Shown here piece after piece: positions 1-64,000 of a stretch of 64,000 nt of DNA. The notes beneath the pieces are model-generated. The model saw only the letters and a program-made list of their open reading frames with translations, had not been told where the DNA came from and ran no database searches. Origin of the DNA: Couchioplanes caeruleus (GTDB taxonomy: Bacteria > Actinomycetota > Actinomycetes > Mycobacteriales > Micromonosporaceae); the NCBI RefSeq assembly GCF_023499255.1, contig NZ_CP092183.1, forward strand, positions 2,972,501 through 3,036,500, in the 5' to 3' direction. Position numbers and translations under genes: made by a program. The stretch's first letter is position 1. Each line of letters starts with the position of its first letter.

Positions 1-967
<967 letters not shown>

Positions 968-1060
968 CCCTAAACTTGATCCTCTATGCGTCCACTGTGT
1001 GATTCACAGCAAACAACCATCCCCGGCATGCTGGGTGTGTTGGTTGTACCGCTGATAGGT

Positions 1061-1177
1061 GTTTCGGTGGTTATAGCGGAGGGGAAACGCCCGGTCTCAT
1101 TCCGAACCCGGAAGCTAAGCCCTCCAGCGCCGATGGTACTGCACTCGGGAGGGTGTGGGAGAGTAGGACGCCGCCGG
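1061..1177 (+). rRNA. rrf: 5S ribosomal RNA
   Basis: A complete 5S rRNA of about 117 nt. The diagnostic internal segment cccggtctcattccgaaccc and the 3' segment gggagagtaggacgccgcc are present, and the 5' and 3' ends can pair. It is the last gene of the rrn operon and is followed at once by a strong hairpin terminator. Ends are estimated from the family consensus and may be off by two or three bases. Confidence 0.95.
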
Positions 1178-1188
1178 ACTCAACGTAC

Positions 1189-1233
1189 AGTCGAGGGCCT
1201 TCCCCTACGGGGGTTGGCCCTCGACTGCTTTTG
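1189..1233 (+). terminator. rrn operon terminator
   Basis: The arms agtcgagggcc and ggccctcgact are perfectly complementary around a short internal segment, followed by gctttt. This is a Rho-independent terminator a few bases after the 5S gene. Between it and the next start codon at 1429 (about 195 bases) I see no gene and no convincing promoter. Confidence 0.9.
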
Positions 1234-1428
1234 TGCGTCCGGCGCCTAGTAGCGTTGGACGGACGCTCGACCGGTGTGCCCGTGCACGCCCGAGCGGTTC
1301 AGCCGCGGCGCCCGGTGCGCCGCGGACCTTGATCAGACGTACCCGTAGTGCCCCCCCGTGGCGGAAGTGCTCCGGCGGCCATCGACCATAGTGCGACGGC
1401 AATGCCGAACGTTGGAAGGAATTGACCC

Positions 1429-4400
1429 GTGAACCCAGGACCGCAGGACGGCGGCAACCGCGACGACGAGGGCCGGCCAGGCGGCGGTCGGGACGGCGGA
1501 TCCGGCGCGAACCCCCGCGGTGACCGGGGCGACCGGGGTGCCCCCCGCCGCGACGGTGGATCCCGCGGCGGCTATCAGAGTGACCGTGGCGCCCCCCGCG
1601 GCGACCGCGACGGTGGCCGGGGCGGCGACCGTGGTGGTTACACCGGCGGCGGCGACCGCGGCGGATACAGCGGCGGCAGTGACCGCGGCGGGAACCGGGA
1701 CGGTGGGCGCGGCGGATACAGCGGCGGGAACCGTGACGGCGGTTCCCGTGGCGGATACTCCGGCGGTGACCGGGGTGGCTTCCGTGGCGGCGACCGGGAC
1801 CGCGGTGGGTACTCCGGCGGCGATCGGGGTGGCTTCCGTGGCGGCGACCGGGACCGCGGTGGCTACTCCGGCGGTGACCGTGGCGGCTTCCGTGGTGCGG
1901 ACCGCGGCGGTGACCGTGGTGGGTTCCGCAGTGGCGGCGACCGTGGCGGCAGCGGCGAGCGTGGCAGCTACGGCGACCGCGGCGGGTTCCGGGGCAACAG
2001 CGTCGAACGTGGCAGCAGTGACCGTGGCGGCTACAGCGGCGGCGGCGACCGTGGCGGCTTCCGCAGCGGAGGCAGCGGTAGCAGCGCCGGTGGTGACCGT
2101 GGCGGCTTCCGTAGCGGTGGCGGCGGCGGTGGTGACCGTGGCGGCTTCCGCGGCGGCAGCAGCGGCGGCGGCGACCGGGGTGGCTACTCCGGTGGTGACC
2201 GTGGCGGCTTCCGCGGTGGTGACCGTGACCGTGGTGGCTACAGCGGCGGCGGTGACCGCGGTGGGTTCCGTGGCGGCGACCGGGACCGCGGCGGTTACCC
2301 GGCCGGCGGCGATCGTGGCGGCTTCCGTAGCGGTGGCAGCGCCGGCGGTGACCGTGGCGGTAGCAGCAGTGGCGGCGACCGTGGCGGTTACTCGGGCGGC
2401 GGCGATCGTGGCGGGTTCCGCAGCGGTGGCAGCGGTGAGCGTGGCAGCTACGGCGACCGCGGCGGGTTCCGCGGTGGTGACCGTGACCGTGGTGGCTTCC
2501 GCGGGGACAGCCGGGACCGCGGTGGATTCCAGAGCGACCGGGGTCCCCGCGAGGGCGGCGACAGGGCTCCGCGTGAGGGTGGCTTCCGTGGCGACCGTGC
2601 CCCCCGTGAGGGTGGTTTCCAGGGTGACCGTGGCCCGCGTCAGGGCGGCTTCCAGGGTGACCGGGGCCCGCGCCAGGGTGGCGGGTACCAGGGCGACCGG
2701 GGTCAGGACCGGGGCGGCTACCAGAGCGACCGGGGCAACTTCCGGGACCGTGGCGACGCGCCTCGGTCCGAGGGCGGCGCGCGAGGCAGCTTCCAGGGTG
2801 GCTCCGGTGGGTTCCGGGGTGACCGGGGGCAGGCCGGCGGCCGTCCGCAGGGCGACCGGGGCGGCTTCCGGGACGACCGGGGCGGGTTCCGGGGCGGTGA
2901 CCGGCCCGGCAACCGCAGCGGTGGTGGCGGCGGGTTCCGTGGCGGCGACCGGCCGTACGGGGATCGCCCGCAGGGCGACCGTCCGCAGGGTGACCGCCCG
3001 CAGGGCGACCGTCAGCCGCGCGAGGGCGGGTTCCGGGGCGACCGGGGTCAGGAGCGCAGCGGCTACCAGGGAGACCGGGACCGTGGCGGGTACCAGGGCG
3101 ACCGGGGCCAGGGCCGCGGCGGATATCAGGGCGACCGGGGTCAGGACCGCGGCGGCTACCAGGACCGCGGCGGGTACCAGGGCAACAGGGACCAGGGCAG
3201 CCGGGACCGGGGTGGCTACCAGGGCGACCGCGGTCAGGAGCGCGGCGGGTACCAGGGTGACCGGGACCGTGAGCGCGGCGGATTCCGCGGTGAGCAGGGT
3301 CGCGACGATCAGCAGCCCGCGTTCCAGGCTCCCGAGATTCCCGAGGACATCGCCGCGAGCGACCTCGACAAGGAGGTTCGCGCCGAGCTGCTGAGCCTGT
3401 CGCGGGACACCGCCGACCGGGTGGCGCGGCATCTCGTCGCGGCCGGGACGATCATCGACGAGGATTCCGAGCTGGCGTTGCAGCACGCGGTCGCGGCGCG
3501 GCGGCTGGCTTCGCGGATCGCCGTGGTGCGGGAGGCCGTCGGGCTCGCCGCGTACGCCGCGGGGGACTGGACGACCGCCATCGCCGAGCTGCGTACGTAC
3601 CATCGGATGACCGGGCGGCAGACGCACCTGGCCGAGCTGGCCGACTGTGAGCGCGCCCTGGGCCGGCCGGAACGGGCGATCGATCTCTTCCGTGGCGCCG
3701 ACCGTGAGGCGATGGACAAGGCCGGCGCGATCGAGCTGCTGATCGTGGCCGCGGGTGCCCGCGGGGACCTGGGCCAGCACGACGCCGCCGTGGCGATGCT
3801 GCAGGTCAAGGAGCTGACCACGGAGGAGGACGCGGAGTGGGCGGCGCGGCTGCGGTACGCGTACGCCGATGCTCTGCTCGCCGCCGACCGGCGTGACGAG
3901 GCGCGGGAGTGGTTCTCGCGGGCCGCGGCCGCCGACGAGGACGACGTGACCGACGCGGCGGAGCGGCTGCTCGAGCTCGACGGCGTCACCATCGAGGGTG
4001 ACGACGACGAGGACGACGAGGGCGACAGCGGCGAGACCGCCGTGGCCGGCCGCGACGAGACCGCGGTGGCCGACGGCGACGACGCCGACCTCGACGAGGA
4101 CGACTCCGCGGACGACGATGAGGACGAGGACGAGGCGTACCACGGTGCGGCGTTCCTCGACGACAAGGAGACGGGCGAGCGGGAGGCCGACGCCGACGAG
4201 GACGAGCTGGTCGACGGCGAGGAGTTCGACGTCGACGCCGGCATCGACTCCCCGGAGGACGAAGCGGCCGACGCCGACGAGGACGAGGACGACGACCTGG
4301 CCGGCGACGAGACCGACATCGCCGACGAGCCGGCCGCCGCGGCGGATGAGGACGACGACGAGGACGAGGCTCCGAAGGCCGCCGGCGACGAGTTCGTCGG

Positions 4401-4446
4401 CGGGCGCGCCGACGCGGACGAGCCGCGGGCCGAGGGCAACGCGTGA
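1429..4446 (+). CDS. TPR protein with RGG/DRGG-rich N-terminus and acidic C-terminus
   Basis: A protein of 1005 residues in three parts. Residues about 1-625 are low-complexity repeats of the [19 protein letters not shown] kind, arginine- and glycine-rich like RGG RNA-binding or condensate-forming tails. Residues about 635-845 form a helical, tetratricopeptide-like domain. Residues about 855-1005 are strongly acidic (runs of Asp/Glu). The start is GTG 1429, with ggaagga about 9 bases upstream. The stop overlaps the next gene in GTGA. The helical domain and position match the TPR protein preceding the HAD phosphatase in other actinobacteria (Rv1691 in M. tuberculosis). The RGG tract makes the protein far longer than that relative. 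Its function is unknown; an RNA- or ribosome-related role is only an inference from composition and from its place after the rRNA operon. Confidence 0.85.
1561..3300 (+). repeat. In-frame RGG-type codon repeat array
   Basis: About 1.7 kb of degenerate in-frame repeats built from ggcggcgaccgtggcggc-like units, encoding alternating [12 protein letters not shown] and YQGD motifs. Early units (about 1750-1890) are near-identical and later ones (2560-3290) shift to Gln-containing units, suggesting several rounds of local duplication. The biased composition keeps other frames and the opposite strand open for hundreds of codons; those are not genes. Confidence 0.85.
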
Positions 4447-5426
4447 GCGGTCGGCTTGTCGATGCGTACGACCTGGTCATCTTCGACCTGGACGGCGTCG
4501 TGTACCTGATCGACAAGCCGATCGCCGGCGCGTCCGAGGCGGTCGAGCGGCTGCGGGCCGACGGCGTCCCGGTCGCGTACGCCACGAACAACGCCTCCCG
4601 GCGCGCCGCCGACGTCGCCGGGCTGCTCACCGGCATGGGTGTGCCGGCGGCCGCCGGCGAGGTGCTGACCTCCGCCGGCGCCTCCGCGGCGATGCTGGCC
4701 GAACGGCTCCCGTCGGGCGCCCCGGTGCTGGTCGTCGGCGCGGAGGCGCTGCGGGCGGAGGTCCGCGACGCGGGCCTCACCGTGGTCGAGCGCGCCGAGG
4801 ATTCACCGGCGGCGGTCGTGCAGGGGTACGGGCCGGACGTGGGCTGGAAGATCCTCGCCGAGGCGTCGCTGGCCGTCCGGGCCGGGGCGCTGTGGATGGC
4901 CACGAACACCGACCGGACGCTGCCGAGCCCGCGCGGGCCGCTGCCCGGCAACGGGTCGCTGGTGTCCGTGCTGCGGACGGCCCTGAACCGGGAGCCGGAC
5001 GTCGTGGTCGGCAAGCCGGCGCCGGCGTTGTTCGAGACGGCGGCGTCGCTGTCGAAGGCGCAGCGCCCGCTCACGGTCGGGGACCGGCTCGACACCGACA
5101 TCGAGGGTGCGGTCGGCGCGGGTATGGACAGCCTGCTCGTGCTGACCGGGGTGAGCGGGCCGGCCGAGGTGCTGGCCGCTCCGCCGTCGCGGCGTCCGAC
5201 GTACGTGGCCGCTGACCTGTCCGGGTTGTTCGGGGCGGCCGGGGACGCGCGGATCCCGGCCGGCGCGGACGAGGCCGGCGGGTGGCGGCTCACGGACGGG
5301 CGGCTGGACGGCGACGGCTCGGCCGTGGACGCGTTGCGCGTGCTGGCGGCGTACGTGTGGGACGGCGGGAAGCCGAAGCCCGGCTCGGACGCGGCAGCGA
5401 GGCTGCTCCACGACTGGCTGGGCTGA
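4443..5426 (+). CDS. HAD-IIA family phosphatase (NagD-like)
   Basis: A 327-residue haloacid-dehalogenase hydrolase of subclass IIA. Visible motifs are the nucleophile motif DLDGV near residue 13, the TNN motif II around residue 47, the VVGKPAP motif III and the [12 protein letters not shown] metal-binding motif IV. Members dephosphorylate small phosphate esters; the substrate here cannot be told. GTG 4443 overlaps the stop of the TPR gene by four bases, implying coupled translation. Gene order TPR-HAD matches Rv1691-Rv1692. It ends three bases before the convergent response regulator gene. Confidence 0.93.
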
Positions 5427-5429
5427 CGG

Positions 5430-6083
5430 CTAATCCACCAGGCCCGACTGGTACGCGAAGACGACCAGTTGGGCCCGGTCGCGGGCGGCCAGCTTGACCA
5501 TGGCCCGGCTGACGTGCGTCCGCGCGGTGGCCGGGCTCAGGCGCAGCCGTGCCGCGATCTCGTCGTTGCTCAGGCCCTCGCCGACCAGCCCGGCGATCTC
5601 GCGTTCGCGGTCCGTGAGCGTGCCCAGCCGGGGGTGCGGGCGCAGCACCCGGGCCGGCCGGGAGGCGAACTCGCGCACGACGCGGCGCGTCACCGAGGGC
5701 GACAGCAGGGCCTCGCCGGCGGCGACCAGGCGGACCGCGCGGATGAGCTCGGCGGGCCGGGTGTCCTTGGTGAGGAAGCCGCTGGCGCCGTGCCGCAGCG
5801 CGTCGAAGACGTACGCGTCGAGCTCGAAGGTCGTCAGCACGATCACCCGGGTGGCGGTCAGCGTGGGGTCCGCGGCGATGCGCCGGGTGGCCTCGATGCC
5901 GTCGATGCCGGGCATCCGGATGTCCATCAGCACCACGTCCGGGCGGTGCGCGCGGGTCAGGCCGACCGCGGTGAGCCCGTCGGCCGCCTCAGCCGCCACG
6001 CTCAGGTCGTCCTCGCTGGACAGCAGCGTGCGCAGGCCGATGCGGATCAGGTCCTGGTCGTCGGCGACCACGACGGAGATCAT
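5430..6083 (-). CDS. LuxR/NarL-type response regulator
   Basis: A 217-residue two-component response regulator. The N-terminal receiver has DDQD acidic residues near 8-11, the phospho-acceptor Asp in VLMDIRMPG (about 55) and the conserved Lys in GFLTKD. The C-terminal LuxR helix-turn-helix includes LTDREREIAGLVGEGLSNDEIA. The ATG overlaps the stop of the histidine kinase (ATGA), so the two are translationally coupled. It is the last gene of an operon ABC ATPase-permease-kinase-regulator and probably controls that exporter. The family answers to cell-envelope stress or peptide antibiotics, but the signal here is unknown. Confidence 0.95.
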   Translation of the reverse strand: MISVVVADDQDLIRIGLRTLLSSEDDLSVAAEAADGLTAVGLTRAHRPDVVLMDIRMPGIDGIEATRRIAADPTLTATRVIVLTTFELDAYVFDALRHGASGFLTKDTRPAELIRAVRLVAAGEALLSPSVTRRVVREFASRPARVLRPHPRLGTLTDREREIAGLVGEGLSNDEIAARLRLSPATARTHVSRAMVKLAARDRAQLVVFAYQSGLVD

Positions 6084-7219
6084 CGGCGGACCGGGATCGT
6101 CGCGGTGACCAGGAAGCCGCCGTCCGGGCCCGGGCCGGCGGACAACGACCCGCCCAGGGCGCCGATCCGCTCCCGCATCCCCGCAAGGCCGTGCCCGGCC
6201 GTCGGGACGTCCGCCGCCGGGAAACCGGCCGACGGGCCCCGGCCGGTGTCGGTCACCGACACCGTCAGGCACTCGTCGTCGCGGTGCAGGCGGACCTGCG
6301 CGGTCGCCGTGCCCGCGTGGCGCAGCACGTTGGTCAGGGCCTCCTGCACGATCCGGTACGCGGCCAGGTCCACCGCCGCGGGCAGGCCGGTGAGCGCGCC
6401 GTCGGCCTCGACCGTCACGGGTACGCCCACCGCCCGGGTGCGCGCCACCACGTCGTCGAGCCGGGCGAGCCCGGGCGCGGGAGCACGGTCGTCCGCGTCG
6501 TCGCCGCGGCGTACGGCCCCGAGCGTCGCGCGCAGTTCGTCGAGGGATTCGCGGCTGGTGCGGCTGATCGCGGTCAGCGCGTCGCGGGCCGGGGACGCCG
6601 GCGCCGGCTCCTTGTCCAGCAGGTGCAGCGCGATCTCGGCCTGCATGGTGATCGCCGCGAGCCCGTGCCCGACGACGTCGTGCACCTCCTGGGCGACCCG
6701 GAGGCGTTCGGCGTCGGCCTGGCGGCGGGCCTCGTCGCGGCGGGCCTGGAGGACCTGTTCGCGGCCCACCCGGACGGTCACGCCGACGGCGAGCGGACCG
6801 GCGACCCACGCCACCTGGGGCATGACCGCGTCGAGGTCCAGGCCGAGACCGATGAGCGCGCACGGCACCAGCACGGCCAGGACGACGCCCGCGGCGGTGG
6901 CCGCCCGGCGCAGCGGCCGCTGGGCGCCGATCGTGTACACGGCGACGAGCAGGCTGAGCAGGACGGGACCGAACGGGTTGCCGCCCAGCAGGTACAGCCC
7001 GACCGCCGCCGTGGTCGTCGCGAGCGCGGGCGACGGGTACGCGCGCCGGAACGCCATCGCCAGCGCGGCCGCCGTGACGCACGCGTACGCCCAGGACGGG
7101 ATGTGGTCGATGCCCTGGTTGCGCCCGGCCGGGGCCGTGCCGGAGAGGCCGACCGCCAGCAGCGCCAGCGCGATCGGCCCGTCGGCGCGGAGGGGACGCA
7201 GCCGGTCCATGAGGCTCAC
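6080..7219 (-). CDS. Sensor histidine kinase, NarL/DesK type
   Basis: A 379-residue kinase. The N-terminal ~150 residues are hydrophobic with several membrane segments. The HisKA_3 dimerisation/phospho-acceptor motif EVHDVVGHGLAAI is in the middle, and a C-terminal HATPase domain contains the N-box (EALTNVLRHAG) and G-box residues (DTGRGP). GTG 7219 overlaps the permease stop by four bases; an in-frame ATG at 7210 is an alternative start. It is expected to phosphorylate the adjacent response regulator. There is no obvious extracellular sensor domain, as in intramembrane-sensing kinases linked to ABC exporters. Confidence 0.93.
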   Translation of the reverse strand: MSLMDRLRPLRADGPIALALLAVGLSGTAPAGRNQGIDHIPSWAYACVTAAALAMAFRRAYPSPALATTTAAVGLYLLGGNPFGPVLLSLLVAVYTIGAQRPLRRAATAAGVVLAVLVPCALIGLGLDLDAVMPQVAWVAGPLAVGVTVRVGREQVLQARRDEARRQADAERLRVAQEVHDVVGHGLAAITMQAEIALHLLDKEPAPASPARDALTAISRTSRESLDELRATLGAVRRGDDADDRAPAPGLARLDDVVARTRAVGVPVTVEADGALTGLPAAVDLAAYRIVQEALTNVLRHAGTATAQVRLHRDDECLTVSVTDTGRGPSAGFPAADVPTAGHGLAGMRERIGALGGSLSAGPGPDGGFLVTATIPVRR

Positions 7220-8036
7220 AGGATGTCACGGCGGCGCAGCAGAAGTCCGCCCAGGACGGCGAACGCCACAAGGTAGGCCCCGACGACGAGGACCGCCTGC
7301 GTCGCGCCGACGGTGGCCTGCACGCCCGGGGTGTCGGTGGCCGCCCCAGGGCGGCGGCCAGCGAACCGGCGTTCGGGCCGGGCAGCCCCCTCTGCAGCTG
7401 CGCGACCCAGTCCAGCAGGGGAGCGGCGATCAGCGCGAGCAGGTTCTGCACGGCCAGCAGCCACACGAGCCCGAGCCCGACCGGCAGCGCCACCCCGCGC
7501 AGCGCGATGGCGAGCAGCGCGCCGAGCACCGTCCACATCGCCGCGATCAGCCAGCCCGCGCCGATGCCGGTGAGCAGGTCGGCCACGCCGGGCCAGGCGA
7601 GCGGGCGGTCCTCGGCGACGGCGATGACGGCGCTCGCGACCGCGCCCGCGGCGAAGACGGCGAGCAGCCCGGTCAGGGTCGCGAGGCAGAGGGTCACGAG
7701 CTTGGCGGCGTACACGATGATCCGGCCGGGGTTCTGGGTCAGCACGGTCTTCCAGGTGCCCCACTGGTATTCGCCGCCCACCGCGAGCACGCCGAGGATG
7801 AGCATGAGGGCGCCCAGGAACACCGGCAGGCCGCCGACCGAGTTGCCGACGAGCTGATCGGGCAGCAGCGCCGCCAGGCCGCGTTCGGCTCGCGGTCCGC
7901 CGGTGCCGCCGGCATATCCGGCGTACGGGATGAGGTAGGTGAAGGTCAGGCTCAGCGCGACCGCGATCGCGAGCAGTGCCCATGTCGCGGGGCGGCGTAC
8001 CAGCTTGAGGGTCTCGGCGCGGATGTGGTCACGCAT
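7216..8036 (-). pseudogene. ABC-2 type permease, frameshifted
   Basis: A membrane permease of an ABC exporter with about six hydrophobic segments, starting MRDHIRAETLKLVRRPATWA and ending in LLLRRRDIL. The reading frame breaks near 7344-7347. On the coding strand the run GGGG would need one more G to read LGAATDTPGV and continue to the real C-terminus; as written, the frame runs off into the kinase gene in the wrong frame. All neighbours are intact and overlap tightly, so this is either a sequencing indel in a homopolymer, a recent mutation, or (less likely) programmed frameshifting. It pairs with the upstream ATPase gene, which it overlaps by 8 bases. Confidence 0.8.
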
Positions 8037-8919
8037 GGCCGGTCGCTCCCGTCAGGTCGAAGAATGCCTGTTCCAGGCTGCGTTCCTGCGGCCGCAGCTC
8101 GCTCACCGCGATGCCCGCGCCGACCAGGACGGCGTTGAGCTCGGCGGCCCGGCGCGGCGGCACTGCCAGGTCCAGGCCGTCGCCGTTCACGCGTACGGCG
8201 TCAGCACCGAGCAGCGTGCGCGCCCGATCGGCGGCCGCGTCCAGCGGTTCTGCCACCAGCCGCAGCGTCGGTTCCCCGCGGAGTCCGGCGACGGTGCTCT
8301 CGGCGACCAGCCGGCCCTTCGCGATGACGCCGACGCGGTCGCACAGCTCCTGCACCTCGCTCATCAGGTGGCTGGACAGCAGCACCGTGCACCCCGCGGC
8401 GCCGAGGCGGCGCACGAGCAGGCGCATGTCGGCCATCCCCGCCGGGTCGAGGCCGTTGGTGGGCTCGTCCAGCACGACCAGGCGCGGATCCTTCAGCAGC
8501 GCCGCCGCGACGCCCAGCCGCTGCTTCATGCCCAGCGAGTAGGCCGCGTACCGGTCCGCCGCCCGGTCGGTCAGCTCCACCTGGCCGAGGACCGCCGCGA
8601 CCCGGGAGGCGGGCACGCCGGCATGCCGCGCCACCGCGCGCAGGTTGTCGCGTCCGCTCAGGTACGGGTAGAAGGCCGGCCCCTCGATCAGGGCGCCCAC
8701 GGCGTCGAGGCGTCCCGGCGGGTGGCCGAAGAGGCGTACCTGCCCGGCGGTCGGGCGGACGAGCCCGAGCAGCATGCGCAGCGTGGTGGTCTTCCCGGCG
8801 CCGTTGGGGCCGAGGAAGCCGTACACCTCGCCGGCGCGTACGTGCAGGTCCAGCGAGTCGACGGCGGTGAGCGAGCCGTACCGTTTGGTCAGGCCCCGGG
8901 TCTCGACGGGTGCTGTCAT
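8029..8919 (-). CDS. ABC transporter ATP-binding protein (BcrA/drug-export type)
   Basis: A 296-residue ATPase. Visible are Walker A GPNGAGKTTT (around residue 39), the Q-loop region, the signature YSLGMKQRL, Walker B LVVLDEPTNGLDP and the switch His in LSSHLMSEV. The C-terminal ~80-residue extension is typical of single-domain exporters of antibiotics or lipids. It is the first gene of the four-gene operon with permease, kinase and regulator, an arrangement seen in self-immunity or envelope-stress exporters. The upstream gap of 77 bases to the SCP2 gene holds no clear promoter. Confidence 0.94.
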   Translation of the reverse strand: MTAPVETRGLTKRYGSLTAVDSLDLHVRAGEVYGFLGPNGAGKTTTLRMLLGLVRPTAGQVRLFGHPPGRLDAVGALIEGPAFYPYLSGRDNLRAVARHAGVPASRVAAVLGQVELTDRAADRYAAYSLGMKQRLGVAAALLKDPRLVVLDEPTNGLDPAGMADMRLLVRRLGAAGCTVLLSSHLMSEVQELCDRVGVIAKGRLVAESTVAGLRGEPTLRLVAEPLDAAADRARTLLGADAVRVNGDGLDLAVPPRRAAELNAVLVGAGIAVSELRPQERSLEQAFFDLTGATGHA

Positions 8920-8996
8920 GCCGCCATCGTCGCCGCGGCCGGCGCCTGCGCCATCCGTTGCCGGGCGGCCCTCTCGCTACGCCCCCGGACGTACGC

Positions 8997-9332
8997 CTAG
9001 AGCAGCTTGCGGAGCTTGAGCAGGTCGAAGGGGTTGGCCTTCACGGAGACCTGGCGCGAGGCGATCGCCCGGGTGACGTCCAGCCGGCCGGTGACCAGCG
9101 CGACGAGATCGTCACTGTTCGCGGTCAGGGCGATCTTCGCCTTCGGGTCGTCACCGTCCGCGATGTCGAGCAGGCGGCCGCCGGCGAGCCGGGCGTGGAA
9201 CGCCGTCGACAGGTCCGGCACCCGGCAGGCGAGCGTGCGGTCCAGGTCGAGCTTGCCGCGCGTCTCGGCGTGCCCGTCCAGCCGGGCCGCCAGGTCGTGC
9301 AACGCTTGCCGGCACTCGTCCGCGCTCGCCAT
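8997..9332 (-). CDS. SCP2 sterol-binding domain protein
   Basis: A 111-residue single-domain protein. Its pattern (an acidic-hydrophobic core with LLDIADGDDPKAKIALTANS, then DLVALVTGRLDVTRAIASRQV, ending KLRKLL) matches small SCP2-like lipid-binding proteins of actinobacteria. These bind hydrophobic ligands in the cytosol; the ligand is not known. The ATG is preceded by ggaggga at good spacing. It is divergent from the phasin-like gene, and the 136-base gap between them must hold both promoters. Confidence 0.8.
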   Translation of the reverse strand: MASADECRQALHDLAARLDGHAETRGKLDLDRTLACRVPDLSTAFHARLAGGRLLDIADGDDPKAKIALTANSDDLVALVTGRLDVTRAIASRQVSVKANPFDLLKLRKLL

Positions 9333-9468
9333 TCAGCCCGCTCCCTCCGCGACACCCGACGCCGTACGCACGGTACCCGACGAGCGGGCGGGGTATGCCT
9401 TGTAGCGTGGCACCAGCACGTTGCGAGGAGCACGATCGGCAATAGCACGGGCGCGAGGGGAGAGGGAC

Positions 9469-10173
9469 ATGCAGGACGCATGGCGGGCGTATCTGGAGAT
9501 GGCGCTCGGGCTGACGGAGGCGCCGCGCAAGCGGGCCCAGAAGGTGGCCTCCGAGCTGCTGACCAAGGGCGGCGCGACCGCCGGGCAGTTGCAGGGGCTC
9601 GTGGAGGACCTCATGTCCACCGGGGTCGCCAACCGTGAGGCGCTGACGAACCTCGTCCGGTACGAGGTGGACCGCGCGCTGGGCAAGGTCGGCCTGGCCA
9701 CCGCCGACGAGGTCTCGGAGCTGACCGCCCGCGTACGCGACCTGGAGAAGCAGTTGCGCGCGGCGCAGACCCGGGCCGACGCGGCCGGGGGCGGCGCGGC
9801 GGACCTGACCATCGCCGAGCCCGGCCCGGCGGCGGTCGTGCCGCCGGCCAAGAAGGCCGTGGTGAAGAAGGCGCTGGCGAAGAAGGCGGTCAAGGCGACG
9901 CCGCCGAACGCGATGCCCGCCGCCGGCACGACGACCTCCGCTCCCGTGCGCAAGGCGGCGAAGAAGGCCGCGCCCGGCCCGGCCGGTGCCGCGCCGACGC
10001 CGGCCACGACGGGTCCCGCGCGCGAGGCGCCCGAGAAGGCGGTGCCGGCGAAGGCCACCAAGGTCGCCAAGGCCGCCGCGAAGAAGGCCGCGGCGAAGAA
10101 GACCACCCCCGCGAAGAGCGCGGCCGCCAAGAAGGCGGCGAGCCCCGAATCCTCGACGCCGGAGGCCTCGTGA
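9469..10173 (+). CDS. Phasin-like protein with Lys/Ala-rich tail
   Basis: A 234-residue protein. Residues 1-100 are predicted helical with a coiled-coil-like segment (SELTARVRDLEKQLR) similar to polyhydroxyalkanoate granule-associated regulators. The rest is a low-complexity tail of AKKA/KKAAKK blocks resembling the histone-like tails of actinobacterial DNA-binding proteins, so it may touch DNA. The start chosen is ATG 9469, preceded by ggggagaggg; an upstream in-frame start at 9421 has no ribosome site. The stop overlaps the next GTG by four bases. The phasin relationship is by pattern only. Confidence 0.7.
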   Translation: MQDAWRAYLEMALGLTEAPRKRAQKVASELLTKGGATAGQLQGLVEDLMSTGVANREALTNLVRYEVDRALGKVGLATADEVSELTARVRDLEKQLRAAQTRADAAGGGAADLTIAEPGPAAVVPPAKKAVVKKALAKKAVKATPPNAMPAAGTTTSAPVRKAAKKAAPGPAGAAPTPATTGPAREAPEKAVPAKATKVAKAAAKKAAAKKTTPAKSAAAKKAASPESSTPEAS

Positions 10174-10472
10174 CGTACCCGAACCAGCAGCCGCCCGTCC
10201 CGCGCCCGGGCCCGCCGCCCGGTGGCTTCCGCCCGGCGCCGCCGCCCGGCGGGTTCCGTCCGGCGCCGCCGCCGGGGCAGCCCTCCGCGCCGCCGCGGGT
10301 GGAGGCGAGCCCCGGCATCCTCGACGGGTCGGAGAAGACCGGCCACCCCGCCGTCGACGCCGTGCTGCAGTCGCTGGCCAACGCCGCCACGCTCGCGCCC
10401 GGCGACCAGATCGCCGAGTACGAGGCCGCGCATCAGGTGCTGCAGGAGACGTTGGCGAGCATCGACCGCTGA
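10170..10472 (+). CDS. Conserved small protein with Pro-rich N-terminus (Rv1693-like position)
   Basis: A 100-residue protein. The first ~50 residues are proline-rich repeats (PPPGGFRPAPPPGG), and the last ~45 are a conserved helical segment (GHPAVDAVLQSLANAA... AAHQVLQETL). The helical part resembles the short unannotated protein just before tlyA in other actinobacteria. GTG 10170 overlaps the preceding stop (GTGA). No function is known; conservation of position between the HAD phosphatase and tlyA is the main clue. Confidence 0.75.
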   Translation: MTYPNQQPPVPRPGPPPGGFRPAPPPGGFRPAPPPGQPSAPPRVEASPGILDGSEKTGHPAVDAVLQSLANAATLAPGDQIAEYEAAHQVLQETLASIDR

Positions 10473-10500
10473 TGACCCGTACCCCCGAAAGGGTGTCCTG

Positions 10501-11361
10501 ATGGCCCGCCGCGCGCGGTTGGACGCCGAGCTCGTGCGCCGCAAGCTCGCCCGCTCCCGGGAGCAGGCCGCCGCCCTGGTGGCGGCCGGCCGGGTGCAGG
10601 TCCGCGGCACGGTGGCGGCCAAGGTCGCCACGATGATCGACCCGGCGGACCCGGTCGTGGTGACCGGCGAGGACCCGGCCGACGAGTACGTCTCACGCGG
10701 CAGCCACAAGCTGGCGGGCGCCCTCAAGGCGTTCGCGGGCCTGGCCGTGCAGGGGCGCCGTTGCCTCGACGCGGGCGCGTCCACCGGCGGCTTCACCGAC
10801 GTGCTGCTGCGGGGCGGCGCCGCCCACGTGTACGCGGTCGACGTCGGCTACGGGCAGCTCGCGTGGCCGCTGCGCACCGACGAGCGCGTGACCGTCATGG
10901 AACGCACCAACGTCCGTACGCTGACCCCGGACATGCTGGGCGGGCCGGTGCAGCTGACCGTCGCCGACCTGTCGTTCATCTCGCTGCGCCTGGTGCTGCC
11001 CGCGCTGGCCGCCTGCACCGCGCCGGACGGCGACCTGGCGCTGATGGTCAAGCCGCAGTTCGAGGTCGGCAAGGAGCGGGTGGGCTCCGGCGGTGTGGTC
11101 CGCGATCCGCTGTTGCGTGCCGAGGCGGTCGTCGACGTGGCGACCGCGGCGGCCGGACAGGGACTGGGGGTGGCCGGGGTCGCCGCGAGCCCGCTGCCCG
11201 GTCCCAGCGGCAACGTGGAGTTCTTCGTCTGGTTCCGGCGGGGCGCGCCGCCGGTGGACGCCGAGCGGGTGCGGGCGGTGGTCGCCGCGGGGCCCTCCGG
11301 CGCGGTAGCCTCCGCCGGGTCGGTACCGACGCCGGATTCGCCCCCCTTGGAGGACGTGTGA
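10501..11361 (+). CDS. tlyA: TlyA-type 16S/23S rRNA 2'-O-methyltransferase (hemolysin A family)
   Basis: A 286-residue protein with an N-terminal S4 RNA-binding domain (about 1-60, RARLDAELVRRKLARSREQA) and an FtsJ-type methyltransferase domain. Visible are the SAM motif DAGASTGGFTDVLL (near 83), the catalytic Lys of SHKLAGAL, Asp in VADLSFISL and Lys in MVKPQFEVG. TlyA methylates rRNA 2'-OH groups, which in mycobacteria gives capreomycin sensitivity. ATG 10501 fits the family N-terminus; the gaaaggg run 10 bases upstream is a modest ribosome site. tlyA-nadK-recN is a conserved actinobacterial order. Confidence 0.95.
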   Translation: MARRARLDAELVRRKLARSREQAAALVAAGRVQVRGTVAAKVATMIDPADPVVVTGEDPADEYVSRGSHKLAGALKAFAGLAVQGRRCLDAGASTGGFTDVLLRGGAAHVYAVDVGYGQLAWPLRTDERVTVMERTNVRTLTPDMLGGPVQLTVADLSFISLRLVLPALAACTAPDGDLALMVKPQFEVGKERVGSGGVVRDPLLRAEAVVDVATAAAGQGLGVAGVAASPLPGPSGNVEFFVWFRRGAPPVDAERVRAVVAAGPSGAVASAGSVPTPDSPPLEDV

Positions 11362-11404
11362 CCCGCTCCGCGTTGTCAGCCGCGCCGGACCGGCAGGTCG
11401 TCGC

Positions 11405-12292
11405 ATGAGCCGCTCGGCGCTCATGGTGACGCACACCGGCCGACGGCAGAGCACCCAGCACGCCGCCGCGATCGCGAGCGACCTGGTCGCGGCCGGCTTC
11501 GAGGTGCGGGTGCTGGCCGAGGAGGTGGCCGACCTCGAGCTGCCGCCGGGCGTGACGCCGGTGGACGACCCGACCGCCGCGGAGGGCGTGGAGATCGTGT
11601 TCGCACTCGGCGGCGACGGCACGTTCCTGCGCGCCGCCGAGCTGGCCCGGCCGGCGAAGGTGCCGCTGCTCGGCATCAACCTCGGCAAGGTGGGCTTCCT
11701 CGCCGAGGCCGAGCTGCAGAACATCGACGAGACCGTGCGGGACATCGTCGCCGGTGACTACACCGTGGACGAGCGCCTCACCCTCGACGTGCGCGCCGAG
11801 TACGACGGCCGGCTGATCGCCGAGTCGTGGGCGCTCAACGAGGTCAGCGTCGAGAAGGGGCAGCGCGCGCAGATGCTCGAGCTGCTCGTCGACGTCGACG
11901 GGCGGCCGCTGTCGCGGTACGGCTGCGACGGTGTCGTGTGTGCCACACCGACGGGCTCGACGGCGTACGCGTTCTCGGCCGGTGGTCCCGTGGTGTGGCC
12001 GGAGGTGGAGGCATTGTTGCTCGTGCCGATCAGCGCGCACGCGTTGTTCAGCCGGCCCATCGTCACCGCGCCGACCTCCACGTTCGTGCTGACCGTGGAC
12101 CCGTACACGTCGTTCGCGGTGCTGTGCTGCGACGGGCGGCGTACGTGGGACCTGCCGCCGGGCGCCCAGGTCACCGTCGAGCGGGGACAGCTGCCGGTAC
12201 GCCTCGTCCGCCTCAAGCCGCGCCCGTTCACCGACACGCTCGTGGCGAAGTTCCACCTGCCGGTGGAGGGCTGGCGCGGTAATCGACGCTGA
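11405..12292 (+). CDS. nadK: NAD kinase
   Basis: A 295-residue ATP-NAD kinase that makes NADP from NAD. Visible are the GGDGTFLRAAE motif (GGDG, around residue 69), the NLGKVGFLAE segment and the nucleotide-binding PTGSTAYAFSAGGP. Length and motifs are those of actinobacterial enzymes. It lies between tlyA and recN in the same direction; the 43-base gap after tlyA has no clear ribosome site. ATG 11405 matches the family N-terminus. Confidence 0.96.
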   Translation: MSRSALMVTHTGRRQSTQHAAAIASDLVAAGFEVRVLAEEVADLELPPGVTPVDDPTAAEGVEIVFALGGDGTFLRAAELARPAKVPLLGINLGKVGFLAEAELQNIDETVRDIVAGDYTVDERLTLDVRAEYDGRLIAESWALNEVSVEKGQRAQMLELLVDVDGRPLSRYGCDGVVCATPTGSTAYAFSAGGPVVWPEVEALLLVPISAHALFSRPIVTAPTSTFVLTVDPYTSFAVLCCDGRRTWDLPPGAQVTVERGQLPVRLVRLKPRPFTDTLVAKFHLPVEGWRGNRR

Positions 12293-12330
12293 TGAGCGGC
12301 CCGCGGTGGGCAATTGTCGGTGGGCACCGA

Positions 12331-12343
12331 TACTGTTCGCCTG
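12331..12343 (+). promoter_or_regulatory. Putative leaderless -10 element of recN
   Basis: TACTGT (12331-12336) is followed by six bases and then GTG 12343, the recN start supported by homology. No ribosome site precedes this GTG. The same spacing, TANNGT-N6-GTG, recurs before three other genes in the window. It lies inside the 3' flank of nadK, so recN could have its own transcript. Confidence 0.5.
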
Positions 12344-14088
12344 TGCTGGAGGAACTGCGGATCACCGGGCTGGGCGTCATCGACGACACGACGCTGCGGC
12401 TGACCACGGGCATGAACGCCATCACCGGTGAGACCGGCGCGGGCAAGACGATGGTGGTGACCGGGCTCGGGCTGCTCTTCGGCGGCCGGGCCGACGCCGG
12501 GCGGGTGCGGGCCGACCCGGGCCGGGCCGTGGTGGAGGGGCGGCTGCGCCTCGACGGCGGGCTCGGCGACTCGGTGCAGACCCGCATCACCGATGCGGGC
12601 GGCGAGGTGGACGACGACGGTTCCGTGCTGCTGAGCCGCACGGTGACGATCGAGGGCCGCTCGCGCGCGCACGTCGGCGGCCGCAGCATGCCGGTCGCGA
12701 TGCTCAGCGAGGTCGGCGAGCAGGTCGTCGCCGTGCACGGGCAGTCCGACCAGCTGCGCCTGCTGCGCCCCGCCGAGCAGCGGGCCGCCCTGGACCGCTA
12801 CGCCGGCCCGGAGCACGAGAAGCTGCTGGAGACGTATCGGCAGGCGTACACCCAGTGGCGCACCGTGGTGGACGACCTCGCCGACCGGCGGCGCAACGCC
12901 CGCGAGCGCAGCCAGGAGGCCGACCTGCTCAAGCTCGGCCTCGACGAGATCAGCCGGGTGGACCCGCAGCCGGGCGAGGACGACGAGCTGCGCACCGAGC
13001 TGCAGCGTCTGGAGCACGCCGAGGGGCTGCGCACGGCGGCGGCCCTGGCGGCGCAGGCGCTGGCGGGCGGCGTCGAGGCGACAGACGACACCCCCGACGC
13101 GACGACGCTGCTGGGCACCGCCCGGCGCACCCTGGAGGCGCAGGCCGGCGTCGACCCCGCGCTGGGCGAGCTGGCCGCCCGGGTGGAGGAGGCGGCCACG
13201 CTCGTCGCCGACGTGTCCTCCGAGCTGTCGGCCTACCTGGACCAGCTCGACGCGGACCCGGCGCGGCTGGAGGCCATCTACGAGCGGCGGGCGGCGCTGC
13301 GGGCCCTGACCCGCAAGTACGCGGACGACGTCGAGGGCGTCATCGCCTGGGCCGACCACGCCCGCACCCGGCTGGCGGCGCTGGACACCTCCGACGAGCT
13401 GCTCGAGGAGCTCGACAAGGAGCGCCAGCGGCTCGCGGCGCAGGTCGCCGAGCTGGCCGGCCGGCTGACGGCGGCCCGCACGGAGGCCGCCGGGCGCTTC
13501 GCCGAGCAGGTCAGCGTCGAGCTGGCCGGGCTGGCGATGCCGCACGCACGCGTCGAGATCGCGGTGCTGCCGCGCTCGGCCGGGCGTGACGAGCCGGCCA
13601 TCGACGCTCTGGCGGCCGGTCCGGACGGCGCCGACGAGATCGAGCTCCGGCTCATCGCCCACCCGGGCGCTCCCGCGCTGCCGCTGCAGAAGGGCGCCTC
13701 GGGCGGTGAGCTGTCCCGGGTCATGCTGGCGATCGAGGTGGTGTTCGCCGGGGCGGGCGGGCCGCCGACGCTGGTGTTCGACGAGGTGGACGCGGGCGTG
13801 GGCGGCCAGGCGGCGGTGGAGATCGGGCGGCGGCTGGCCCGGCTGGCGCGCACCCACCAGGTGCTGGTGGTGACGCACCTGCCGCAGGTGGCGGCGTTCG
13901 CCGACCGGCATCTGGTGGTCGCCAAGGACACCGGTGGCGCCATCACCACCAGCGGTGTGAAGATCGTGGAGGAGACCGACCGCGCCCGGGAGCTCGCCCG
14001 GATGCTGGCCGGTCTGCCGGATTCGGATCTGGGCATCGCGCATGCCGAGGAGCTGCTGGCGGTGGCCGACCGGGAGAAGCGAGCGTGA
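12343..14088 (+). CDS. recN: DNA repair protein RecN
   Basis: A 581-residue SMC-like ATPase acting in recombinational repair of double-strand breaks. Visible are Walker A TGETGAGKT (about residue 30), a long central coiled-coil, the ABC signature GASGGELSRVMLA and Walker B LVFDEVDAGVGG near the C-terminus. GTG 12343 gives the family N-terminus (LEELRITGLGVID, like M. tuberculosis RecN) and has a -10-like TACTGT six bases upstream. An ATG at 12292 touching the nadK stop would add 17 unconserved residues. Confidence 0.95.
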   Translation: MLEELRITGLGVIDDTTLRLTTGMNAITGETGAGKTMVVTGLGLLFGGRADAGRVRADPGRAVVEGRLRLDGGLGDSVQTRITDAGGEVDDDGSVLLSRTVTIEGRSRAHVGGRSMPVAMLSEVGEQVVAVHGQSDQLRLLRPAEQRAALDRYAGPEHEKLLETYRQAYTQWRTVVDDLADRRRNARERSQEADLLKLGLDEISRVDPQPGEDDELRTELQRLEHAEGLRTAAALAAQALAGGVEATDDTPDATTLLGTARRTLEAQAGVDPALGELAARVEEAATLVADVSSELSAYLDQLDADPARLEAIYERRAALRALTRKYADDVEGVIAWADHARTRLAALDTSDELLEELDKERQRLAAQVAELAGRLTAARTEAAGRFAEQVSVELAGLAMPHARVEIAVLPRSAGRDEPAIDALAAGPDGADEIELRLIAHPGAPALPLQKGASGGELSRVMLAIEVVFAGAGGPPTLVFDEVDAGVGGQAAVEIGRRLARLARTHQVLVVTHLPQVAAFADRHLVVAKDTGGAITTSGVKIVEETDRARELARMLAGLPDSDLGIAHAEELLAVADREKRA

Positions 14089-14231
14089 CGGCGCGGCCGC
14101 CGCGGAGACGCGGTGGCCGGCTTCGGGGAGCGGCCTGACGGCCTGGCGGGGTGATCGTTTTGCCCCTTTTGGGGGTGACCTTGTGCATGTCGCGTACGAG
14201 GCTCTCGATCGGCCGTGTCAGGATGGCCGGG

Positions 14232-15410
14232 ATGCGACTTCCCACCTTGCGCCGGACCCGGAGCGTCGAACCCGGGGCTGTCTCCGGCACCGCCCGTCTC
14301 GACCGCCGGACCAAGCGCCTGGTCGGGCGGCTGCGCCCCGGTGACATCGCGGTGATCGACCACGTCGACATCGACCGGGTCGCCGCCGACTCGCTGGTCG
14401 CCGTCGGGGTGGCCGCCGTGCTCAACGCCAAGCCGTCGATCTCCGGGCGCTACCCGAACCTGGGCCCCGAGGTGCTCGTGCAGGCCGGCATCGTGCTCAT
14501 CGACGACCTCGGCGAGGACCTCTTCGACCGGCTGAGCGAGGGTGACCTGGTCAGCCTCGACAACGACACCGTGCTGCTCAACGGGGAGCCCGTGGCCACC
14601 GGTGTGCGGCAGGACGCGCAGAGCGTGGCCGCCGCGATGGCCGACGCCCGCGAAGGGCTGTCGGTCCAGCTCGAGGCGTTCGCCGCGAACACCATGGACT
14701 ACCTCAAGCAGGAACGGGACCTGCTGCTCGACGGCGTCGGCGTGCCGGACATCGACACCCGGATCGCCGGGCGGCACGTGCTCATCGTCGTGCGGGGGTA
14801 CGACTACAAGGCCGACCTGGACGTGCTGCGGCCGTACATCCGCGAGTTCAAGCCGGTGCTCATCGGCGTGGACGGCGGCGCCGACGCGCTGGTGGAGTCC
14901 GGATACACGCCCGACATGATCATCGGGGACATGGACTCGGTCACCGACGACGTGCTGCGCTGCGGCGCCGAGGTGGTCGTGCACGCGTACCCGGACGGGC
15001 GCGCTCCCGGGCTGGACCGGGTGCACGGGCTCGGGGTGCAGGCGACCACGTTCCCGGCGGCCGCCACCAGCGAGGACCTGGCCATGCTGCTGGCCGACGA
15101 GAAGGGCGCCTCGCTCATCGTCGCCGTCGGCACCCACGCCAACCTGGTGGAGTTCCTGGACAAGGGGCGCGGCGGCATGGCGTCGACGTTCCTCACCCGG
15201 CTCAAGGTCGGCGGGAAGCTCGTCGACGCCAAGGGCGTGAGCCGGCTCTACAAGCAGAACATCTCCGGGTCGTCGCTGCTGCTGCTCGTGCTGTCCGCGG
15301 TCGCGGCGATGGCCTCCGCGGTGGCCGTGTCGACCGTCGGCCAGGCGTACCTCTCCGTGGCGTCCGAGTGGTGGGACAATCTCGTCTTCCAGTTAGGACA
15401 GCTCTTCTAG
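14232..15410 (+). CDS. steA: SteA-like cytokinetic protein (thiamine-pyrophosphokinase-fold)
   Basis: A 392-residue protein with a long cytosolic part and one C-terminal membrane segment (about 343-367). Visible are the SGRYPNLGPEVL motif and GVDGGADAL...GYTPDMIIGDMDS, similar to thiamine pyrophosphokinase folds. It corresponds to Rv1697 and to SteA of Corynebacterium, which forms a complex with SteB in cell-wall maintenance at the division site. The start at ATG 14232 is preceded by cagga; ATG 14223 and upstream starts are possible. The next gene is the SteB/MctB homologue. Confidence 0.88.
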   Translation: MRLPTLRRTRSVEPGAVSGTARLDRRTKRLVGRLRPGDIAVIDHVDIDRVAADSLVAVGVAAVLNAKPSISGRYPNLGPEVLVQAGIVLIDDLGEDLFDRLSEGDLVSLDNDTVLLNGEPVATGVRQDAQSVAAAMADAREGLSVQLEAFAANTMDYLKQERDLLLDGVGVPDIDTRIAGRHVLIVVRGYDYKADLDVLRPYIREFKPVLIGVDGGADALVESGYTPDMIIGDMDSVTDDVLRCGAEVVVHAYPDGRAPGLDRVHGLGVQATTFPAAATSEDLAMLLADEKGASLIVAVGTHANLVEFLDKGRGGMASTFLTRLKVGGKLVDAKGVSRLYKQNISGSSLLLLVLSAVAAMASAVAVSTVGQAYLSVASEWWDNLVFQLGQLF

Positions 15411-15455
15411 CCGGCCACCCGCCTGCGAAACTGGCCGGCCACCCGCCTGCGAAAC
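15410..15455 (+). repeat. Two-copy 24-bp tandem repeat between steA and mctB
   Basis: The 22-base unit gccggccacccgcctgcgaa plus ac occurs at 15410-15431 and again at 15434-15455, so the period is 24 bases. The first copy begins on the last base of the steA stop codon. It lies in the 64-base gap before mctB. It may be a simple slippage duplication or a binding site; nothing else marks its role. Confidence 0.85.
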
Positions 15456-15474
15456 GACCAAGAGGCTTTCTCCC

Positions 15475-16404
15475 GTGATCAACTTCCGGTACCACGTGGT
15501 GTCGCTCACCGCGGTCTTCCTCGCCCTCGCCATCGGGCTGGTGGTGGGCACCGCCGCGCTCAACGGGCCGGTGGTCGACACCCTCAAGGACCGCGTCGAC
15601 GCGCTGAGCAAGGACAACAGCAACTACCGCGACCAGGCCAACCAGTACCGCGACGAGCTGAACCGCAGCCAGGAGTTCGCCACCCAGGTGTCGCCGGCGC
15701 TGCTCAACGGCAAGCTCACCAGCCGCAAGATCCTCGTCGTGGTGCTGCCGAGCGGCAAGGACTACGCGGACGGCGTGTCCTCGATGCTGGAGGTGGCGGG
15801 CGCCACGATCACCGGCCGGGTCACCGTCGAGGACAAGTTCTTCGACCCGGCGAACGCGTACGAGCTGCTCGACCTCGCCGAGCGGGCGTCGCAGACCACC
15901 GTGCCGGCCGACGGGCTGCCGCAGAACAGCGACGGCGTGGAGACGTCCAGCGCCCTGCTCGCCCGCGCGCTGCTGCAGAAGGCGCCCGCCGTCACCGAGC
16001 AGGACCTGACCGCCGTGCTGACGGCGTACACCGAACCGGGGTACATCGGGGTCTCCAAGGACATGGCGCCGGGCGCGGAGGCGACCGTGGTCGTCTCCGG
16101 GCTGCCGCCGGTCGACCGTGACGCGGGCAAGAAGAACCAGAACGCCGTCACGCTGACGACCCAGTTCTCCGTGAACCGGCCGGTCGTGGTGGCCGGCAAC
16201 GGCATCGGCGAGGGCAACCTGATCTCCGAGGTGCGCGGCGACCCGAAGCTGGTCAAGGAGGTGTCTACCGTGGACAACGTGACCACCGCGTACGGCCAGC
16301 TGGCCACCGCGATGGTGACGGTGGAGCGGGTCGTGGCCGGCAAGGTCGGCCAGTACGGCGTGTCCGCCGGCGCGTCCGCACTGCTGCCCAAGGCCGTCGG
16401 CTGA
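15475..16404 (+). CDS. mctB: MctB/SteB-family outer-envelope protein (copper transporter family)
   Basis: A 309-residue protein with an N-terminal membrane anchor (about 9-29, VSLTAVFLALAIGLVVGTAAL), then a short coiled coil (about 33-65) and an extracytoplasmic domain. The N-terminus INFRYHVVSLTAVFLALAIG is characteristic of this family. In M. tuberculosis the homologue (Rv1698) is linked to copper resistance and channel activity; in Corynebacterium SteB partners SteA. Its place directly after steA supports the pair. GTG 15475 follows aagaggc. Confidence 0.9.
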   Translation: MINFRYHVVSLTAVFLALAIGLVVGTAALNGPVVDTLKDRVDALSKDNSNYRDQANQYRDELNRSQEFATQVSPALLNGKLTSRKILVVVLPSGKDYADGVSSMLEVAGATITGRVTVEDKFFDPANAYELLDLAERASQTTVPADGLPQNSDGVETSSALLARALLQKAPAVTEQDLTAVLTAYTEPGYIGVSKDMAPGAEATVVVSGLPPVDRDAGKKNQNAVTLTTQFSVNRPVVVAGNGIGEGNLISEVRGDPKLVKEVSTVDNVTTAYGQLATAMVTVERVVAGKVGQYGVSAGASALLPKAVG

Positions 16405-16499
16405 CCCGGCCCCGTCGCCGCAGCGCGCGGGTACGCACCACCTAGACTCAGCGGTCGGCCGCCGTGGGCGCGGCCCCGGCGAGTCAGGAGAACACACGC

Positions 16500-17363
16500 A
16501 TGGCCAGCAGGGTGAAGTCGTCCGGCATCGGCGCGCTCGCCGCCCGCGCCGCCCTGGCCTGGGTGCGCAGCGATCCGCGCTCCGCCGAGCTCGAACGCAC
16601 GAACTTCCACGGCCGGACGGTCTCGCTCGCCGGCGGGCCCGCCCTGGCCGCCGGCGCCACGCTGGGTGCCGCCGCCGGGGCCGCCGGCGCGTCCGCCGCC
16701 GCGGCGGCCGTCGTGGCGGGAGCGGCCTCCGGGGCGGTCGGTTTCTACGACGACGTGGTCGGCAACCGCCCGGAGCAGAAGACGGCGAAGGGCTTCAAGG
16801 GCCACCTCGGCGCGCTGCGCGAGGGGCGGGTCACCAGCGGCCTCGTCAAGATCGCCGGGGTGGGCGCCGCGAGCCTGGCCGCGGCCGCGCTGCTGGCCCG
16901 CGACCCGCTCGTGCGCGCACACCCGGCGCGGGCCCGCGGCGGCGTGCTGCGCCGTTCGGGTGACGTGCTGCTCGGCGCGGGCGTCATCGCCGGCACGGCC
17001 AACCTGCTCAACCTGCTCGACCTGCGGCCCGGCCGGGCGATCAAGGCCGCCACGATCATCGGTGCGCCGCTGGTCGCCGGCCGCGGCGGCGCGATGACCG
17101 CCGGCACGCTCGGCGCGGGCGCGGCGCTGCTCCCCGACGACCTGGGGGAGACGGTCATGCTCGGCGACGCGGGCGCCAACGCGCTGGGCGCGCTGCTCGG
17201 CGTCGCCCTCGCGGCGCGGACCGGACCGGCCGGGCGCGCGCTGGCGCTGACCGTGCTCGCGGGCCTGACCGCGGCGAGCGAGAAGGTCAGCTTCACCAAG
17301 GTCATCCAGGACACCCCGTGGCTGCGCGAGCTCGACGCGCTGGGCCGCCGCCCGGCTTCGTGA
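16500..17363 (+). CDS. MraY/WecA-like polyprenyl-phosphate glycosyl-1-phosphate transferase homologue
   Basis: A 287-residue integral membrane protein. Near the N-terminus is ERTNFHGRTVSLAGG, followed by FYDDVVGN (Asp-Asp motif), then GTANLLNLLDLRPGRA (the Asn/Asp motif of the family) and MLGDAGAN. These correspond to the catalytic and substrate motifs of MraY/WecA-type enzymes, which move a sugar phosphate onto a lipid carrier, but the protein is shorter than MraY. ATG 16500 follows caggaga. The stop overlaps the MurJ GTG, so it forms an envelope operon with the next three genes. Confidence 0.82.
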   Translation: MASRVKSSGIGALAARAALAWVRSDPRSAELERTNFHGRTVSLAGGPALAAGATLGAAAGAAGASAAAAAVVAGAASGAVGFYDDVVGNRPEQKTAKGFKGHLGALREGRVTSGLVKIAGVGAASLAAAALLARDPLVRAHPARARGGVLRRSGDVLLGAGVIAGTANLLNLLDLRPGRAIKAATIIGAPLVAGRGGAMTAGTLGAGAALLPDDLGETVMLGDAGANALGALLGVALAARTGPAGRALALTVLAGLTAASEKVSFTKVIQDTPWLRELDALGRRPAS

Positions 17364-18937
17364 CCTCCACGGCCCGCACCCGCGCGGGGGTGGCCGGCGC
17401 CGCCGCCGTCATCACGGTGCTGACCGTCGTGTCTCGGCTGGCCGGCTTCGGGCGCACGTTCGTCTTCCTGCACACGGTCGGCGCCGACGGGCTGGCCAAC
17501 GTCTACAACGCGGCCAACACCATCCCGAACATCGTGTTCGAGCTGGTGGCCGGCGGCGCGCTGGCGAGCCTCGTGGTGCCGCTGATCGCCGGCGCCGCCG
17601 AGACCGGGGACCGCGAGCGGGTGGGCGCGGTCGCGTCCGCGCTGCTCACCTGGGTGCTCACGCTGATGGTCCCGTTGGCGGTGCTGGTGGCGCTGCTGGC
17701 CGGTCCGATCGCGGGGCTGCTCGACGTGCCGCCCGACCACCAGGTGGTGGCCGCGCGGATGCTGCGGGTGTTCGCCCCGCAGCTGCCCCTGTACGGCATC
17801 GGCATCGTGCTGACCGGGGTGCTGCAGGCTCACCACCGCTTCGCCTGGCCGGTGATCGCTCCGCTGCTGTCCAGCGTGACCGTCATGGGGGCGTACCTGA
17901 GCTATGCGGTGGTGGACGGCGCGCGGACGGACTTCGCCGGGCTGAGCCGCACCGGCGAGCTGATCCTGTCCGCCGGTACGACGCTGGGCGTGGTCGTGCT
18001 CGCGTTGTGCTTGCTGATCCCGCTGAGCCGGCTGCACCTGCGACTGAGGCCGGCTTACCGGTTCCCGGGCGACGAGGGCAGCCGGGCGCTGCGGCTCGGC
18101 TGGGCCGGGGCGGTCACCGTGGGGTCGCAGCAGATTCTGGTGCTGGTCGTCGTGGCGGTGTCCGTGGGCGGGGCGCTGACGGCGTACAACGCGGCGCAGA
18201 CGGTGTTCCTGCTGCCCTGGGCCGTGCTGGCGGTGCCGCTGGCCACGGCCGTCTACCCCCGGCTGGCCGCCGCGGTGGCCCGCGGGGACGACGACGCGTA
18301 CGCGGAATCGCTGGCCGCCACCGCCCGCCCGGTCGTGCTGCTCGCCTGCCTCGGCGCCGCCGCGATCGCCGCCCTGGCGTGGCCGGTGGCGTACCTGGTC
18401 GGGGCTCCCGCCGCCGCGCCCGGCATCGTCGCCTTCGCACCCGGCCTGCCCGGGTACGCGCTGTTCGCCCTGCTGTCGCGAGCCCTGTACGCCCGCGGCG
18501 CCACGGTGGCCGCCGCGACCGCCACCGCCGCCGGGTGGGGCATCGCCGCCGTGGCCGCCGTCGCGCTCTCCGCGGTGCTGCCCGCCGACCGGCAGATCAT
18601 CGGACTCGGCGCCGCCAACGCGGTCGGCATGTCGGCGATCGGGCTGCTGCTGGGGCTGGCCGTACGCCGCCACGCCGGCCCCCGGTCGCTCACGGGACTG
18701 CCGCGGGCCGCCGCCGTGGGTATCGTGGCGGCGGTCGCGGCCGGGTTCGCCGGGTGGGGCGTGGCGGAGGCGCTGCGCCACGTCTCCGGCGGCACCCCGG
18801 CAGCGGGGACCAGCCTCCTGCAGGGCATGCTGGGCGGGATCGCGGTCGCGGTCGTCTTCGCCGCGGTGGCGTACCCGCCCGCCCGCCGCGACCTCCATCC
18901 GCTGGTCTCGAGAGTCACCGGGAGGAACCGCAGGTGA
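17360..18937 (+). CDS. murJ: MurJ-family lipid II flippase
   Basis: A 525-residue polytopic membrane protein with about 14 hydrophobic segments. The N-terminal pattern SRLAGFGRTFVFLHTVGADGLANVYNAANTIPNIVFELVAGGAL matches MurJ/MviN, including Arg residues in helix 1 and the N-x-IPN motif. It is predicted to export lipid-linked precursors. GTG 17360 overlaps the transferase stop (GTGA), and the next gene again overlaps the stop. As a second MurJ-like copy outside the oriC cluster it may serve a polysaccharide rather than peptidoglycan. Confidence 0.87.
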   Translation: MTSTARTRAGVAGAAAVITVLTVVSRLAGFGRTFVFLHTVGADGLANVYNAANTIPNIVFELVAGGALASLVVPLIAGAAETGDRERVGAVASALLTWVLTLMVPLAVLVALLAGPIAGLLDVPPDHQVVAARMLRVFAPQLPLYGIGIVLTGVLQAHHRFAWPVIAPLLSSVTVMGAYLSYAVVDGARTDFAGLSRTGELILSAGTTLGVVVLALCLLIPLSRLHLRLRPAYRFPGDEGSRALRLGWAGAVTVGSQQILVLVVVAVSVGGALTAYNAAQTVFLLPWAVLAVPLATAVYPRLAAAVARGDDDAYAESLAATARPVVLLACLGAAAIAALAWPVAYLVGAPAAAPGIVAFAPGLPGYALFALLSRALYARGATVAAATATAAGWGIAAVAAVALSAVLPADRQIIGLGAANAVGMSAIGLLLGLAVRRHAGPRSLTGLPRAAAVGIVAAVAAGFAGWGVAEALRHVSGGTPAAGTSLLQGMLGGIAVAVVFAAVAYPPARRDLHPLVSRVTGRNRR

Positions 18938-20058
18938 GCGACGCGGCGCAGGCCACCTCCGGCACGGTCGCGCTGGTGCTGGGCTCCAGCACCGGCGGCG
19001 TCGGCCGGCACGTCTCCTCGCTGACCCGCGGCCTGCTCGCGGCGGGCCGGCGGGTGCTGGTCTGCGGGCCGGCCGCCACCGACGAGCTGTTCGGCTTCGC
19101 CGCGGCCGGGGCGGAGTTCGCGCCGGTGGAGATCCCGGCCAGCCCGGGACCGCAGGACTCCGGCGCGATCCGCTCGCTGCGCCGGGCGCTGGCCGGCCGG
19201 GACCTCGACGTGGTGCACGCGCACGGCCTGCGCGCCGGGTTCGTGGCCGCGCTGGCCCGCCCGCCCGCGCCGCTGGTGGTGACCTGGCACAACGCCGTGC
19301 TGGCCCGGGGCCTGCGAGGCAGCGCCTCCGCGCTGGTCGAGCGGATCGTGGCGCGCTCGGCCGCGCTGACCCTCGGCGCCTCCGAGGACCTCGTCGAGCG
19401 GGCTCTGTCGCTGGGCGCCCGCAGTGCCCGCCTCGGCGCCGTGGCCTCGCCCGAGTTCGCTGCGCCGAAGCGCAGCCGCGCCGCCGTGCGCGCGGAGTTC
19501 CGCGTGGCGCCGGGCGCGCCGCTGATCCTGTCCGTGGGCCGGCTGCACCCGCAGAAGCGTTACGACGTGCTGCTGGAGGCGGCCGGGCGGTGGCGGGAGC
19601 TGGATCCGCAGCCGGTCACCGTGATCGCCGGGTCCGGGCCGAGCTACATGCTGCTGGCCCAGCGCGCCTCCGAGCTGCACGCCAAGTTCTACCTGCTCGG
19701 GCACCGCACCGACGTGCCCGACCTGCTCGCCGGCGCCGACCTCGCCGTGATCACCAGCGACTGGGAGGCGCGGCAGTTGTTCGCGCAGGAGGCGCTGCGG
19801 GCGGGCGTGCCGCTGATCGCCACCGCGGTGGGCGGGCTGCCGGGGCTGGTCGGGGATGCCGCCGTGCTCATCCCGCCGGGTGACGTGGACGCGCTCGACA
19901 CCGCCGTCCGCGAGATGCTCGCCGACGAGGGCAAGCGGGCCGACTACGCCGCCCGCGGGCCCCGGCAGGCCGCGACCTGGCCGGACGAGGCGGACACCGT
20001 GGCGGACGTGCTGGCCGCGTACGCCTCCGTCAGCGGCGCCCGGGCGGGTCAGGGGTGA
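18934..20058 (+). CDS. Glycosyltransferase family 4 (GT-B fold)
   Basis: A 374-residue GT-B glycosyltransferase. The N-terminal domain has the glycine-rich GSSTGGVGRHVSSL motif and DVVHAHGLRAG. The C-terminal domain has VGRLHPQKRYDVLLEAA and the donor-binding E-x7-E-like region around SDWEARQLFAQEAL. GTG 18934 overlaps the MurJ stop, with gggagga 8 bases upstream. The acceptor is unknown; the operon suggests a lipid-linked glycan of the cell envelope. Confidence 0.9.
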   Translation: MSDAAQATSGTVALVLGSSTGGVGRHVSSLTRGLLAAGRRVLVCGPAATDELFGFAAAGAEFAPVEIPASPGPQDSGAIRSLRRALAGRDLDVVHAHGLRAGFVAALARPPAPLVVTWHNAVLARGLRGSASALVERIVARSAALTLGASEDLVERALSLGARSARLGAVASPEFAAPKRSRAAVRAEFRVAPGAPLILSVGRLHPQKRYDVLLEAAGRWRELDPQPVTVIAGSGPSYMLLAQRASELHAKFYLLGHRTDVPDLLAGADLAVITSDWEARQLFAQEALRAGVPLIATAVGGLPGLVGDAAVLIPPGDVDALDTAVREMLADEGKRADYAARGPRQAATWPDEADTVADVLAAYASVSGARAGQG

Positions 20059-22310
20059 ACCTGCTGCGGCGCCTGCTCGCCTCGGTACGGCGCGGGGACC
20101 GTCCGGACTCGGCCCCGCCGTCGCGCTCGCCACGCCGGCGGGCGTGGGTGCCGTACCTCCTCGTCGTCCTGGCCGCCCTGGCGAGCCTGGCGGGCCTCGC
20201 GGTGCGCCCGGGGACCGGGGTGCCCGGCGACACGGCCGACTACGTGATCGTCGCCGGGGCGGCCGGACTGCGCTGGGACGACCTCGACCCGGAGCGCACG
20301 CCGGCGCTGTGGCAGGAGGCCACCCGGGGCTCGATCGGCTGGCTGTCGGTCCGCTCCGCGCACCACGCGACCTGCCCCGCCGACGGGTGGCTGACCCTGG
20401 GCGCGGGCAACTACGCCGTCTGGGACGCCCGCCGCGTCTCGGGGAAGTGCCCGCCGCTCGCACCCGTGGTGGAGCAGCCCGACGGCATCGGCGCCAACCT
20501 GCCCGAGCTGCCCCGGATCGTGCGCGCCAACGCCGACAACCAGCCGTACGGGGCGGTGCCCGGTGCGCTGTCCGAGTCGGTGCGGTGCACGGTGGCGGTG
20601 GGCCCGGGGGCCGCGATCGCCGCCGCCCGGCCGTACGGGCGCGTCGACCGGTACGCCCCCGCGCTGCCCGACGACCCGCAGGGCCTGTTCGCCCAGTGCC
20701 CGCTGAGCCTGGTGGATCTGGGCACGATCAACGCGACCGGTACGGCCCGGCAGGCGCAGGTGGCGCTGGCGGACTCCACCCTGGCCCGGGTGCTCGCCGC
20801 CCGCCCCCAGCGCTCGCTGGTCATGGTGGCGGGCGTCTCGGACACCGACACCTCGTCGCGGCTGCACGTGGCCATCGCCGAGGGGCCCGGCTGGCGTGAC
20901 GGCTGGCTGACCTCGGCCGGCACCGGCCGCGACGGCTACCTGCAACTGGTCGACCTGGCGCCGACGGTCCTCACCACGATCGGCCGGCCCGCGCCGGAGG
21001 GGCTGTTCAGCGGGCGTACGGCCAGCTCGGTCGACGGGCGTCCCGCTGACCTGGCCGACTCGGTGCTCGGCGAGCACGACGCCGACCGGCGCTCGGCCGC
21101 TCAGCGGGGCATCGCGGGCATGTTCTTCACCGGCCTGGCGGCGGTGCAGGTGGCGCTCTTCCTGCTCGTCGTGCCGCTGATGATCCGGGCGCGGCGGCAC
21201 GCGGGCCCGACCGGCCCGGCCTCGGCGCCGCGGCTGATGGTGCGCTCGGTCGAGGTGCTGCTCATCGCGGCCGCGCTGGCGATCCCGGCGGCGTTGCTGA
21301 CCGACGCGCTGCCGTGGTGGCGCACCGGTCGCCCGGGCATCGTGTTCGCGCTGCTGACCTTCGCGGTGGTGGCGGCGGGCACGGCCGCGGTCCGGCTGGC
21401 ACCGCGCTATCCGCGCACGCTGTGGCCGATGGGGATCATCGCCGCCGCCGCGGCGGTGGTGGTCGGCGCTGACCTGGTCACCGGGGCCCGGCTCCAGCTC
21501 AACGGCGTCGCCGGCTATTCGGCGGTGGAGGGCGCCCGCTACTCGGGCGTGGGCAGCGTCGGGCTCGGCGTCTTCGTCGCGGGCGCGCTGCTGGTCGCCG
21601 GCTGCGCCGCCCAGAGGGTACGCCGCCCCTGGCGCCCGGTCGTGGTCGTGCTGGTCGGCGGCTTCGCGGTGATCATGGTGGGGAGCCCGTACCTGGGCGC
21701 GGACCCGGTCGGGGCGATCGCGGTCACCGCCGGGGTGTGCGTGGCCGCCGCGATCAGCACCGGCGGCTGGCTGACGTTCCCGCGCTTCGCCTGGGCGACC
21801 GTCGCGGGGCTCGCGGTGACGATCGGCTTCGCCGTGCTGGACCTGCGCCGGCCCGCCCTCGAGCAGGGCAGCGTGGGCCGGTTCCTGACCGCCCTGGGCG
21901 ACGGTACGGCCGGCCCGGCGATCCAGCGCGCCGCCACGGCCAGCGGGCTCGCCCTGGACAGCCCGCTGACGTTCCTGGCGGTGGGCGGCGCGCTGATGCT
22001 CGCGTTCAGCCAGTTCTCCCCGTGGGGCGGTCTCAACCGGGTCTTCGGGCTGCACCCGGCGCTGCGGGCGGCGCTGGCCGGCACCACGGTCGCCGTCGTG
22101 CTGGCCGGGATCTTCGGCGGGGCGGCGTTCGCGGTGGCCGGAGCCGCCGCGGCGGTGGCCGTGCCCGTCATGGTGCTGACCACGATGCGCGTGCTGGAGC
22201 ACGCGGCCGACCGGACGCGCCCGGACGGCGAGACCGACGGCCCGGGAGGGCCCGGCTTGTCCGCCCGGCACACCCCGGCGCCGGACAAATCCGGCGCGTC
22301 CGTGCGCTGA
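20055..22310 (+). CDS. Large membrane protein with alkaline-phosphatase-like extracytoplasmic domain
   Basis: A 751-residue protein. It has one membrane segment at about 34-52, an extracytoplasmic domain of about 300 residues (53-350), and at least nine hydrophobic segments from about 357 onward, ending in a short polar tail. The extracytoplasmic part contains APTVLTTIGRPAP and other features reminiscent of alkaline-phosphatase/sulfatase-fold proteins, but I do not see a full metal site. GTG 20055 overlaps the glycosyltransferase stop. It is a conserved actinobacterial family; in context it belongs to the envelope operon. Function unknown. Confidence 0.75.
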   Translation: MNLLRRLLASVRRGDRPDSAPPSRSPRRRAWVPYLLVVLAALASLAGLAVRPGTGVPGDTADYVIVAGAAGLRWDDLDPERTPALWQEATRGSIGWLSVRSAHHATCPADGWLTLGAGNYAVWDARRVSGKCPPLAPVVEQPDGIGANLPELPRIVRANADNQPYGAVPGALSESVRCTVAVGPGAAIAAARPYGRVDRYAPALPDDPQGLFAQCPLSLVDLGTINATGTARQAQVALADSTLARVLAARPQRSLVMVAGVSDTDTSSRLHVAIAEGPGWRDGWLTSAGTGRDGYLQLVDLAPTVLTTIGRPAPEGLFSGRTASSVDGRPADLADSVLGEHDADRRSAAQRGIAGMFFTGLAAVQVALFLLVVPLMIRARRHAGPTGPASAPRLMVRSVEVLLIAAALAIPAALLTDALPWWRTGRPGIVFALLTFAVVAAGTAAVRLAPRYPRTLWPMGIIAAAAAVVVGADLVTGARLQLNGVAGYSAVEGARYSGVGSVGLGVFVAGALLVAGCAAQRVRRPWRPVVVVLVGGFAVIMVGSPYLGADPVGAIAVTAGVCVAAAISTGGWLTFPRFAWATVAGLAVTIGFAVLDLRRPALEQGSVGRFLTALGDGTAGPAIQRAATASGLALDSPLTFLAVGGALMLAFSQFSPWGGLNRVFGLHPALRAALAGTTVAVVLAGIFGGAAFAVAGAAAAVAVPVMVLTTMRVLEHAADRTRPDGETDGPGGPGLSARHTPAPDKSGASVR

Positions 22311-22354
22311 CACGCGCGCGAGCAGCCCGGACGTGCGCGCGCGGGCGGGGGTGT

Positions 22355-24777
<2,423 letters not shown>

Positions 24778-24858
24778 TGGCGGGCCGGGACGGGCGGGTC
24801 CTGTGAAGGTTGTGTGCAGGACCGGCCCGTCCGGGCCGCCGGCTGCCACGATGCGGGC

Positions 24859-25035
24859 GTGGAACTGGTCATCCTCTATCTCGCGCCGGCCGCGTTCGTC
24901 GCCGCGCTTCTCGCGTACGTGGTGGTGCGGCGGCTCGGGACCGTGAAGGCGGCGGCGCTGAGCGGCGTCGGGGCGTACGCGCTGGTCGCGCTCGCGTCGG
25001 CGGCCCTGATCGCGGCGGCGCTGGAGACGATGTGA
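24859..25035 (+). CDS. Small two-helix membrane protein
   Basis: A 58-residue hydrophobic protein. Residues about 2-22 (LVILYLAPAAFVAALLAYVVV) and 34-53 form two membrane helices joined by RRLGTVK. GTG 24859 is the start that trims an otherwise non-hydrophobic N-terminal part; a longer start at 24814 exists. No family is recognised. It stands between the Nudix gene and the DUF427 gene in the same direction. Confidence 0.55.
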   Translation: MELVILYLAPAAFVAALLAYVVVRRLGTVKAAALSGVGAYALVALASAALIAAALETM

Positions 25036-25042
25036 CCGGGCG

Positions 25043-25055
25043 TACGGTGGTCCGG
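25043..25055 (+). promoter_or_regulatory. Putative leaderless -10 element of the DUF427 gene
   Basis: TACGGT (25043-25048) followed by six bases and GTG 25055. There is no ribosome site before this GTG. Same geometry as at recN, the 33-residue frame at 40654 and scpA. Confidence 0.5.
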
Positions 25056-25516
25056 TGGAATCCGTCTGGGACTACCCGCGTCCGCCCCGGGTCGAGCGCA
25101 GCGCCGCCCGGATCACCGTGACGCACGCCGGGCAGGTGGTCGCGGACAGCCGCCGCTGCCTGCGGGTGCTGGAGACCTCGCACCCGCCGGTCTACTACGT
25201 GCCCCGCGAGGACGTCGCGGACGGCGTGCTGCGGCCCGCGCCCGGGCAGTCGTGGTGCGAGTTCAAGGGCACGGCGACCTACTGGGACCTGGTCGTGGCC
25301 GACGCCGAGGTGGCGGCCGCCGCCTGGTCGTACGAGCGGCCCACGCCCGCGTACGCCCAGCTCACCGGTGCGGTCGCGTTCTACCCGGGCCGGGTCGGCG
25401 AGTGCCGGGTGGACGGTGAGGTGGTCCGGGCGCAGGAGGGCGACTTCTACGGCGGGTGGATCACCGCGGACATCACCGGCCCGTTCAAGGGCGGCCCCGG
25501 CACGCGCGGCTGGTGA
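25055..25516 (+). CDS. DUF427 domain protein
   Basis: A 153-residue protein. Its core PRVERSAARITVTHAG...VLETSHPPVYYVPREDV...CEFKGTATYWDL...AWSYERPTP matches the DUF427 family, small beta-rich proteins of unknown biochemistry found singly or in tandem. A second motif, FYPGRVGECRVDGE...EGDFYGGW, is at the C-terminus. GTG 25055 appears to start a leaderless message. Context gives no specific role. Confidence 0.9.
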   Translation: MESVWDYPRPPRVERSAARITVTHAGQVVADSRRCLRVLETSHPPVYYVPREDVADGVLRPAPGQSWCEFKGTATYWDLVVADAEVAAAAWSYERPTPAYAQLTGAVAFYPGRVGECRVDGEVVRAQEGDFYGGWITADITGPFKGGPGTRGW

Positions 25517-25568
25517 CTCGCCGGGCCCGGCTGCCGCAACGCCCGGCGGCGGTGGCAGGGTGGCGGGT

Positions 25569-26450
25569 ATGCGACTGTCGATCTGGCCCGGCGCCGGGCA
25601 GCCCTACGCCGACATGCTCGAGGTGGCCCGCCACGCCGCCGACACCGGATGGGACGGCGTCTGGGTCGCCGACCACTTCATGCCCAACGCGGCCCCGGGC
25701 CGGCACCCGTTCACCCCGACGCTGGAGGCGGGCTCGCTGGTGGCCGCGCTCGGCGCGAGCGTGCCCCGGGTCCGCATCGGCACCCTGGTCTACGGCAACA
25801 CCTACCGGCACCCGGCCGTCGTGGCCAACATGGCCGCCACCGTCGACCACATCACCGGCGGCCGGTTCACCCTCGGCATGGGCGCCGGGTGGCAGGTCAA
25901 CGAGCACGAGCAGTACGGCATCGAGCTGCCCCCGGTGAAGCAGCTGCTGGACCGGTTCGTCGAGGCGCTGCAGGTGCTGCACGGCCTGCTGCGGCAGCCG
26001 CGCACCACCTTCGACGGCGCGTACTACCGGCTCGCCGACGCGATCTGCGAGCCCAAGCCGGTGCAGGACCCGCTGCCCATCCTCATCGGCGGGAGCGGGG
26101 AGAAGCGCATGCTGCGGATCGTCGCCGAGTACGCCGACGCGTGGAACACGTGGGGCCGTCCGGATCTGATCGCGCACAAGTCCGCGGTGCTCGACCAGCA
26201 CTGCGCCGCGGTGGGGCGGGAGCCGAAGGCCATCGCACGGACCGCCCAGGCGCTGACGAAGGTCGGCGGGGAGCTGCCCGGCGACCTCCCGATGCCGGCC
26301 ATCGGCGGCTCTGTCGCGAAGCTGACCGAGGAGATCGAGGCGTACCGGGCGATCGGCCTCGACGAGCTCATCGTGCCTGATCGCCTGCTGGGTACGGGCG
26401 CCGAGCGGCTGCGCGCGATGGACGTCGTCCGGGGAATCGTGGCGGTCTGA
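25569..26450 (+). CDS. LLM-class F420-dependent oxidoreductase
   Basis: A 293-residue luciferase-like (TIM-barrel) oxidoreductase. Visible are DGVWVADHFMP, GTLVYGNTYRHPAVVANMAATVDHITGGRFTLGMGAGWQ and LPILIGGSGEKRMLRIVAEYADAWN, all typical of actinobacterial F420-dependent enzymes. The substrate is unknown. ATG 25569 is preceded by agggtggcgggt, a weak ribosome site. The following 148 bases to ald contain no gene. Confidence 0.92.
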   Translation: MRLSIWPGAGQPYADMLEVARHAADTGWDGVWVADHFMPNAAPGRHPFTPTLEAGSLVAALGASVPRVRIGTLVYGNTYRHPAVVANMAATVDHITGGRFTLGMGAGWQVNEHEQYGIELPPVKQLLDRFVEALQVLHGLLRQPRTTFDGAYYRLADAICEPKPVQDPLPILIGGSGEKRMLRIVAEYADAWNTWGRPDLIAHKSAVLDQHCAAVGREPKAIARTAQALTKVGGELPGDLPMPAIGGSVAKLTEEIEAYRAIGLDELIVPDRLLGTGAERLRAMDVVRGIVAV

Positions 26451-26598
26451 CCGGGCACGGATACCCATCGGCGCCGACTTCTTGATCTTCGGGCGGCGGA
26501 TCGGCAGTATCTTCCACTTGGTGGGACGGTAATCTGCGAAGCAGCCCGTCTCGGGTATGAGCCATCGACGTCTCTCCCGGAAAGGACGGTGTCGACTC

Positions 26599-27714
26599 GT
26601 GAAGGTCGGCATTCCGAGCGAAGTCAAGAACAACGAGTTCCGGGTGGCGATCACCCCCGCGGGTGTCTTCGAGTTCACCCGCGCGGGCCACCAGGTGTAC
26701 GTGCAGGCCGGGGCGGGTGCCGGCTCCTCGATCAGCGACGCCGACTACGCCGCCGCCGGCGCCACCGTGCTCGACGGGCCCGACGACGTGTGGGCCACCG
26801 CCGACCTCGTGCTCAAGGTCAAGGAGCCCATCGCCGAGGAGCACGCCCGCATGCGCGAGGGCCAGGTGCTGTTCACGTACCTGCACCTGGCCGCCTCGAA
26901 GGAGTGCACGGACGCGCTCGTCGACCGCAAGGTCACCGGCATCGCGTACGAGACCGTCGAGCTGCCCGACCGGTCGCTGCCGCTGCTCGCCCCGATGTCC
27001 GAGGTCGCCGGGCGGCTGGCCCCGCAGGTCGGCGCGTACCACCTGATGCGCTCCGGCGGGGGCCGCGGCGTGCTGATGGGCGGCGTCCCCGGCGTGTACG
27101 CGGCCAAGGTCGTGGTCATCGGCGCCGGCGTGTCCGGCATGAACGCGGCGGCGATCGCGCTGGGCATGCAGGCCGAGGTGCTCGTGCTCGACAAGAACAT
27201 CGCCCGGCTGCGCGCGGCCGACGCCGACTACCGCGGTCACCTGCAGACGATCGCGTCGAACGCGTACGAGATCGAGAAGGCCGTCATCGACGCCGACCTG
27301 GTGATCGGCGCGGTGCTGGTGCCCGGCGCGAAGGCCCCGAACCTGATCTCCAACGAGCTCGTGTCGCGGATGAAGCCGGGCAGCGTGCTCGTCGACATCG
27401 CGATCGACCAGGGCGGCTGCTTCGAGGACTCGCGGCCCACCACGCACGCCGACCCGGTCTACCAGGTCCACGAGTCGATGTTCTACTGCGTGGCGAACAT
27501 GCCCGGCGCGGTGCCGCACACCAGCACGTACGCGCTGACCAACGTGACCCTGCCGTACGCGCTGGAGCTGGCCAACCGCGGCTGGCGCGACGCGCTGCGG
27601 GCCGACCCGGCGCTGGCCCTGGGCCTCAACACGCACGCCGGCCACGTGACGTACGGCCCGGTCGCCGAGGCGCACGGCATGAGCGCGCTCACCCTCGACG
27701 AGGTGCTGAGCTGA
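26599..27714 (+). CDS. ald: Alanine dehydrogenase
   Basis: A 371-residue NAD-dependent L-alanine dehydrogenase (alanine to pyruvate and ammonia). The N-terminus [22 protein letters not shown], the catalytic Lys/His region ([10 protein letters not shown]) and the NAD site [12 protein letters not shown] are all seen. GTG 26599 with ggaaagg upstream is chosen over an earlier in-frame ATG at 26557 because it gives the exact family N-terminus. It is followed closely by xerD. Confidence 0.96.
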
Positions 27715-27748
27715 GCCTGACCGCGGCGGAAGACCGAAGCGAAAACAG

Positions 27749-28678
27749 ATGACAGCACCGGCGTTGCGGCGGGCCGTGCGGACGTACCTCGATCACCTCA
27801 CGGTCGAGCGCGGCCTGTCCCGCAACACCCTGGCGTCGTACCGCCGGGACCTGGACCGCTATCTGGAGTCGCTGACCGCGGCCGGCATCACCGAGCTGGC
27901 CGCGGTCACCCCCGCCGACCTGACCCGGCACCTCGTGCAGCTGCGCGAGGGCACACCCGAGCACCCGGCGCTGTCGGCGGCCTCCGCGGCCCGGGCGGTC
28001 AGCGCCGTCCGCGGCCTGCACCGCTTCGCGGCGCGCGAGGGCATCACCGGCCACGACGTCAGCCGCGACGTCAAGCCGCCCGCGCCGCCGAAGCGCCTGC
28101 CCAAGGCCCTCGACGTCGAGCAGGTGTCGCGGCTGCTGTCCGCCGTCACCGGCGAGGAGCCGCTCGCCCTGCGCGACCGGGCGCTGCTGGAATTCCTGTA
28201 CGGCACCGGCGCGCGCATCTCCGAGGCGGTCGGGCTCGCCGTCGACGACCTCGACACCTCGGTGGTGACGCTGCACGGCAAGGGCGGCCGGACCCGGCTC
28301 GTGCCGCTGGGCTCGTACGCCCGCGCCGCGCTGGACGCGTATCTGGTCAGGGCCCGGCCCGTGCTCATCGCGGCGGGCAGGGGCACCCCGGCGGTGTTCC
28401 TCAACGCGCGCGGGGGAGCGCTGTCGCGGCAGAGCGCCTGGACGGTCCTGCGCCGGGCCGCGGCCGCCGCCGGGCTGCCGGTGGACGGAGCGCACGCCGT
28501 GTCCCCGCACACACTGCGGCACTCGTACGCGACCCACCTGCTCGACGGCGGCGCCGACGTCCGCGTGGTGCAGGAGCTGCTCGGGCACGCCTCGGTGACG
28601 ACCACGCAGGTCTACACGCTGGTGACAGTGGACCGGCTGCGTGAGGTGTACGCCACCGCACACCCGCGCGCTCGTTAG
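27749..28678 (+). CDS. xerD: Tyrosine recombinase XerD
   Basis: A 309-residue site-specific recombinase resolving chromosome dimers at dif. The catalytic residues are visible: Arg in [12 protein letters not shown], Lys in [26 protein letters not shown] (His-x-x-Arg), the His in [13 protein letters not shown] and the Tyr in the same segment. The N-terminal SAM-like domain (FL-type [16 protein letters not shown]) is complete. It lies before parA, the standard place in actinobacteria, and differs clearly from the two island recombinases at 52 and 56 kb. Confidence 0.96.
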
Positions 28679-28803
28679 GCGATGCGCACGAGTCCACGAC
28701 ACGCCACCACGACACGCCGAACGGGTGACCCGGGATGGGCAGCCCTCGTGGCGTACAGTCGGGCATCGGCTCCGGCTGCGGGTCGAGAGGGGGCTAGCGG
28801 GAC

Positions 28804-29736
28804 ATGGCGGGACACGAGCAGCGCGCGGAGGCCTGGACCTCGGCCCTGAGGGATCAGCAGAATTCCCTCGACCTGGGCGCGGACCTGGGCCCGGCGGATC
28901 CTACGGCGTACACGATGCGCCGGCCGATCCCCGAGCCGATGCCGACGGACCGGCACGGCCCGGCGCGGATCATCGCACTCGCCAACCAGAAGGGCGGCGT
29001 CGGCAAGACCACGACGACGATCAACCTGGGCGCGGCGCTGGCCGAGTACGGCCGCAAGGTCCTGCTCGTCGACTTCGACCCGCAGGGCGCCTGCTCGGTC
29101 GGGCTCGGCGTGAACCCGCACAACCTCGACCTGAGCGTCTACAACCTGCTCATGCAGGACGACGTCACCGCCGAGGACGTCATCATCAAGACCGACGTGG
29201 CCGGCCTGCACCTGCTGCCGGCCAACATCGACCTGTCCGCGGCCGAGATCCAGCTGGTCAACGAGGTCGCCCGGGAAATGGCCCTGGCGCGGGTCCTGCG
29301 CACTGTGCGCAAGGAATACGACTTCATCCTCATCGACTGCCAGCCGTCGCTGGGCCTGCTCGCGATCAACGCACTGACCATCGCGCACGGCGTGCTCATC
29401 CCGCTGGAGTGCGAGTTCTTCAGCCTCCGCGGCGTGGCGCTGCTGCTGGACACCATCGACAAGGTCCGCGAGCGGCTCAACTTCGACCTCGAGCTCGAGG
29501 GCATCCTCGCCACCATGTACGACTCCCGCACCACGCACTGCCGCCAGGTGCTGCAGCGCGTCGTGGAGGCATTCGGCGACAAGGTGTACCAGACGGTCAT
29601 CACCAAGACGGTGAAGTTCCCCGAGTCCACGGTGGCCGGCGCGCCGATCACCACCCTGGACCCGGCGTCCTCCGGCGCCCGCAACTACCGCCAGCTCGCC
29701 CGCGAGGTCATCGCCGCGAAGGTGGAGCGAGGCTAG
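28804..29736 (+). CDS. parA: ParA-family ATPase
   Basis: A 310-residue Soj/ParA-type ATPase. A variable N-terminus (about 55 residues) precedes the deviant Walker A NQKGGVGKTTTTINLG; Walker A' VDFDPQGACSVGLG and Walker B FILIDCQPSLGLL follow. It is the homologue of Rv1708 that sits beside xerD and scpA, not the oriC parA, and has no parB next to it. A role in chromosome organisation with ScpAB is inferred from gene order. ATG 28804 is preceded by gagaggggg. Confidence 0.93.
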   Translation: MAGHEQRAEAWTSALRDQQNSLDLGADLGPADPTAYTMRRPIPEPMPTDRHGPARIIALANQKGGVGKTTTTINLGAALAEYGRKVLLVDFDPQGACSVGLGVNPHNLDLSVYNLLMQDDVTAEDVIIKTDVAGLHLLPANIDLSAAEIQLVNEVAREMALARVLRTVRKEYDFILIDCQPSLGLLAINALTIAHGVLIPLECEFFSLRGVALLLDTIDKVRERLNFDLELEGILATMYDSRTTHCRQVLQRVVEAFGDKVYQTVITKTVKFPESTVAGAPITTLDPASSGARNYRQLAREVIAAKVERG

Positions 29737-29738
29737 GA

Positions 29739-30416
29739 GTGCTCTTCGCCCTCGGCGAGCCGGTCGCGTTCGCCGCGCTCGTCGTCGCCTTCCTGCTCGG
29801 GCTCGTGCTGCGCGCGGTGGCGATCCGGCTCACCGCCCGCAGCCTCGGCCTGGCCGACCGCCGGGAGACCGTCAGCCCGCGCCTGCGCGAGGACATCGAC
29901 CCGTTCGGCGCGGTCGCGGCCGCCGTCGGCGGCACCGGCTGGGGCAAGGTCATCTCGGTCGACGAGGTGCCCCGCTGGCGCGGCCGGGGACGCGCCGCGG
30001 CGGTCTTCCTGGCCGGCCCGCTGACCTGCATCGTCGTGGCCCAGCTCTGCTTCGCCGCGTACGCCTTCAGCACCGGCCTGAACGTGCTCGCCTACCTGCG
30101 GCCGGGGGAGATCCTGCACGCCGGCCTCGGCCTGCCGGTGCTCGACCAGGTGCTGCTGTCGCTCGCCACGGGCCTGCTCGCGTTCGGCCTGCTCGCACTG
30201 ATCCCTATCCCGCCGCTGGACGGGTTCGGGGTGCTCTGGTCGGCGCAGAAGCGGCCCGGGCCGGGCATGCAGTGGATGCGGCTGTGGTTCGAGGACAAGA
30301 ACCTCGGCGTACTGATCCTGCTCGTCCTCTGCTTCTTCCCGCTGGGCTATCCGCTGCTGCTGACGATCCTGGACGTCCTCGGCGTGCTGTTCCTGCGGAT
30401 CTGGGGTCAGGTCTGA
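29739..30416 (+). CDS. Site-2-protease-like (M50) membrane protein lacking HExxH
   Basis: A 225-residue protein with five or six membrane segments. The C-terminal part has IPIPPLDGFGVLW, matching the third motif (LDG) of M50 membrane metalloproteases, and DPFGAVAAAVGGTGWGK fits the family core. The first-helix HExxH zinc motif is missing (the segment reads RAVAIRLTARSLGL), so proteolysis is unlikely. GTG 29739 starts two bases after the parA stop. Its 3' end overlaps the convergent methyltransferase gene by 10 bases. Confidence 0.75.
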   Translation: MLFALGEPVAFAALVVAFLLGLVLRAVAIRLTARSLGLADRRETVSPRLREDIDPFGAVAAAVGGTGWGKVISVDEVPRWRGRGRAAAVFLAGPLTCIVVAQLCFAAYAFSTGLNVLAYLRPGEILHAGLGLPVLDQVLLSLATGLLAFGLLALIPIPPLDGFGVLWSAQKRPGPGMQWMRLWFEDKNLGVLILLVLCFFPLGYPLLLTILDVLGVLFLRIWGQV

Positions 30417-31195
30417 CGCCTGGCGGTCACGGCCACGGTGCTGATGTGGACGGTCACGGTGTCGCCGACGGCCGCCTCGACGCCGGCGAGGACCTCGTCG
30501 CGCTGCTCCGGTCGCAGGGAGGTCATGCCTCCCGTGGTGAGCATCTGCTCCAGCCACTCGTCCCGGCTGTAGGCGTGGTCCCACTCGACGTGCCACTGGT
30601 CGGGCTCGGCGAAGGCGCCGGACGCCCGCATGCCGTCGGCGGCCCGGGTGAGCAGCGGCTGGTAGCCCGGCACCCCTGGCCGGGCGACCCCGGGCCGCAG
30701 TGGCGAGTCGGGCACGACCCGCAGATACGCCTCGGCGGCGGCCTCGGCCACGTCGGCCGGCGGGGCGAAGATGTGCCAGACGGGGGCGAGCAGGCCGCCC
30801 GGCCGCAGCACCGCCGCGGCCTTGACCGCGCCCGCGACCGGGTCGATCCAGTGCCAGGCCGTCCCGGCGACGACCGCGTCGAAGGTCCGCCCGGCGGCGT
30901 TCCAGTCCTCGAACGGCGCCACCTCGACCTCGAGCCCGGTGCGGCGGGCGAAGGCGGCCATCCGCTCGTCCGGTTCGACGCCGAGCACCGTGCAGCCGGC
31001 GCCGCGCAGCTGGCGGGCCTCGATGCCGGTGCCACAGCCGACGTCCAGCAGGTGGCGGCCCGGTGCGGCGGCCACGATCCGGTCCAGGACGACGTCCGGG
31101 TAGCGGGGCCGGGCGCGGTCGTAGCGGTCCGGGTCCACGCCGAACGACCGGGACACGTGGTGCTCGCGGTGGGGCTCCGACGGTAGAGTGGGCAT
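30407..31195 (-). CDS. SAM-dependent methyltransferase
   Basis: A 262-residue class I methyltransferase. The SAM motif LLDVGCGTGIEARQL is near residue 51, followed by VLGVEPDERM and AGTAWHWIDP, a pattern of small-molecule O/C-methyltransferases (methyltransferase 11 type). The substrate is unknown. The start at ATG 31195 lies inside the first of two palindromes, so the divergent TetR gene at 31282 probably represses it. Longer in-frame starts at 31246 are possible. Confidence 0.88.
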   Translation of the reverse strand: MPTLPSEPHREHHVSRSFGVDPDRYDRARPRYPDVVLDRIVAAAPGRHLLDVGCGTGIEARQLRGAGCTVLGVEPDERMAAFARRTGLEVEVAPFEDWNAAGRTFDAVVAGTAWHWIDPVAGAVKAAAVLRPGGLLAPVWHIFAPPADVAEAAAEAYLRVVPDSPLRPGVARPGVPGYQPLLTRAADGMRASGAFAEPDQWHVEWDHAYSRDEWLEQMLTTGGMTSLRPEQRDEVLAGVEAAVGDTVTVHISTVAVTARRQT

Positions 31196-31224
31196 GTGCC
31201 CATTCATAGTGGGCATGCGCCCAC
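31188..31224. promoter_or_regulatory. Twin palindromic operator between methyltransferase and TetR genes
   Basis: GTGGGCATGTGCCCAT (31188-31203) and GTGGGCATGCGCCCAC (31209-31224) are near-perfect inverted repeats with 6-base arms. Their centres are 21 bases apart, two helical turns, so two regulator dimers could bind the same DNA face. They lie between divergent genes, one overlapping the methyltransferase start. This is the expected layout for a TetR operator. Confidence 0.7.
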
Positions 31225-31247
31225 TCGTCAACCGCCCACTCGTCAAC
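31218..31247 (+). repeat. 15-bp tandem direct repeat
   Basis: The unit cgcccactcgtcaac occurs twice in tandem (31218-31232 and 31233-31247). Its gcccac part repeats a half-site of the adjacent operator, so the array holds extra potential regulator half-sites upstream of the TetR gene. Confidence 0.85.
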
Positions 31248-31281
31248 CGCCTTCTCGCCGAACGGAAAGTGAGCGTCGCAG

Positions 31282-31863
31282 GTGCCGACCGGGGTCGCGA
31301 TCAGAGACGTACGCCAGCAGTTGTTCGACGCGGCCGAGCGGGTGCTGCTGCGCGCCGGCCCGAGCGCGCTGACCAGCCGTACGGTCACCGCGGAGGCGGG
31401 CGTCGCGAAGGGCGTGCTGCACCGGCACTTCGCCGACTTCGACGCGTTCCTCGCCGACTTCGTCCTGGACCGCATCGACCGGATGGACGCGGGCGCCCTG
31501 CGCGACTCGGCGGGGACGGGCACCGTCGCCGGCAACCTCGCCGACGCGCTCACGGCAGTGTTCGGTTCGGTGGCGCTCGCGATCGTGCCGCTCGTGACGT
31601 TCCGCGACGAGCTGCGGGCCCGGCTGCGGCACACCTGGCCCGCCGGCATCCCCGTGCTGACGGACGCGGTGATCATGATCGGCGGGTACCTGGCCGCCGA
31701 GCAGGAGCTGGGCCGGGTGGCGGCGGACGCGGACGCGGACACGCTCGCGGCGATGCTGATCGGGACGGCCCACCTGAAGTTCGCCGGAGGCGGTGCGCCG
31801 GATCCGGCCGCGGTGCGGACCGTGGTGACGACGGTGCTGGCTCAGGCGTTGAAGGAGCGGTAG
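31282..31863 (+). CDS. TetR-family transcriptional regulator
   Basis: A 193-residue regulator. The N-terminal helix-turn-helix is clear: LFDAAERVLLRAGPSALTSRTVTAEAGVAKGVLHRHFADFDAFL. The C-terminal ligand domain (about 70-193) is alpha-helical and not recognisable to ligand. GTG 31282 is used, with ggaaag upstream. It is divergent from the methyltransferase, and paired palindromes between them suggest autoregulation and control of that gene. It overlaps the convergent DUF6985 gene by 22 bases. Confidence 0.9.
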   Translation: MPTGVAIRDVRQQLFDAAERVLLRAGPSALTSRTVTAEAGVAKGVLHRHFADFDAFLADFVLDRIDRMDAGALRDSAGTGTVAGNLADALTAVFGSVALAIVPLVTFRDELRARLRHTWPAGIPVLTDAVIMIGGYLAAEQELGRVAADADADTLAAMLIGTAHLKFAGGGAPDPAAVRTVVTTVLAQALKER

Positions 31864-32345
31864 ACCTCCGCCGACCCGTTGGTCAGGTGCCCGTCGTACG
31901 GCCCGACCTTGCTCACCGTGCGGCCGTCGCGGAACACGATCTGCAGGCCGTGCTCGGGCTCCCAGGCGCATTCGCACTCGACGGACACGTGGACGCGCCC
32001 GTCGCCGTACCGGTCCCGGCTGACCACCGGCTCCGCGCCCGGACGGACGTGGCCGAGCACGTCGGCGGGGCCGGCGATCTCGACGTAGTCCTCGTCGCCC
32101 GGGGAGAAATGGGTCATGACATCGCGGTAGTAGGCGAAGATGTGCGGCGCCGCGGCCCGCAGAACGTCGGGGCCGTTGGCGAGGAAGGTGCGGATCGCCG
32201 CGTGGAAGTCCTCCGGCGCTTCGTCGCCGTCGTACCCCTCGACGGCGAACCGGCACGGGCCCCCGCCGAGCACCGGCACCGGGACCGGCTCGCTGAGGTA
32301 CGCGTCGTCGTCCCGGGTGACCGGGCCGAGGCCGGGGATCTGCAT
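31842..32345 (-). CDS. DUF6985-like cytosolic protein
   Basis: A 167-residue acidic protein. Segments such as RFAVEGYDGDEAPEDFHAAIRTFL, IFAYYRDVMTHF and RYGDGRVHVSVECECAWEPEHGLQIVFRDGR resemble the DUF6985 family, which often accompanies polymorphic-toxin or immunity-like loci, but assignment is by pattern only. There is no signal peptide and no membrane segment. It ends inside the TetR gene's 3' end. Confidence 0.65.
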   Translation of the reverse strand: MQIPGLGPVTRDDDAYLSEPVPVPVLGGGPCRFAVEGYDGDEAPEDFHAAIRTFLANGPDVLRAAAPHIFAYYRDVMTHFSPGDEDYVEIAGPADVLGHVRPGAEPVVSRDRYGDGRVHVSVECECAWEPEHGLQIVFRDGRTVSKVGPYDGHLTNGSAEVYRSFNA

Positions 32346-32361
32346 GCGCCCACCATAGGGT

Positions 32362-32393
32362 TCCGGCCCAGGACGCGGACGTCCTGGGCCGGA
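32362..32393 (-). terminator. Hairpin terminator of the AA10 gene
   Basis: A perfect 14-bp stem: tccggcccaggacg and cgtcctgggccgga around the loop cgga. It lies 20 bases after the 3' end of the AA10 gene and before the DUF6985 start, in the 67-base gap. There is no T-run, as is common in high-GC actinobacteria. Confidence 0.75.
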
Positions 32394-32412
32394 GCTGTGC
32401 CGCGGGTGCCGG

Positions 32413-33081
32413 TCAGGCGAACGTCACGTCGCTGCACCACATGTACGTCTGGTCCTGGTGCGAGGCCTGCCAGATGACGAACACGATGTGGTTGCCGGTG
32501 TAGCCGGACGTCGAGACGTTGAAGGTGATGTCCTACGCCGGCGCGTACCGTCCGGTCTGCGTGATGAAGTCGAGGTTGCCCCATCCGAGCTTCTGGGTGG
32601 CGGGGTTGTACCCGTTCTTGCTCACGTAGACCTTGAAGTAGTCGGCGCCGTGCGTCGCCTGGTCGTAGAGGTGGAGCGAGAAGTTGCTGCCGATGGTGGT
32701 GGTCTTCCAGGCGCCGGGCTGGTTCAGGCTGTCGTTGCGGCTCAGCGCGTTGCTGCACAGCTGCCCGTCGGGGGTCTTCGCCTGGAACTGACCACCGAGG
32801 CCGTCCCGCAGTGCGCTCATCCAGTTCCACATGGTGTCCGGGTTCGCCTGGAACGCCTGGTAGCACATGGGGTCCTGCTGCTGCATGGCCGGATCGGTGT
32901 GGTGGCTGCCCCACGCCTCCCAGCAGTGGTACGCCCGGGTCGCCGGGCCGACGATGGTGCCGTGGGCCTGGGCCGCGCCGCTGAAGGGCAGCACGCCGGC
33001 GACCAGCGCGAGCAACAGGACGAGTGCGCGCTGGGGCAGCCGCTTGGCCGGTCGGGATCGATCGAGCTTGGGGGAGAGCAC
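32413..33081 (-). pseudogene. AA10 lytic polysaccharide monooxygenase, interrupted by in-frame TAG
   Basis: The gene encodes a secreted chitin/cellulose-active copper monooxygenase. A signal peptide (about 1-39, ending GAAQA) precedes mature His40, the copper-binding N-terminal His. A second His is at 144 (QATHGADYFKVYVSK). After ...ITQTGRYAPA (182 residues) there is a TAG at 32533-32535; the same frame then continues for 39 conserved residues (DITFNVSTSGYTG ... DQTYMWCSDVTF) to TGA at 32413. The lost tail holds the axial aromatic residue and a disulfide Cys. A CAG-to-TAG change would explain it. The start is GTG 33081 with ggagg. A CebR-type operator lies upstream. Confidence 0.85.
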
Positions 33082-33112
33082 AGTACGACCTCCGTTTCGG
33101 TGCAGATCATCA

Positions 33113-33126
33113 TGGGAGCGCTCCCA
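33113..33126. promoter_or_regulatory. CebR-type operator upstream of the AA10 gene
   Basis: The 14-base perfect palindrome TGGGAGCGCTCCCA lies 32-45 bases before the AA10 start. It is identical to the known CebR box through which cello-oligosaccharides induce cellulase genes in Streptomyces. The flanking region to about 33190 is unusually AT-rich, consistent with a promoter. No LacI-family gene is in the window, so the regulator must be encoded elsewhere. Confidence 0.85.
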
Positions 33127-33202
33127 GACAGTGAAGCAGCCAAGCTCCGAAATATCAACATTGATCTATCTTCGCGTAAGTGCACCGAGTTGTCCCAGGA
33201 CG

Positions 33203-34441
33203 TCAGCCCAGGGCGGCCGCCTTGCGCAGCAGCACCGAGCGTTCCTGATGGTTGGTGCAGAGCCGGGCGGCCAGCTCCAGCTCGGCGCGCGCCTCCGGTC
33301 GCCGTCCGAGCCGGGTCAGCAGCTCGCCGCGTACGGTCGGGACCAGGTGGGAACCCGGGAGCCGGTCCGCGGCGACCAGCTCGTCCACGATGGCCAGGGC
33401 CTGCGCCGGGCCCGACGCCATGGCCACCGCGACGGCCCGGTTGAGCTCGACCACCGGCGACGGCGCGACCCGGCCGAGCGCCTCGTAGAGCACCACGATC
33501 CGCTCCCAGTCGGTCGCCTCGACCGAGGCGGCCGACGCGTGGGCGGCGGCGATCGCGGCCTGCAGGCCGTACGGGCCGAGGCCGCCGGCTGACGCCCTGG
33601 CCAGCGCGGTCAGGCCACGACGGATCGCGGAGACGTCCCACAACCGCCGGTCCTGGTCCTCGAGGAGCACGGGTGAGCCGTCCGGGGCGGTCCGGGCCGG
33701 GAAGCGCGCGGAAGTCAGCTCGCACAGCGCGAGCAGGCCGTGCACCTCGGGCTCGTCCGGCTGCAGGGCGGCCAGCGTGCGGGCGAGCCGGAGTGCCTCG
33801 TACGCGACCCCGGGGCGCAGCAGCCGGTCGCCCGTCGTGGCCGTCGAGCCCTCCGTGAAAATCACGTAGAGGACGCTGAGCACGCCGCCCAGCCGCTCCC
33901 GGCGCTCGGCGGCCGGCGGCAGCTCGAACGGCACCCCGGCCGCCGCGATCGTCTTCTTGGCCCGGGTGATGCGGGCCTGCACGGTCGGCACGGGCACCAG
34001 GAAGGCGCGGGCGATCTCCTCGCTGGACAGGCCGCCGACCACGCGAAGGGTCAGCGCCACCCGGCCCTCGCGGGAGAGCACCGGGTGGCAGCTGATGAAC
34101 ATCAGCGCCAGGACGTCGTCGTCGATGCGGTCGGGATCCAGGTCCTCGTCGAGCGCCGGGCCGGTCGTCCCGCCGGTCGCCAGGTCCGCCGCGAGCAGGG
34201 CGTACCGGTCCCGGAGTGCGGTCCGGCGGCGGATCGCGTCGATCGCCCGCCGCCGGGCGGTGGCCGTCAGCCAGCCGGCCGGGTTCGCCGGGGCGGACCG
34301 CGGCCACGACACCAGCGCCTCGGCCACCGCCTCCTGGGCCGCGTCCTCGGCCAGCCCGAAATCACCGGTGAACCGGGTCAGCGCGGCGACGATCCGCGCC
34401 GATTCGATCCGCCAGACGGCCTCGACGCCGGCCGCGTCCAT
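33203..34441 (-). CDS. ECF sigma factor with C-terminal helical domain (COG4941/DUF6596 type)
   Basis: A 412-residue protein. Sigma region 2 (FTGDFGLAEDAAQEAVAEALVSWPR) and region 4 (LTLRVVGGLSSEEIARAFLVPVPTVQARITRAKK) occupy the first ~170 residues. The remaining ~240 are helical and TPR-like, as in ECF factors of the DUF6596 class. ATG 34441 overlaps the stop of the YCII gene (ATGA). This sigma/YCII pair is widespread in actinobacteria; no separate anti-sigma is seen, and the C-terminal domain or the YCII protein may regulate it. Confidence 0.92.
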   Translation of the reverse strand: MDAAGVEAVWRIESARIVAALTRFTGDFGLAEDAAQEAVAEALVSWPRSAPANPAGWLTATARRRAIDAIRRRTALRDRYALLAADLATGGTTGPALDEDLDPDRIDDDVLALMFISCHPVLSREGRVALTLRVVGGLSSEEIARAFLVPVPTVQARITRAKKTIAAAGVPFELPPAAERRERLGGVLSVLYVIFTEGSTATTGDRLLRPGVAYEALRLARTLAALQPDEPEVHGLLALCELTSARFPARTAPDGSPVLLEDQDRRLWDVSAIRRGLTALARASAGGLGPYGLQAAIAAAHASAASVEATDWERIVVLYEALGRVAPSPVVELNRAVAVAMASGPAQALAIVDELVAADRLPGSHLVPTVRGELLTRLGRRPEARAELELAARLCTNHQERSVLLRKAAALG

Positions 34442-34842
34442 CAGATGCCGCCGGTGTTCCCGGGCGCGAACCGTCCGTCCTGCTGCGGCACCTCGTCGTC
34501 CCCGGGGACCCGGCGTACCTCGATCTTGGAGCCGCGGGCCGCCGGCATGCGCCGGGCCCACTCGACCGCCTCGTGCTGCGAGGCGACGTCGAGCAGGAAG
34601 AAGCCCCCGAACAGCTCCTTGGTCTCGCCGTACGGGCCGTCGGTGACCACCGGGGTCTCGCCGCTGAAGTCGACCACGGCTCCGCGGCCCGGGTCGTCCA
34701 GCCCTTCCGCCGCGAGGAGCACCCCGGCCTTCACCATCTCCTCGATGTACTGGCGGGTGTCGGCCATCGCCTTGCCGATGTCGGCCATCATGGCGGCGTT
34801 CGACTCGTCCGTGCCCCGCATGATCAGCAGGTACTTCGCCAT
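34441..34842 (-). CDS. YCII-related (DGPF domain) protein
   Basis: A 133-residue protein of the YCII/DGPF family. It begins AKYLLIMRGTDESNAAMM and carries the family signature VTDGPYGETKELFGGFFLLDVAS. Such proteins are regularly encoded just upstream of the ECF sigma factor that follows here with a four-base overlap, and are thought to act with it, though the biochemistry is unclear. ATG 34842 follows aggagaacgcg, a strong ribosome site. Confidence 0.92.
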   Translation of the reverse strand: MAKYLLIMRGTDESNAAMMADIGKAMADTRQYIEEMVKAGVLLAAEGLDDPGRGAVVDFSGETPVVTDGPYGETKELFGGFFLLDVASQHEAVEWARRMPAARGSKIEVRRVPGDDEVPQQDGRFAPGNTGGI

Positions 34843-34925
34843 CGCGTTCTCCTCGTCCGGCGGGCCGCGTCTCGGCTCTCGCACCCTAACGTCGAACGGG
34901 CGCAGCGCCGATCGACACGGCGCGC

Positions 34926-34954
34926 TTGCCTCATAGTCAGATGATCTATACATT
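34926..34954 (+). promoter_or_regulatory. Promoter of the PadR operon
   Basis: TTGCCT (34926-34931) and TACATT (34949-34954) are separated by 17 bases, and ATG 34962 follows 7 bases after the -10 box. This is a standard sigma-70-type promoter placing transcription start at or next to the start codon, so the message is probably leaderless. The segment is distinctly AT-richer than its surroundings. Confidence 0.55.
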
Positions 34955-34961
34955 GGCCGGC

Positions 34962-35363
34962 ATGGCCGCACCGATGCGCGAACCCACGTTCTGGATCCTC
35001 ACCGCACTGGCACCGGAGCCCCGGCACGGATACGGCGTCATCCGCGAGGCCGCCGCGCTGTCCGGCGGCCGGATCACGCTGCAGGCGGGCACCCTCTACG
35101 CCGCCCTCGACCGGCTCGCCGACGAGGGGCTGGTCGAGGTCGACCGGGAGGAGATCGTCGAGGGCCGGACCCGGCGCTACTACCGGCTCACCCGTTCCGG
35201 GGCGACCGCGCTGAGCGCCGAGACCGAGCGCCTGCGCGCCGGCGCCGATGCCGCGGCCGCCCAGCTCAAGCGGTTCCGGCCGGGCACCGCCACCTTCCGG
35301 CCCGGAGCCGCCTTCTCCGCACGGGGCGCCGCTCACCCGCCGGCCCGGTGCCCGGCGTGGTGA
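34962..35363 (+). CDS. PadR-family transcriptional regulator
   Basis: A 133-residue regulator. The winged helix is clear: FWILTALAPEPRHGYGVIREAAALSGGRITLQAGTLYAALDRLADEGLVEVDRE...RRYYRLTRSG. The C-terminal helix is short and followed by a polar tail. ATG 34962 is chosen because the promoter leaves it leaderless; ATG 34974 is an alternative. It is translationally coupled (GTGA) to the membrane protein gene, the usual arrangement in which PadR controls its partner. Confidence 0.9.
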   Translation: MAAPMREPTFWILTALAPEPRHGYGVIREAAALSGGRITLQAGTLYAALDRLADEGLVEVDREEIVEGRTRRYYRLTRSGATALSAETERLRAGADAAAAQLKRFRPGTATFRPGAAFSARGAAHPPARCPAW

Positions 35364-36856
35364 GCGCCGACCCGCGGCTGGTGCGCGCGTACCTCCGGTT
35401 GGTCCGCTTCTATCCGCCCGGACCGCGGCGCGAGGAGCTGCTCGACACGCTGCTCGAGTGCGCGCCGCCGGACCGGCGCCGGCCGGCCTTGTCCGAGGTC
35501 GTCAACCTGGTCAGGCACGGCAGCCGGGCCCGGCTCGGCCGCCCGCGCAGCCGCGGCATCGTCGTGCTGGCGCTGCTCATCGCGGCGGCCGCGGGTTTCG
35601 TCGGGTCCTGCGCGGCGAGCCGGCTGGGCCTCGAGGCGGTCGGGTCGCTGCCGGTGGGCGCCGAGGCTGCCGAGATCAACGAGACCGTCTTCCCCGGCCT
35701 GACGGTCTGGGGCGGCGGCGACGCCGAGAAGATCGTCACCCAGGGCGACGGCGAGGGCGTCGAATACGGGTACGCCGTCTCCTGGGTCAAGTCCACCCCC
35801 GCCACCCGTGACGTGGCCGCCTACACCGCGGCCGCCCGGGCCCGGCTCGAGGCGGCCGGCTGGCGGATCACCGCCGTGGACCCGCCGCTGGACGAGACCG
35901 ACATGGTCGGCGCGAACCCGGCCGACCGGGCCGAGGGCTTCACCGCCGAACGCGGCGCCCTGGTGCTGCACTTCACCGACTACCTCTACCCCGGCGCCCC
36001 CTGGTACGACGGGGACGGCAACGCCACGTACACGATCTGGCACCGGCAGCCGGGGTGGGTGACCGGCGTCGCCTGGCTCGCGGCGCTGCTCACCGCGGCG
36101 CTGGCCTGGCTGCTCACCGGCTGGATGAGCCGCCGCGTGCAGTCGGACCTGGGCGCCGCGCTCGGGGTCACCGGCGCGATCTGCTGCCTGCTCGGCATCC
36201 TCCCGGCCGCGTTGCTCGCCCTGCCCGGCGGCGGCGCCGCGGACGAGACCGCCTCGCCGTACTGGCAGGGCCTCGTCTACCTCGGCGCCGGCCCGGCCCT
36301 GCTCGCCGGGATGCTGGCGGCCCTGATGGTCGCGGTGGTGTTCGTGGTGAAGCCGCCGGCCCCGCTGGCCCGGGCGCTGCGCCACGCGACCGGCTCGGCC
36401 GGGCGGCTGCGGCACCGGCCCGGGCTGCTCGCCGCGCTGGTCGCCGCCGCCGCGCTGGTGGCGGGCCTGGGGCTGTACCGGTCGGACACCCGGCCCGCGG
36501 CGGCCGGATTCTGCACGCCGGACGTGCCCTCCGGTGTCGTGGACCCGCCGAGCGCGCACCTGAGCTACCGGTCCCGCATCCTCATCGAGCCGGCCACCGA
36601 GGCCGAGGACCGCAACCTCATCGAGGCGGCGTTCCGGCGGGGCTTCGGCGGGGGCTACACGTTCAGCTGGACGACCACGCCCGGCTTCACCGACGCGTAC
36701 TGCGCCGGCGGCCGGGTCGCGCCGGGCGTCAAGGAGACGCTCCCGTACTACTGGGACATCGACCTCGCCAGCCCGGGACTGTTCGCCGGCATGGCCCACG
36801 AGGTCAGCGGCATGCCGGGCATCGTCGCCGTCCAGCACCTCCCGGCCGGCTCATAG
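35360..36856 (+). CDS. Multi-pass membrane protein coupled to PadR
   Basis: A 498-residue protein of unknown function. The N-terminus (VSADPRLVRAYLRLVRFYPPGPRREELLDTLLE) resembles the helical segment of membrane proteins paired with PadR regulators. Membrane segments are seen near 66-84, 236-256, 270-293, 310-333 and 362-380. Two soluble stretches flank them (about 90-225 and 385-498), the second probably extracytoplasmic. It does not resemble an ABC permease. GTG 35360 overlaps the padR stop. Confidence 0.8.
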   Translation: MSADPRLVRAYLRLVRFYPPGPRREELLDTLLECAPPDRRRPALSEVVNLVRHGSRARLGRPRSRGIVVLALLIAAAAGFVGSCAASRLGLEAVGSLPVGAEAAEINETVFPGLTVWGGGDAEKIVTQGDGEGVEYGYAVSWVKSTPATRDVAAYTAAARARLEAAGWRITAVDPPLDETDMVGANPADRAEGFTAERGALVLHFTDYLYPGAPWYDGDGNATYTIWHRQPGWVTGVAWLAALLTAALAWLLTGWMSRRVQSDLGAALGVTGAICCLLGILPAALLALPGGGAADETASPYWQGLVYLGAGPALLAGMLAALMVAVVFVVKPPAPLARALRHATGSAGRLRHRPGLLAALVAAAALVAGLGLYRSDTRPAAAGFCTPDVPSGVVDPPSAHLSYRSRILIEPATEAEDRNLIEAAFRRGFGGGYTFSWTTTPGFTDAYCAGGRVAPGVKETLPYYWDIDLASPGLFAGMAHEVSGMPGIVAVQHLPAGS

Positions 36857-37408
36857 GCCGCCCGGGCCGTGCCGCAGGACCCTGGTCGTCGCGCCCGAGC
36901 TGACGGTGAGGGACCAGCCGGTGGTCGTGGCGGTCAGCGTGGCCCGGGTGATCCTCTGGCCGCGGGGCTCCGGACAGGGGCCGCCGACCGCCGGCGGCAC
37001 GGAGGTGCCGGAGATGCCCGCGTACGGGCCGGTGATCCGGAAGCCGGCCAGGCGGGCGGGTGCGCCGTACCCGGCCGACGCGCCACGGCGAGGCTCGCGG
37101 ACCTCGCGGTCGGCCAGCTCGAACCGGCCGAACTCCCGCTGGTGGCGCACCGTGAAGGGGCCGGCGCCGCACGACACCGCGTACGTGTCCTCGGTCCAGA
37201 ACTCGTGGCTGAAGGCCAGCCCGGCGGCGTGGGCCGCCAGCGCCGCGTCGCTCCACCCGAACGCCTTGCGGACGTCCGTGGCGCCGGCGAAACCGGCCTT
37301 GGCCGCCGGGTCGTAGCGCACCGACGCCGCGGCCGGGACGGCGTACCCGATTCCGGCGGCGAGCGTCGCGCCCGCGACCGCGAGCTTCAGAACATGGCGC
37401 GAGAACAT
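36851..37408 (-). CDS. Secreted protein of unknown function
   Basis: A 185-residue protein with an N-terminal signal peptide (about 1-28: FSRHVLKLAVAGATLAAGIGYAVPAAA). The mature part contains two Cys and segments KAFGWSDAALAAHAAGLAFSHEFWTEDTYAVSCG typical of actinobacterial secreted proteins of unknown role. It overlaps the 3' end of the convergent membrane protein gene by 6 bases. No family is recognised. Confidence 0.75.
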   Translation of the reverse strand: MFSRHVLKLAVAGATLAAGIGYAVPAAASVRYDPAAKAGFAGATDVRKAFGWSDAALAAHAAGLAFSHEFWTEDTYAVSCGAGPFTVRHQREFGRFELADREVREPRRGASAGYGAPARLAGFRITGPYAGISGTSVPPAVGGPCPEPRGQRITRATLTATTTGWSLTVSSGATTRVLRHGPGGL

Positions 37409-37492
37409 CTGTGATCGGGCTCCTCGGCATCGACCGGTGGACAGCTACCGAGATCAACGATCATGCCGGGCGGACGGCGTGCGCCGCCCTGA

Positions 37493-37768
37493 TCAATTCC
37501 GGGTCAGCGCGCCGTCCTGCCGGTACGTCTCCACCATCCACGACAGGACGCGCATCGCGTGGTAGAGCCGCTCCTTCGCGGTGCCCGGCGCGAGCCCCAG
37601 CGCCTGCGCCGCCTCGCCCGTCGTCCGGCCCTGGAAGTACGTCGCTAGGATGATCTCCCGGTGCCGGGGCGCCAGGCTCTGCAGCATGACTTCCATCGGC
37701 GGCCGTGGGTTCTCGCGGACCGTGGACCGGTTGGCGTGTCTGGTCAGCATCCTCAGCACTCTGGTCAC
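37493..37768 (-). pseudogene. Sigma-70 region 4 fragment (truncated ECF sigma factor)
   Basis: A 91-residue frame. The last ~60 residues are a good sigma region 4: SLAPRHREIILATYFQGRTTGEAAQALGLAPGTAKERLYHAMRVL. Region 2, needed for core binding and -10 recognition, is absent: upstream sequence runs into the divergent gene at 37.9 kb. It is most likely the 3' remnant of an ECF gene (SigL/SigK-like) whose 5' end was replaced; a functional stand-alone region 4 is possible but less likely. Confidence 0.6.
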
Positions 37769-37831
37769 CGCCGCGGGGCATCTCCAGTGCGCACCTGCGA
37801 CGTAGTCGCCCGGTCACCGACGGCTCCCGCC

Positions 37832-37860
37832 TTGACACCCGGACCGGGGCCTCAAACGAT
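37832..37860 (+). promoter_or_regulatory. Possible promoter of the GT-C-like gene
   Basis: TTGACA (37832-37837) is followed by a 17-base spacer and AACGAT (37855-37860). The -35 box is a perfect consensus match and the -10 is weak. If real, ATG 37859 lies inside the promoter and translation starts at GTG 37901. Confidence 0.4.
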
Positions 37861-37900
37861 GGACGGGTTCTGGCGGGGAGTGGAACAGGGGCGGCGACCG

Positions 37901-39694
37901 GTGTCTGTGCAACCAGCGGTGACCGAAGCCGCGCCCGAGATCGCCGAGCCGGCGTCCACCACCGGCCCGCCCGCCCGCGGCCCGCGGCGGTGGCCGTGGC
38001 ACCTCGCGGCGGCGCTGGTCTACATCGGTCTCGGGCTGCTCGTCATGGGCAACTTCGTCGGCGCGCCCAGCGATCGGGTCTCCAGCCACCTGGCCAACGA
38101 CAACACCTGGTTCGAGTGGCTGCTGTCGCACGGGGCGTACAGCGTGCGGCATCTCAGCGATCCGCTCTTCTCCGTACGCCAGAACTACCCCGTCGGCGTG
38201 AACATGATGGCGAACACGTCCGTGCTGGGCGTGACCCTGCCCCTGGCGCCCGTCACGATGCTGTTCGGGGCGCGGGTCGCGTACGTGGTGTGGATGGTCC
38301 TCGGGCTCGCGGGCACGGCCTTCGCCACGTACTGGGTGCTGCAGCGCTGGGTCGTGCGCTCCCGGACAGCGGCGTTCCTCGGCGGGGCGTTCGCCGGGTT
38401 CGCGCCCGGCGTCGTGCACCACGCCAACGGGCAGCCGAACTTCGTCAGCAACTTCGTGCTGCCGTTCATCGTCGTCACGGTGCTGCGCCTCGGCGTGACC
38501 GGGCGGTGGCTGCGCGACGGGATCGTCCTCGGGCTGCTGGTGACCTACCAGGTGTTCATCAACGAGGAGAACCTGATGGTCACCGCGCTGAGCTGCGGCG
38601 TGGCGATCATCGTGTACGCGGCCCTGCAGCCGAGGGCGGCCTGGCGGCGGGCGAAACACTTCCTGCTCGCCGCCGCGGTCACCGCCGGTGTGGCCGGCAC
38701 GCTGTGCGCGTACCCGCTGTGGTTCCAGTTCAACGGGCCGCAGTCGTTCACGTCGCTGCCCACGTACCAGTCGTGGGGCGAGGACCTCGTCACGTACGTG
38801 ACCTTCGCGCGGGACACGATCGTCGGCGACCCGATCGTCGAGAAGACGATGGGGCACCCGGAGCAGAACAGCTGGTTCGGCTGGCCGCTGACCACCGTCG
38901 TGGTGATCGCGATCCTGGCGCTGGTGTGGCGCTCGGTCACCGTACGGGTCGCCGCGATCACCGCGATCGTGCTGGCCGTCTTCTCCATGGGGCCGCGGAT
39001 CCGCTGGGGCGGCACGTACACCGACATCCCCGGGATCTGGCACTACATCCCGGACGACCTCCCGGTCATCGGCCTGCTCGTGCCCAGCCGCCTCACCTTC
39101 GGCGTGGTGGGCATCTTCGCCCTGATCATCGCGGTGGCGTTCGACGCGCTCACCCGCGTACCCCGCAGAAGCCGGCCGGTCCGCCTCGCGTCGGCCGCCG
39201 GCATGCTGGCGATCGTCGCGGCCCTCGTGCCGTTGATCCCCAAACCGTTGCCGGCCGCCGTCGACGAGCGGCCGCCGCTCTTCATCACCTCCGGGGCATG
39301 GAAGGCGTACGTGCCGGAGGGCCGCTCCCTCATCCCGCTGCCGCCGCCCAACAAGTTCGCCGGGCGCGACGCGCTCAGCTGGAGCGCCTGGGCCGAGCAC
39401 GAGTTCCCCGTGCCGGAGGGCTACTTCCTGGGCCCGAACGAGAACGGCATCGGCCGGGCCGGCGTGGCCTCCAGCATGCTGACGAGGCTGGTGAACCGGA
39501 CCGTCAAGGAGAACAAGGTCCCGCTGATCACGCCGAAGGTGCGGGCGCAGGTGCAGGACGACATCCGGCGGTTCCGCGGGTCGGTGCTGGTGCTGCGGGC
39601 CCGCCCGGCCAACGACAACGTCCGGCAGATGGTGGACCAGCTCGTCGGCCCGGGCGAGCAGTACGCCGACGCGTGGGTGTGGCGGGTCGGCTGA
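37901..39694 (+). CDS. Multi-pass membrane protein, GT-C glycosyltransferase-like
   Basis: A 597-residue protein with about 11 hydrophobic segments, an N-terminal cytosolic stretch and a C-terminal soluble domain of about 160 residues. The first periplasmic loop carries acidic residues after helix 1 (SSHLANDNTWFEWLLSHGAYSVRHLSDPLF) as in GT-C enzymes that use lipid-linked sugars. Later NEENLM and WFGWPLTTV are conserved-looking. GTG 37901 with caggggc upstream is preferred; ATG 37859 would add 14 residues. The acceptor is unknown. Confidence 0.75.
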   Translation: MSVQPAVTEAAPEIAEPASTTGPPARGPRRWPWHLAAALVYIGLGLLVMGNFVGAPSDRVSSHLANDNTWFEWLLSHGAYSVRHLSDPLFSVRQNYPVGVNMMANTSVLGVTLPLAPVTMLFGARVAYVVWMVLGLAGTAFATYWVLQRWVVRSRTAAFLGGAFAGFAPGVVHHANGQPNFVSNFVLPFIVVTVLRLGVTGRWLRDGIVLGLLVTYQVFINEENLMVTALSCGVAIIVYAALQPRAAWRRAKHFLLAAAVTAGVAGTLCAYPLWFQFNGPQSFTSLPTYQSWGEDLVTYVTFARDTIVGDPIVEKTMGHPEQNSWFGWPLTTVVVIAILALVWRSVTVRVAAITAIVLAVFSMGPRIRWGGTYTDIPGIWHYIPDDLPVIGLLVPSRLTFGVVGIFALIIAVAFDALTRVPRRSRPVRLASAAGMLAIVAALVPLIPKPLPAAVDERPPLFITSGAWKAYVPEGRSLIPLPPPNKFAGRDALSWSAWAEHEFPVPEGYFLGPNENGIGRAGVASSMLTRLVNRTVKENKVPLITPKVRAQVQDDIRRFRGSVLVLRARPANDNVRQMVDQLVGPGEQYADAWVWRVG

Positions 39695-39695
39695 C

Positions 39696-40478
39696 CTACC
39701 GGCGCCGCCACGCCTCCAGCAGCCGCGCCAGCCGCCGGGCCGCCTCCGGGTCGCGGCCCAGCAGCACCGCGGCGGCGAGCGCGACCAGGCCGGTGCCGCC
39801 CGTGGCCAGCGCGAGCTCCGGATCGATGCCGCCGCCGAGCACGGCCGCCCCGCCGGCGGCTGCGACCGCCTCGGCCGCCCGTACCGGATCCACCCGGCGG
39901 ACCGCGGCCGCGATCAGCCCGCGGTGCCGGGCAGCCGGGCCACGGTCCAGGTCGTCGAGGGTCGAGCAGGCCAGCTCGGTCAGCTCGGCGGCCACCGCCG
40001 GCATGTCGAGCCGCCGGGCCATCGGCACGTGCAGCACCAGGGTGTCCAGCGAGGCCCGGCGGCGGCTCGCCGGCGGGCACGGCCGCAGCGTCCGCAGGTT
40101 GTGCAGCCGGTCGGCGACGGCCACCAGCATCACCTCACGGCCGACCGGATCAGGCGTACGGATCGCGCCGGCGGTGAGCGCCTCGACCGTGCCGGTGATC
40201 TCCGCGCCGAACTCGGCCCGCAGACCGGCGGGCCGCACCGGGGTGTCCTCGATGACGTCGTGCAGCAGGGCCGCACAGATCGCCGGAGTGGAACCGCCGT
40301 TGCCCGCCACGATGGTCGCGACCTCGACCGGATGCGTGATGTACGGATCCCCGCTGCGCCGGCGCTGACCCCGGTGCGCGCGATCGGCCACCTCGAACGC
40401 GTTGTAGACGAGCGGGATGTCGTCGTTACGGTCACTGTCGCTGAGGATTCGCGCCACTGCGCCCATCGTCGATCCCAT
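39696..40478 (-). CDS. HD-domain hydrolase (RelA/SpoT hydrolase-like)
   Basis: A 260-residue protein. The first ~130 residues form an HD domain like the (p)ppGpp hydrolase part of SpoT: YITHPVEVATI, ALLHDVIEDT (His-Asp) and VAVADRLHNLRTL. There is no synthetase or TGS domain, so it may be a small alarmone or nucleotide hydrolase. The C-terminal ~120 residues are Ala-rich and helical. It ends one base after the convergent GT-C-like gene. Confidence 0.83.
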   Translation of the reverse strand: MGSTMGAVARILSDSDRNDDIPLVYNAFEVADRAHRGQRRRSGDPYITHPVEVATIVAGNGGSTPAICAALLHDVIEDTPVRPAGLRAEFGAEITGTVEALTAGAIRTPDPVGREVMLVAVADRLHNLRTLRPCPPASRRRASLDTLVLHVPMARRLDMPAVAAELTELACSTLDDLDRGPAARHRGLIAAAVRRVDPVRAAEAVAAAGGAAVLGGGIDPELALATGGTGLVALAAAVLLGRDPEAARRLARLLEAWRRR

Positions 40479-40534
40479 GTCCCAGTCTAGGTTTCACGGC
40501 CGCCGCACCGTCGTGAGTGAATCGTCCGGCTGAC

Positions 40535-40612
40535 ATGATCAGCGGCCATGGGGTTCTGGGGAAGTTCTTCGCCGTGCTCGGCATGCTCGGCCTCGGCACC
40601 CGGACCGGCTGA
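40535..40612 (+). CDS. Possible 25-residue hydrophobic peptide
   Basis: A short frame ATG-TGA encoding MISGHGVLGKFFAVLGMLGL plus GTRTG. It has no ribosome site and no recognised family, but the hydrophobic core flanked by polar ends resembles a small membrane peptide. The rest of the gap 40479-40653 shows nothing else. Very low confidence. Confidence 0.15.
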   Translation: MISGHGVLGKFFAVLGMLGLGTRTG

Positions 40613-40641
40613 ATCCCTTATGCCCGCGGCGCTCTCCGGGT

Positions 40642-40755
40642 TACGGTCACAGCGTGATCCCGCTCGAGGCCGTCGCCGCCGCGTACGCGCAGTGGGTCAC
40701 CCCTGATCTGCCGCTGTACGGCGACGACCACGATCGCGGCGACTTCGCTCCCTGA
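40642..40755 (+). CDS. 33-residue frame behind a TACGGT-N6-GTG start signature
   Basis: TACGGT (40642-40647) and six bases precede GTG 40654, which opens a frame of 33 codons ending at TGA 40753-40755. The peptide (IPLEAVAAAYAQWVTPDLP, then an acidic tail) matches nothing I know. The start geometry is the same as at recN, the DUF427 gene and scpA. It may be a real small protein or the truncated 5' end of a lost gene upstream of the MFS transporter. The coordinates include the promoter element. Confidence 0.3.
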   Translation, partial: YGHSVIPLEAVAAAYAQWVTPDLPLYGDDHDRGDFAP

Positions 40756-40812
40756 CCCGGGCCGCTCTGCTCACGCCCGTGTCCCCTTCCTGACGTCCGG
40801 GAGCGATCCGCC

Positions 40813-41997
40813 ATGCCCGACTCCGGCATCCGGGCCGTGCTGCGTGCCCCGCAGGTGCTGCTCGTCCTCACCGCCAGCCAGGTCGGCCGCCTGCCGCTGG
40901 CGTCCGCGCCGCTGGCGCTGCTCATCCACGCCCGGCAGGAGCGCAGCCTCGCGCTGGCCGGGATCATCGTCGCCGTGTACACCGCCGGGATGGCGGTCAG
41001 CGCGCCGCTGCTCGCCCGTACGGTGGACCGCTGGCGGCAGCCGCCCGTGCTGTGGGGGTCCGCGGCACTGTCGGCGTGCGGATTCGTCCTCGTCGCGTAC
41101 GGCGGTGACCGGCTGCCCTTAGCGCTCGCCGGCGCGGCGGTCGCGGGCCTCGGTACGCCACCGCTCGAGGCGTGCCTGCGTGCGCTGTGGCCCGCGCTGG
41201 TGCCGCCGGCCCTGGTGCCGGCCGCGTACACGCTGGACATCGCGGTGCAGGAGCTCATCTTCGTGGTGGGGCCGCTGATCACGCTCGCGGCGGTCGCGCT
41301 GGCCGGGCCCGCGGCGGGACTCCTCGCCGCGGCGGCGCTCCAGCTGGCCGGCGTGGCCGCGTTCACGCTGGCTCCCGCCGTACGCCAGTGGCACGGCATG
41401 CCCGCGCATCGGCACTGGGCCGGACCGTTGCGGGTCCGGCGTTTCGCGCTCCTGGTCGGCGGCATCGTCTGCGTCGGCGCGGCGGTCGGCAGCCTGCCGG
41501 TCGCGCTCACCGGGTACGCGGAGGCCGCAGGCAACCGGTCGCTCACCGGATGGCTGCTCGCGGCGCAGGCCGGCGGGGCGCTGATCGGCGGCCTGCTCTA
41601 CACCCGCGCGACCCCCGGCGACGCCCGCCGGTTGCCGCTGCTCGCGGCCGCCTTCGCCATCGGGTACGTTCCGTTGCTGGTCACGCCCGGTGCCGGGGTG
41701 ATGGCGGCGCTCGTGGCGCTCAGCGGGCCGGCGTTGCCGCCGCTGCTCACCGCGGTGTTCCTCGCCGCCGACCGGCTCGCGCCCAGCGGCACGGCGGTGG
41801 AGGCCTTCGCCTGGATCATGACCGCGTTCACGGTGGGCAGCGCGCTCGGTGCCGCGCTCACCGGCACGCTGGTCGGGATGCAGATCCGGTACGGTTTCCT
41901 GCTCGCTCCCGTGATCAGCCTGGTGGCGGTGCTGGCGATGGTGCTCGTGGCCCGGGAGCCAGCAGCCGCGACGTCCCGCGCTGCTGGCATCCGGTGA
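40813..41997 (+). CDS. MFS transporter
   Basis: A 394-residue integral membrane protein with 11-12 hydrophobic segments. ARTVDRWRQPPVLWGSAAL after helix 2 corresponds to the MFS signature loop (D-R...R). It resembles drug or sugar efflux permeases without a clear substrate. ATG 40813 is preceded by gggagcg. It stands before the kinase gene in the same direction with a 25-base gap. Confidence 0.88.
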   Translation: MPDSGIRAVLRAPQVLLVLTASQVGRLPLASAPLALLIHARQERSLALAGIIVAVYTAGMAVSAPLLARTVDRWRQPPVLWGSAALSACGFVLVAYGGDRLPLALAGAAVAGLGTPPLEACLRALWPALVPPALVPAAYTLDIAVQELIFVVGPLITLAAVALAGPAAGLLAAAALQLAGVAAFTLAPAVRQWHGMPAHRHWAGPLRVRRFALLVGGIVCVGAAVGSLPVALTGYAEAAGNRSLTGWLLAAQAGGALIGGLLYTRATPGDARRLPLLAAAFAIGYVPLLVTPGAGVMAALVALSGPALPPLLTAVFLAADRLAPSGTAVEAFAWIMTAFTVGSALGAALTGTLVGMQIRYGFLLAPVISLVAVLAMVLVAREPAAATSRAAGIR

Positions 41998-42022
41998 CGC
42001 GGCGGCGGTAGCCTGCGAACCC

Positions 42023-44101
42023 GTGCCCACCGAACCGTTGCGCCGTGGTGACCCCCAGACACTGGGCGGTTACCGGCTGCTGGGCCGGCTCGGCCAGGGC
42101 GGCATGGGCGCCGTCTACCTGGGGCAGAGCGCGGACGGGCGGCTCGTCGCGGTCAAGGCGATCCGGCCGGAGCTCGCCGACGAGCCCGAGTTCCGCGCCC
42201 GGTTCCGCAGCGAGGTGAACCGGGCCCGCGCCGTCCCGTCGTTCTGCACCGCCCCGGTGCTGGACGCGGACCCGGAGCACGTCACCCCGTACCTGGTCGT
42301 CGAGTACGTGGACGGGCCCAGCCTCGCCGAGGTGGTCGCCCAGCGCGGCCCGCTCACCGGCGGCGACCTGCACAGCGTGGCCATCGGGGTGGCGACGGCG
42401 CTGACCGCGATCCACGGCGCCGGCGTCATCCACCGCGACCTCAAGCCGCGCAACGTGCTGTTCTCCCTCGGCACCCCGAAAGTGATCGACTTCGGCATCG
42501 CGCGGACCTTCGACGCGACGAGCAACCACACGCGTACGGACCAGATGGTCGGCACGGTCGCGTACATGGCGCCGGAACGGTTCGACACCGACCGGCCCGG
42601 CGTCGGCCCCGCCGCGGACGTCTTCGCCTGGGGCGTGGTCGTCACGTACGCCGGGACCGGCCGTACCCCGTTCCGCGCCGACTCGCCCGCCGCCACCGCC
42701 GCGCGCATCCTCACCCAGCCGCCCGACCTCGGCGGGCTGCCGGCACCGCTGCGCGACATCGTGGCGCTGACGCTCGCGAAGGACCCGGCGGACCGGCCCA
42801 CCGCGGCGGAGCTGCTGGAGTTGCTGCTGGACACCGGCTCGCACAGCCTGGCCGAGCTGGCCGGCCGGCCCGAACTGCAGAAGGCCGCCCGGGCGGCCCG
42901 CGCGACTCGGTCCGGCCGTGGCCCGGCCGCCGGGGGCCGGGCGGCGGTTCGCCGGCGGGACCCCGGTGGCGGATCGGCGGTTCGCCGGCGCCGGATGGTG
43001 ATCGCCGGTGCGGCCGCGGCGGCGGTGGTCCTGGCCGGCGCCGGCGCGTGGGCGATGACCAGCGGTCCGGGCCTGGATCCGACGGTCGCCGCGCCCGCGC
43101 CCACGCCGACGACCGCGGCGCCCACGCTCGGGACCGGCCCGGTGATCATCGACCGGCTCGACCGCGCCGGTCAGTGGAGCCCGTCCCGCGACGAGGTCGG
43201 CACCTGCGCCTTCACCGGCGGCCGGCTCGTCGTGAGCACCCGCGACTCGCGGTACAACGTGTGCCGGGGACCGAAGGACAAGGTCGCCGGCGACCAGTCC
43301 ATCGCCGTCACGGTCGCGCTGCTCAAGTCGGGCAGCTGCGCCTCCATCGGGTTCCGGCGTGTCGCCGAGGAAACGGGCTACGTCGCCTCGGCCTGCGGTG
43401 ACAAGGTGACCCTCTCCCGCGAGGGGGACGACACCAGCACCCCGATCGGCACGGCCCGGTCCACCACCCTCGCCGACGGCAAGGAGCACCGGGTCCAGTT
43501 CGTGATCCGCGACGACGTGGCGACCACGATGCTCGACGACGCGCCGGCCCTCGAGGCCCGGCTGACCGATCGGCAGCTGGTCACCGGCTGGGTCGAGCTG
43601 GGGCTGGACGCCGAGGGATCGGACGGTGCGGTGGCGTACCGGGACGCGGAGATCCGTACGCTGCCTGACACGACCTCCTCGCCGTCGGCGCCCACGCCGG
43701 CGTTCACCGACGTGAGCCGCGGCGACACCGACTCGATCGTGAAGCTGCTGTCGTTTCGGCCGGGTGGGAAGACCGCCGTCGTCGTCGAACCGGTCGTCTT
43801 CATGACGAACCCCGGCTTCTGCCAGGCGTTCGGGATCGCGCCCGGCGACAAGCGCTGCTCGTACCCATGGGACATCGCCGCCAGCGACGCCAAGATCACC
43901 CTGCCGCGGGCGGGCGACGCAGGCCTGGCGCTGCTGGACCCCGACGATCCCGGCCGGTGCATGGACGGCACGGGTGCCGCCACGTGTACGGCGTCCGCGG
44001 CCGACTTCGACGACTGGCTCGGCGACGGCGAGGAGCTGGTCCGGCTGCAGACCCGCAACGGGGTGGCCGTACGCCTCGCCCAACTGCACCTGCCGGATTG
44101 A
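42023..44101 (+). CDS. Membrane-anchored Ser/Thr protein kinase (PknB/Hanks type)
   Basis: A 692-residue receptor-like kinase. The kinase domain (about 15-270) shows the Gly loop LGQGGMGAVYLG, the ATP Lys in VAVKAI, HRDLKPRNVL, DFGIAR and GTVAYMAPERF. A Pro/Arg-rich linker and one membrane helix (about 325-345) lead to an extracytoplasmic domain of about 340 residues that is beta-rich and not a PASTA repeat. The GTG start is 8 bases after TAGCCT, a possible -10 box. Targets are unknown. Confidence 0.93.
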   Translation: MPTEPLRRGDPQTLGGYRLLGRLGQGGMGAVYLGQSADGRLVAVKAIRPELADEPEFRARFRSEVNRARAVPSFCTAPVLDADPEHVTPYLVVEYVDGPSLAEVVAQRGPLTGGDLHSVAIGVATALTAIHGAGVIHRDLKPRNVLFSLGTPKVIDFGIARTFDATSNHTRTDQMVGTVAYMAPERFDTDRPGVGPAADVFAWGVVVTYAGTGRTPFRADSPAATAARILTQPPDLGGLPAPLRDIVALTLAKDPADRPTAAELLELLLDTGSHSLAELAGRPELQKAARAARATRSGRGPAAGGRAAVRRRDPGGGSAVRRRRMVIAGAAAAAVVLAGAGAWAMTSGPGLDPTVAAPAPTPTTAAPTLGTGPVIIDRLDRAGQWSPSRDEVGTCAFTGGRLVVSTRDSRYNVCRGPKDKVAGDQSIAVTVALLKSGSCASIGFRRVAEETGYVASACGDKVTLSREGDDTSTPIGTARSTTLADGKEHRVQFVIRDDVATTMLDDAPALEARLTDRQLVTGWVELGLDAEGSDGAVAYRDAEIRTLPDTTSSPSAPTPAFTDVSRGDTDSIVKLLSFRPGGKTAVVVEPVVFMTNPGFCQAFGIAPGDKRCSYPWDIAASDAKITLPRAGDAGLALLDPDDPGRCMDGTGAATCTASAADFDDWLGDGEELVRLQTRNGVAVRLAQLHLPD

Positions 44102-44254
44102 GCCGCAGCTGCATCTCCCGGAGTGAGGAGCCGCATCGAGTTACCGCATCGGCGCCGTGACGTTGACCTTGGCGAGGGCTGTCCGGTCGGCGCCCCGGCC
44201 GAGGGTGTGGGGGTGCGAGCAGTGAGCCGGGAACAGCTTGCCGGACCGGTGGTC

Positions 44255-44267
44255 TACGGTCAGCACG
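44255..44267 (+). promoter_or_regulatory. Putative leaderless -10 element of scpA
   Basis: TACGGT (44255-44260), six bases, then GTG 44267. No ribosome site is present before this GTG. The geometry is the same as at recN, DUF427 and the frame at 40654. Confidence 0.5.
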
Positions 44268-45298
44268 TGCCTGAAGAGCCCGTCATCCCCCCGCCCGGCG
44301 ACCCCGCCGGGCCGTCCGACGCTGTGCTCACCGGCTCGTCCGACGCTGTGCTCACCGGCTCGTCCGACGCTGCGCTCGCCACGGACGGCGCTGCCGCGGG
44401 CGACGAGGCGGACAGCGGCGGGTTCACCGTGCGGCTGACCAACTTCACCGGGCCGTTCGACCTGCTGCTGCAGCTCATCGGCAAGCACAAGCTCGACGTC
44501 ACCGAGGTGGCGCTGCACCAGGTCACCGACGACTTCATCGCGTACATCCGGGGGATGGGCGACGACTGGGACCTCGGCGAGGCCAGCGAGTTCCTCCTGG
44601 TCGCGGCCACCCTGCTCGACCTCAAGGCGGCCCGTCTGCTGCCCGCCGCGGAGGTCGAGGACGAGGAGGACCTCGCCCTGCTCGAGGCCCGCGACCTGCT
44701 CTTCGCCCGCCTCCTGCAGTACAAGGCGTACAAGGAAGCCGCCGCGCACATCGCCGAGCTGGAGAGCACCGGAGCCCGCCGCTGGCCGCGCGCGGTCTCG
44801 CTCGAGCCCCGGTACGCCGAAGCGCTGCCGGAACTCGTTCTCGGCATCGGAGCCGAGCGGCTCTTCAAGCTGGCGCTCAAGCAGTTCACCCCGAAACCCG
44901 GTCCGCCGCAGGTGTCGATCGCCCACATCCACCAGGTACGGGTCAGCGTCCGCGAGCACGCCACCCTGCTGCGCGAAAGACTGCGCCGGGCGGGCGCCGC
45001 GACGTTCACCCTGCTGGTCGCCGACTGCGAGAACACCCTCGAGGTGGTGGCCCGCTTCCTGGCCCTGCTCGAGCTGTACCGCGAGGGCCTGGTCGACTTC
45101 GACCAGCCGGTCTCGCTCGACGAACTGACCGTACGGTGGATCGGCGGCGACGACGCGGGCACCGACCTCGACATCGACGACTACGAGGGCACCCCGCCCG
45201 AGCCGGACACCGCCGCGACCGACCCGGCGGACGACGGCCGGGACGGGCAGGACACCGGTCCGGAGGCTGCATCGGACCTGGAATCGGAGGACGCATGA
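44267..45298 (+). CDS. scpA: Segregation and condensation protein ScpA
   Basis: A 343-residue kleisin that links SMC and ScpB in chromosome condensation. After a ~45-residue low-complexity N-terminus the family core starts FTVRLTNFTGPFDLLLQLIGKHKLDVTEVALHQVTDDFIAYI. The C-terminal winged helix includes DCENTLEVVARFLALLELYREGLV. An acidic tail follows. GTG 44267 has a -10-like TACGGT six bases upstream; longer starts at 44222, 44216 and 44123 exist. The stop overlaps scpB (ATGA). smc itself is not in the window. Confidence 0.93.
   Translation: MPEEPVIPPPGDPAGPSDAVLTGSSDAVLTGSSDAALATDGAAAGDEADSGGFTVRLTNFTGPFDLLLQLIGKHKLDVTEVALHQVTDDFIAYIRGMGDDWDLGEASEFLLVAATLLDLKAARLLPAAEVEDEEDLALLEARDLLFARLLQYKAYKEAAAHIAELESTGARRWPRAVSLEPRYAEALPELVLGIGAERLFKLALKQFTPKPGPPQVSIAHIHQVRVSVREHATLLRERLRRAGAATFTLLVADCENTLEVVARFLALLELYREGLVDFDQPVSLDELTVRWIGGDDAGTDLDIDDYEGTPPEPDTAATDPADDGRDGQDTGPEAASDLESEDA
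44315..44380 (+). repeat. 24-bp tandem repeat inside the scpA 5' region
   Basis: A 24-base unit beginning tccgacgctgtgctcaccgg occurs at 44315-44338 and 44339-44362, with a third diverged partial copy to about 44380. It encodes SDAVLTGS repeats in the variable N-terminus. Typical slippage array. Confidence 0.85.
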
Positions 45299-46749
45299 CC
45301 GACGAACGCCCCGATTCGCTGGCCGCGCAGGCGGCCTCCTGGGTGCCGCCCTGGGAACGCGCGCAACGCCCGCCCGACCCGGCCTACGCCGCGGCGCACC
45401 AGACGGGCGACGACGAGCCGTCGGAGGGTGACGAGCCGTCGGCCGCCGGGCTGGCGGAGGACGACGACTTCGATCCGGCGTTCGAGGGGCCGAACCCCGC
45501 GACCGGCCCCGAGGCGCGCGCAGAAGGTGACTCCGACTCCGACGACGCCGAGCCCGGGGACGCTGCGGACAGCGAGGTCCCGCCGGAGCTGCCGCCCGTG
45601 CCGGGGGAGGCCGGCGGGCCCGCCACGGTCGACGCGCCGCGGGAGGTGCCGGGGGAGGAGGAGCCCGGCCCCACCGACCTCGGCGTCGGGCCGGACGTGC
45701 CGATCCCGGGGGCGATCGAGGAGGCCGCCGAGAACGAGATCGGCTCGGCCCCGCTGGTGGATGCGCCGTTGCCGGCCGACGGCGACGACGCGGGCGACGT
45801 GTTCGACCACGCCGCGGACGACGACCTGAGCGACGACGCCGAGGTGGACCTGCCGTTCACCGAGGAGGTGCCCGGCGCCGACGCGGAGCCGGCCGGCGCC
45901 GACGACGAGCCCGACGCGGAGCCGGCCGGGGATGCGCAGGCCGCCAGGGAGCCCGCCGGAGACGCGCAGCCCGCGGAGCAGGCACAGGCGGGCGGGCACG
46001 CGCAGCCCGCGGACGCGCAGTCCGCCCGCGGCGCGGCGCGGGGGGACGGCCGGGTGGTCGAGCTGGACGCCGCTGCTGAGCCGGCTGGGCGGGGCGGCTC
46101 CGGGGCCTCGGTGCCCGGGCAGGGCCGGCGCGGGCGGTCAGCCGGTGCTGCTTCTGGTGCCGACTCGGCCCGTACCGTCGAAGAAGTCGAGCTCAAGCCC
46201 CTCGATGACGGGGAATTGCGCGCCGCGCTCGAAGCGATTCTGCTCGTCGTCGACGAGCCCGTCGCGGAGATGCAGCTGGCGCAGATCATGGAGCAGCCGA
46301 CCGAGCGGGTCGCCGCGATGCTCGAGGACATCTCCGCGCGGTACACCGCGGCCGGGCACGGGTTCGACCTGCGGCGGGCCGCCGGCGGGTGGCGGTTGTA
46401 CACCCGGCCGGAGTACGCGCCCTACGTCGAGCGGTTCGTGCTCGACGGGCAGTCGGTGCGGCTCACGCAGGCCGCGCTGGAGACGCTCGCGGTGGTCGCC
46501 TACAAGCAGCCGGTGACGCGCTCGCGGATCTCGGCCATCCGCGGTGTGAACTGTGATGGCGTCATGCGTACCCTTGTCACGCGCGGCCTCATCGAGGAAT
46601 GCGGCACCGAGGGTGAGACCGGGGCATTCCTGTACCGGACCACGGCGCTGTTCCTCGAGAAGCTCGGCCTCAACTCGGTGGACCAGCTCCCCCCGCTGGC
46701 CCCGTTCCTGCCCGACGACGTGGAAGAAGTGCTCGATGCCTCAGGTTGA
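45295..46749 (+). CDS. scpB: Segregation and condensation protein ScpB with long acidic extension
   Basis: A 484-residue protein. The ScpB core is only the last ~185 residues: LRAALEAILLVVDEPVAEMQLAQIM, WRLYTRPEYAPYVERFVLDG, AYKQPVTRSRISAIRGVNCDGVMRTLVTRGLIEE, two winged helices that bind ScpA. The first ~295 residues are Pro/Ala/Glu/Asp-rich and disordered, much longer than usual. ATG 45295 follows ggagga and overlaps the scpA stop. The 3' end overlaps rluB by 14 bases. Confidence 0.92.
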   Translation: MTDERPDSLAAQAASWVPPWERAQRPPDPAYAAAHQTGDDEPSEGDEPSAAGLAEDDDFDPAFEGPNPATGPEARAEGDSDSDDAEPGDAADSEVPPELPPVPGEAGGPATVDAPREVPGEEEPGPTDLGVGPDVPIPGAIEEAAENEIGSAPLVDAPLPADGDDAGDVFDHAADDDLSDDAEVDLPFTEEVPGADAEPAGADDEPDAEPAGDAQAAREPAGDAQPAEQAQAGGHAQPADAQSARGAARGDGRVVELDAAAEPAGRGGSGASVPGQGRRGRSAGAASGADSARTVEEVELKPLDDGELRAALEAILLVVDEPVAEMQLAQIMEQPTERVAAMLEDISARYTAAGHGFDLRRAAGGWRLYTRPEYAPYVERFVLDGQSVRLTQAALETLAVVAYKQPVTRSRISAIRGVNCDGVMRTLVTRGLIEECGTEGETGAFLYRTTALFLEKLGLNSVDQLPPLAPFLPDDVEEVLDASG

Positions 46750-47476
46750 TCCGGACAACTCCGTGCGGCTGCAGAAGGTTCTCGCAACCGCCGGGGTCGG
46801 ATCCCGGCGCGCCTGCGAAGATCTGATCTTCCGCAGGCGCGTCACCGTCAACGGCCGCGTGGCCAAGCTCGGCGACAAGGTCGACCCGGCCACCGCGGAG
46901 ATCCACGTCGACGGGCAGCGGGTGGTGACCGACACCAAGCTGGTCTACCTGGCGATGAACAAGCCCCGCGGCGTCGTGTCCAGCATGGACGACGAGAAGG
47001 GCCGCAACGAGCTCGCCGACTTCCTCGGCACGTTCGAGCAGCGCATCTTCCACGTCGGCCGGCTCGACGCCGACAGCGAGGGTCTGCTGCTGCTCACCAA
47101 CGACGGCGCGCTGGCGCACAAGCTCATGCACCCCTCGTACGGGGTCTCCAAGACGTACCTCGCCGAGGTCGCCGGCCCGCTGCCCCGCAACGTGGGCCGC
47201 CGGCTGCTGGCCGGGGTCGAGCTGGAGGACGGCCCGGCGAAGGTCGACGCGTTCAAGCTGGTCGACGCGATCGGCAAGACGGCCCAGGTCGAGATCACGC
47301 TGCACGAGGGCCGCAAGCACATCGTGCGCCGGATGATGGACGAGGTGGGCCACCCGGTGTCCCGGCTGATCCGCACGGCGGTCGGGCCGATCCGGCTGGG
47401 GGACATGCGGCCCGGCGGGTTCCGGCACCTGTCCAACGCGGAGATCGCCGCGCTGTTCAAGGCGGTCGGCGAGTAG
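46736..47476 (+). CDS. rluB: 23S rRNA pseudouridine synthase, RluB/RsuA family
   Basis: A 246-residue enzyme. An N-terminal S4 domain (RLQKVLATAGVGSRRACEDLIFRRRVTVNG) precedes the catalytic core with the active Asp in VGRLDADSEGLLLLTNDG, followed by SKTYLAEV and EGRKHIVRRMMDEVGHPV. It isomerises uridine in 23S rRNA. ATG 46736 lies inside the 3' end of scpB. The order scpA-scpB-rluB-cmk-der is conserved in actinobacteria. Confidence 0.95.
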   Translation: MPQVDPDNSVRLQKVLATAGVGSRRACEDLIFRRRVTVNGRVAKLGDKVDPATAEIHVDGQRVVTDTKLVYLAMNKPRGVVSSMDDEKGRNELADFLGTFEQRIFHVGRLDADSEGLLLLTNDGALAHKLMHPSYGVSKTYLAEVAGPLPRNVGRRLLAGVELEDGPAKVDAFKLVDAIGKTAQVEITLHEGRKHIVRRMMDEVGHPVSRLIRTAVGPIRLGDMRPGGFRHLSNAEIAALFKAVGE

Positions 47477-47482
47477 TCCTGC

Positions 47483-48256
47483 TCAGGAGCGGAGCTGGCT
47501 CGTGTCGCCCAGGCCTTCGACGATGGCCCGCGCTACCGGTGACGGGTCGGAGCCGTCCAGCGCGAAGCCCTCGGCGTGGACGGCGGGTTGCGCCATCATC
47601 CGCGGCTCGCTGCCCCGATGCGGCCACGTCGCGGTGTGCACGATGAACGGATGGCACAGGTAGACGTCGCCGGCCGCGCCCGTCGCCTCGGCCGTGGTCC
47701 GGCAGAACGTCGACTCGCGCAACAACGCCGGAACGTCCCCACCCGGCATGCCGGCCTCACCCCGGCCGGCCAGCGCGGCGGCGGCGTAGCGGTGCGAGCC
47801 CAGGATCAGCCTGGTCGGTGCGTCGTCCGGCCCGACGTCGGAGAACAGGAACAGGGCGAGCAGCCCGCGGTCCCGTGACCGTACGTTGGCCCACCAGTCC
47901 GAACCGCCCCACCACGATCCCTCGATGTGCCAGCCGACCTCGCCCGGATACTGCTCGGACGGGAACCGCACCGGCACCGTGCCACCCACGTCCGGGTCGG
48001 CGTCCCACCGCCCGGGCCCGATGAGCTCGTCGTAGGCCGCACTCAGCGCGGGCGACGCGGCGGCCGCCCGGAACGCCGGCCCGACCGGCGTGTCGACCCG
48101 GATGGCCGGTCGCTGCCACGTGCCGCGATCGTCACGACGGACGCCGTGCCCGGCGAGCGCATCCCAGATCCCGTCACGGCAGGCGGCAGCGGTCGCGGCG
48201 TCGAACGCGCCACGGACCACGGTGTAGCCGTCCCTGACAAAACGATGGACGTCCAT
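47483..48256 (-). CDS. Phytanoyl-CoA dioxygenase-family protein
   Basis: A 257-residue Fe(II)/2-oxoglutarate dioxygenase-like protein. FVRDGYTVVRGAFD is the usual N-terminus. The metal residues are plausibly His and Glu in GWHIEGSW (His-x-Glu in place of the commoner His-x-Asp) and His in CHPFIVHTATWPHRG, with a downstream Arg for 2-oxoglutarate. Substrate unknown. It is inserted, on the opposite strand, between rluB and cmk, which are normally closer together. Confidence 0.87.
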   Translation of the reverse strand: MDVHRFVRDGYTVVRGAFDAATAAACRDGIWDALAGHGVRRDDRGTWQRPAIRVDTPVGPAFRAAAASPALSAAYDELIGPGRWDADPDVGGTVPVRFPSEQYPGEVGWHIEGSWWGGSDWWANVRSRDRGLLALFLFSDVGPDDAPTRLILGSHRYAAAALAGRGEAGMPGGDVPALLRESTFCRTTAEATGAAGDVYLCHPFIVHTATWPHRGSEPRMMAQPAVHAEGFALDGSDPSPVARAIVEGLGDTSQLRS

Positions 48257-48397
48257 GCGGCCATGCTCGCGCCGGCCCGGTGGCCTGTCGACCGATTTGC
48301 CCGCGGTCAGGCCGGCGCCGCGCGGGCCTCACACCGCCCGAGCGGATCACTGCCGCCGCCGCCCGCGCGGATCACTTCGGCCTCGCGGGGATCGCCC

Positions 48398-49166
48398 TCA
48401 GCCCTGCGCCACGCGGGCCTCGAGCCGGCCGAGCACAGCGGTCAGCGCCAGCCCCGCGCCCAGCAGCGCACCCCCAGCCGCCAGCCGCCCGGTGACCGGC
48501 TCCCCGAGCCGCACCGCCGCCGGCACCGCCGCCGTCAGGGGCTCCGCCAGCGCCAGCGTCGTGGCAACCACCGGCGCCGTCGTCGCCATCCCGCGGCTCC
48601 ACAACAGGTACGGCGCCACGGTCGCGACCACCGCCAGGTACGCCACCACCGGCCACCCGCCCGGCGACACGCACCACCGCACCGCGTCCGCCCCGGCGAA
48701 ACACCCCAGCACCCCGCCGGCCCCGCAGAACAGCACCGCGACGACCGGGACCGCAGGCACCCCGGCATCGAGCGCGCGCCGGCTGCACCACGTGTACACG
48801 GCGAACGAGGCGCCGGCCGCGAGTCCCGTCGCCGCGCCCGCCGGGGAAACACGCCTGGTAGGCCGCCATCGCCGCGGTCCCGAGCAGCAGAAACCCCGCG
48901 GCGCGCCGGTTGGCGAGCAGCCGCGGCAGCGCCCGGCCGTGCCGGACCACCGCGATCACCAGCAACACCAGCCCGGCGACGCCGCTGCGGGCCGTCGCCA
49001 ATCCGACCGGATTTCCCGCGTACGGGCTGAGCGCCTGAGCCGTCCCCACAGTGCCCCACAGCACCGCCCCGCCGACGACGAACACCCCACCGGCGGATCG
49101 TCGCCGCACCCGCCGGCGCGCAAGGGTGGAGGTCCGGGGCACAGGGGCGGAACGGATCACAGTCAT
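48398..49166 (-). pseudogene. EamA/DMT-family transporter, frameshifted
   Basis: A ten-helix drug/metabolite-type exporter whose frame breaks near 48843-48846. The N-terminal half (GGVFVVGGAVLWGTVGTAQAL ... AMAAYQACF) and the C-terminal half (YTWCSRRALDAGVPAV ... LAEPLTAAVPAAVRLGEPV) are in different frames. Removing one C from the coding-strand run ttcccc restores FPAGAATGLAAGASFAVYTW. This is a homopolymer indel, either real or a sequencing error. The start is taken at ATG 49166. Confidence 0.75.
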
Positions 49167-49756
49167 GACGACTGTCTTAGGGAACCCGCCGGAACCGGGC
49201 AACGCGCCGCCACGAGGGTTCCGCCGTGCCGGGGGATCTGCCGTGACGGTCGACCGCGAACGGGTGCGGCCGCCTCCGACCGGCCGGCACCTGTCCCGCA
49301 GCCCCCGCGGGTCGTGCGCCGCCGCGGTCGGGCACCGGTCTCACCGCCGGCTGCCCGCCCCTGAGGGCCGGGCCACATCGGTGCCCACCGGCCACTGGGC
49401 CCGGGCCGCGCTTTGTGCCCGCCCGCCATGTGCCTGGACCGCGCTGGGCGTTCGCCAGTGGGGCTGGGCCGCGTCAGGTGCCTGCCCGCCAATGGGGGCG
49501 CGTCGCGCCGGGTGCCCGGCCACCACCGGGTGCCCGGCCACCGCCGGGTGCCGGCCGCCGCCGGCCGCCACGGGCGCTGCCGGTGGCTGTCCCGCCTCGC
49601 CGGCCGCTGGCGACCTTCCCGCCCCGCCGCTTGCGCTGCACGCCGTCAGCCGTACTTGTGAATTCGCCTGCCGGACCACGACGCGGGCGGGCGCAGTCCT
49701 GTCGGAGGGACCGGGCACAATAGGACCGTTCGTCTTCCCCGGCTTTGGAGGTCACG
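49167..49756. other. Gene-poor stretch before cmk
   Basis: About 590 bases without a gene I can support. Several low-complexity frames are open by composition only. The middle (about 49400-49570) is built of degenerate Gly/Pro/Ala-codon-like repeats. I see no RNA gene and no clear terminator. Confidence 0.5.
49510..49562 (+). repeat. Three-copy 18-bp tandem repeat
   Basis: The unit gggtgcccggccaccacc is at 49510-49527, repeated with one change at 49528-49545, and a shorter diverged copy follows to about 49562. It lies in the non-coding stretch before cmk. Confidence 0.75.
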
Positions 49757-50437
49757 GTGGCGCAAGGTGTACGGCCCGAGCGGTGTGTGGTGGCCGTCGA
49801 CGGTCCCTCGGGATCGGGCAAATCCACCGTTTCCCGGCGTCTCGCCACGGCGATCGACGGCATCTACCTGGACACCGGCGCGATGTACCGGGCCGTGACC
49901 TGGGCCGTCCTGCAGGCCGGCGTCGACCTCACCGACACGGACTCGATCGTCAAGGTCGCCCAGGAGACGGACCTCTCGATCGGCACCGACCCGCTGGCGC
50001 CGCACTTCGAGGCCAACGGGGTGGACGTCGACGCGGCCATCCGCGGCCCCGAGGTCACCGGCGCGGTCTCGGCCGTCGCCGCGATCCCACAGGTACGCGC
50101 CATGCTCGTGCAGTTCCAGCGGGACATCATCGCCGGCGCCCCGCGTATCGTGGTGGAGGGCCGCGACATCGCTTCCGTCGTGGCACCCGACGCCGACCTC
50201 AAGGTGTACCTGACCGCGTCAGCCGCGGCCCGCGCCCAGCGGCGCAGTGCCGAGGACGCCACCGACGTGGCCGCGACCGAGGCCGACCTGGCCCGGCGCG
50301 ACAAGCTCGACTCGTCGCGCGCGGCCGACCCGCTCAAGCAGGCGGCCGACGCCACTGAGCTCGACACCACGGGCCTGGGCATCGACGAGGTCGTCGACCG
50401 GCTCCTGGACATGCTGAACAGCAAGGTGAGTAAGTGA
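49757..50437 (+). CDS. cmk: Cytidylate kinase
   Basis: A 226-residue (d)CMP kinase. P-loop [17 protein letters not shown] is near the N-terminus, followed by [12 protein letters not shown] and the NMP-binding [11 protein letters not shown] and [14 protein letters not shown] segments. GTG 49757 is chosen because ggagg lies five bases upstream; a TTG at 49745 would place the ribosome site inside the gene. The stop overlaps the der start (GTGA). Confidence 0.95.
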
Positions 50438-51858
50438 CTGACTTCCCCGTCGACCTCTCCGAGTTCGACGACGTGACCTTCAGCGACGGCACGACGGGCG
50501 ACGGCGACGAGCCGGCCGGCCCGCAGCCCGTCGTGGCCATCGTCGGCCGCCCCAACGTGGGCAAGTCGACGCTGGTCAACCGCATCATCGGCCGCCGCCA
50601 GGCGGTGGTCGAGGACGTGCCGGGCGTCACCCGCGACCGAGTCCCGTACGACGCCCAGTGGAACGGCCGCCGCTTCACCGTGGTCGACACGGGCGGCTGG
50701 GAACCCGACGCCAAGGACCGCGCGGCCGCCATCGCCGCCCAGGCCGAGATCGCCGTGCAGACCGCCGACGTGGTCGTCTTCGTGGTCGACGCCACCATCG
50801 GCTCGACCGACATGGACGAGAAGGCCGTACGCATGCTGCGCCGCAGCAACAAGCCGGTCATCCTGGTGGCGAACAAGGCCGACAACCAGGCCATCGAGCT
50901 CGAAGCGGTCTCCCTGTGGTCGCTCGGTCTCGGCGAGCCGTTCCCGATCTCGGCCCTGCACGGCCGAGGCTCGGGCGACCTCCTCGACGCCATCCTGGCC
51001 GCGATGCCCCCCGCGCCCCCGATCATCGAAGGCGGCCCCCGAGGCCCCCGCCGGGTCGCCCTGGTGGGCCGCCCGAACGTGGGCAAATCGTCGCTGCTCA
51101 ACCGCCTCGCCCGCGAAGAGCGCGCGGTGGTCGACTCGGTCGCCGGCACCACGGTCGACCCGGTCGACAGCCTGGTCGAGATGGACGGCGAAGTCTGGCA
51201 GTTCGTGGACACCGCCGGCCTCCGCAAGCGGGTCAACCAGGCCTCGGGCACGGAGTACTACGCATCCCTGCGCACCGCCGGCGCCGTCGAGGCCGCCGAG
51301 GTGGCAGTCGTCCTCCTGGACGCGGGAGAGGTGATCTCCGAGCAGGACCAGCGGGTGCTGACCTCGGTGGTCGAGGCGGGGCGGGCACTGGTGATCGCCT
51401 TCAACAAGTGGGACCTGGTCGACGACGACCGGCGGTTCTACCTCGACAAGGAGATCGACCGGGAGCTCAAGCGGATCCCCTGGGCCATCCGGGTGAACAT
51501 CTCGGCCAAAACCGGCCGCGCGGTCGACAAGCTTGCGCCAGCCATCCGCCGTGCCCTGGCCAGCTGGGAAAAGCGCATCCCGACCGGCGCACTGAACCAG
51601 TGGCTGACGGCACTGACCCAGGCCACGCCGCACCCCGTCCGCGGTGGGCGGGCGCCGCGCGTGTTGTTCGCTACGCAGGCCGGGGTAGCTCCACCGCGGT
51701 TCGTACTGTTCACCACCGGGCCGTTCGATGCCGGGTACCAGCGGTTCGTGGAGCGGAAGCTGCGGGAGGAGTTCGGGTTCGAGGGAAGTCCGGTGGAAGT
51801 CGCCGTACGCCCCCGCAAGAAGCTCGGCCCCGGCGGGCGCGGCAAGGCACACGGGTGA
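50434..51858 (+). CDS. der: Ribosome biogenesis GTPase Der
   Basis: A 474-residue protein with two tandem GTPase domains and a C-terminal KH-like domain. G1 motifs [10 protein letters not shown] (first) and [10 protein letters not shown] (second), G3 DTGGW and DTAGL, and G4 NKAD and NKWD are all intact. It acts in 50S subunit assembly. A short acidic N-terminus (~30 residues) precedes the first domain. GTG 50434 overlaps the cmk stop. Confidence 0.97.
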
Positions 51859-51881
51859 CCTTGGTCTTGCCTGTGCTGGGT

Positions 51882-51972
51882 CTTCCCGGCGTGCCGGCGC
51901 TTCCCGGGCATGCTGGCGCTGCCCAGCGTGCTTGTGCTTGCCGGCATGCGGGTGCTTCCCGGCATGCCGGTG
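51882..51972 (+). repeat. Five degenerate 18-bp tandem repeats downstream of der
   Basis: Units of about 18 bases begin at 51882, 51900, 51919, 51937 and 51955, e.g. cttcccggcatgccggtg (51955-51972). The last holds the palindrome ccggcatgccgg. They fill most of the 184-base gap between der and tRNA-Pro, at the left edge of the island. Function unknown; a gene here is not supported. Confidence 0.75.
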
Positions 51973-52042
51973 TGAACTGGGTTGGGGAGCTGGGGTAGGG
52001 TAGTCGTGTTGCCGCGCACTGGGGGATCTCGGGGCGTGGCAT

Positions 52043-52116
<74 letters not shown>

Positions 52117-52204
52117 CAGCGAAGGGGTTTTCGCAGGTCAGAGACTTGCGAGGACCCCTTTTTCGTGTCTGACGACGTCACCGGGATCGAGCACGCCGCT
52201 TGTA

Positions 52205-52215
52205 GACCCCTTGAC
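52205..52215 (-). other. Inverted copy of the candidate attachment core
   Basis: GACCCCTTGAC on the plus strand, the reverse complement of the tRNA-Pro core, 17 bases before the start of the first recombinase. It may be an arm/core-type binding site or an operator for the recombinase gene rather than a crossover site. Confidence 0.5.
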
Positions 52216-52232
52216 TCGGCAGGTGACGAGAG

Positions 52233-53195
52233 ATGCCCCTACTGAAGCTCGACCGACTGTGCGAAGGCCTGGAGAAGGGCGACTGGGCCGGCTTCCTGCG
52301 CGACTGGGACCGCGCCCTGCGGGCCGGGAATCACCCGGAGACCACGCGCTACAACTACCTTCTGGCGGCCGCCCAGTTGGCGAAGTATCTGACCGCGGAA
52401 TCACCGGACCCGGACGCCGATGACGCCGGGCAGGACCCGACTCTGGTGACCAAGGCGCACATCGAATCGTTCCAGGCGTGGATGATCGAAACCCGATCGG
52501 CGTCAACCGCGCTGAACAAGCACAAGAGCCTGCAGCAGTTCTTCAAGTACCTGGTCGAAGAGGAGGAGATCGACCGGTCGCCGATGGAGCGGGTGAAGCA
52601 ACCGCAGACCCCGCAAAAGTTGGTCCCGGTCATGGGTGACGACGATACGAAGAAACTGCTCGACGGCACCAAGGGCAAGTCGTTCATGGCGTTGCGGGAC
52701 GAGGCGCTGATCCGGCTGTACTACAACACCGGCGCCCGCCTTTCCGAGATCGGGAATCTGCTGCTGACTGATCTCGACATGAACACCGAGTCCGTCCACC
52801 TCCATGGCAAGGGTGCCAAGGACCGGCGGGTGCGGTTCGGGCCGAAGACCTCCCGGGCGATCGCGCGATATTTGCGGGCCCGCGCGAAACGCAAAGGTGC
52901 GGCCGATGTGCCGCAGTTGTGGATGGCGGAAAGAGGTGGCCGTCCGCTAACCCCGAACGGCATCAAGATCATGCTCAAACGTCGCGGCACGGCCGCTGGG
53001 GTGACGGATACGCACGCGCATCGGTGGAGGCACAACTTCGCCCACGAATGGCATCGGGCAGGCGGGAACACCGGTGATCTGATGCTGCTGCTCGGTTGGG
53101 CGTCTGACGACATGCCCCGTCGCTACGGCGCCAGTGCGGCGGCAGAGCGGGCGCAGGAGCTTCAGGTCCAGATGGGCATCGGCGAGCGAGTGTGA
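52233..53195 (+). CDS. Tyrosine recombinase/integrase, copy 1
   Basis: A 320-residue tyrosine recombinase. An N-terminal SAM-like DNA-binding domain (about 15-110, ETRSASTALNKHKSLQQFFKYL) precedes the catalytic domain. Visible catalytic residues are R169 (NTGARLSE), K193 (HGKGAKDRRV), H263 and R266 (HAHRWRHNFAHEW), and Y298 (PRRYGAS). The usual second His is Trp289 (LLGWASDD). It is close to copy 2 at 55.8 kb over its whole length. ATG 52233 follows gacgagag. It is the first gene after tRNA-Pro and probably mobilises this island. Confidence 0.93.
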   Translation: MPLLKLDRLCEGLEKGDWAGFLRDWDRALRAGNHPETTRYNYLLAAAQLAKYLTAESPDPDADDAGQDPTLVTKAHIESFQAWMIETRSASTALNKHKSLQQFFKYLVEEEEIDRSPMERVKQPQTPQKLVPVMGDDDTKKLLDGTKGKSFMALRDEALIRLYYNTGARLSEIGNLLLTDLDMNTESVHLHGKGAKDRRVRFGPKTSRAIARYLRARAKRKGAADVPQLWMAERGGRPLTPNGIKIMLKRRGTAAGVTDTHAHRWRHNFAHEWHRAGGNTGDLMLLLGWASDDMPRRYGASAAAERAQELQVQMGIGERV

Positions 53196-53201
53196 GGTGC
53201 A

Positions 53202-53241
53202 CGGGCTCGACGTGGTCGTGATCGAGACCGCGTCGAGCCCG
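53202..53241 (+). terminator. Hairpin terminator after recombinase copy 1
   Basis: Perfect 11-bp arms cgggctcgacg (53202-53212) and cgtcgagcccg (53231-53241), with an inner ggtc/gacc pairing. It starts six bases after the recombinase stop and separates it from the convergent HEPN gene. There is no T-run, as often in high-GC DNA. Confidence 0.7.
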
Positions 53242-53332
53242 CTTCACCCGTACATCCGACATTCGACGTATGGCCCCGAAGCCCGCGGGAAGGACCTGTC
53301 CAGAGGCACGAGCGTGGGGCTCGGGTCTGGAG

Positions 53333-53899
53333 TCATCGTCGATGGGCGTGGTCGACGACGCGGGGGTGACCGTCCAGGGCTGCGACGAACTGCTGGCAAA
53401 TCTGCGAGCACCGGTCCAGTGATGCGGCGGTGATCACGACCATGCCGTCGCGCACCGGTACACCCAGGACGCGGATCTTGCGGGGGACACCTGTCTCGAT
53501 CTGCTTGGCGGTGAACCGTCCGAGGCCGTGCGCGATCGCGTTACGGACCAGGAAGCAGGCATCAAGCTTGTCCCACATGGCGATGGCATGCAGGTCGACG
53601 TCGTGCCGTTGCTTGAGCGCGGCGGTCACGTCCGCCCATCCCCGAGCAGCGCGGACGGTGCGTTCGCCGTCGAGCTGTTTCAACAAGGCCTCGACGTAGA
53701 TTTCCACGATGCTCACCATGCGGAGCCAACAGGCGGCTCGCTCCACGGATGCCGGGTGGCCCATGGGGCCGGCCGCGGTGCGATGCCGCTGCCTTCGCTG
53801 GTCTTGGCTAACTGCTGCAGTGTGGTGCTGTACGAAGGTGGTGATCAACTGAGCCAGGGCGTCCTCGGTGAGCTCGAGCCGGGCGGGTTCTGGCGTCAT
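53333..53899 (-). CDS. HEPN-motif protein, partner of the reverse transcriptase
   Basis: A 188-residue mostly helical protein. Residues 119-124 read RNAIAH, the Arg-x4-His motif of catalytic HEPN ribonucleases, at the end of a helix (WDKLDACFLVRNAIAHGLGRF). An upstream helix IVEIYVEALLKQL fits the four-helix HEPN bundle. A beta-rich tail (KIRVLGVPVRDGMVVITAAS) follows. Its ATG overlaps the stop of the reverse transcriptase gene by four bases, so both are made together. By analogy with AbiA, where RT and HEPN parts are in one protein, it may be the toxic RNase effector of an anti-phage module. Function is inferred; the motif is seen. Confidence 0.75.
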   Translation of the reverse strand: MTPEPARLELTEDALAQLITTFVQHHTAAVSQDQRRQRHRTAAGPMGHPASVERAACWLRMVSIVEIYVEALLKQLDGERTVRAARGWADVTAALKQRHDVDLHAIAMWDKLDACFLVRNAIAHGLGRFTAKQIETGVPRKIRVLGVPVRDGMVVITAASLDRCSQICQQFVAALDGHPRVVDHAHRR

Positions 53900-55425
53900 G
53901 ACTGGCCGAGGATCGTCACGTGTAGCCCGCTGTCATGCCGCACTGCTTCGTAAGCGTCCCCGGCAACGGCGTGATGACCATGTAGACGCTGCAGGGCTTG
54001 CAAGTACCACGTCGCCAGCGCCGACGGTTCCCCGTCAAGCGCACGAATGACGTCCTGGGCTTCGATCTTGTTCACGTCGGCCAGCGCCAACGTGGCTTCC
54101 GCGCGTACGGCGGATCCGTAGCGTTGCGCGCGCTGGTCTGCGACCCAGGCGGTGAACGGCTCCGAGTCAGTCAGGTGGAGTTCGCGGATGGCCCGCAGGA
54201 TGCAGAGCCGTTGCCAGTCGCTGAGGCTGACGTCGTTGATGATGGTGCTGAGGCTGCGGGTCGTTGCCGGCCGGTCGATGGGGGCCATTGCCTGCAGGTA
54301 GCGCAAGACGTACGGCGTTGCGGCAGCGACGAAGGCGACGATGTTCTCCACCTTGGGCATGACCTCGACCGCGCGTGGCTCGCTGGAAGTCGCGAGCTTG
54401 GTCAGGGCTTGTCGGATGTTGCGGACGGCGGACCGGTTCGCCCCGTGAAGGTTGATCTGCGTGTCGTTTGCCGGCTGTCCGTCGAGTTCGCGGGGCGTCA
54501 CTGTCGAGCGCAGGGTGTCCAGGGCCCATGTCGGGTCAGGGTCATCGGAGCCGTCGTCGTAGTCGGCGACGTTGTAGTCGCGGTAGTAGGTGACGAATGA
54601 CGGTGTGCGGGTCTTGGACTCGTTGAGCACGAGTCCGTTGTCGCGGGCTGCTGAGGTGAGATCGTCGAGCGCACGTCTGGCATCCTCGAAGGACTCGACC
54701 GCGACGCGAAAGTCGTCGTTGTAGCGCCACGAGGGCCACTGCTGCCGTTGGATCGCGCGATGGATACGGCTCGCGTAGAGCTCGGAGAGTCGGTCCGATG
54801 GTTCGAGGAGCTGGGGTATGCCGTATCGGCGTCCCTGCACCTCGAGCAGGAGTTCGAGCAGGCATTCGATGGTGGCGTGGTCGCTGGTGCGCAGGAGCAG
54901 TTCCCGGCCGAGGATGTCGTGGTCGATGTAGTCGTAGAACGAGGCGAGATCGGCGGTGACGATGTACTCGATGTCCGCATCCTCGGGCCGGAACTCGTAG
55001 GTCCAGTTCTCAGCTTCGATGGCCGCGCGTGTTGTCCGGGTCTCGGCGAACCGTATCGGTGCGACGGTGAAGTCCTGGTAGGCCTCATTGGAGCGGTCCA
55101 CCTCGTACCTGGCCTTGGTCATGAGGAGGTCAGTCAAGGCCCGGTAGGTCACTCGCTCGGGGAATCCCCAAATGGCGACTGGCCGGCTGCCGGCCTCAGG
55201 CTTGGCGACACCGATGACCAGGCCGCTACCTGTGGTGAGTCCGGCCTGAAGTTGGCCGGTCAGCCACGCGGCGAACGTGGGTGCGTTCTCCTTCAGCTCG
55301 AGACCACCCGGCGTCGGTGGCATCAAGGCTTCGCGGGCCATGGCTTCCCCGCGGGCGGCTGCTGTCAGGTCGAGCTGAGCGAGGACATCGGCGGGAAGCG
55401 GGCGCATGCCGGTATGAAAGCACAC
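53896..55425 (-). CDS. Reverse transcriptase of the Abi/UG (defence-associated) type
   Basis: A protein of up to 509 residues. The RT core lies at about 70-290: motif A VTADLASFYDYIDHD (Asp159), motif B YGIPQLLEPSDRLSELYAS (about 201-219), motif C WRYNDDF with the catalytic YNDD at 235-238, and motif D LVLNESKT. Residues about 320-509 are helical and repeat-like, as in the alpha-repeat C-termini of AbiK/AbiA and unknown-group RTs. There is no maturase, HNH or retron features. The frame opens at GTG 55425; ATG 55407 is an alternative. It is coupled to the HEPN gene. A role in phage defence is inferred from RT class, partner and mobile setting. Confidence 0.88.
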   Translation of the reverse strand: MCFHTGMRPLPADVLAQLDLTAAARGEAMAREALMPPTPGGLELKENAPTFAAWLTGQLQAGLTTGSGLVIGVAKPEAGSRPVAIWGFPERVTYRALTDLLMTKARYEVDRSNEAYQDFTVAPIRFAETRTTRAAIEAENWTYEFRPEDADIEYIVTADLASFYDYIDHDILGRELLLRTSDHATIECLLELLLEVQGRRYGIPQLLEPSDRLSELYASRIHRAIQRQQWPSWRYNDDFRVAVESFEDARRALDDLTSAARDNGLVLNESKTRTPSFVTYYRDYNVADYDDGSDDPDPTWALDTLRSTVTPRELDGQPANDTQINLHGANRSAVRNIRQALTKLATSSEPRAVEVMPKVENIVAFVAAATPYVLRYLQAMAPIDRPATTRSLSTIINDVSLSDWQRLCILRAIRELHLTDSEPFTAWVADQRAQRYGSAVRAEATLALADVNKIEAQDVIRALDGEPSALATWYLQALQRLHGHHAVAGDAYEAVRHDSGLHVTILGQS

Positions 55426-55520
55426 GGTCGCCTACTGCTGACTTGTGGTGATCCACCTTCCGGTGGGAGCTGCCTCCTGTGCGGCTGCCTCGGACGTCGG
55501 CTGCTGAGTAAGGCTGCATT

Positions 55521-55625
55521 CTGGGTTGAACGTCGGATGGCATGCCGCGGCGGGCCGGTGCGAGCGCGGCGGTGGAGCGGGTGCAAGGGTTGCAGGTGCA
55601 GTTGGGCATCGGTGAGCGGATCTGA
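55521..55625 (+). pseudogene. Remnant of a third tyrosine recombinase (C-terminal end)
   Basis: Read in frame from 55521 the sequence gives LG-stop-TSDGMPRRAGASAAV followed by ERVQGLQVQLGIGERI, aligned with LGWASDDMPRRYGASAAA... of recombinase copy 1 to its last codon. The Trp codon is TGA (55527-55529) and the catalytic Tyr has become Ala. Only the last ~34 codons are recognisable. It lies just upstream (on the opposite strand) of the RT gene and marks an old insertion. Confidence 0.8.
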
Positions 55626-55806
55626 TTGGCTCACCGGCTGCGGCGGTGGGAAGTGCCGCAGCAGCCGGATCCGGCCCGGGGGAGTGGTGGGGGAGGAGAT
55701 AGGGGGAGACAGCTGCAGACAGCTTTCGCCTCTTGGGCCGCAGCTCGGATGATCGAAGGTGCGCCGCGCGTACGGCCTCGCGGTGCCATACGTGCCCTTG
55801 TACGTA

Positions 55807-55817
55807 GTCAAGGGGTC
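55807..55817 (+). other. Direct copy of the candidate attachment core
   Basis: GTCAAGGGGTC, identical to the tRNA-Pro core at 52081-52091 and in the same orientation, 29 bases before recombinase copy 2. It sits in a partly symmetric context (cccttg ... caaggg). The direct pair brackets 3.7 kb that contain recombinase copy 1 and the RT-HEPN genes. Confidence 0.5.
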
Positions 55818-55846
55818 CACGTGCCGGCTCGGCGAATGTCTGCGAG

Positions 55847-56803
55847 GTGGATGTGCTCGATCTGCAGAAGGTCTGTCACGGTGTGCCGCCCGCCTGGTTT
55901 GACTACCTGCGGGACTGGGATCGGATGCTGCGATCTGGGAACTACCCGGAGACCACCCGATACGGCTACCTGTTGGCCGGTGCGCAGCTGAGCCGGTTCC
56001 TGCTCGACAACGCCGAGCGGCTGGGGGCGGAGGATGCGGCGGAGGATCCGACCGAGGTCGAGCGCGGGCACATCGAGGAGTTCCAGGCGTGGATGGTGCG
56101 TACCCGGTCGGCGTCGACGGCTTTGAACAAGCACAAGGGGCTGCAGCAGTTCTTCCGGTGGCTGGCTGAGGAAAAAGACCTCGAGCGTTCCCCGTTGGCC
56201 CGAGTCCGCCAGCCCAAGACCGCGCAAGTCCTCATCCCCATCCTGGGCGACGACGACACCGCGAAGATCCTGGCTACCTGCAAGAGCAAAGACTTTCTGT
56301 CGCTGCGGGACGAGGCCATCATCCGTCTCTTCTACAACACCGGTGCCCGGCTGTCGGAAGTCGCCGGGCTGCAGCTGGACGACGTAGATCTCAACAACGA
56401 CTCGCTGCTGTTTCACGGCAAGGGCATGAAGGACCGCCGAGTACGGTTCGGCCCGAAGACCGGTCATGCGCTGAGCAAGTTCCTGCGTGCGCGCAGCCGG
56501 CGTAAGGCGGCCTCGTCGACGGCGATGTGGCTGCCTGCCCGCGGCGCGGTTCCGCTGTCGAGCAACGGCATCAAGCTCATGCTCCGGCGGCGCGGCGTTC
56601 TTGCGGGTGTGGACAACGTCCATGCGCATCGGTGGCGGCACAACTTCGCGCACGAGTGGAAGCTCGCCGGCGGTGACACCGGCGACTTGATGCTGGTGTT
56701 GGGCTGGTCGTCGGACGACATGCCTCGCAGGTACGGCGCGTCGGCGGCGGCTGAGCGGGCCCAGCTGACTCATGCGCGGCTGAGGATCGGCGAACGGGTC
56801 TGA
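55847..56803 (+). CDS. Tyrosine recombinase/integrase, copy 2
   Basis: A 318-residue paralogue of the recombinase at 52.2 kb, alignable end to end. The catalytic residues are Arg in NTGARLSE, Lys in HGKGMKDRRV, HAHRWRHNFAHEW and Tyr in PRRYGAS, again with Trp (LGWSSDD) where most tyrosine recombinases have the second His. GTG 55847 is preceded by gcgagg. It is followed by two small genes that probably travel with it. A copy of the tRNA-Pro core lies just upstream. Confidence 0.92.
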   Translation: MDVLDLQKVCHGVPPAWFDYLRDWDRMLRSGNYPETTRYGYLLAGAQLSRFLLDNAERLGAEDAAEDPTEVERGHIEEFQAWMVRTRSASTALNKHKGLQQFFRWLAEEKDLERSPLARVRQPKTAQVLIPILGDDDTAKILATCKSKDFLSLRDEAIIRLFYNTGARLSEVAGLQLDDVDLNNDSLLFHGKGMKDRRVRFGPKTGHALSKFLRARSRRKAASSTAMWLPARGAVPLSSNGIKLMLRRRGVLAGVDNVHAHRWRHNFAHEWKLAGGDTGDLMLVLGWSSDDMPRRYGASAAAERAQLTHARLRIGERV

Positions 56804-56819
56804 CGGGGGAGGCAACCTT

Positions 56820-57083
56820 ATGGCGTTGACGGCGAAGCAGCGGTCACGGCGGGCGCGGATCGCCGCGCACGCCTCGTGGGCAAATACGGGGGATCGGCAA
56901 GGTCGGACGGCTTCAGCAACGGCGTCGTTCTTGGCGAGGTTCGAGAAGCAGGTCGATCCGCTCGGGGTGTTGGAGCCGGAGATCCGCGCGACGATGGCGC
57001 AGCACGCGCGGCGCGCGTACATGCTGCAGCTGGCGGAGCGTTCGGCGAAGGTGCGAGCTCGGGGACCGAGTGGTGACGGCTGA
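56820..57083 (+). CDS. Small basic protein of mobile elements
   Basis: An 87-residue protein. The pattern ALTAKQRSRRARIAAHASWANT...ASFLARFEKQVDP...ARRAYMLQLAERSAKVRAR is one I recognise from many short unannotated proteins on actinobacterial integrative elements; no function is assigned. It is strongly basic at both ends and may bind nucleic acid. It starts 17 bases after recombinase copy 2 with gggaggcaacctt upstream, so the two are probably one transcript. Confidence 0.7.
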   Translation: MALTAKQRSRRARIAAHASWANTGDRQGRTASATASFLARFEKQVDPLGVLEPEIRATMAQHARRAYMLQLAERSAKVRARGPSGDG

Positions 57084-57204
57084 TGTCCCCGTTCGAGGTA
57101 TCAGCTCGGCTGCGGTCCGCGGTTCTGCGCGAGGATCGAAGCGGCACCGAGGTTCGAGATGGGCAAGGCGACATGACTCGCGTCTACTTGAGAAGGAGAC
57201 CATC

Positions 57205-58281
57205 GTGACCAACTACGCCATCGACGAGGACACCGGGACCCTGCTGCGGATCTGGCCGACAGGACGAGGGCAATGCGCGGCGGTGGTTTGCACCTTGCCT
57301 GCCGCCGCTGCGGTGGACGATTGGTTACGGCTCGCCGCGGCTCTGACGTCGTTGTCTGATGCGTTGTGGCGTTGCTACACCCATCCCGGCCTGTCGACCG
57401 ACGACCGGGACGGCAACGGAGAGGGATGGCGGCGTGAGCAGAGCCGCGAGTCCTTCTCGCAGCTGGTCGGATTCCTCAGGGAGCCGAATCTCCCAGGCGA
57501 AGACGGCGCCATCTTGGAGAGCTATGACCCGGTCGAAGAAGGGGCTCATCGTGTCGGCCGGGCGCTGCGGGCTCTCGATGACGTGAAGCTCCTCGAGGAG
57601 GTGAGCAGGGACGTCGCCGCGGAGATCGAAGCGGTCGAGTCCGCCGAACGTGGTGACTTGGGCGGTCGGGCCCAGCAGGCGGTGGTGTTGAGCCGCACCG
57701 ACGTGAGCCCGGTCCAGGTCGCCGCCGCCGACGGCGTGCTGGCGCTGGATCCGCTGAACGGCGAACATCTGTTCGTGGACGTCGACCCGACGGCCGCATC
57801 GGTGGCAGCCGCGCACTGGCTCAAGGCTGCTGCGGACGTCGTGGCCGAAGTGTCCGGCATGCCGGCGCACAGGGTGCTGATCGCCGCCGACGACATCGAG
57901 GCGTTGCCGGTCGAAACGCCGAGCGAGGTGCTGGAGCTGTTCAACTTCAGCAACACCGCCTACGGCGTGGTGGTGGAAATGGTTCGCGAGGCGATGGAGA
58001 TCGGTGCCGGCTCTGTAGCTGATATCGGGGCCTTGTTGGTCGAGCACGACACCGGAGACGACAACGACGACTCGGACGCTGAGGCGACGCCGGTGCGGCT
58101 GACCCTGTTGGATCCGCGACGGCCCGCTTTGGACTTGCTCGAGGATCTGCTCACCGGCATCCGCGGCTGCCGCCTGGTGTATGAGGAGTACGTCGAAGCG
58201 AGCGATGTCGCATCGACCGACACGCAGTTCTGCGAGGCGGTTCGCATGGAAGCGAGGAAGAACTACACCCGCCTGATGTGA
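57205..58281 (+). CDS. Unknown island protein
   Basis: A 358-residue acidic protein that I do not recognise. It has no signal peptide and no membrane segment. Segments such as DPTAASVAAAHWLKAAADVVAEVSG look helical, and there is an Asp-rich linker (DTGDDNDDSDAE) before the C-terminal ~60 residues. GTG 57205 has agaaggagac at ideal spacing. It may be cargo of the element of recombinase copy 2. What it does cannot be told from sequence. Confidence 0.75.
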   Translation: MTNYAIDEDTGTLLRIWPTGRGQCAAVVCTLPAAAAVDDWLRLAAALTSLSDALWRCYTHPGLSTDDRDGNGEGWRREQSRESFSQLVGFLREPNLPGEDGAILESYDPVEEGAHRVGRALRALDDVKLLEEVSRDVAAEIEAVESAERGDLGGRAQQAVVLSRTDVSPVQVAAADGVLALDPLNGEHLFVDVDPTAASVAAAHWLKAAADVVAEVSGMPAHRVLIAADDIEALPVETPSEVLELFNFSNTAYGVVVEMVREAMEIGAGSVADIGALLVEHDTGDDNDDSDAEATPVRLTLLDPRRPALDLLEDLLTGIRGCRLVYEEYVEASDVASTDTQFCEAVRMEARKNYTRLM

Positions 58282-58373
58282 GCAGTGAGATCGGCAGTTC
58301 ACGATGCATGTCCTTCGCGTATTCTTGGCGACGGACATAGTGCCTCCGCGTGCTGCTACTCGCGACCGCGCCA

Positions 58374-58420
58374 ACACACTGGCAGTGTGGGGGTCAGGGG
58401 TTCGAGTCCCCTCAGCTCCA
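58374..58420 (+). other. 3' half of tRNA-Ala(GGC): candidate attachment site
   Basis: The sequence acacactggcagtgtgg forms an anticodon arm with GGC anticodon and one broken base pair. It is followed by the variable bases, a perfect T-arm (agggg-ttcgagt-cccct) and the 3' acceptor strand cagctcc with discriminator A. There is no D-arm and no 5' acceptor strand (ggagctg or ggggctg) upstream, so it is not a whole tRNA. This is the usual product of integrase crossover in the anticodon loop. Confidence 0.75.
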
Positions 58421-58439
58421 CCCTTCTGAGCAGGCAAAA

Positions 58440-58480
58440 CGCACCGTCTAACTCTCCAAGTTGGACGGTGCGATTTTTTT
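58440..58480 (+). terminator. Strong Rho-independent terminator
   Basis: Arms cgcaccgtc (58440-58448) and gacggtgcg pair perfectly, with an extra aact/agtt pairing inside, followed by attttttt. It lies 20 bases after the tRNA-Ala fragment and was probably that tRNA's native terminator, carried along or left behind at integration. Confidence 0.9.
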
Positions 58481-58481
58481 G

Positions 58482-58952
58482 CGCACACATGTGCACACCG
58501 AATGATCTTGGCGTGCTCCGACCGCCAGGCCATGAAGGCGCCGCATCCTAGGCTCTACAGCGCCCCTGAGCTGCGAAAACTCTTCAGAACCACGAGATTT
58601 GCTCTATGGCGGCGCCCGCATTCAAGCTGTCTACGATTTGGTATCTGGTGACTCAAATCACATCTTGATCCAGGTGGTCAGAGCCGGGCCTGCCCCCGAA
58701 AGTCGCCCTCCTTCTCGTGGCTTGGCCGTTCCGCACTTCTGCCCGCGGGACGCAGCGGGACAGCCCCGGACAGCGCCAGTCAGGGCCTCGAGACCTGCCC
58801 TCGGCCGCCTTGTTGGGCAAGGCTTGCAAGAAGCCGGCAGAAACCCGCCTAGAGGCTCCTGCTGGAGGTCGAAAACATCTTCGCAACGGTGCAGCCCTAC
58901 GCCCGCCCTCCACTGGCTGCGTCGCTGCGTGCATGACGACGGGGAGGAACGA
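58482..58952. other. Stretch without a recognised gene
   Basis: About 470 bases between the terminator and the excisionase-like gene. The GC content looks lower than in the core regions. A frame from 58599 is open into the next gene, but its sequence resembles nothing and lacks a ribosome site. I see no RNA gene or repeat here. Confidence 0.5.
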
Positions 58953-59246
58953 ATGCCAGGGCAGGATGGCCGGCAGGCACAAAACGACGACGACCAGGAC
59001 CTCTACTACTCCGTGGAGCAGGTAGCTCGCAGGTTGAGGGTCTCCGCACGATGGCTCGCTGATCAGTGCCGTGATGGCCACGTCGAGCATGTGCATCTAG
59101 CAAGGAAACGCAAGTTCACCCCGGAGCAGGTTCAGAAGCTGCTCGACAGCCACACGGTCAAGCCCGCGGAGGTCCGCGAGCAAGAGAGGGGTCATGAACG
59201 AGCGGTGCAACGCGTGCGTCGGGAGCGCGCGCAACAACGCCGCTAG
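58953..59246 (+). CDS. Excisionase-like helix-turn-helix protein
   Basis: A 97-residue protein. An acidic Gln-rich N-terminus (QNDDDQDLYYS) leads to a winged-HTH of the excisionase/MerR type: VEQVARRLRVSARWLADQCRDGHVEHVHLARKRKFTPEQVQKLLDSH. The C-terminal tail is Arg/Glu-rich. ATG 58953 has ggggagg upstream. Such proteins act as recombination directionality factors or regulators in actinobacterial elements. It lies just before the primase gene. Confidence 0.8.
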   Translation: MPGQDGRQAQNDDDQDLYYSVEQVARRLRVSARWLADQCRDGHVEHVHLARKRKFTPEQVQKLLDSHTVKPAEVREQERGHERAVQRVRRERAQQRR

Positions 59247-59448
59247 GAACGCTTCATGCTCGAGTGAATGGCATCGGGTAACGCCTGACTCCCACAAGAA
59301 TTTCTGTGGGGGTCGCGCGTCCCTGTCCGCAAATTGAGCTGCGGTCAGTCGCCTGATCCGTAGCTCAACTTTACCGCAGCGGCGCGTTCGCCGCCAGCAA
59401 GCCGGTGACCCTCGCCCTTGACGCTTGCAGTAAATCAATGGGGACTAC

Positions 59449-61902
59449 GTGGATAGCACTCCTGACACACTTTCCGCATCAATGGCATGGTTCCATGCGG
59501 GCTGCGCTGTCATTCCCATCCGCGCCGATGGGAGCAAAGCGCCTCTCGTCTCGTGGCGCAGTTATAGACAGGCGCCGCCAGATCGAAGGCAAGTGGAACA
59601 ATGGTTCACGGGCAATCCGCCGGGACTTGCAGTCGTCTGCGGGAGCGCCTCCGCGGGGCTTGAAATGCTTGAGTTGGAGGGGCGCGCCGTCGACGAAGGG
59701 CTGGGCCAAGCACTTATCGAACTCCTCGCGCAAGCCGGCCTTGCCGATTTGTGGAGGCGACTCACCTCCGACGGCTATTGGGAAAGAACGCCGTCCGGCG
59801 GCGTTCACATTTTGTACAGGATCTCCGGTGCCGCAGTTGATGGGAACCTGAAGCTGGCACGGCGCCCAGCAACTGAATATGAACTGTCGATCGACCCGGC
59901 CGACAAGGTCAAGACACTAGCCGAAACCCGAGGAGAGGGCGGGTACACAATCGTTGCCCCATCCCACGGGACGGTGCACGAAAGTCGACGCCCCTGGGTC
60001 GCCCTGAACGGATCAACGCCGGCGCGCATCCCCACAATCAATGCGGAAGAACGCACGGCTCTATTGAATGCGGTTCGGGCACTTGATGAGATGCCAGCAG
60101 CGCGATCTGCCGTGACCCATCGTCCCGTTGCTCCACAGGGTGGACAGGACCTCACGCCTGGGGATGACTTCGAGCGTCGCACCGATTGGATCGACATTTT
60201 AGGTCCGGTCGGGTGGACACTCGTGCACACGGTAGGTCGCACGCGCTATTGGCGGCGTCCAGGGAAAAATACCGGCATCTCCGCTACAACCGGACGCGCC
60301 GACGACCGCGACCGCCTTTTCGTGTTCAGTAGCAGCACGATGCTGGAGACGGACACGCCGCTGACGAAATTTCACGTATTCGCGGTACTGCACCACGCAG
60401 GGGATCACAGCGCAGCTGCCCGAGCGCTACGGCAAAACGGCTACGGCCACAACCCTGACCGGCAGTCCGCTCCGTCCAGTTCCGTAGGGCGCGAAAAGCA
60501 GGCGGTGGCACGCGTTACCAGGGAAGCACCATCGCCGCCCGCGGCCTGGGGGCCGACCGAAGACGGACTCGCGCGGGCCTTGGTCGCCCACCATGGTCAC
60601 GAGCTGAGGTATTGCCCCCAGCGAGGAGCCTGGCTGCTCTGGTCGGGGCATCGATGGGTATGGGACGACGCGGAACGGCATCGGGAGTTCGTGCGAGGGC
60701 TGGCCCGGCAGTTGCCGGCTGCCGGGGGTTGGCGGCGTTTCCGCTCGCAGGCGCTTTCGGCGGGCGGGGTGTCCGGCGTCGTACGCCTGGCGCGTTCAGA
60801 CCCAGCCGTAACCGTGTCCTTGACGGCACTTGATGCGCGCCCCTACGAGCTGAACACGCCCGCGGGCGTGGTGGACCTGCGAACGGGTGAGGTCCGAGGT
60901 GCCGATCCTGAGCTGCTGCATACCCGCTCCACTGCGGTGGCGCCGGACTTCGAGCGACCGTCGGACGTCTTCGACACGTTCCTACACGACACCTTCGGCG
61001 ATGACGCCGAGCTGGCTGGGTACGTGCAGCGGTTGATCGGAGTCTCGGCGATCGGCTGTGTGCTCGAGCAGCTGCTGCCCTTCGCAGTGGGCCCTGGTGC
61101 GAACGGCAAGTCGACACTGCTGGAAGCAGCGATGCACGCGCTGGGCCGTGGCGACGATGGTTATGCGCGGGCGGGCTCGTCGGAGATGCTGATGGTGCGT
61201 AAGCACGCGGAGCACCCGGCCGAGCTGGCGCAGCTGTCTGGTGCACGGTTGGTGGTCTGTGCGGAGCTCGACGAGGGGCAGCGTTTCGCCGAGGCGCGGG
61301 TCAAACAGCTGACCGGCCGCGATTCGTTGTCGGCGCGGTTCATGCGGCGGGATTGGTTCACGTTCGAGCCGAGCCACACCTTGTGGCTGCTCGGCAATCA
61401 CCTGCCGGCAGCACGGGCCGGTGGTCCTGCCTTCTGGCGGCGGATCCGGGTGCTGCCGTTCAACCGGGTGGTGCCGCCGCAAAGGCAAGACAAAAAGCTC
61501 GGTGAGCGTCTGGCGCAGGACGCGCCCGCGGTTCTGGCGTGGATCATCGCCGGGGCTGCGGCCTATCACCAGGGTGGGCTTCGAGAGCCGGCGTCGGTGT
61601 CGTCGGCGACCGAGGCGTACGCCAGGGATCAGGACACGGTTGGTCGGTTCGTTGACGAGCAGTGTCATAGGCAGCCCGGGTCGGCGGGGGTACGAACAGC
61701 CGTGAGCGTGTTGCGTGATGCATACGAGCGCTGGTGCGAGCAGCTGGGCGAGCGGCCGGTGTCAGCCAAGCGGCTAACGCAGGAGCTGCAGAGCCGGTTC
61801 GGTGTTGCCGATGCGCGGGGCGGCAAGGGGCAACGCTTCTACACCGGTATCGCGCTGCTGGACGTCGACGATCCTCAGACCGTACTGCCCGTCCAGTCAT
61901 GA
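59449..61902 (+). CDS. Prim-pol/P4-type primase-helicase of an integrative element
   Basis: An 817-residue replication protein. The N-terminal prim-pol domain (about 1-200) shows GLAVVCGSASAGLEMLELEG, with Glu-Leu-Glu where many relatives have Asp-x-Asp, and RTPSGGVHILYR. A D5-type middle part and an SF3 helicase follow: Walker A GPGANGKSTLL (near 547), LVVCAELDEGQ (Walker B) and FEPSHTLWLLGNHLP. It would replicate an excised element or satellite phage. GTG 59449 is used. The first ~1.1 kb has visibly lower GC and rarer codons than the last ~1.4 kb, suggesting a mosaic gene. Confidence 0.88.
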   Translation: MDSTPDTLSASMAWFHAGCAVIPIRADGSKAPLVSWRSYRQAPPDRRQVEQWFTGNPPGLAVVCGSASAGLEMLELEGRAVDEGLGQALIELLAQAGLADLWRRLTSDGYWERTPSGGVHILYRISGAAVDGNLKLARRPATEYELSIDPADKVKTLAETRGEGGYTIVAPSHGTVHESRRPWVALNGSTPARIPTINAEERTALLNAVRALDEMPAARSAVTHRPVAPQGGQDLTPGDDFERRTDWIDILGPVGWTLVHTVGRTRYWRRPGKNTGISATTGRADDRDRLFVFSSSTMLETDTPLTKFHVFAVLHHAGDHSAAARALRQNGYGHNPDRQSAPSSSVGREKQAVARVTREAPSPPAAWGPTEDGLARALVAHHGHELRYCPQRGAWLLWSGHRWVWDDAERHREFVRGLARQLPAAGGWRRFRSQALSAGGVSGVVRLARSDPAVTVSLTALDARPYELNTPAGVVDLRTGEVRGADPELLHTRSTAVAPDFERPSDVFDTFLHDTFGDDAELAGYVQRLIGVSAIGCVLEQLLPFAVGPGANGKSTLLEAAMHALGRGDDGYARAGSSEMLMVRKHAEHPAELAQLSGARLVVCAELDEGQRFAEARVKQLTGRDSLSARFMRRDWFTFEPSHTLWLLGNHLPAARAGGPAFWRRIRVLPFNRVVPPQRQDKKLGERLAQDAPAVLAWIIAGAAAYHQGGLREPASVSSATEAYARDQDTVGRFVDEQCHRQPGSAGVRTAVSVLRDAYERWCEQLGERPVSAKRLTQELQSRFGVADARGGKGQRFYTGIALLDVDDPQTVLPVQS

Positions 61903-61929
61903 TCAGCGGCGCTGATCTTTGCGGACTCG

Positions 61930-62058
61930 GGGTGACAGGTGACAGATGTTCCGCACTTTCCCGGTTGACGGCTATCGCGCGCGCGTGCGCGCGGACACGT
62001 GGTGCGCGCACGAAGCCGGTCAACTTGCAATGGCGGGATGATCTGTCACCTGTCACCC
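61930..62058. repeat. Large inverted repeat with 7-bp iterons after the primase gene
   Basis: GGGTGACAGGTGACAGAT (61930-61947) is repeated as its exact reverse complement at 62041-62058. Each 18-base arm holds two direct ggtgaca units. Between them are inner inverted pieces (gttgac at about 61964 and gtcaac at about 62020) and an alternating gcgcgcgcgtgcgcgc tract. The position directly downstream of a replicative primase-helicase suggests a replication origin; an operator for the next gene is the alternative. Confidence 0.75.
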
Positions 62059-62153
62059 GCGTCGGTTCTGTCAGGAAGCCGACACCGCGTTCAGTGACCA
62101 TGACCGATACGCCGGGTTGTGCCGCGCGCGGATCTTGCACCAGGATGTCCGGC

Positions 62154-63098
62154 ATGGGGGGTCTGGAATACCGGCGAGGGATGCACGAGCTCGGCCGAGG
62201 CGCGTGGGCATATCTGCGTCCACCGGGTACATGGGGGTGGAGCAATTGCGGGTTGCTCGTCTCGGGTGGTGACGCGTTGCTCGTCGATACGCAGTTCGAC
62301 CTGCCGCTGACCCGTGAGCTGCTGACCGCTGTGGCTGAGGTGGCACCCGGCGTGGAGATTCGCACGGTGGTAACGACTCACGCGAACGGGGATCACTGCT
62401 GGGGGAACCAGCTGCTTCCGCGGGTGGAGGTTGTCGGCTCGTCAGCCTGCGGCCACGGCATGGCGCATGAGGTTCAGCCGGCCGAGTTGGCGGCGCTGAG
62501 CGGCTCTCGGTCCCCGGACTCGCCGCTGGGGGACTACATGCGGCGGCACTTCGGTGCGTTCGACTTCGAGGGTATCGAGGTGACTCCTCCGACCCGCACG
62601 TTCAACGGCCGCCTGGATCTTCAGGTCGGCGACCGCCTGGTTCAGCTGAGCGAGGTCGGCCCGGCCCACACCGACGGCGACGTGATCGTTCACGTGCCGG
62701 ACGCGGGGGTCGTGTTCGCCGGCGACATCTTGTTTATGGGCGGGCATCCGATCATGTGGACCGGTCCGGTACGGAACTGGATCACCGCCTGCGACCAGAT
62801 CGCCGCTAGCGGCGCCGAACACATCGTGCCGGGGCACGGGCCTGTCACGGACCTGGCCGGCGTGGCCGTGTTCCGCGGCTACCTCGAGTGGGTGGCTGAC
62901 TGGGCGCAGAAGGCGTACGCGGCTGGCTTGCCCTACTGGGAGGCTGGCGATCCGGACAGGGTGCCTGCGGCGTATGCGGGCTGGGGCAATCCGGAACGGC
63001 TGGTGATCACCATGGCTGCGGCATATCGGGAGCTGGGTGACGAGCCGCACGAGTTGATGGACATTCTGGCTAGGGTCGCTGACGCCGAACCACGGTAG
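62154..63098 (+). CDS. MBL-fold metallo-hydrolase
   Basis: A 314-residue metallo-beta-lactamase-fold protein. Metal motif THANGDHCWGN (His-x-Asn-x-Asp-His, second His replaced by Asn as in some subfamilies), then GPAHTDGDVIVHVPDAGVVFAGDILF and the late VPGHGPV. This pattern is that of small hydrolases of unknown substrate. ATG 62154 is taken, with agga eight bases upstream; ATG 62145 and 62100 are possible. It is convergent with the regulator gene and touches its stop. Confidence 0.88.
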   Translation: MGGLEYRRGMHELGRGAWAYLRPPGTWGWSNCGLLVSGGDALLVDTQFDLPLTRELLTAVAEVAPGVEIRTVVTTHANGDHCWGNQLLPRVEVVGSSACGHGMAHEVQPAELAALSGSRSPDSPLGDYMRRHFGAFDFEGIEVTPPTRTFNGRLDLQVGDRLVQLSEVGPAHTDGDVIVHVPDAGVVFAGDILFMGGHPIMWTGPVRNWITACDQIAASGAEHIVPGHGPVTDLAGVAVFRGYLEWVADWAQKAYAAGLPYWEAGDPDRVPAAYAGWGNPERLVITMAAAYRELGDEPHELMDILARVADAEPR

Positions 63099-63962
63099 TT
63101 ACTGCGGTTTGCTTACCTCATCGCGTTCGATGGGCACGAGCATCATCATCCGGCTCGCCTGTGCGCGCATCGGAGCGAATGCGATCAGCTCTATCGGCTG
63201 TAGCCGCTTGTGCAGGGGTAGGTGAAGGTAGCGGTGGTCGCCGTCGGGGTGGGGGTAGGTGATGGGGTGTTCCTGGAAGCGGCGGGCGTCTTTGTTGACG
63301 TCGAGGATCTCTTCGATCAGGGCCGCGAGGCGCTTGTTCTCCGGCTGGCGTGCGTGGGCGAACTGCATCTGGGCAAACATCTGTGGTCCCCAGTCGGTGT
63401 CCCACCTGTGCAGCTGAGTACGGGCCTCGGGGAAGGTGAAGACCCAGCGCATGATGTTGTTCTCGTGGCCCTCCACCCAGGGGAACCATTTGCTCATGTG
63501 CTCGTTGTGGGCGATCAGGTCCCAGGCTTCGTCGTTGACGTAGGCCGGCCAGGGTTGCGCGTCGACGATGCGTTGGATCGTCGGGGTGGAGCGCATGCGG
63601 GACTGGTGGACCGTGATGGTGAGTGCGTGCCCGGTGGCGAGGAAGAACAGCATGCTCTTCTCGGCCTCGTTCAGGCGCAGCGTGTAGGCGACGCGGGTGA
63701 GGAAGTCATCGGAGTAGTTCTGCAGTACCCCGCGTTCGAGCGCGCTGTAATAGCCGACGCTGTAGCTGGTCAGCGCCGCGACGGTCTCTTTGCTGACGCG
63801 CCGGTGGCGGCGTGTGCGGGGCCGTTGGGCGTGCAGGCCAGGGATCTCGTCGGGGTTGAGGCGTAGCCTCCAGGCTTTGACGTGGCGTGCGAGGTCATCG
63901 CTGAGTTCCGGCGGGGTTTGGCGGGCGGTGGTCGCGTCGGGCGGGGGCTGATGAGCGGTCAT
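63099..63962 (-). CDS. XRE-family regulator with MmyB-like ligand domain
   Basis: A 287-residue regulator. The N-terminal HTH region (about 20-90) includes VSKETVAALTSYSVGYYSALERGVLQNYSDDFLTRVAYTLRL. The remainder matches the MmyB-type PAS-like domain: QPWPAYVNDEAWDLIAHNEHMSKWFPW, EARTQLHRWD, HPDGDHRYLHLPL. These regulators often control a neighbouring oxidoreductase or hydrolase in actinobacteria. ATG 63962 is preceded by gaggaagc. The 38 bases to the window end hold nothing. Confidence 0.9.
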   Translation of the reverse strand: MTAHQPPPDATTARQTPPELSDDLARHVKAWRLRLNPDEIPGLHAQRPRTRRHRRVSKETVAALTSYSVGYYSALERGVLQNYSDDFLTRVAYTLRLNEAEKSMLFFLATGHALTITVHQSRMRSTPTIQRIVDAQPWPAYVNDEAWDLIAHNEHMSKWFPWVEGHENNIMRWVFTFPEARTQLHRWDTDWGPQMFAQMQFAHARQPENKRLAALIEEILDVNKDARRFQEHPITYPHPDGDHRYLHLPLHKRLQPIELIAFAPMRAQASRMMMLVPIERDEVSKPQ

Positions 63963-64000
63963 CGCGCTTCCTCGGGCGTGGTCGCCGTGGTCCCAGGTCG

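Follow-up and report, generated by a model that had tools for sequence, protein, structure and literature searches.

What does a reverse transcriptase (RT) do when it is encoded directly beside a small HEPN protein, and to which kind of system does such a pair belong? The question is raised by a two-gene unit on the minus strand of the soil actinobacterium Couchioplanes caeruleus, located in a stretch of 64,000 nucleotides of contig NZ_CP092183.1 (positions 2,972,501 to 3,036,500), referred to below as the window. The families, folds and active sites of both proteins, their pairing across genomes and the setting of the genes were analyzed.

Families and predicted folds of the two proteins

The operon described in the earlier note was confirmed, the HEPN start and the RT stop sharing the 4 nt ATGA. 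The open reading frame of the RT extends upstream to a GTG at 55425 (53896-55425, 509 amino acids). The ATG at 55407 is the likely true start: it is conserved in the alignment of relatives and yields a protein of 503 residues, as long as relative P0032. Residues are numbered throughout in the 509-amino-acid form. Features are listed in Table 1.

Table 1. Features of the RT-HEPN locus in window coordinates
Feature	Position	Strand	Remark
UG22 RT	53896..55407	-	503 aa counted from ATG 55407
HEPN protein (RTasHEPN)	53333..53899	-	188 aa
YNDD catalytic motif of the RT	54712..54723	-	residues 235-238
Y289 codon	54559..54561	-	candidate protein-priming tyrosine, loop between RT and helical domain
RNAIAH, HEPN R-x4-H motif	53528..53545	-	residues 119-124
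Short block just 5' of the RT ATG	55408..55427	-	common to several close relatives
2.2-kb stretch common to the window and Micromonospora sp. RHAY321	53310..55507		86% identity
Strong hairpin between convergent int1 and HEPN genes	53200..53242		z -3.94 for 53200-53332

In the profile search, the RT matched PADLOC RT_UG22 (PDLC03760) with 398.5 bits over its full length (residues 11-506 of 509), and the next-best RT profile, UG21, scored 99.1 bits; the nearest other RT profiles among the PADLOC matches listed were UG21, UG20, Drt8 and UG19. Judged by its sequence, the RT is a UG22 member of a kind already catalogued by PADLOC under DRT. The UG/Abi assignment of the earlier note was thus upheld, and its option of a distinct, unrecorded type was given up, since PADLOC 2023 already lists both RT_UG22 and RTasHEPN under DRT. 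The catalytic residues D159, D237, and D238 are intact in all 27 HEPN-paired RTs, the window's included. A group II intron enzyme was rejected, TIGR04416 giving 48.8 bits against a cut-off of 300, and scores for the four NCBIfam DRT models fell far under their cut-offs. AbiA proper was also rejected, UG22 being best by far and AbiA absent from the best 25 of 48 matching PADLOC families; of the proposed split AbiA-like system, the AbiA-like layout over two genes stood and membership in AbiA itself did not. No match of the RT was found in phage records.

The AlphaFold model of the RT is confident and comprises an RT and a helical domain as in DRT6, AbiK, and AbiA. The best full-length folds were DRT6, DRT4, and AbiK, and the match to AbiA spanned 381 residues. 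Retron structures aligned with the model through the RT core alone (214-218 residues); structures of group II introns and DGR likewise matched by the RT core only.

The partner, positioned beside the RT, matched PADLOC RTasHEPN (PDLC03820) with 115.3 bits. None of the HEPN families in Pfam matched it at E<=1, and the HEPN profile A3 retrieved ribosomal S10 alone from PDB sequences, at E about 1. Its AlphaFold model is a confident HEPN-like helical bundle with HepT toxins nearest, in agreement with the HEPN identity read earlier from the motif. The R-x4-6-H motif of the HEPN superfamily is present as RNAIAH, and RNxxxH together with Glu66 was kept in 27/27 partners, though identity to the window's HEPN drops to 18%. 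This invariance disfavors a purely structural HEPN, and by analogy the partner is probably an active RNase.

Elsewhere in the phylum, in another family, two genomes encode RTasHEPN-like proteins with weak scores (37.2 and 35.7 bits; loci L059, 6659-7378, and L058, 6435-7151), and the UG22 RT profile matched nothing in the 12.5 and 9.4 kb of sequence covered around them. In L059, the HEPN-like gene is followed by what we take to be an ORF resembling an NYN-type nuclease and then one resembling a DUF1156 protein.

Conserved pairing and the loop tyrosine

UG22 RTs were searched by profile (E<=1e-40) in three overlapping genome draws and were found in 20 of 354 family, 6 of 394 class, and 13 of 397 order genomes. 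With L053 dropped as the same place as L003, this amounted to 32 distinct RT loci in 31 genomes, genome G021 carrying two divergent UG22-HEPN pairs (L041 and L044). One locus, L033, fits UG32 better (746.7 versus 166.2 bits), which left 31 UG22 loci. A HEPN gene lies directly downstream on the same strand in 27 of these, and its conservation beside the RT in relatives was thereby established. In all 27 paired loci it is a separate gene, never fused to the RT C terminus, and its product has RNxxxH. A candidate HEPN start overlaps the RT stop by 4 nt in 16 of the 27 (16/23 in the first set and 0/4 in the added loci). In L049 (genome G150), an insertion interrupts the RT gene and the HEPN gene is still open. 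The best two of four plasmid matches, both from Rhodococcus, show the same arrangement: a HEPN gene with RNAVAH comes after the RT, overlapping it by 4 nt in one plasmid and separated from it by an annotated gap of 176 nt in the other.

Four UG22 loci have no HEPN gene: L032, L052, L070, and L071, the last two first seen as L068 and L069; an antisense HEPN match in L068 (E 0.03) was left out of the counts. No neighbor ORF within 5 kb was common to the four by blastp. When all 32 RTs were placed in a maximum-likelihood tree, one branch with support 95/95 set the five HEPN-less RTs, including the UG32 row L033, apart from the others, with L033, L052, and L051 forming long branches of unsure placement. 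None of 500 shuffles was as low as the observed value. Pairwise identities of RT and HEPN correlated at 0.957 over 351 pairs, as expected from joint inheritance.

The residue Y289 sits in a flexible, low-confidence loop (288-294) of the AlphaFold model that joins the RT and the helical domain and, across 17 non-redundant rows, is between 17 and 56 residues long. Under three alignment modes, 26 of the 27 RTs with a HEPN partner carried a tyrosine aligned with Y289, and all 4 HEPN-less UG22 RTs lacked it; this tracking of HEPN pairing by Y289, as read from the alignments of UG22 RTs, is new here. The exceptions are the paired L051, which lacks this tyrosine, and the UG32 row, which has a tyrosine there. 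In the wider set A2, of 47 rows, Y289 was also listed as invariant, HEPN partners having been checked for a minority of these rows. The pattern Y-x-[DEGNS], chosen after inspecting the loops, was present in 16 of 17 non-redundant RTs compared to a mean of 8.8 in shuffled loops (0/5000 as high). Using the looser pattern Y-x-[DE], 12 of 17 loops matched (21/5000 shuffles as high), and any loop tyrosine was found in 16/17 versus 11.7 in composition-matched random loops (35/3000). According to the available text on AbiA, Y298 and Y303 serve as its priming tyrosines and are located in a disordered loop (290-310) between the same two domains, and their double mutant loses both adduct and polymerase activity (PMC11077055). 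The distance from the tyrosine to the catalytic aspartates is similar in AbiA and the UG22 RT. Since the loop tyrosine is conserved and AbiA primes from the corresponding loop, Y289 is the strongest candidate priming residue.

Genomic setting, mobility and flanks

The window contains two full tyrosine recombinases, at 52233-53195 (int1) and 55847-56803, and the 3' end of a third integrase at 55521-55625, of the D1 family and 72-74% identical, so that the integrase 3' end is present in three copies (53091-53195, 55521-55625, and 56699-56803). The RT-HEPN pair is convergent to int1 and lies between int1 and the 3' end repeat, with the second full integrase beyond. The middle copy is a remnant lying some 14 nt away from the module edge, and the module may thus have inserted into a tandem array of integrases. 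A tRNA-Pro(GGG) gene (52043-52117) is located upstream of int1, followed by the integrases. From it onward, GC is 62-71% for about 90 kb, compared to mostly 71-78% before, and the region is possibly a large island; no second copy of the tRNA-Pro end was found within about 90 kb downstream. A Prim-Pol and D5_N protein is encoded at 59449-61902; such proteins are often found in integrative elements or phage satellites.

Within window positions 50000-60000, Micromonospora sp. RHAY321 shares nothing outside the 2.2-kb stretch, which does not include the integrases, so the pair looks like a unit of this size moving on its own. A profile from the two window integrases matched none of 25 other RT loci and neither of the two HEPN-only loci, in a scan that excluded L070-L075, included loci ending at contig edges and would miss distant integrases. 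Pfam Phage_integrase was matched by 2 of 120 control ORFs and was not among the 25 families listed for 111 ORFs neighboring the pairs. The scarcity of integrases near other pairs speaks against an integrase-borne unit in general. A recombinase-borne cassette was therefore rejected as a general rule, the integrases being peculiar to the window copy among 26 RT loci checked. Of the view in the earlier note that the integrase setting fits defense cargo, the recombinase flanks proved local, whereas defense genes do occur near relatives.

The 111 neighbor ORFs, from around 20 of the 27 paired loci, were compared with 120 control ORFs drawn from 20 regions in those genomes; ORFs were chosen by a GC3 rule and the near-duplicates L045 and L049 were counted twice. 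At E<=1e-15, PADLOC families matched numbered 122 for the neighbors versus 37 for the controls, these being families and not independent proteins. Among the matches listed, the neighbors included the defense models pPIWI-RE, pAgo, PtuA, CBASS-type cyclase and E1-E2, and DrmA, type II methyltransferase and restriction-enzyme models, and, in Pfam, RepSA, transposases, and resolvases. The control ORFs also matched defense-labeled models, among those listed BrxHI, SngC, and PD-T4-6. As the families are non-independent and controls hit such models too, the neighborhood supports a defense role and does not prove it.

A scan of 52700-56900 gave no Rfam match at E<=1, a search that retron RNAs outside Rfam would escape, and no element common to the whole set was found in the 400 nt up- and downstream of the pairs; the earlier statement that no noncoding RNA template is evident was thus retained. 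Upstream of the RT, the window is 76% identical to its nearest relative over 105 nt, and the group L045/L046/L049 shares 96 nt at 77-78%. With other close relatives, the window is similar over no more than 16-23 nt at the start codon, and the short block there is perhaps the promoter of a leaderless transcript. Downstream matches comprise the near-identical pair L045/L049, 74 nt in L042/L043, and otherwise short stretches of 13-25 nt. The RNA of the stretch upstream of the RT folds no better than shuffles (z 0.47). The hairpin beyond the HEPN gene is terminator-like, as it lies outside the shared module and between convergent genes, and is probably used by both int1 and the HEPN gene.

Proposed mechanism, alternatives and known systems

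The mechanism considered most likely has two precedents, retron-Kva2, in which a HEPN protein is sequestered, and DRT1, in which adducts control an effector. By analogy, we propose that the two genes form an anti-phage system, probably acting by abortive infection, in which an AbiA-like but split, protein-primed polymerase would control a HEPN RNase. In this scheme, the UG22 RT would be a template-free DNA polymerase starting DNA on its own Y289, as AbiA does on its loop tyrosines. The RT with its DNA adduct would bind the separately encoded HEPN dimer directly and keep it inactive; phage infection would disturb the RT or its DNA, and the freed RNase would cut RNA (tRNA or mRNA) and halt the cell. 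We give this reading as a whole a probability of roughly 45%. A narrower version is put forward more tentatively, as a protein-DNA toxin-antitoxin in which the template-free adduct on the loop tyrosine would serve as both antitoxin and phage sensor for an active HEPN RNase, tyrosine and HEPN being gained or lost together. If true, it would amount to retron-like logic without any RNA gene.

Control could also run in the opposite direction, in which DNA made on infection or a charged RT would switch the HEPN RNase on. Long DNA adducts are made on infection in DRT9, and DNA synthesis activates the nitrilase of DRT1, according to the available text of PMC13275509. No sequence feature tells activation from release, and retron-Kva2 favors inhibition in the resting cell as far as its report is available (PMC13405049); activation is considered unlikely. 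Slightly less probable still is a split AbiA whose HEPN would be a non-catalytic dimerization scaffold, with the DNA-synthesizing RT itself as the effector. AbiA holds RT, helical, and HEPN parts in a single chain, and the fold match to it is long; the accessible part of PMC11077055 describes its HEPN as lacking RNase activity and mediating dimers, and its removal as inactivating the polymerase. However, AbiA has R-x6-H there, whereas the HEPN here has RNxxxH and Glu66, and their conservation in every partner at such low identity is hard to square with a pure scaffold.

Release of a restrained RNase also has to be weighed against readings that change the template or the purpose. A noncoding RNA encoded nearby and so far unrecognized could provide a template or scaffold, like those of DRT2, DRT9, DRT10, and retrons, and the upstream similarities of about 100 nt would suit it; the Rfam and folding results, the 16-23 nt shared with other relatives, and the few or short downstream matches make it very improbable. 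Least probable of all is a selfish toxin-antitoxin or mobile-element maintenance module in place of defense. Its patchy distribution (20/354 family genomes), module-like boundaries, plasmid copies, and some mobile-element families nearby are consistent with this, and UG/Abi kinship and defense-labeled neighbors argue against it; the selfish and defense roles are not mutually exclusive.

The pair bears on the question of what role the DNA made by untemplated UG/Abi RTs has in the cell. With polymerase and putative effector in two genes, each can be mutated alone, and one named residue per protein (Y289 and H124) should on its loss break the system differently. The tyrosine-bearing, HEPN-paired and the tyrosine-less, HEPN-less UG22 RTs offer a ready natural comparison.

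In the literature searched, no functional account of UG22, RTasHEPN, or UG20/UG21/UG32 was found; the Mestre 2022 UG/Abi survey, outside that search, may already state the UG22-HEPN link. Both window genes match the PADLOC DRT models RT_UG22 and RTasHEPN, with no difference in kind. The HEPN-MNT (HepT) toxin-antitoxin, whose antitoxin is an MNT-family nucleotidyltransferase, has no RT, unlike the window pair. AbiA of Lactococcus shares with the window RT a tyrosine in the RT-helical loop, the candidate Y289 here. It differs in its HEPN, which is fused to the RT and not separately encoded, and in an R-x6-H motif without detected RNase activity, as opposed to R-x4-H; its authors suggest in the available text that AbiA defense may not rely on cell death (PMC11077055). 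Retron-Kva2, a type IX retron, resembles the window pair in combining an RT with a separately encoded small HEPN protein. In the part of its report available, the RT complex sequesters the HEPN dimer, which cuts tRNA when released, and the system differs in that it includes ncRNA/msDNA and a winged-helix protein and that its HEPN lacks the canonical motif (PMC13405049). Its RT, judged by a size of 36 kDa, would lack the helical repeat domain that the window RT has. In DRT1, a class 3 UG system, template-free protein-primed DNA adducts control the effector, as proposed here for the HEPN RNase, but according to the accessible text that effector is a fused nitrilase and the priming residue is Ser402 (PMC13275509).
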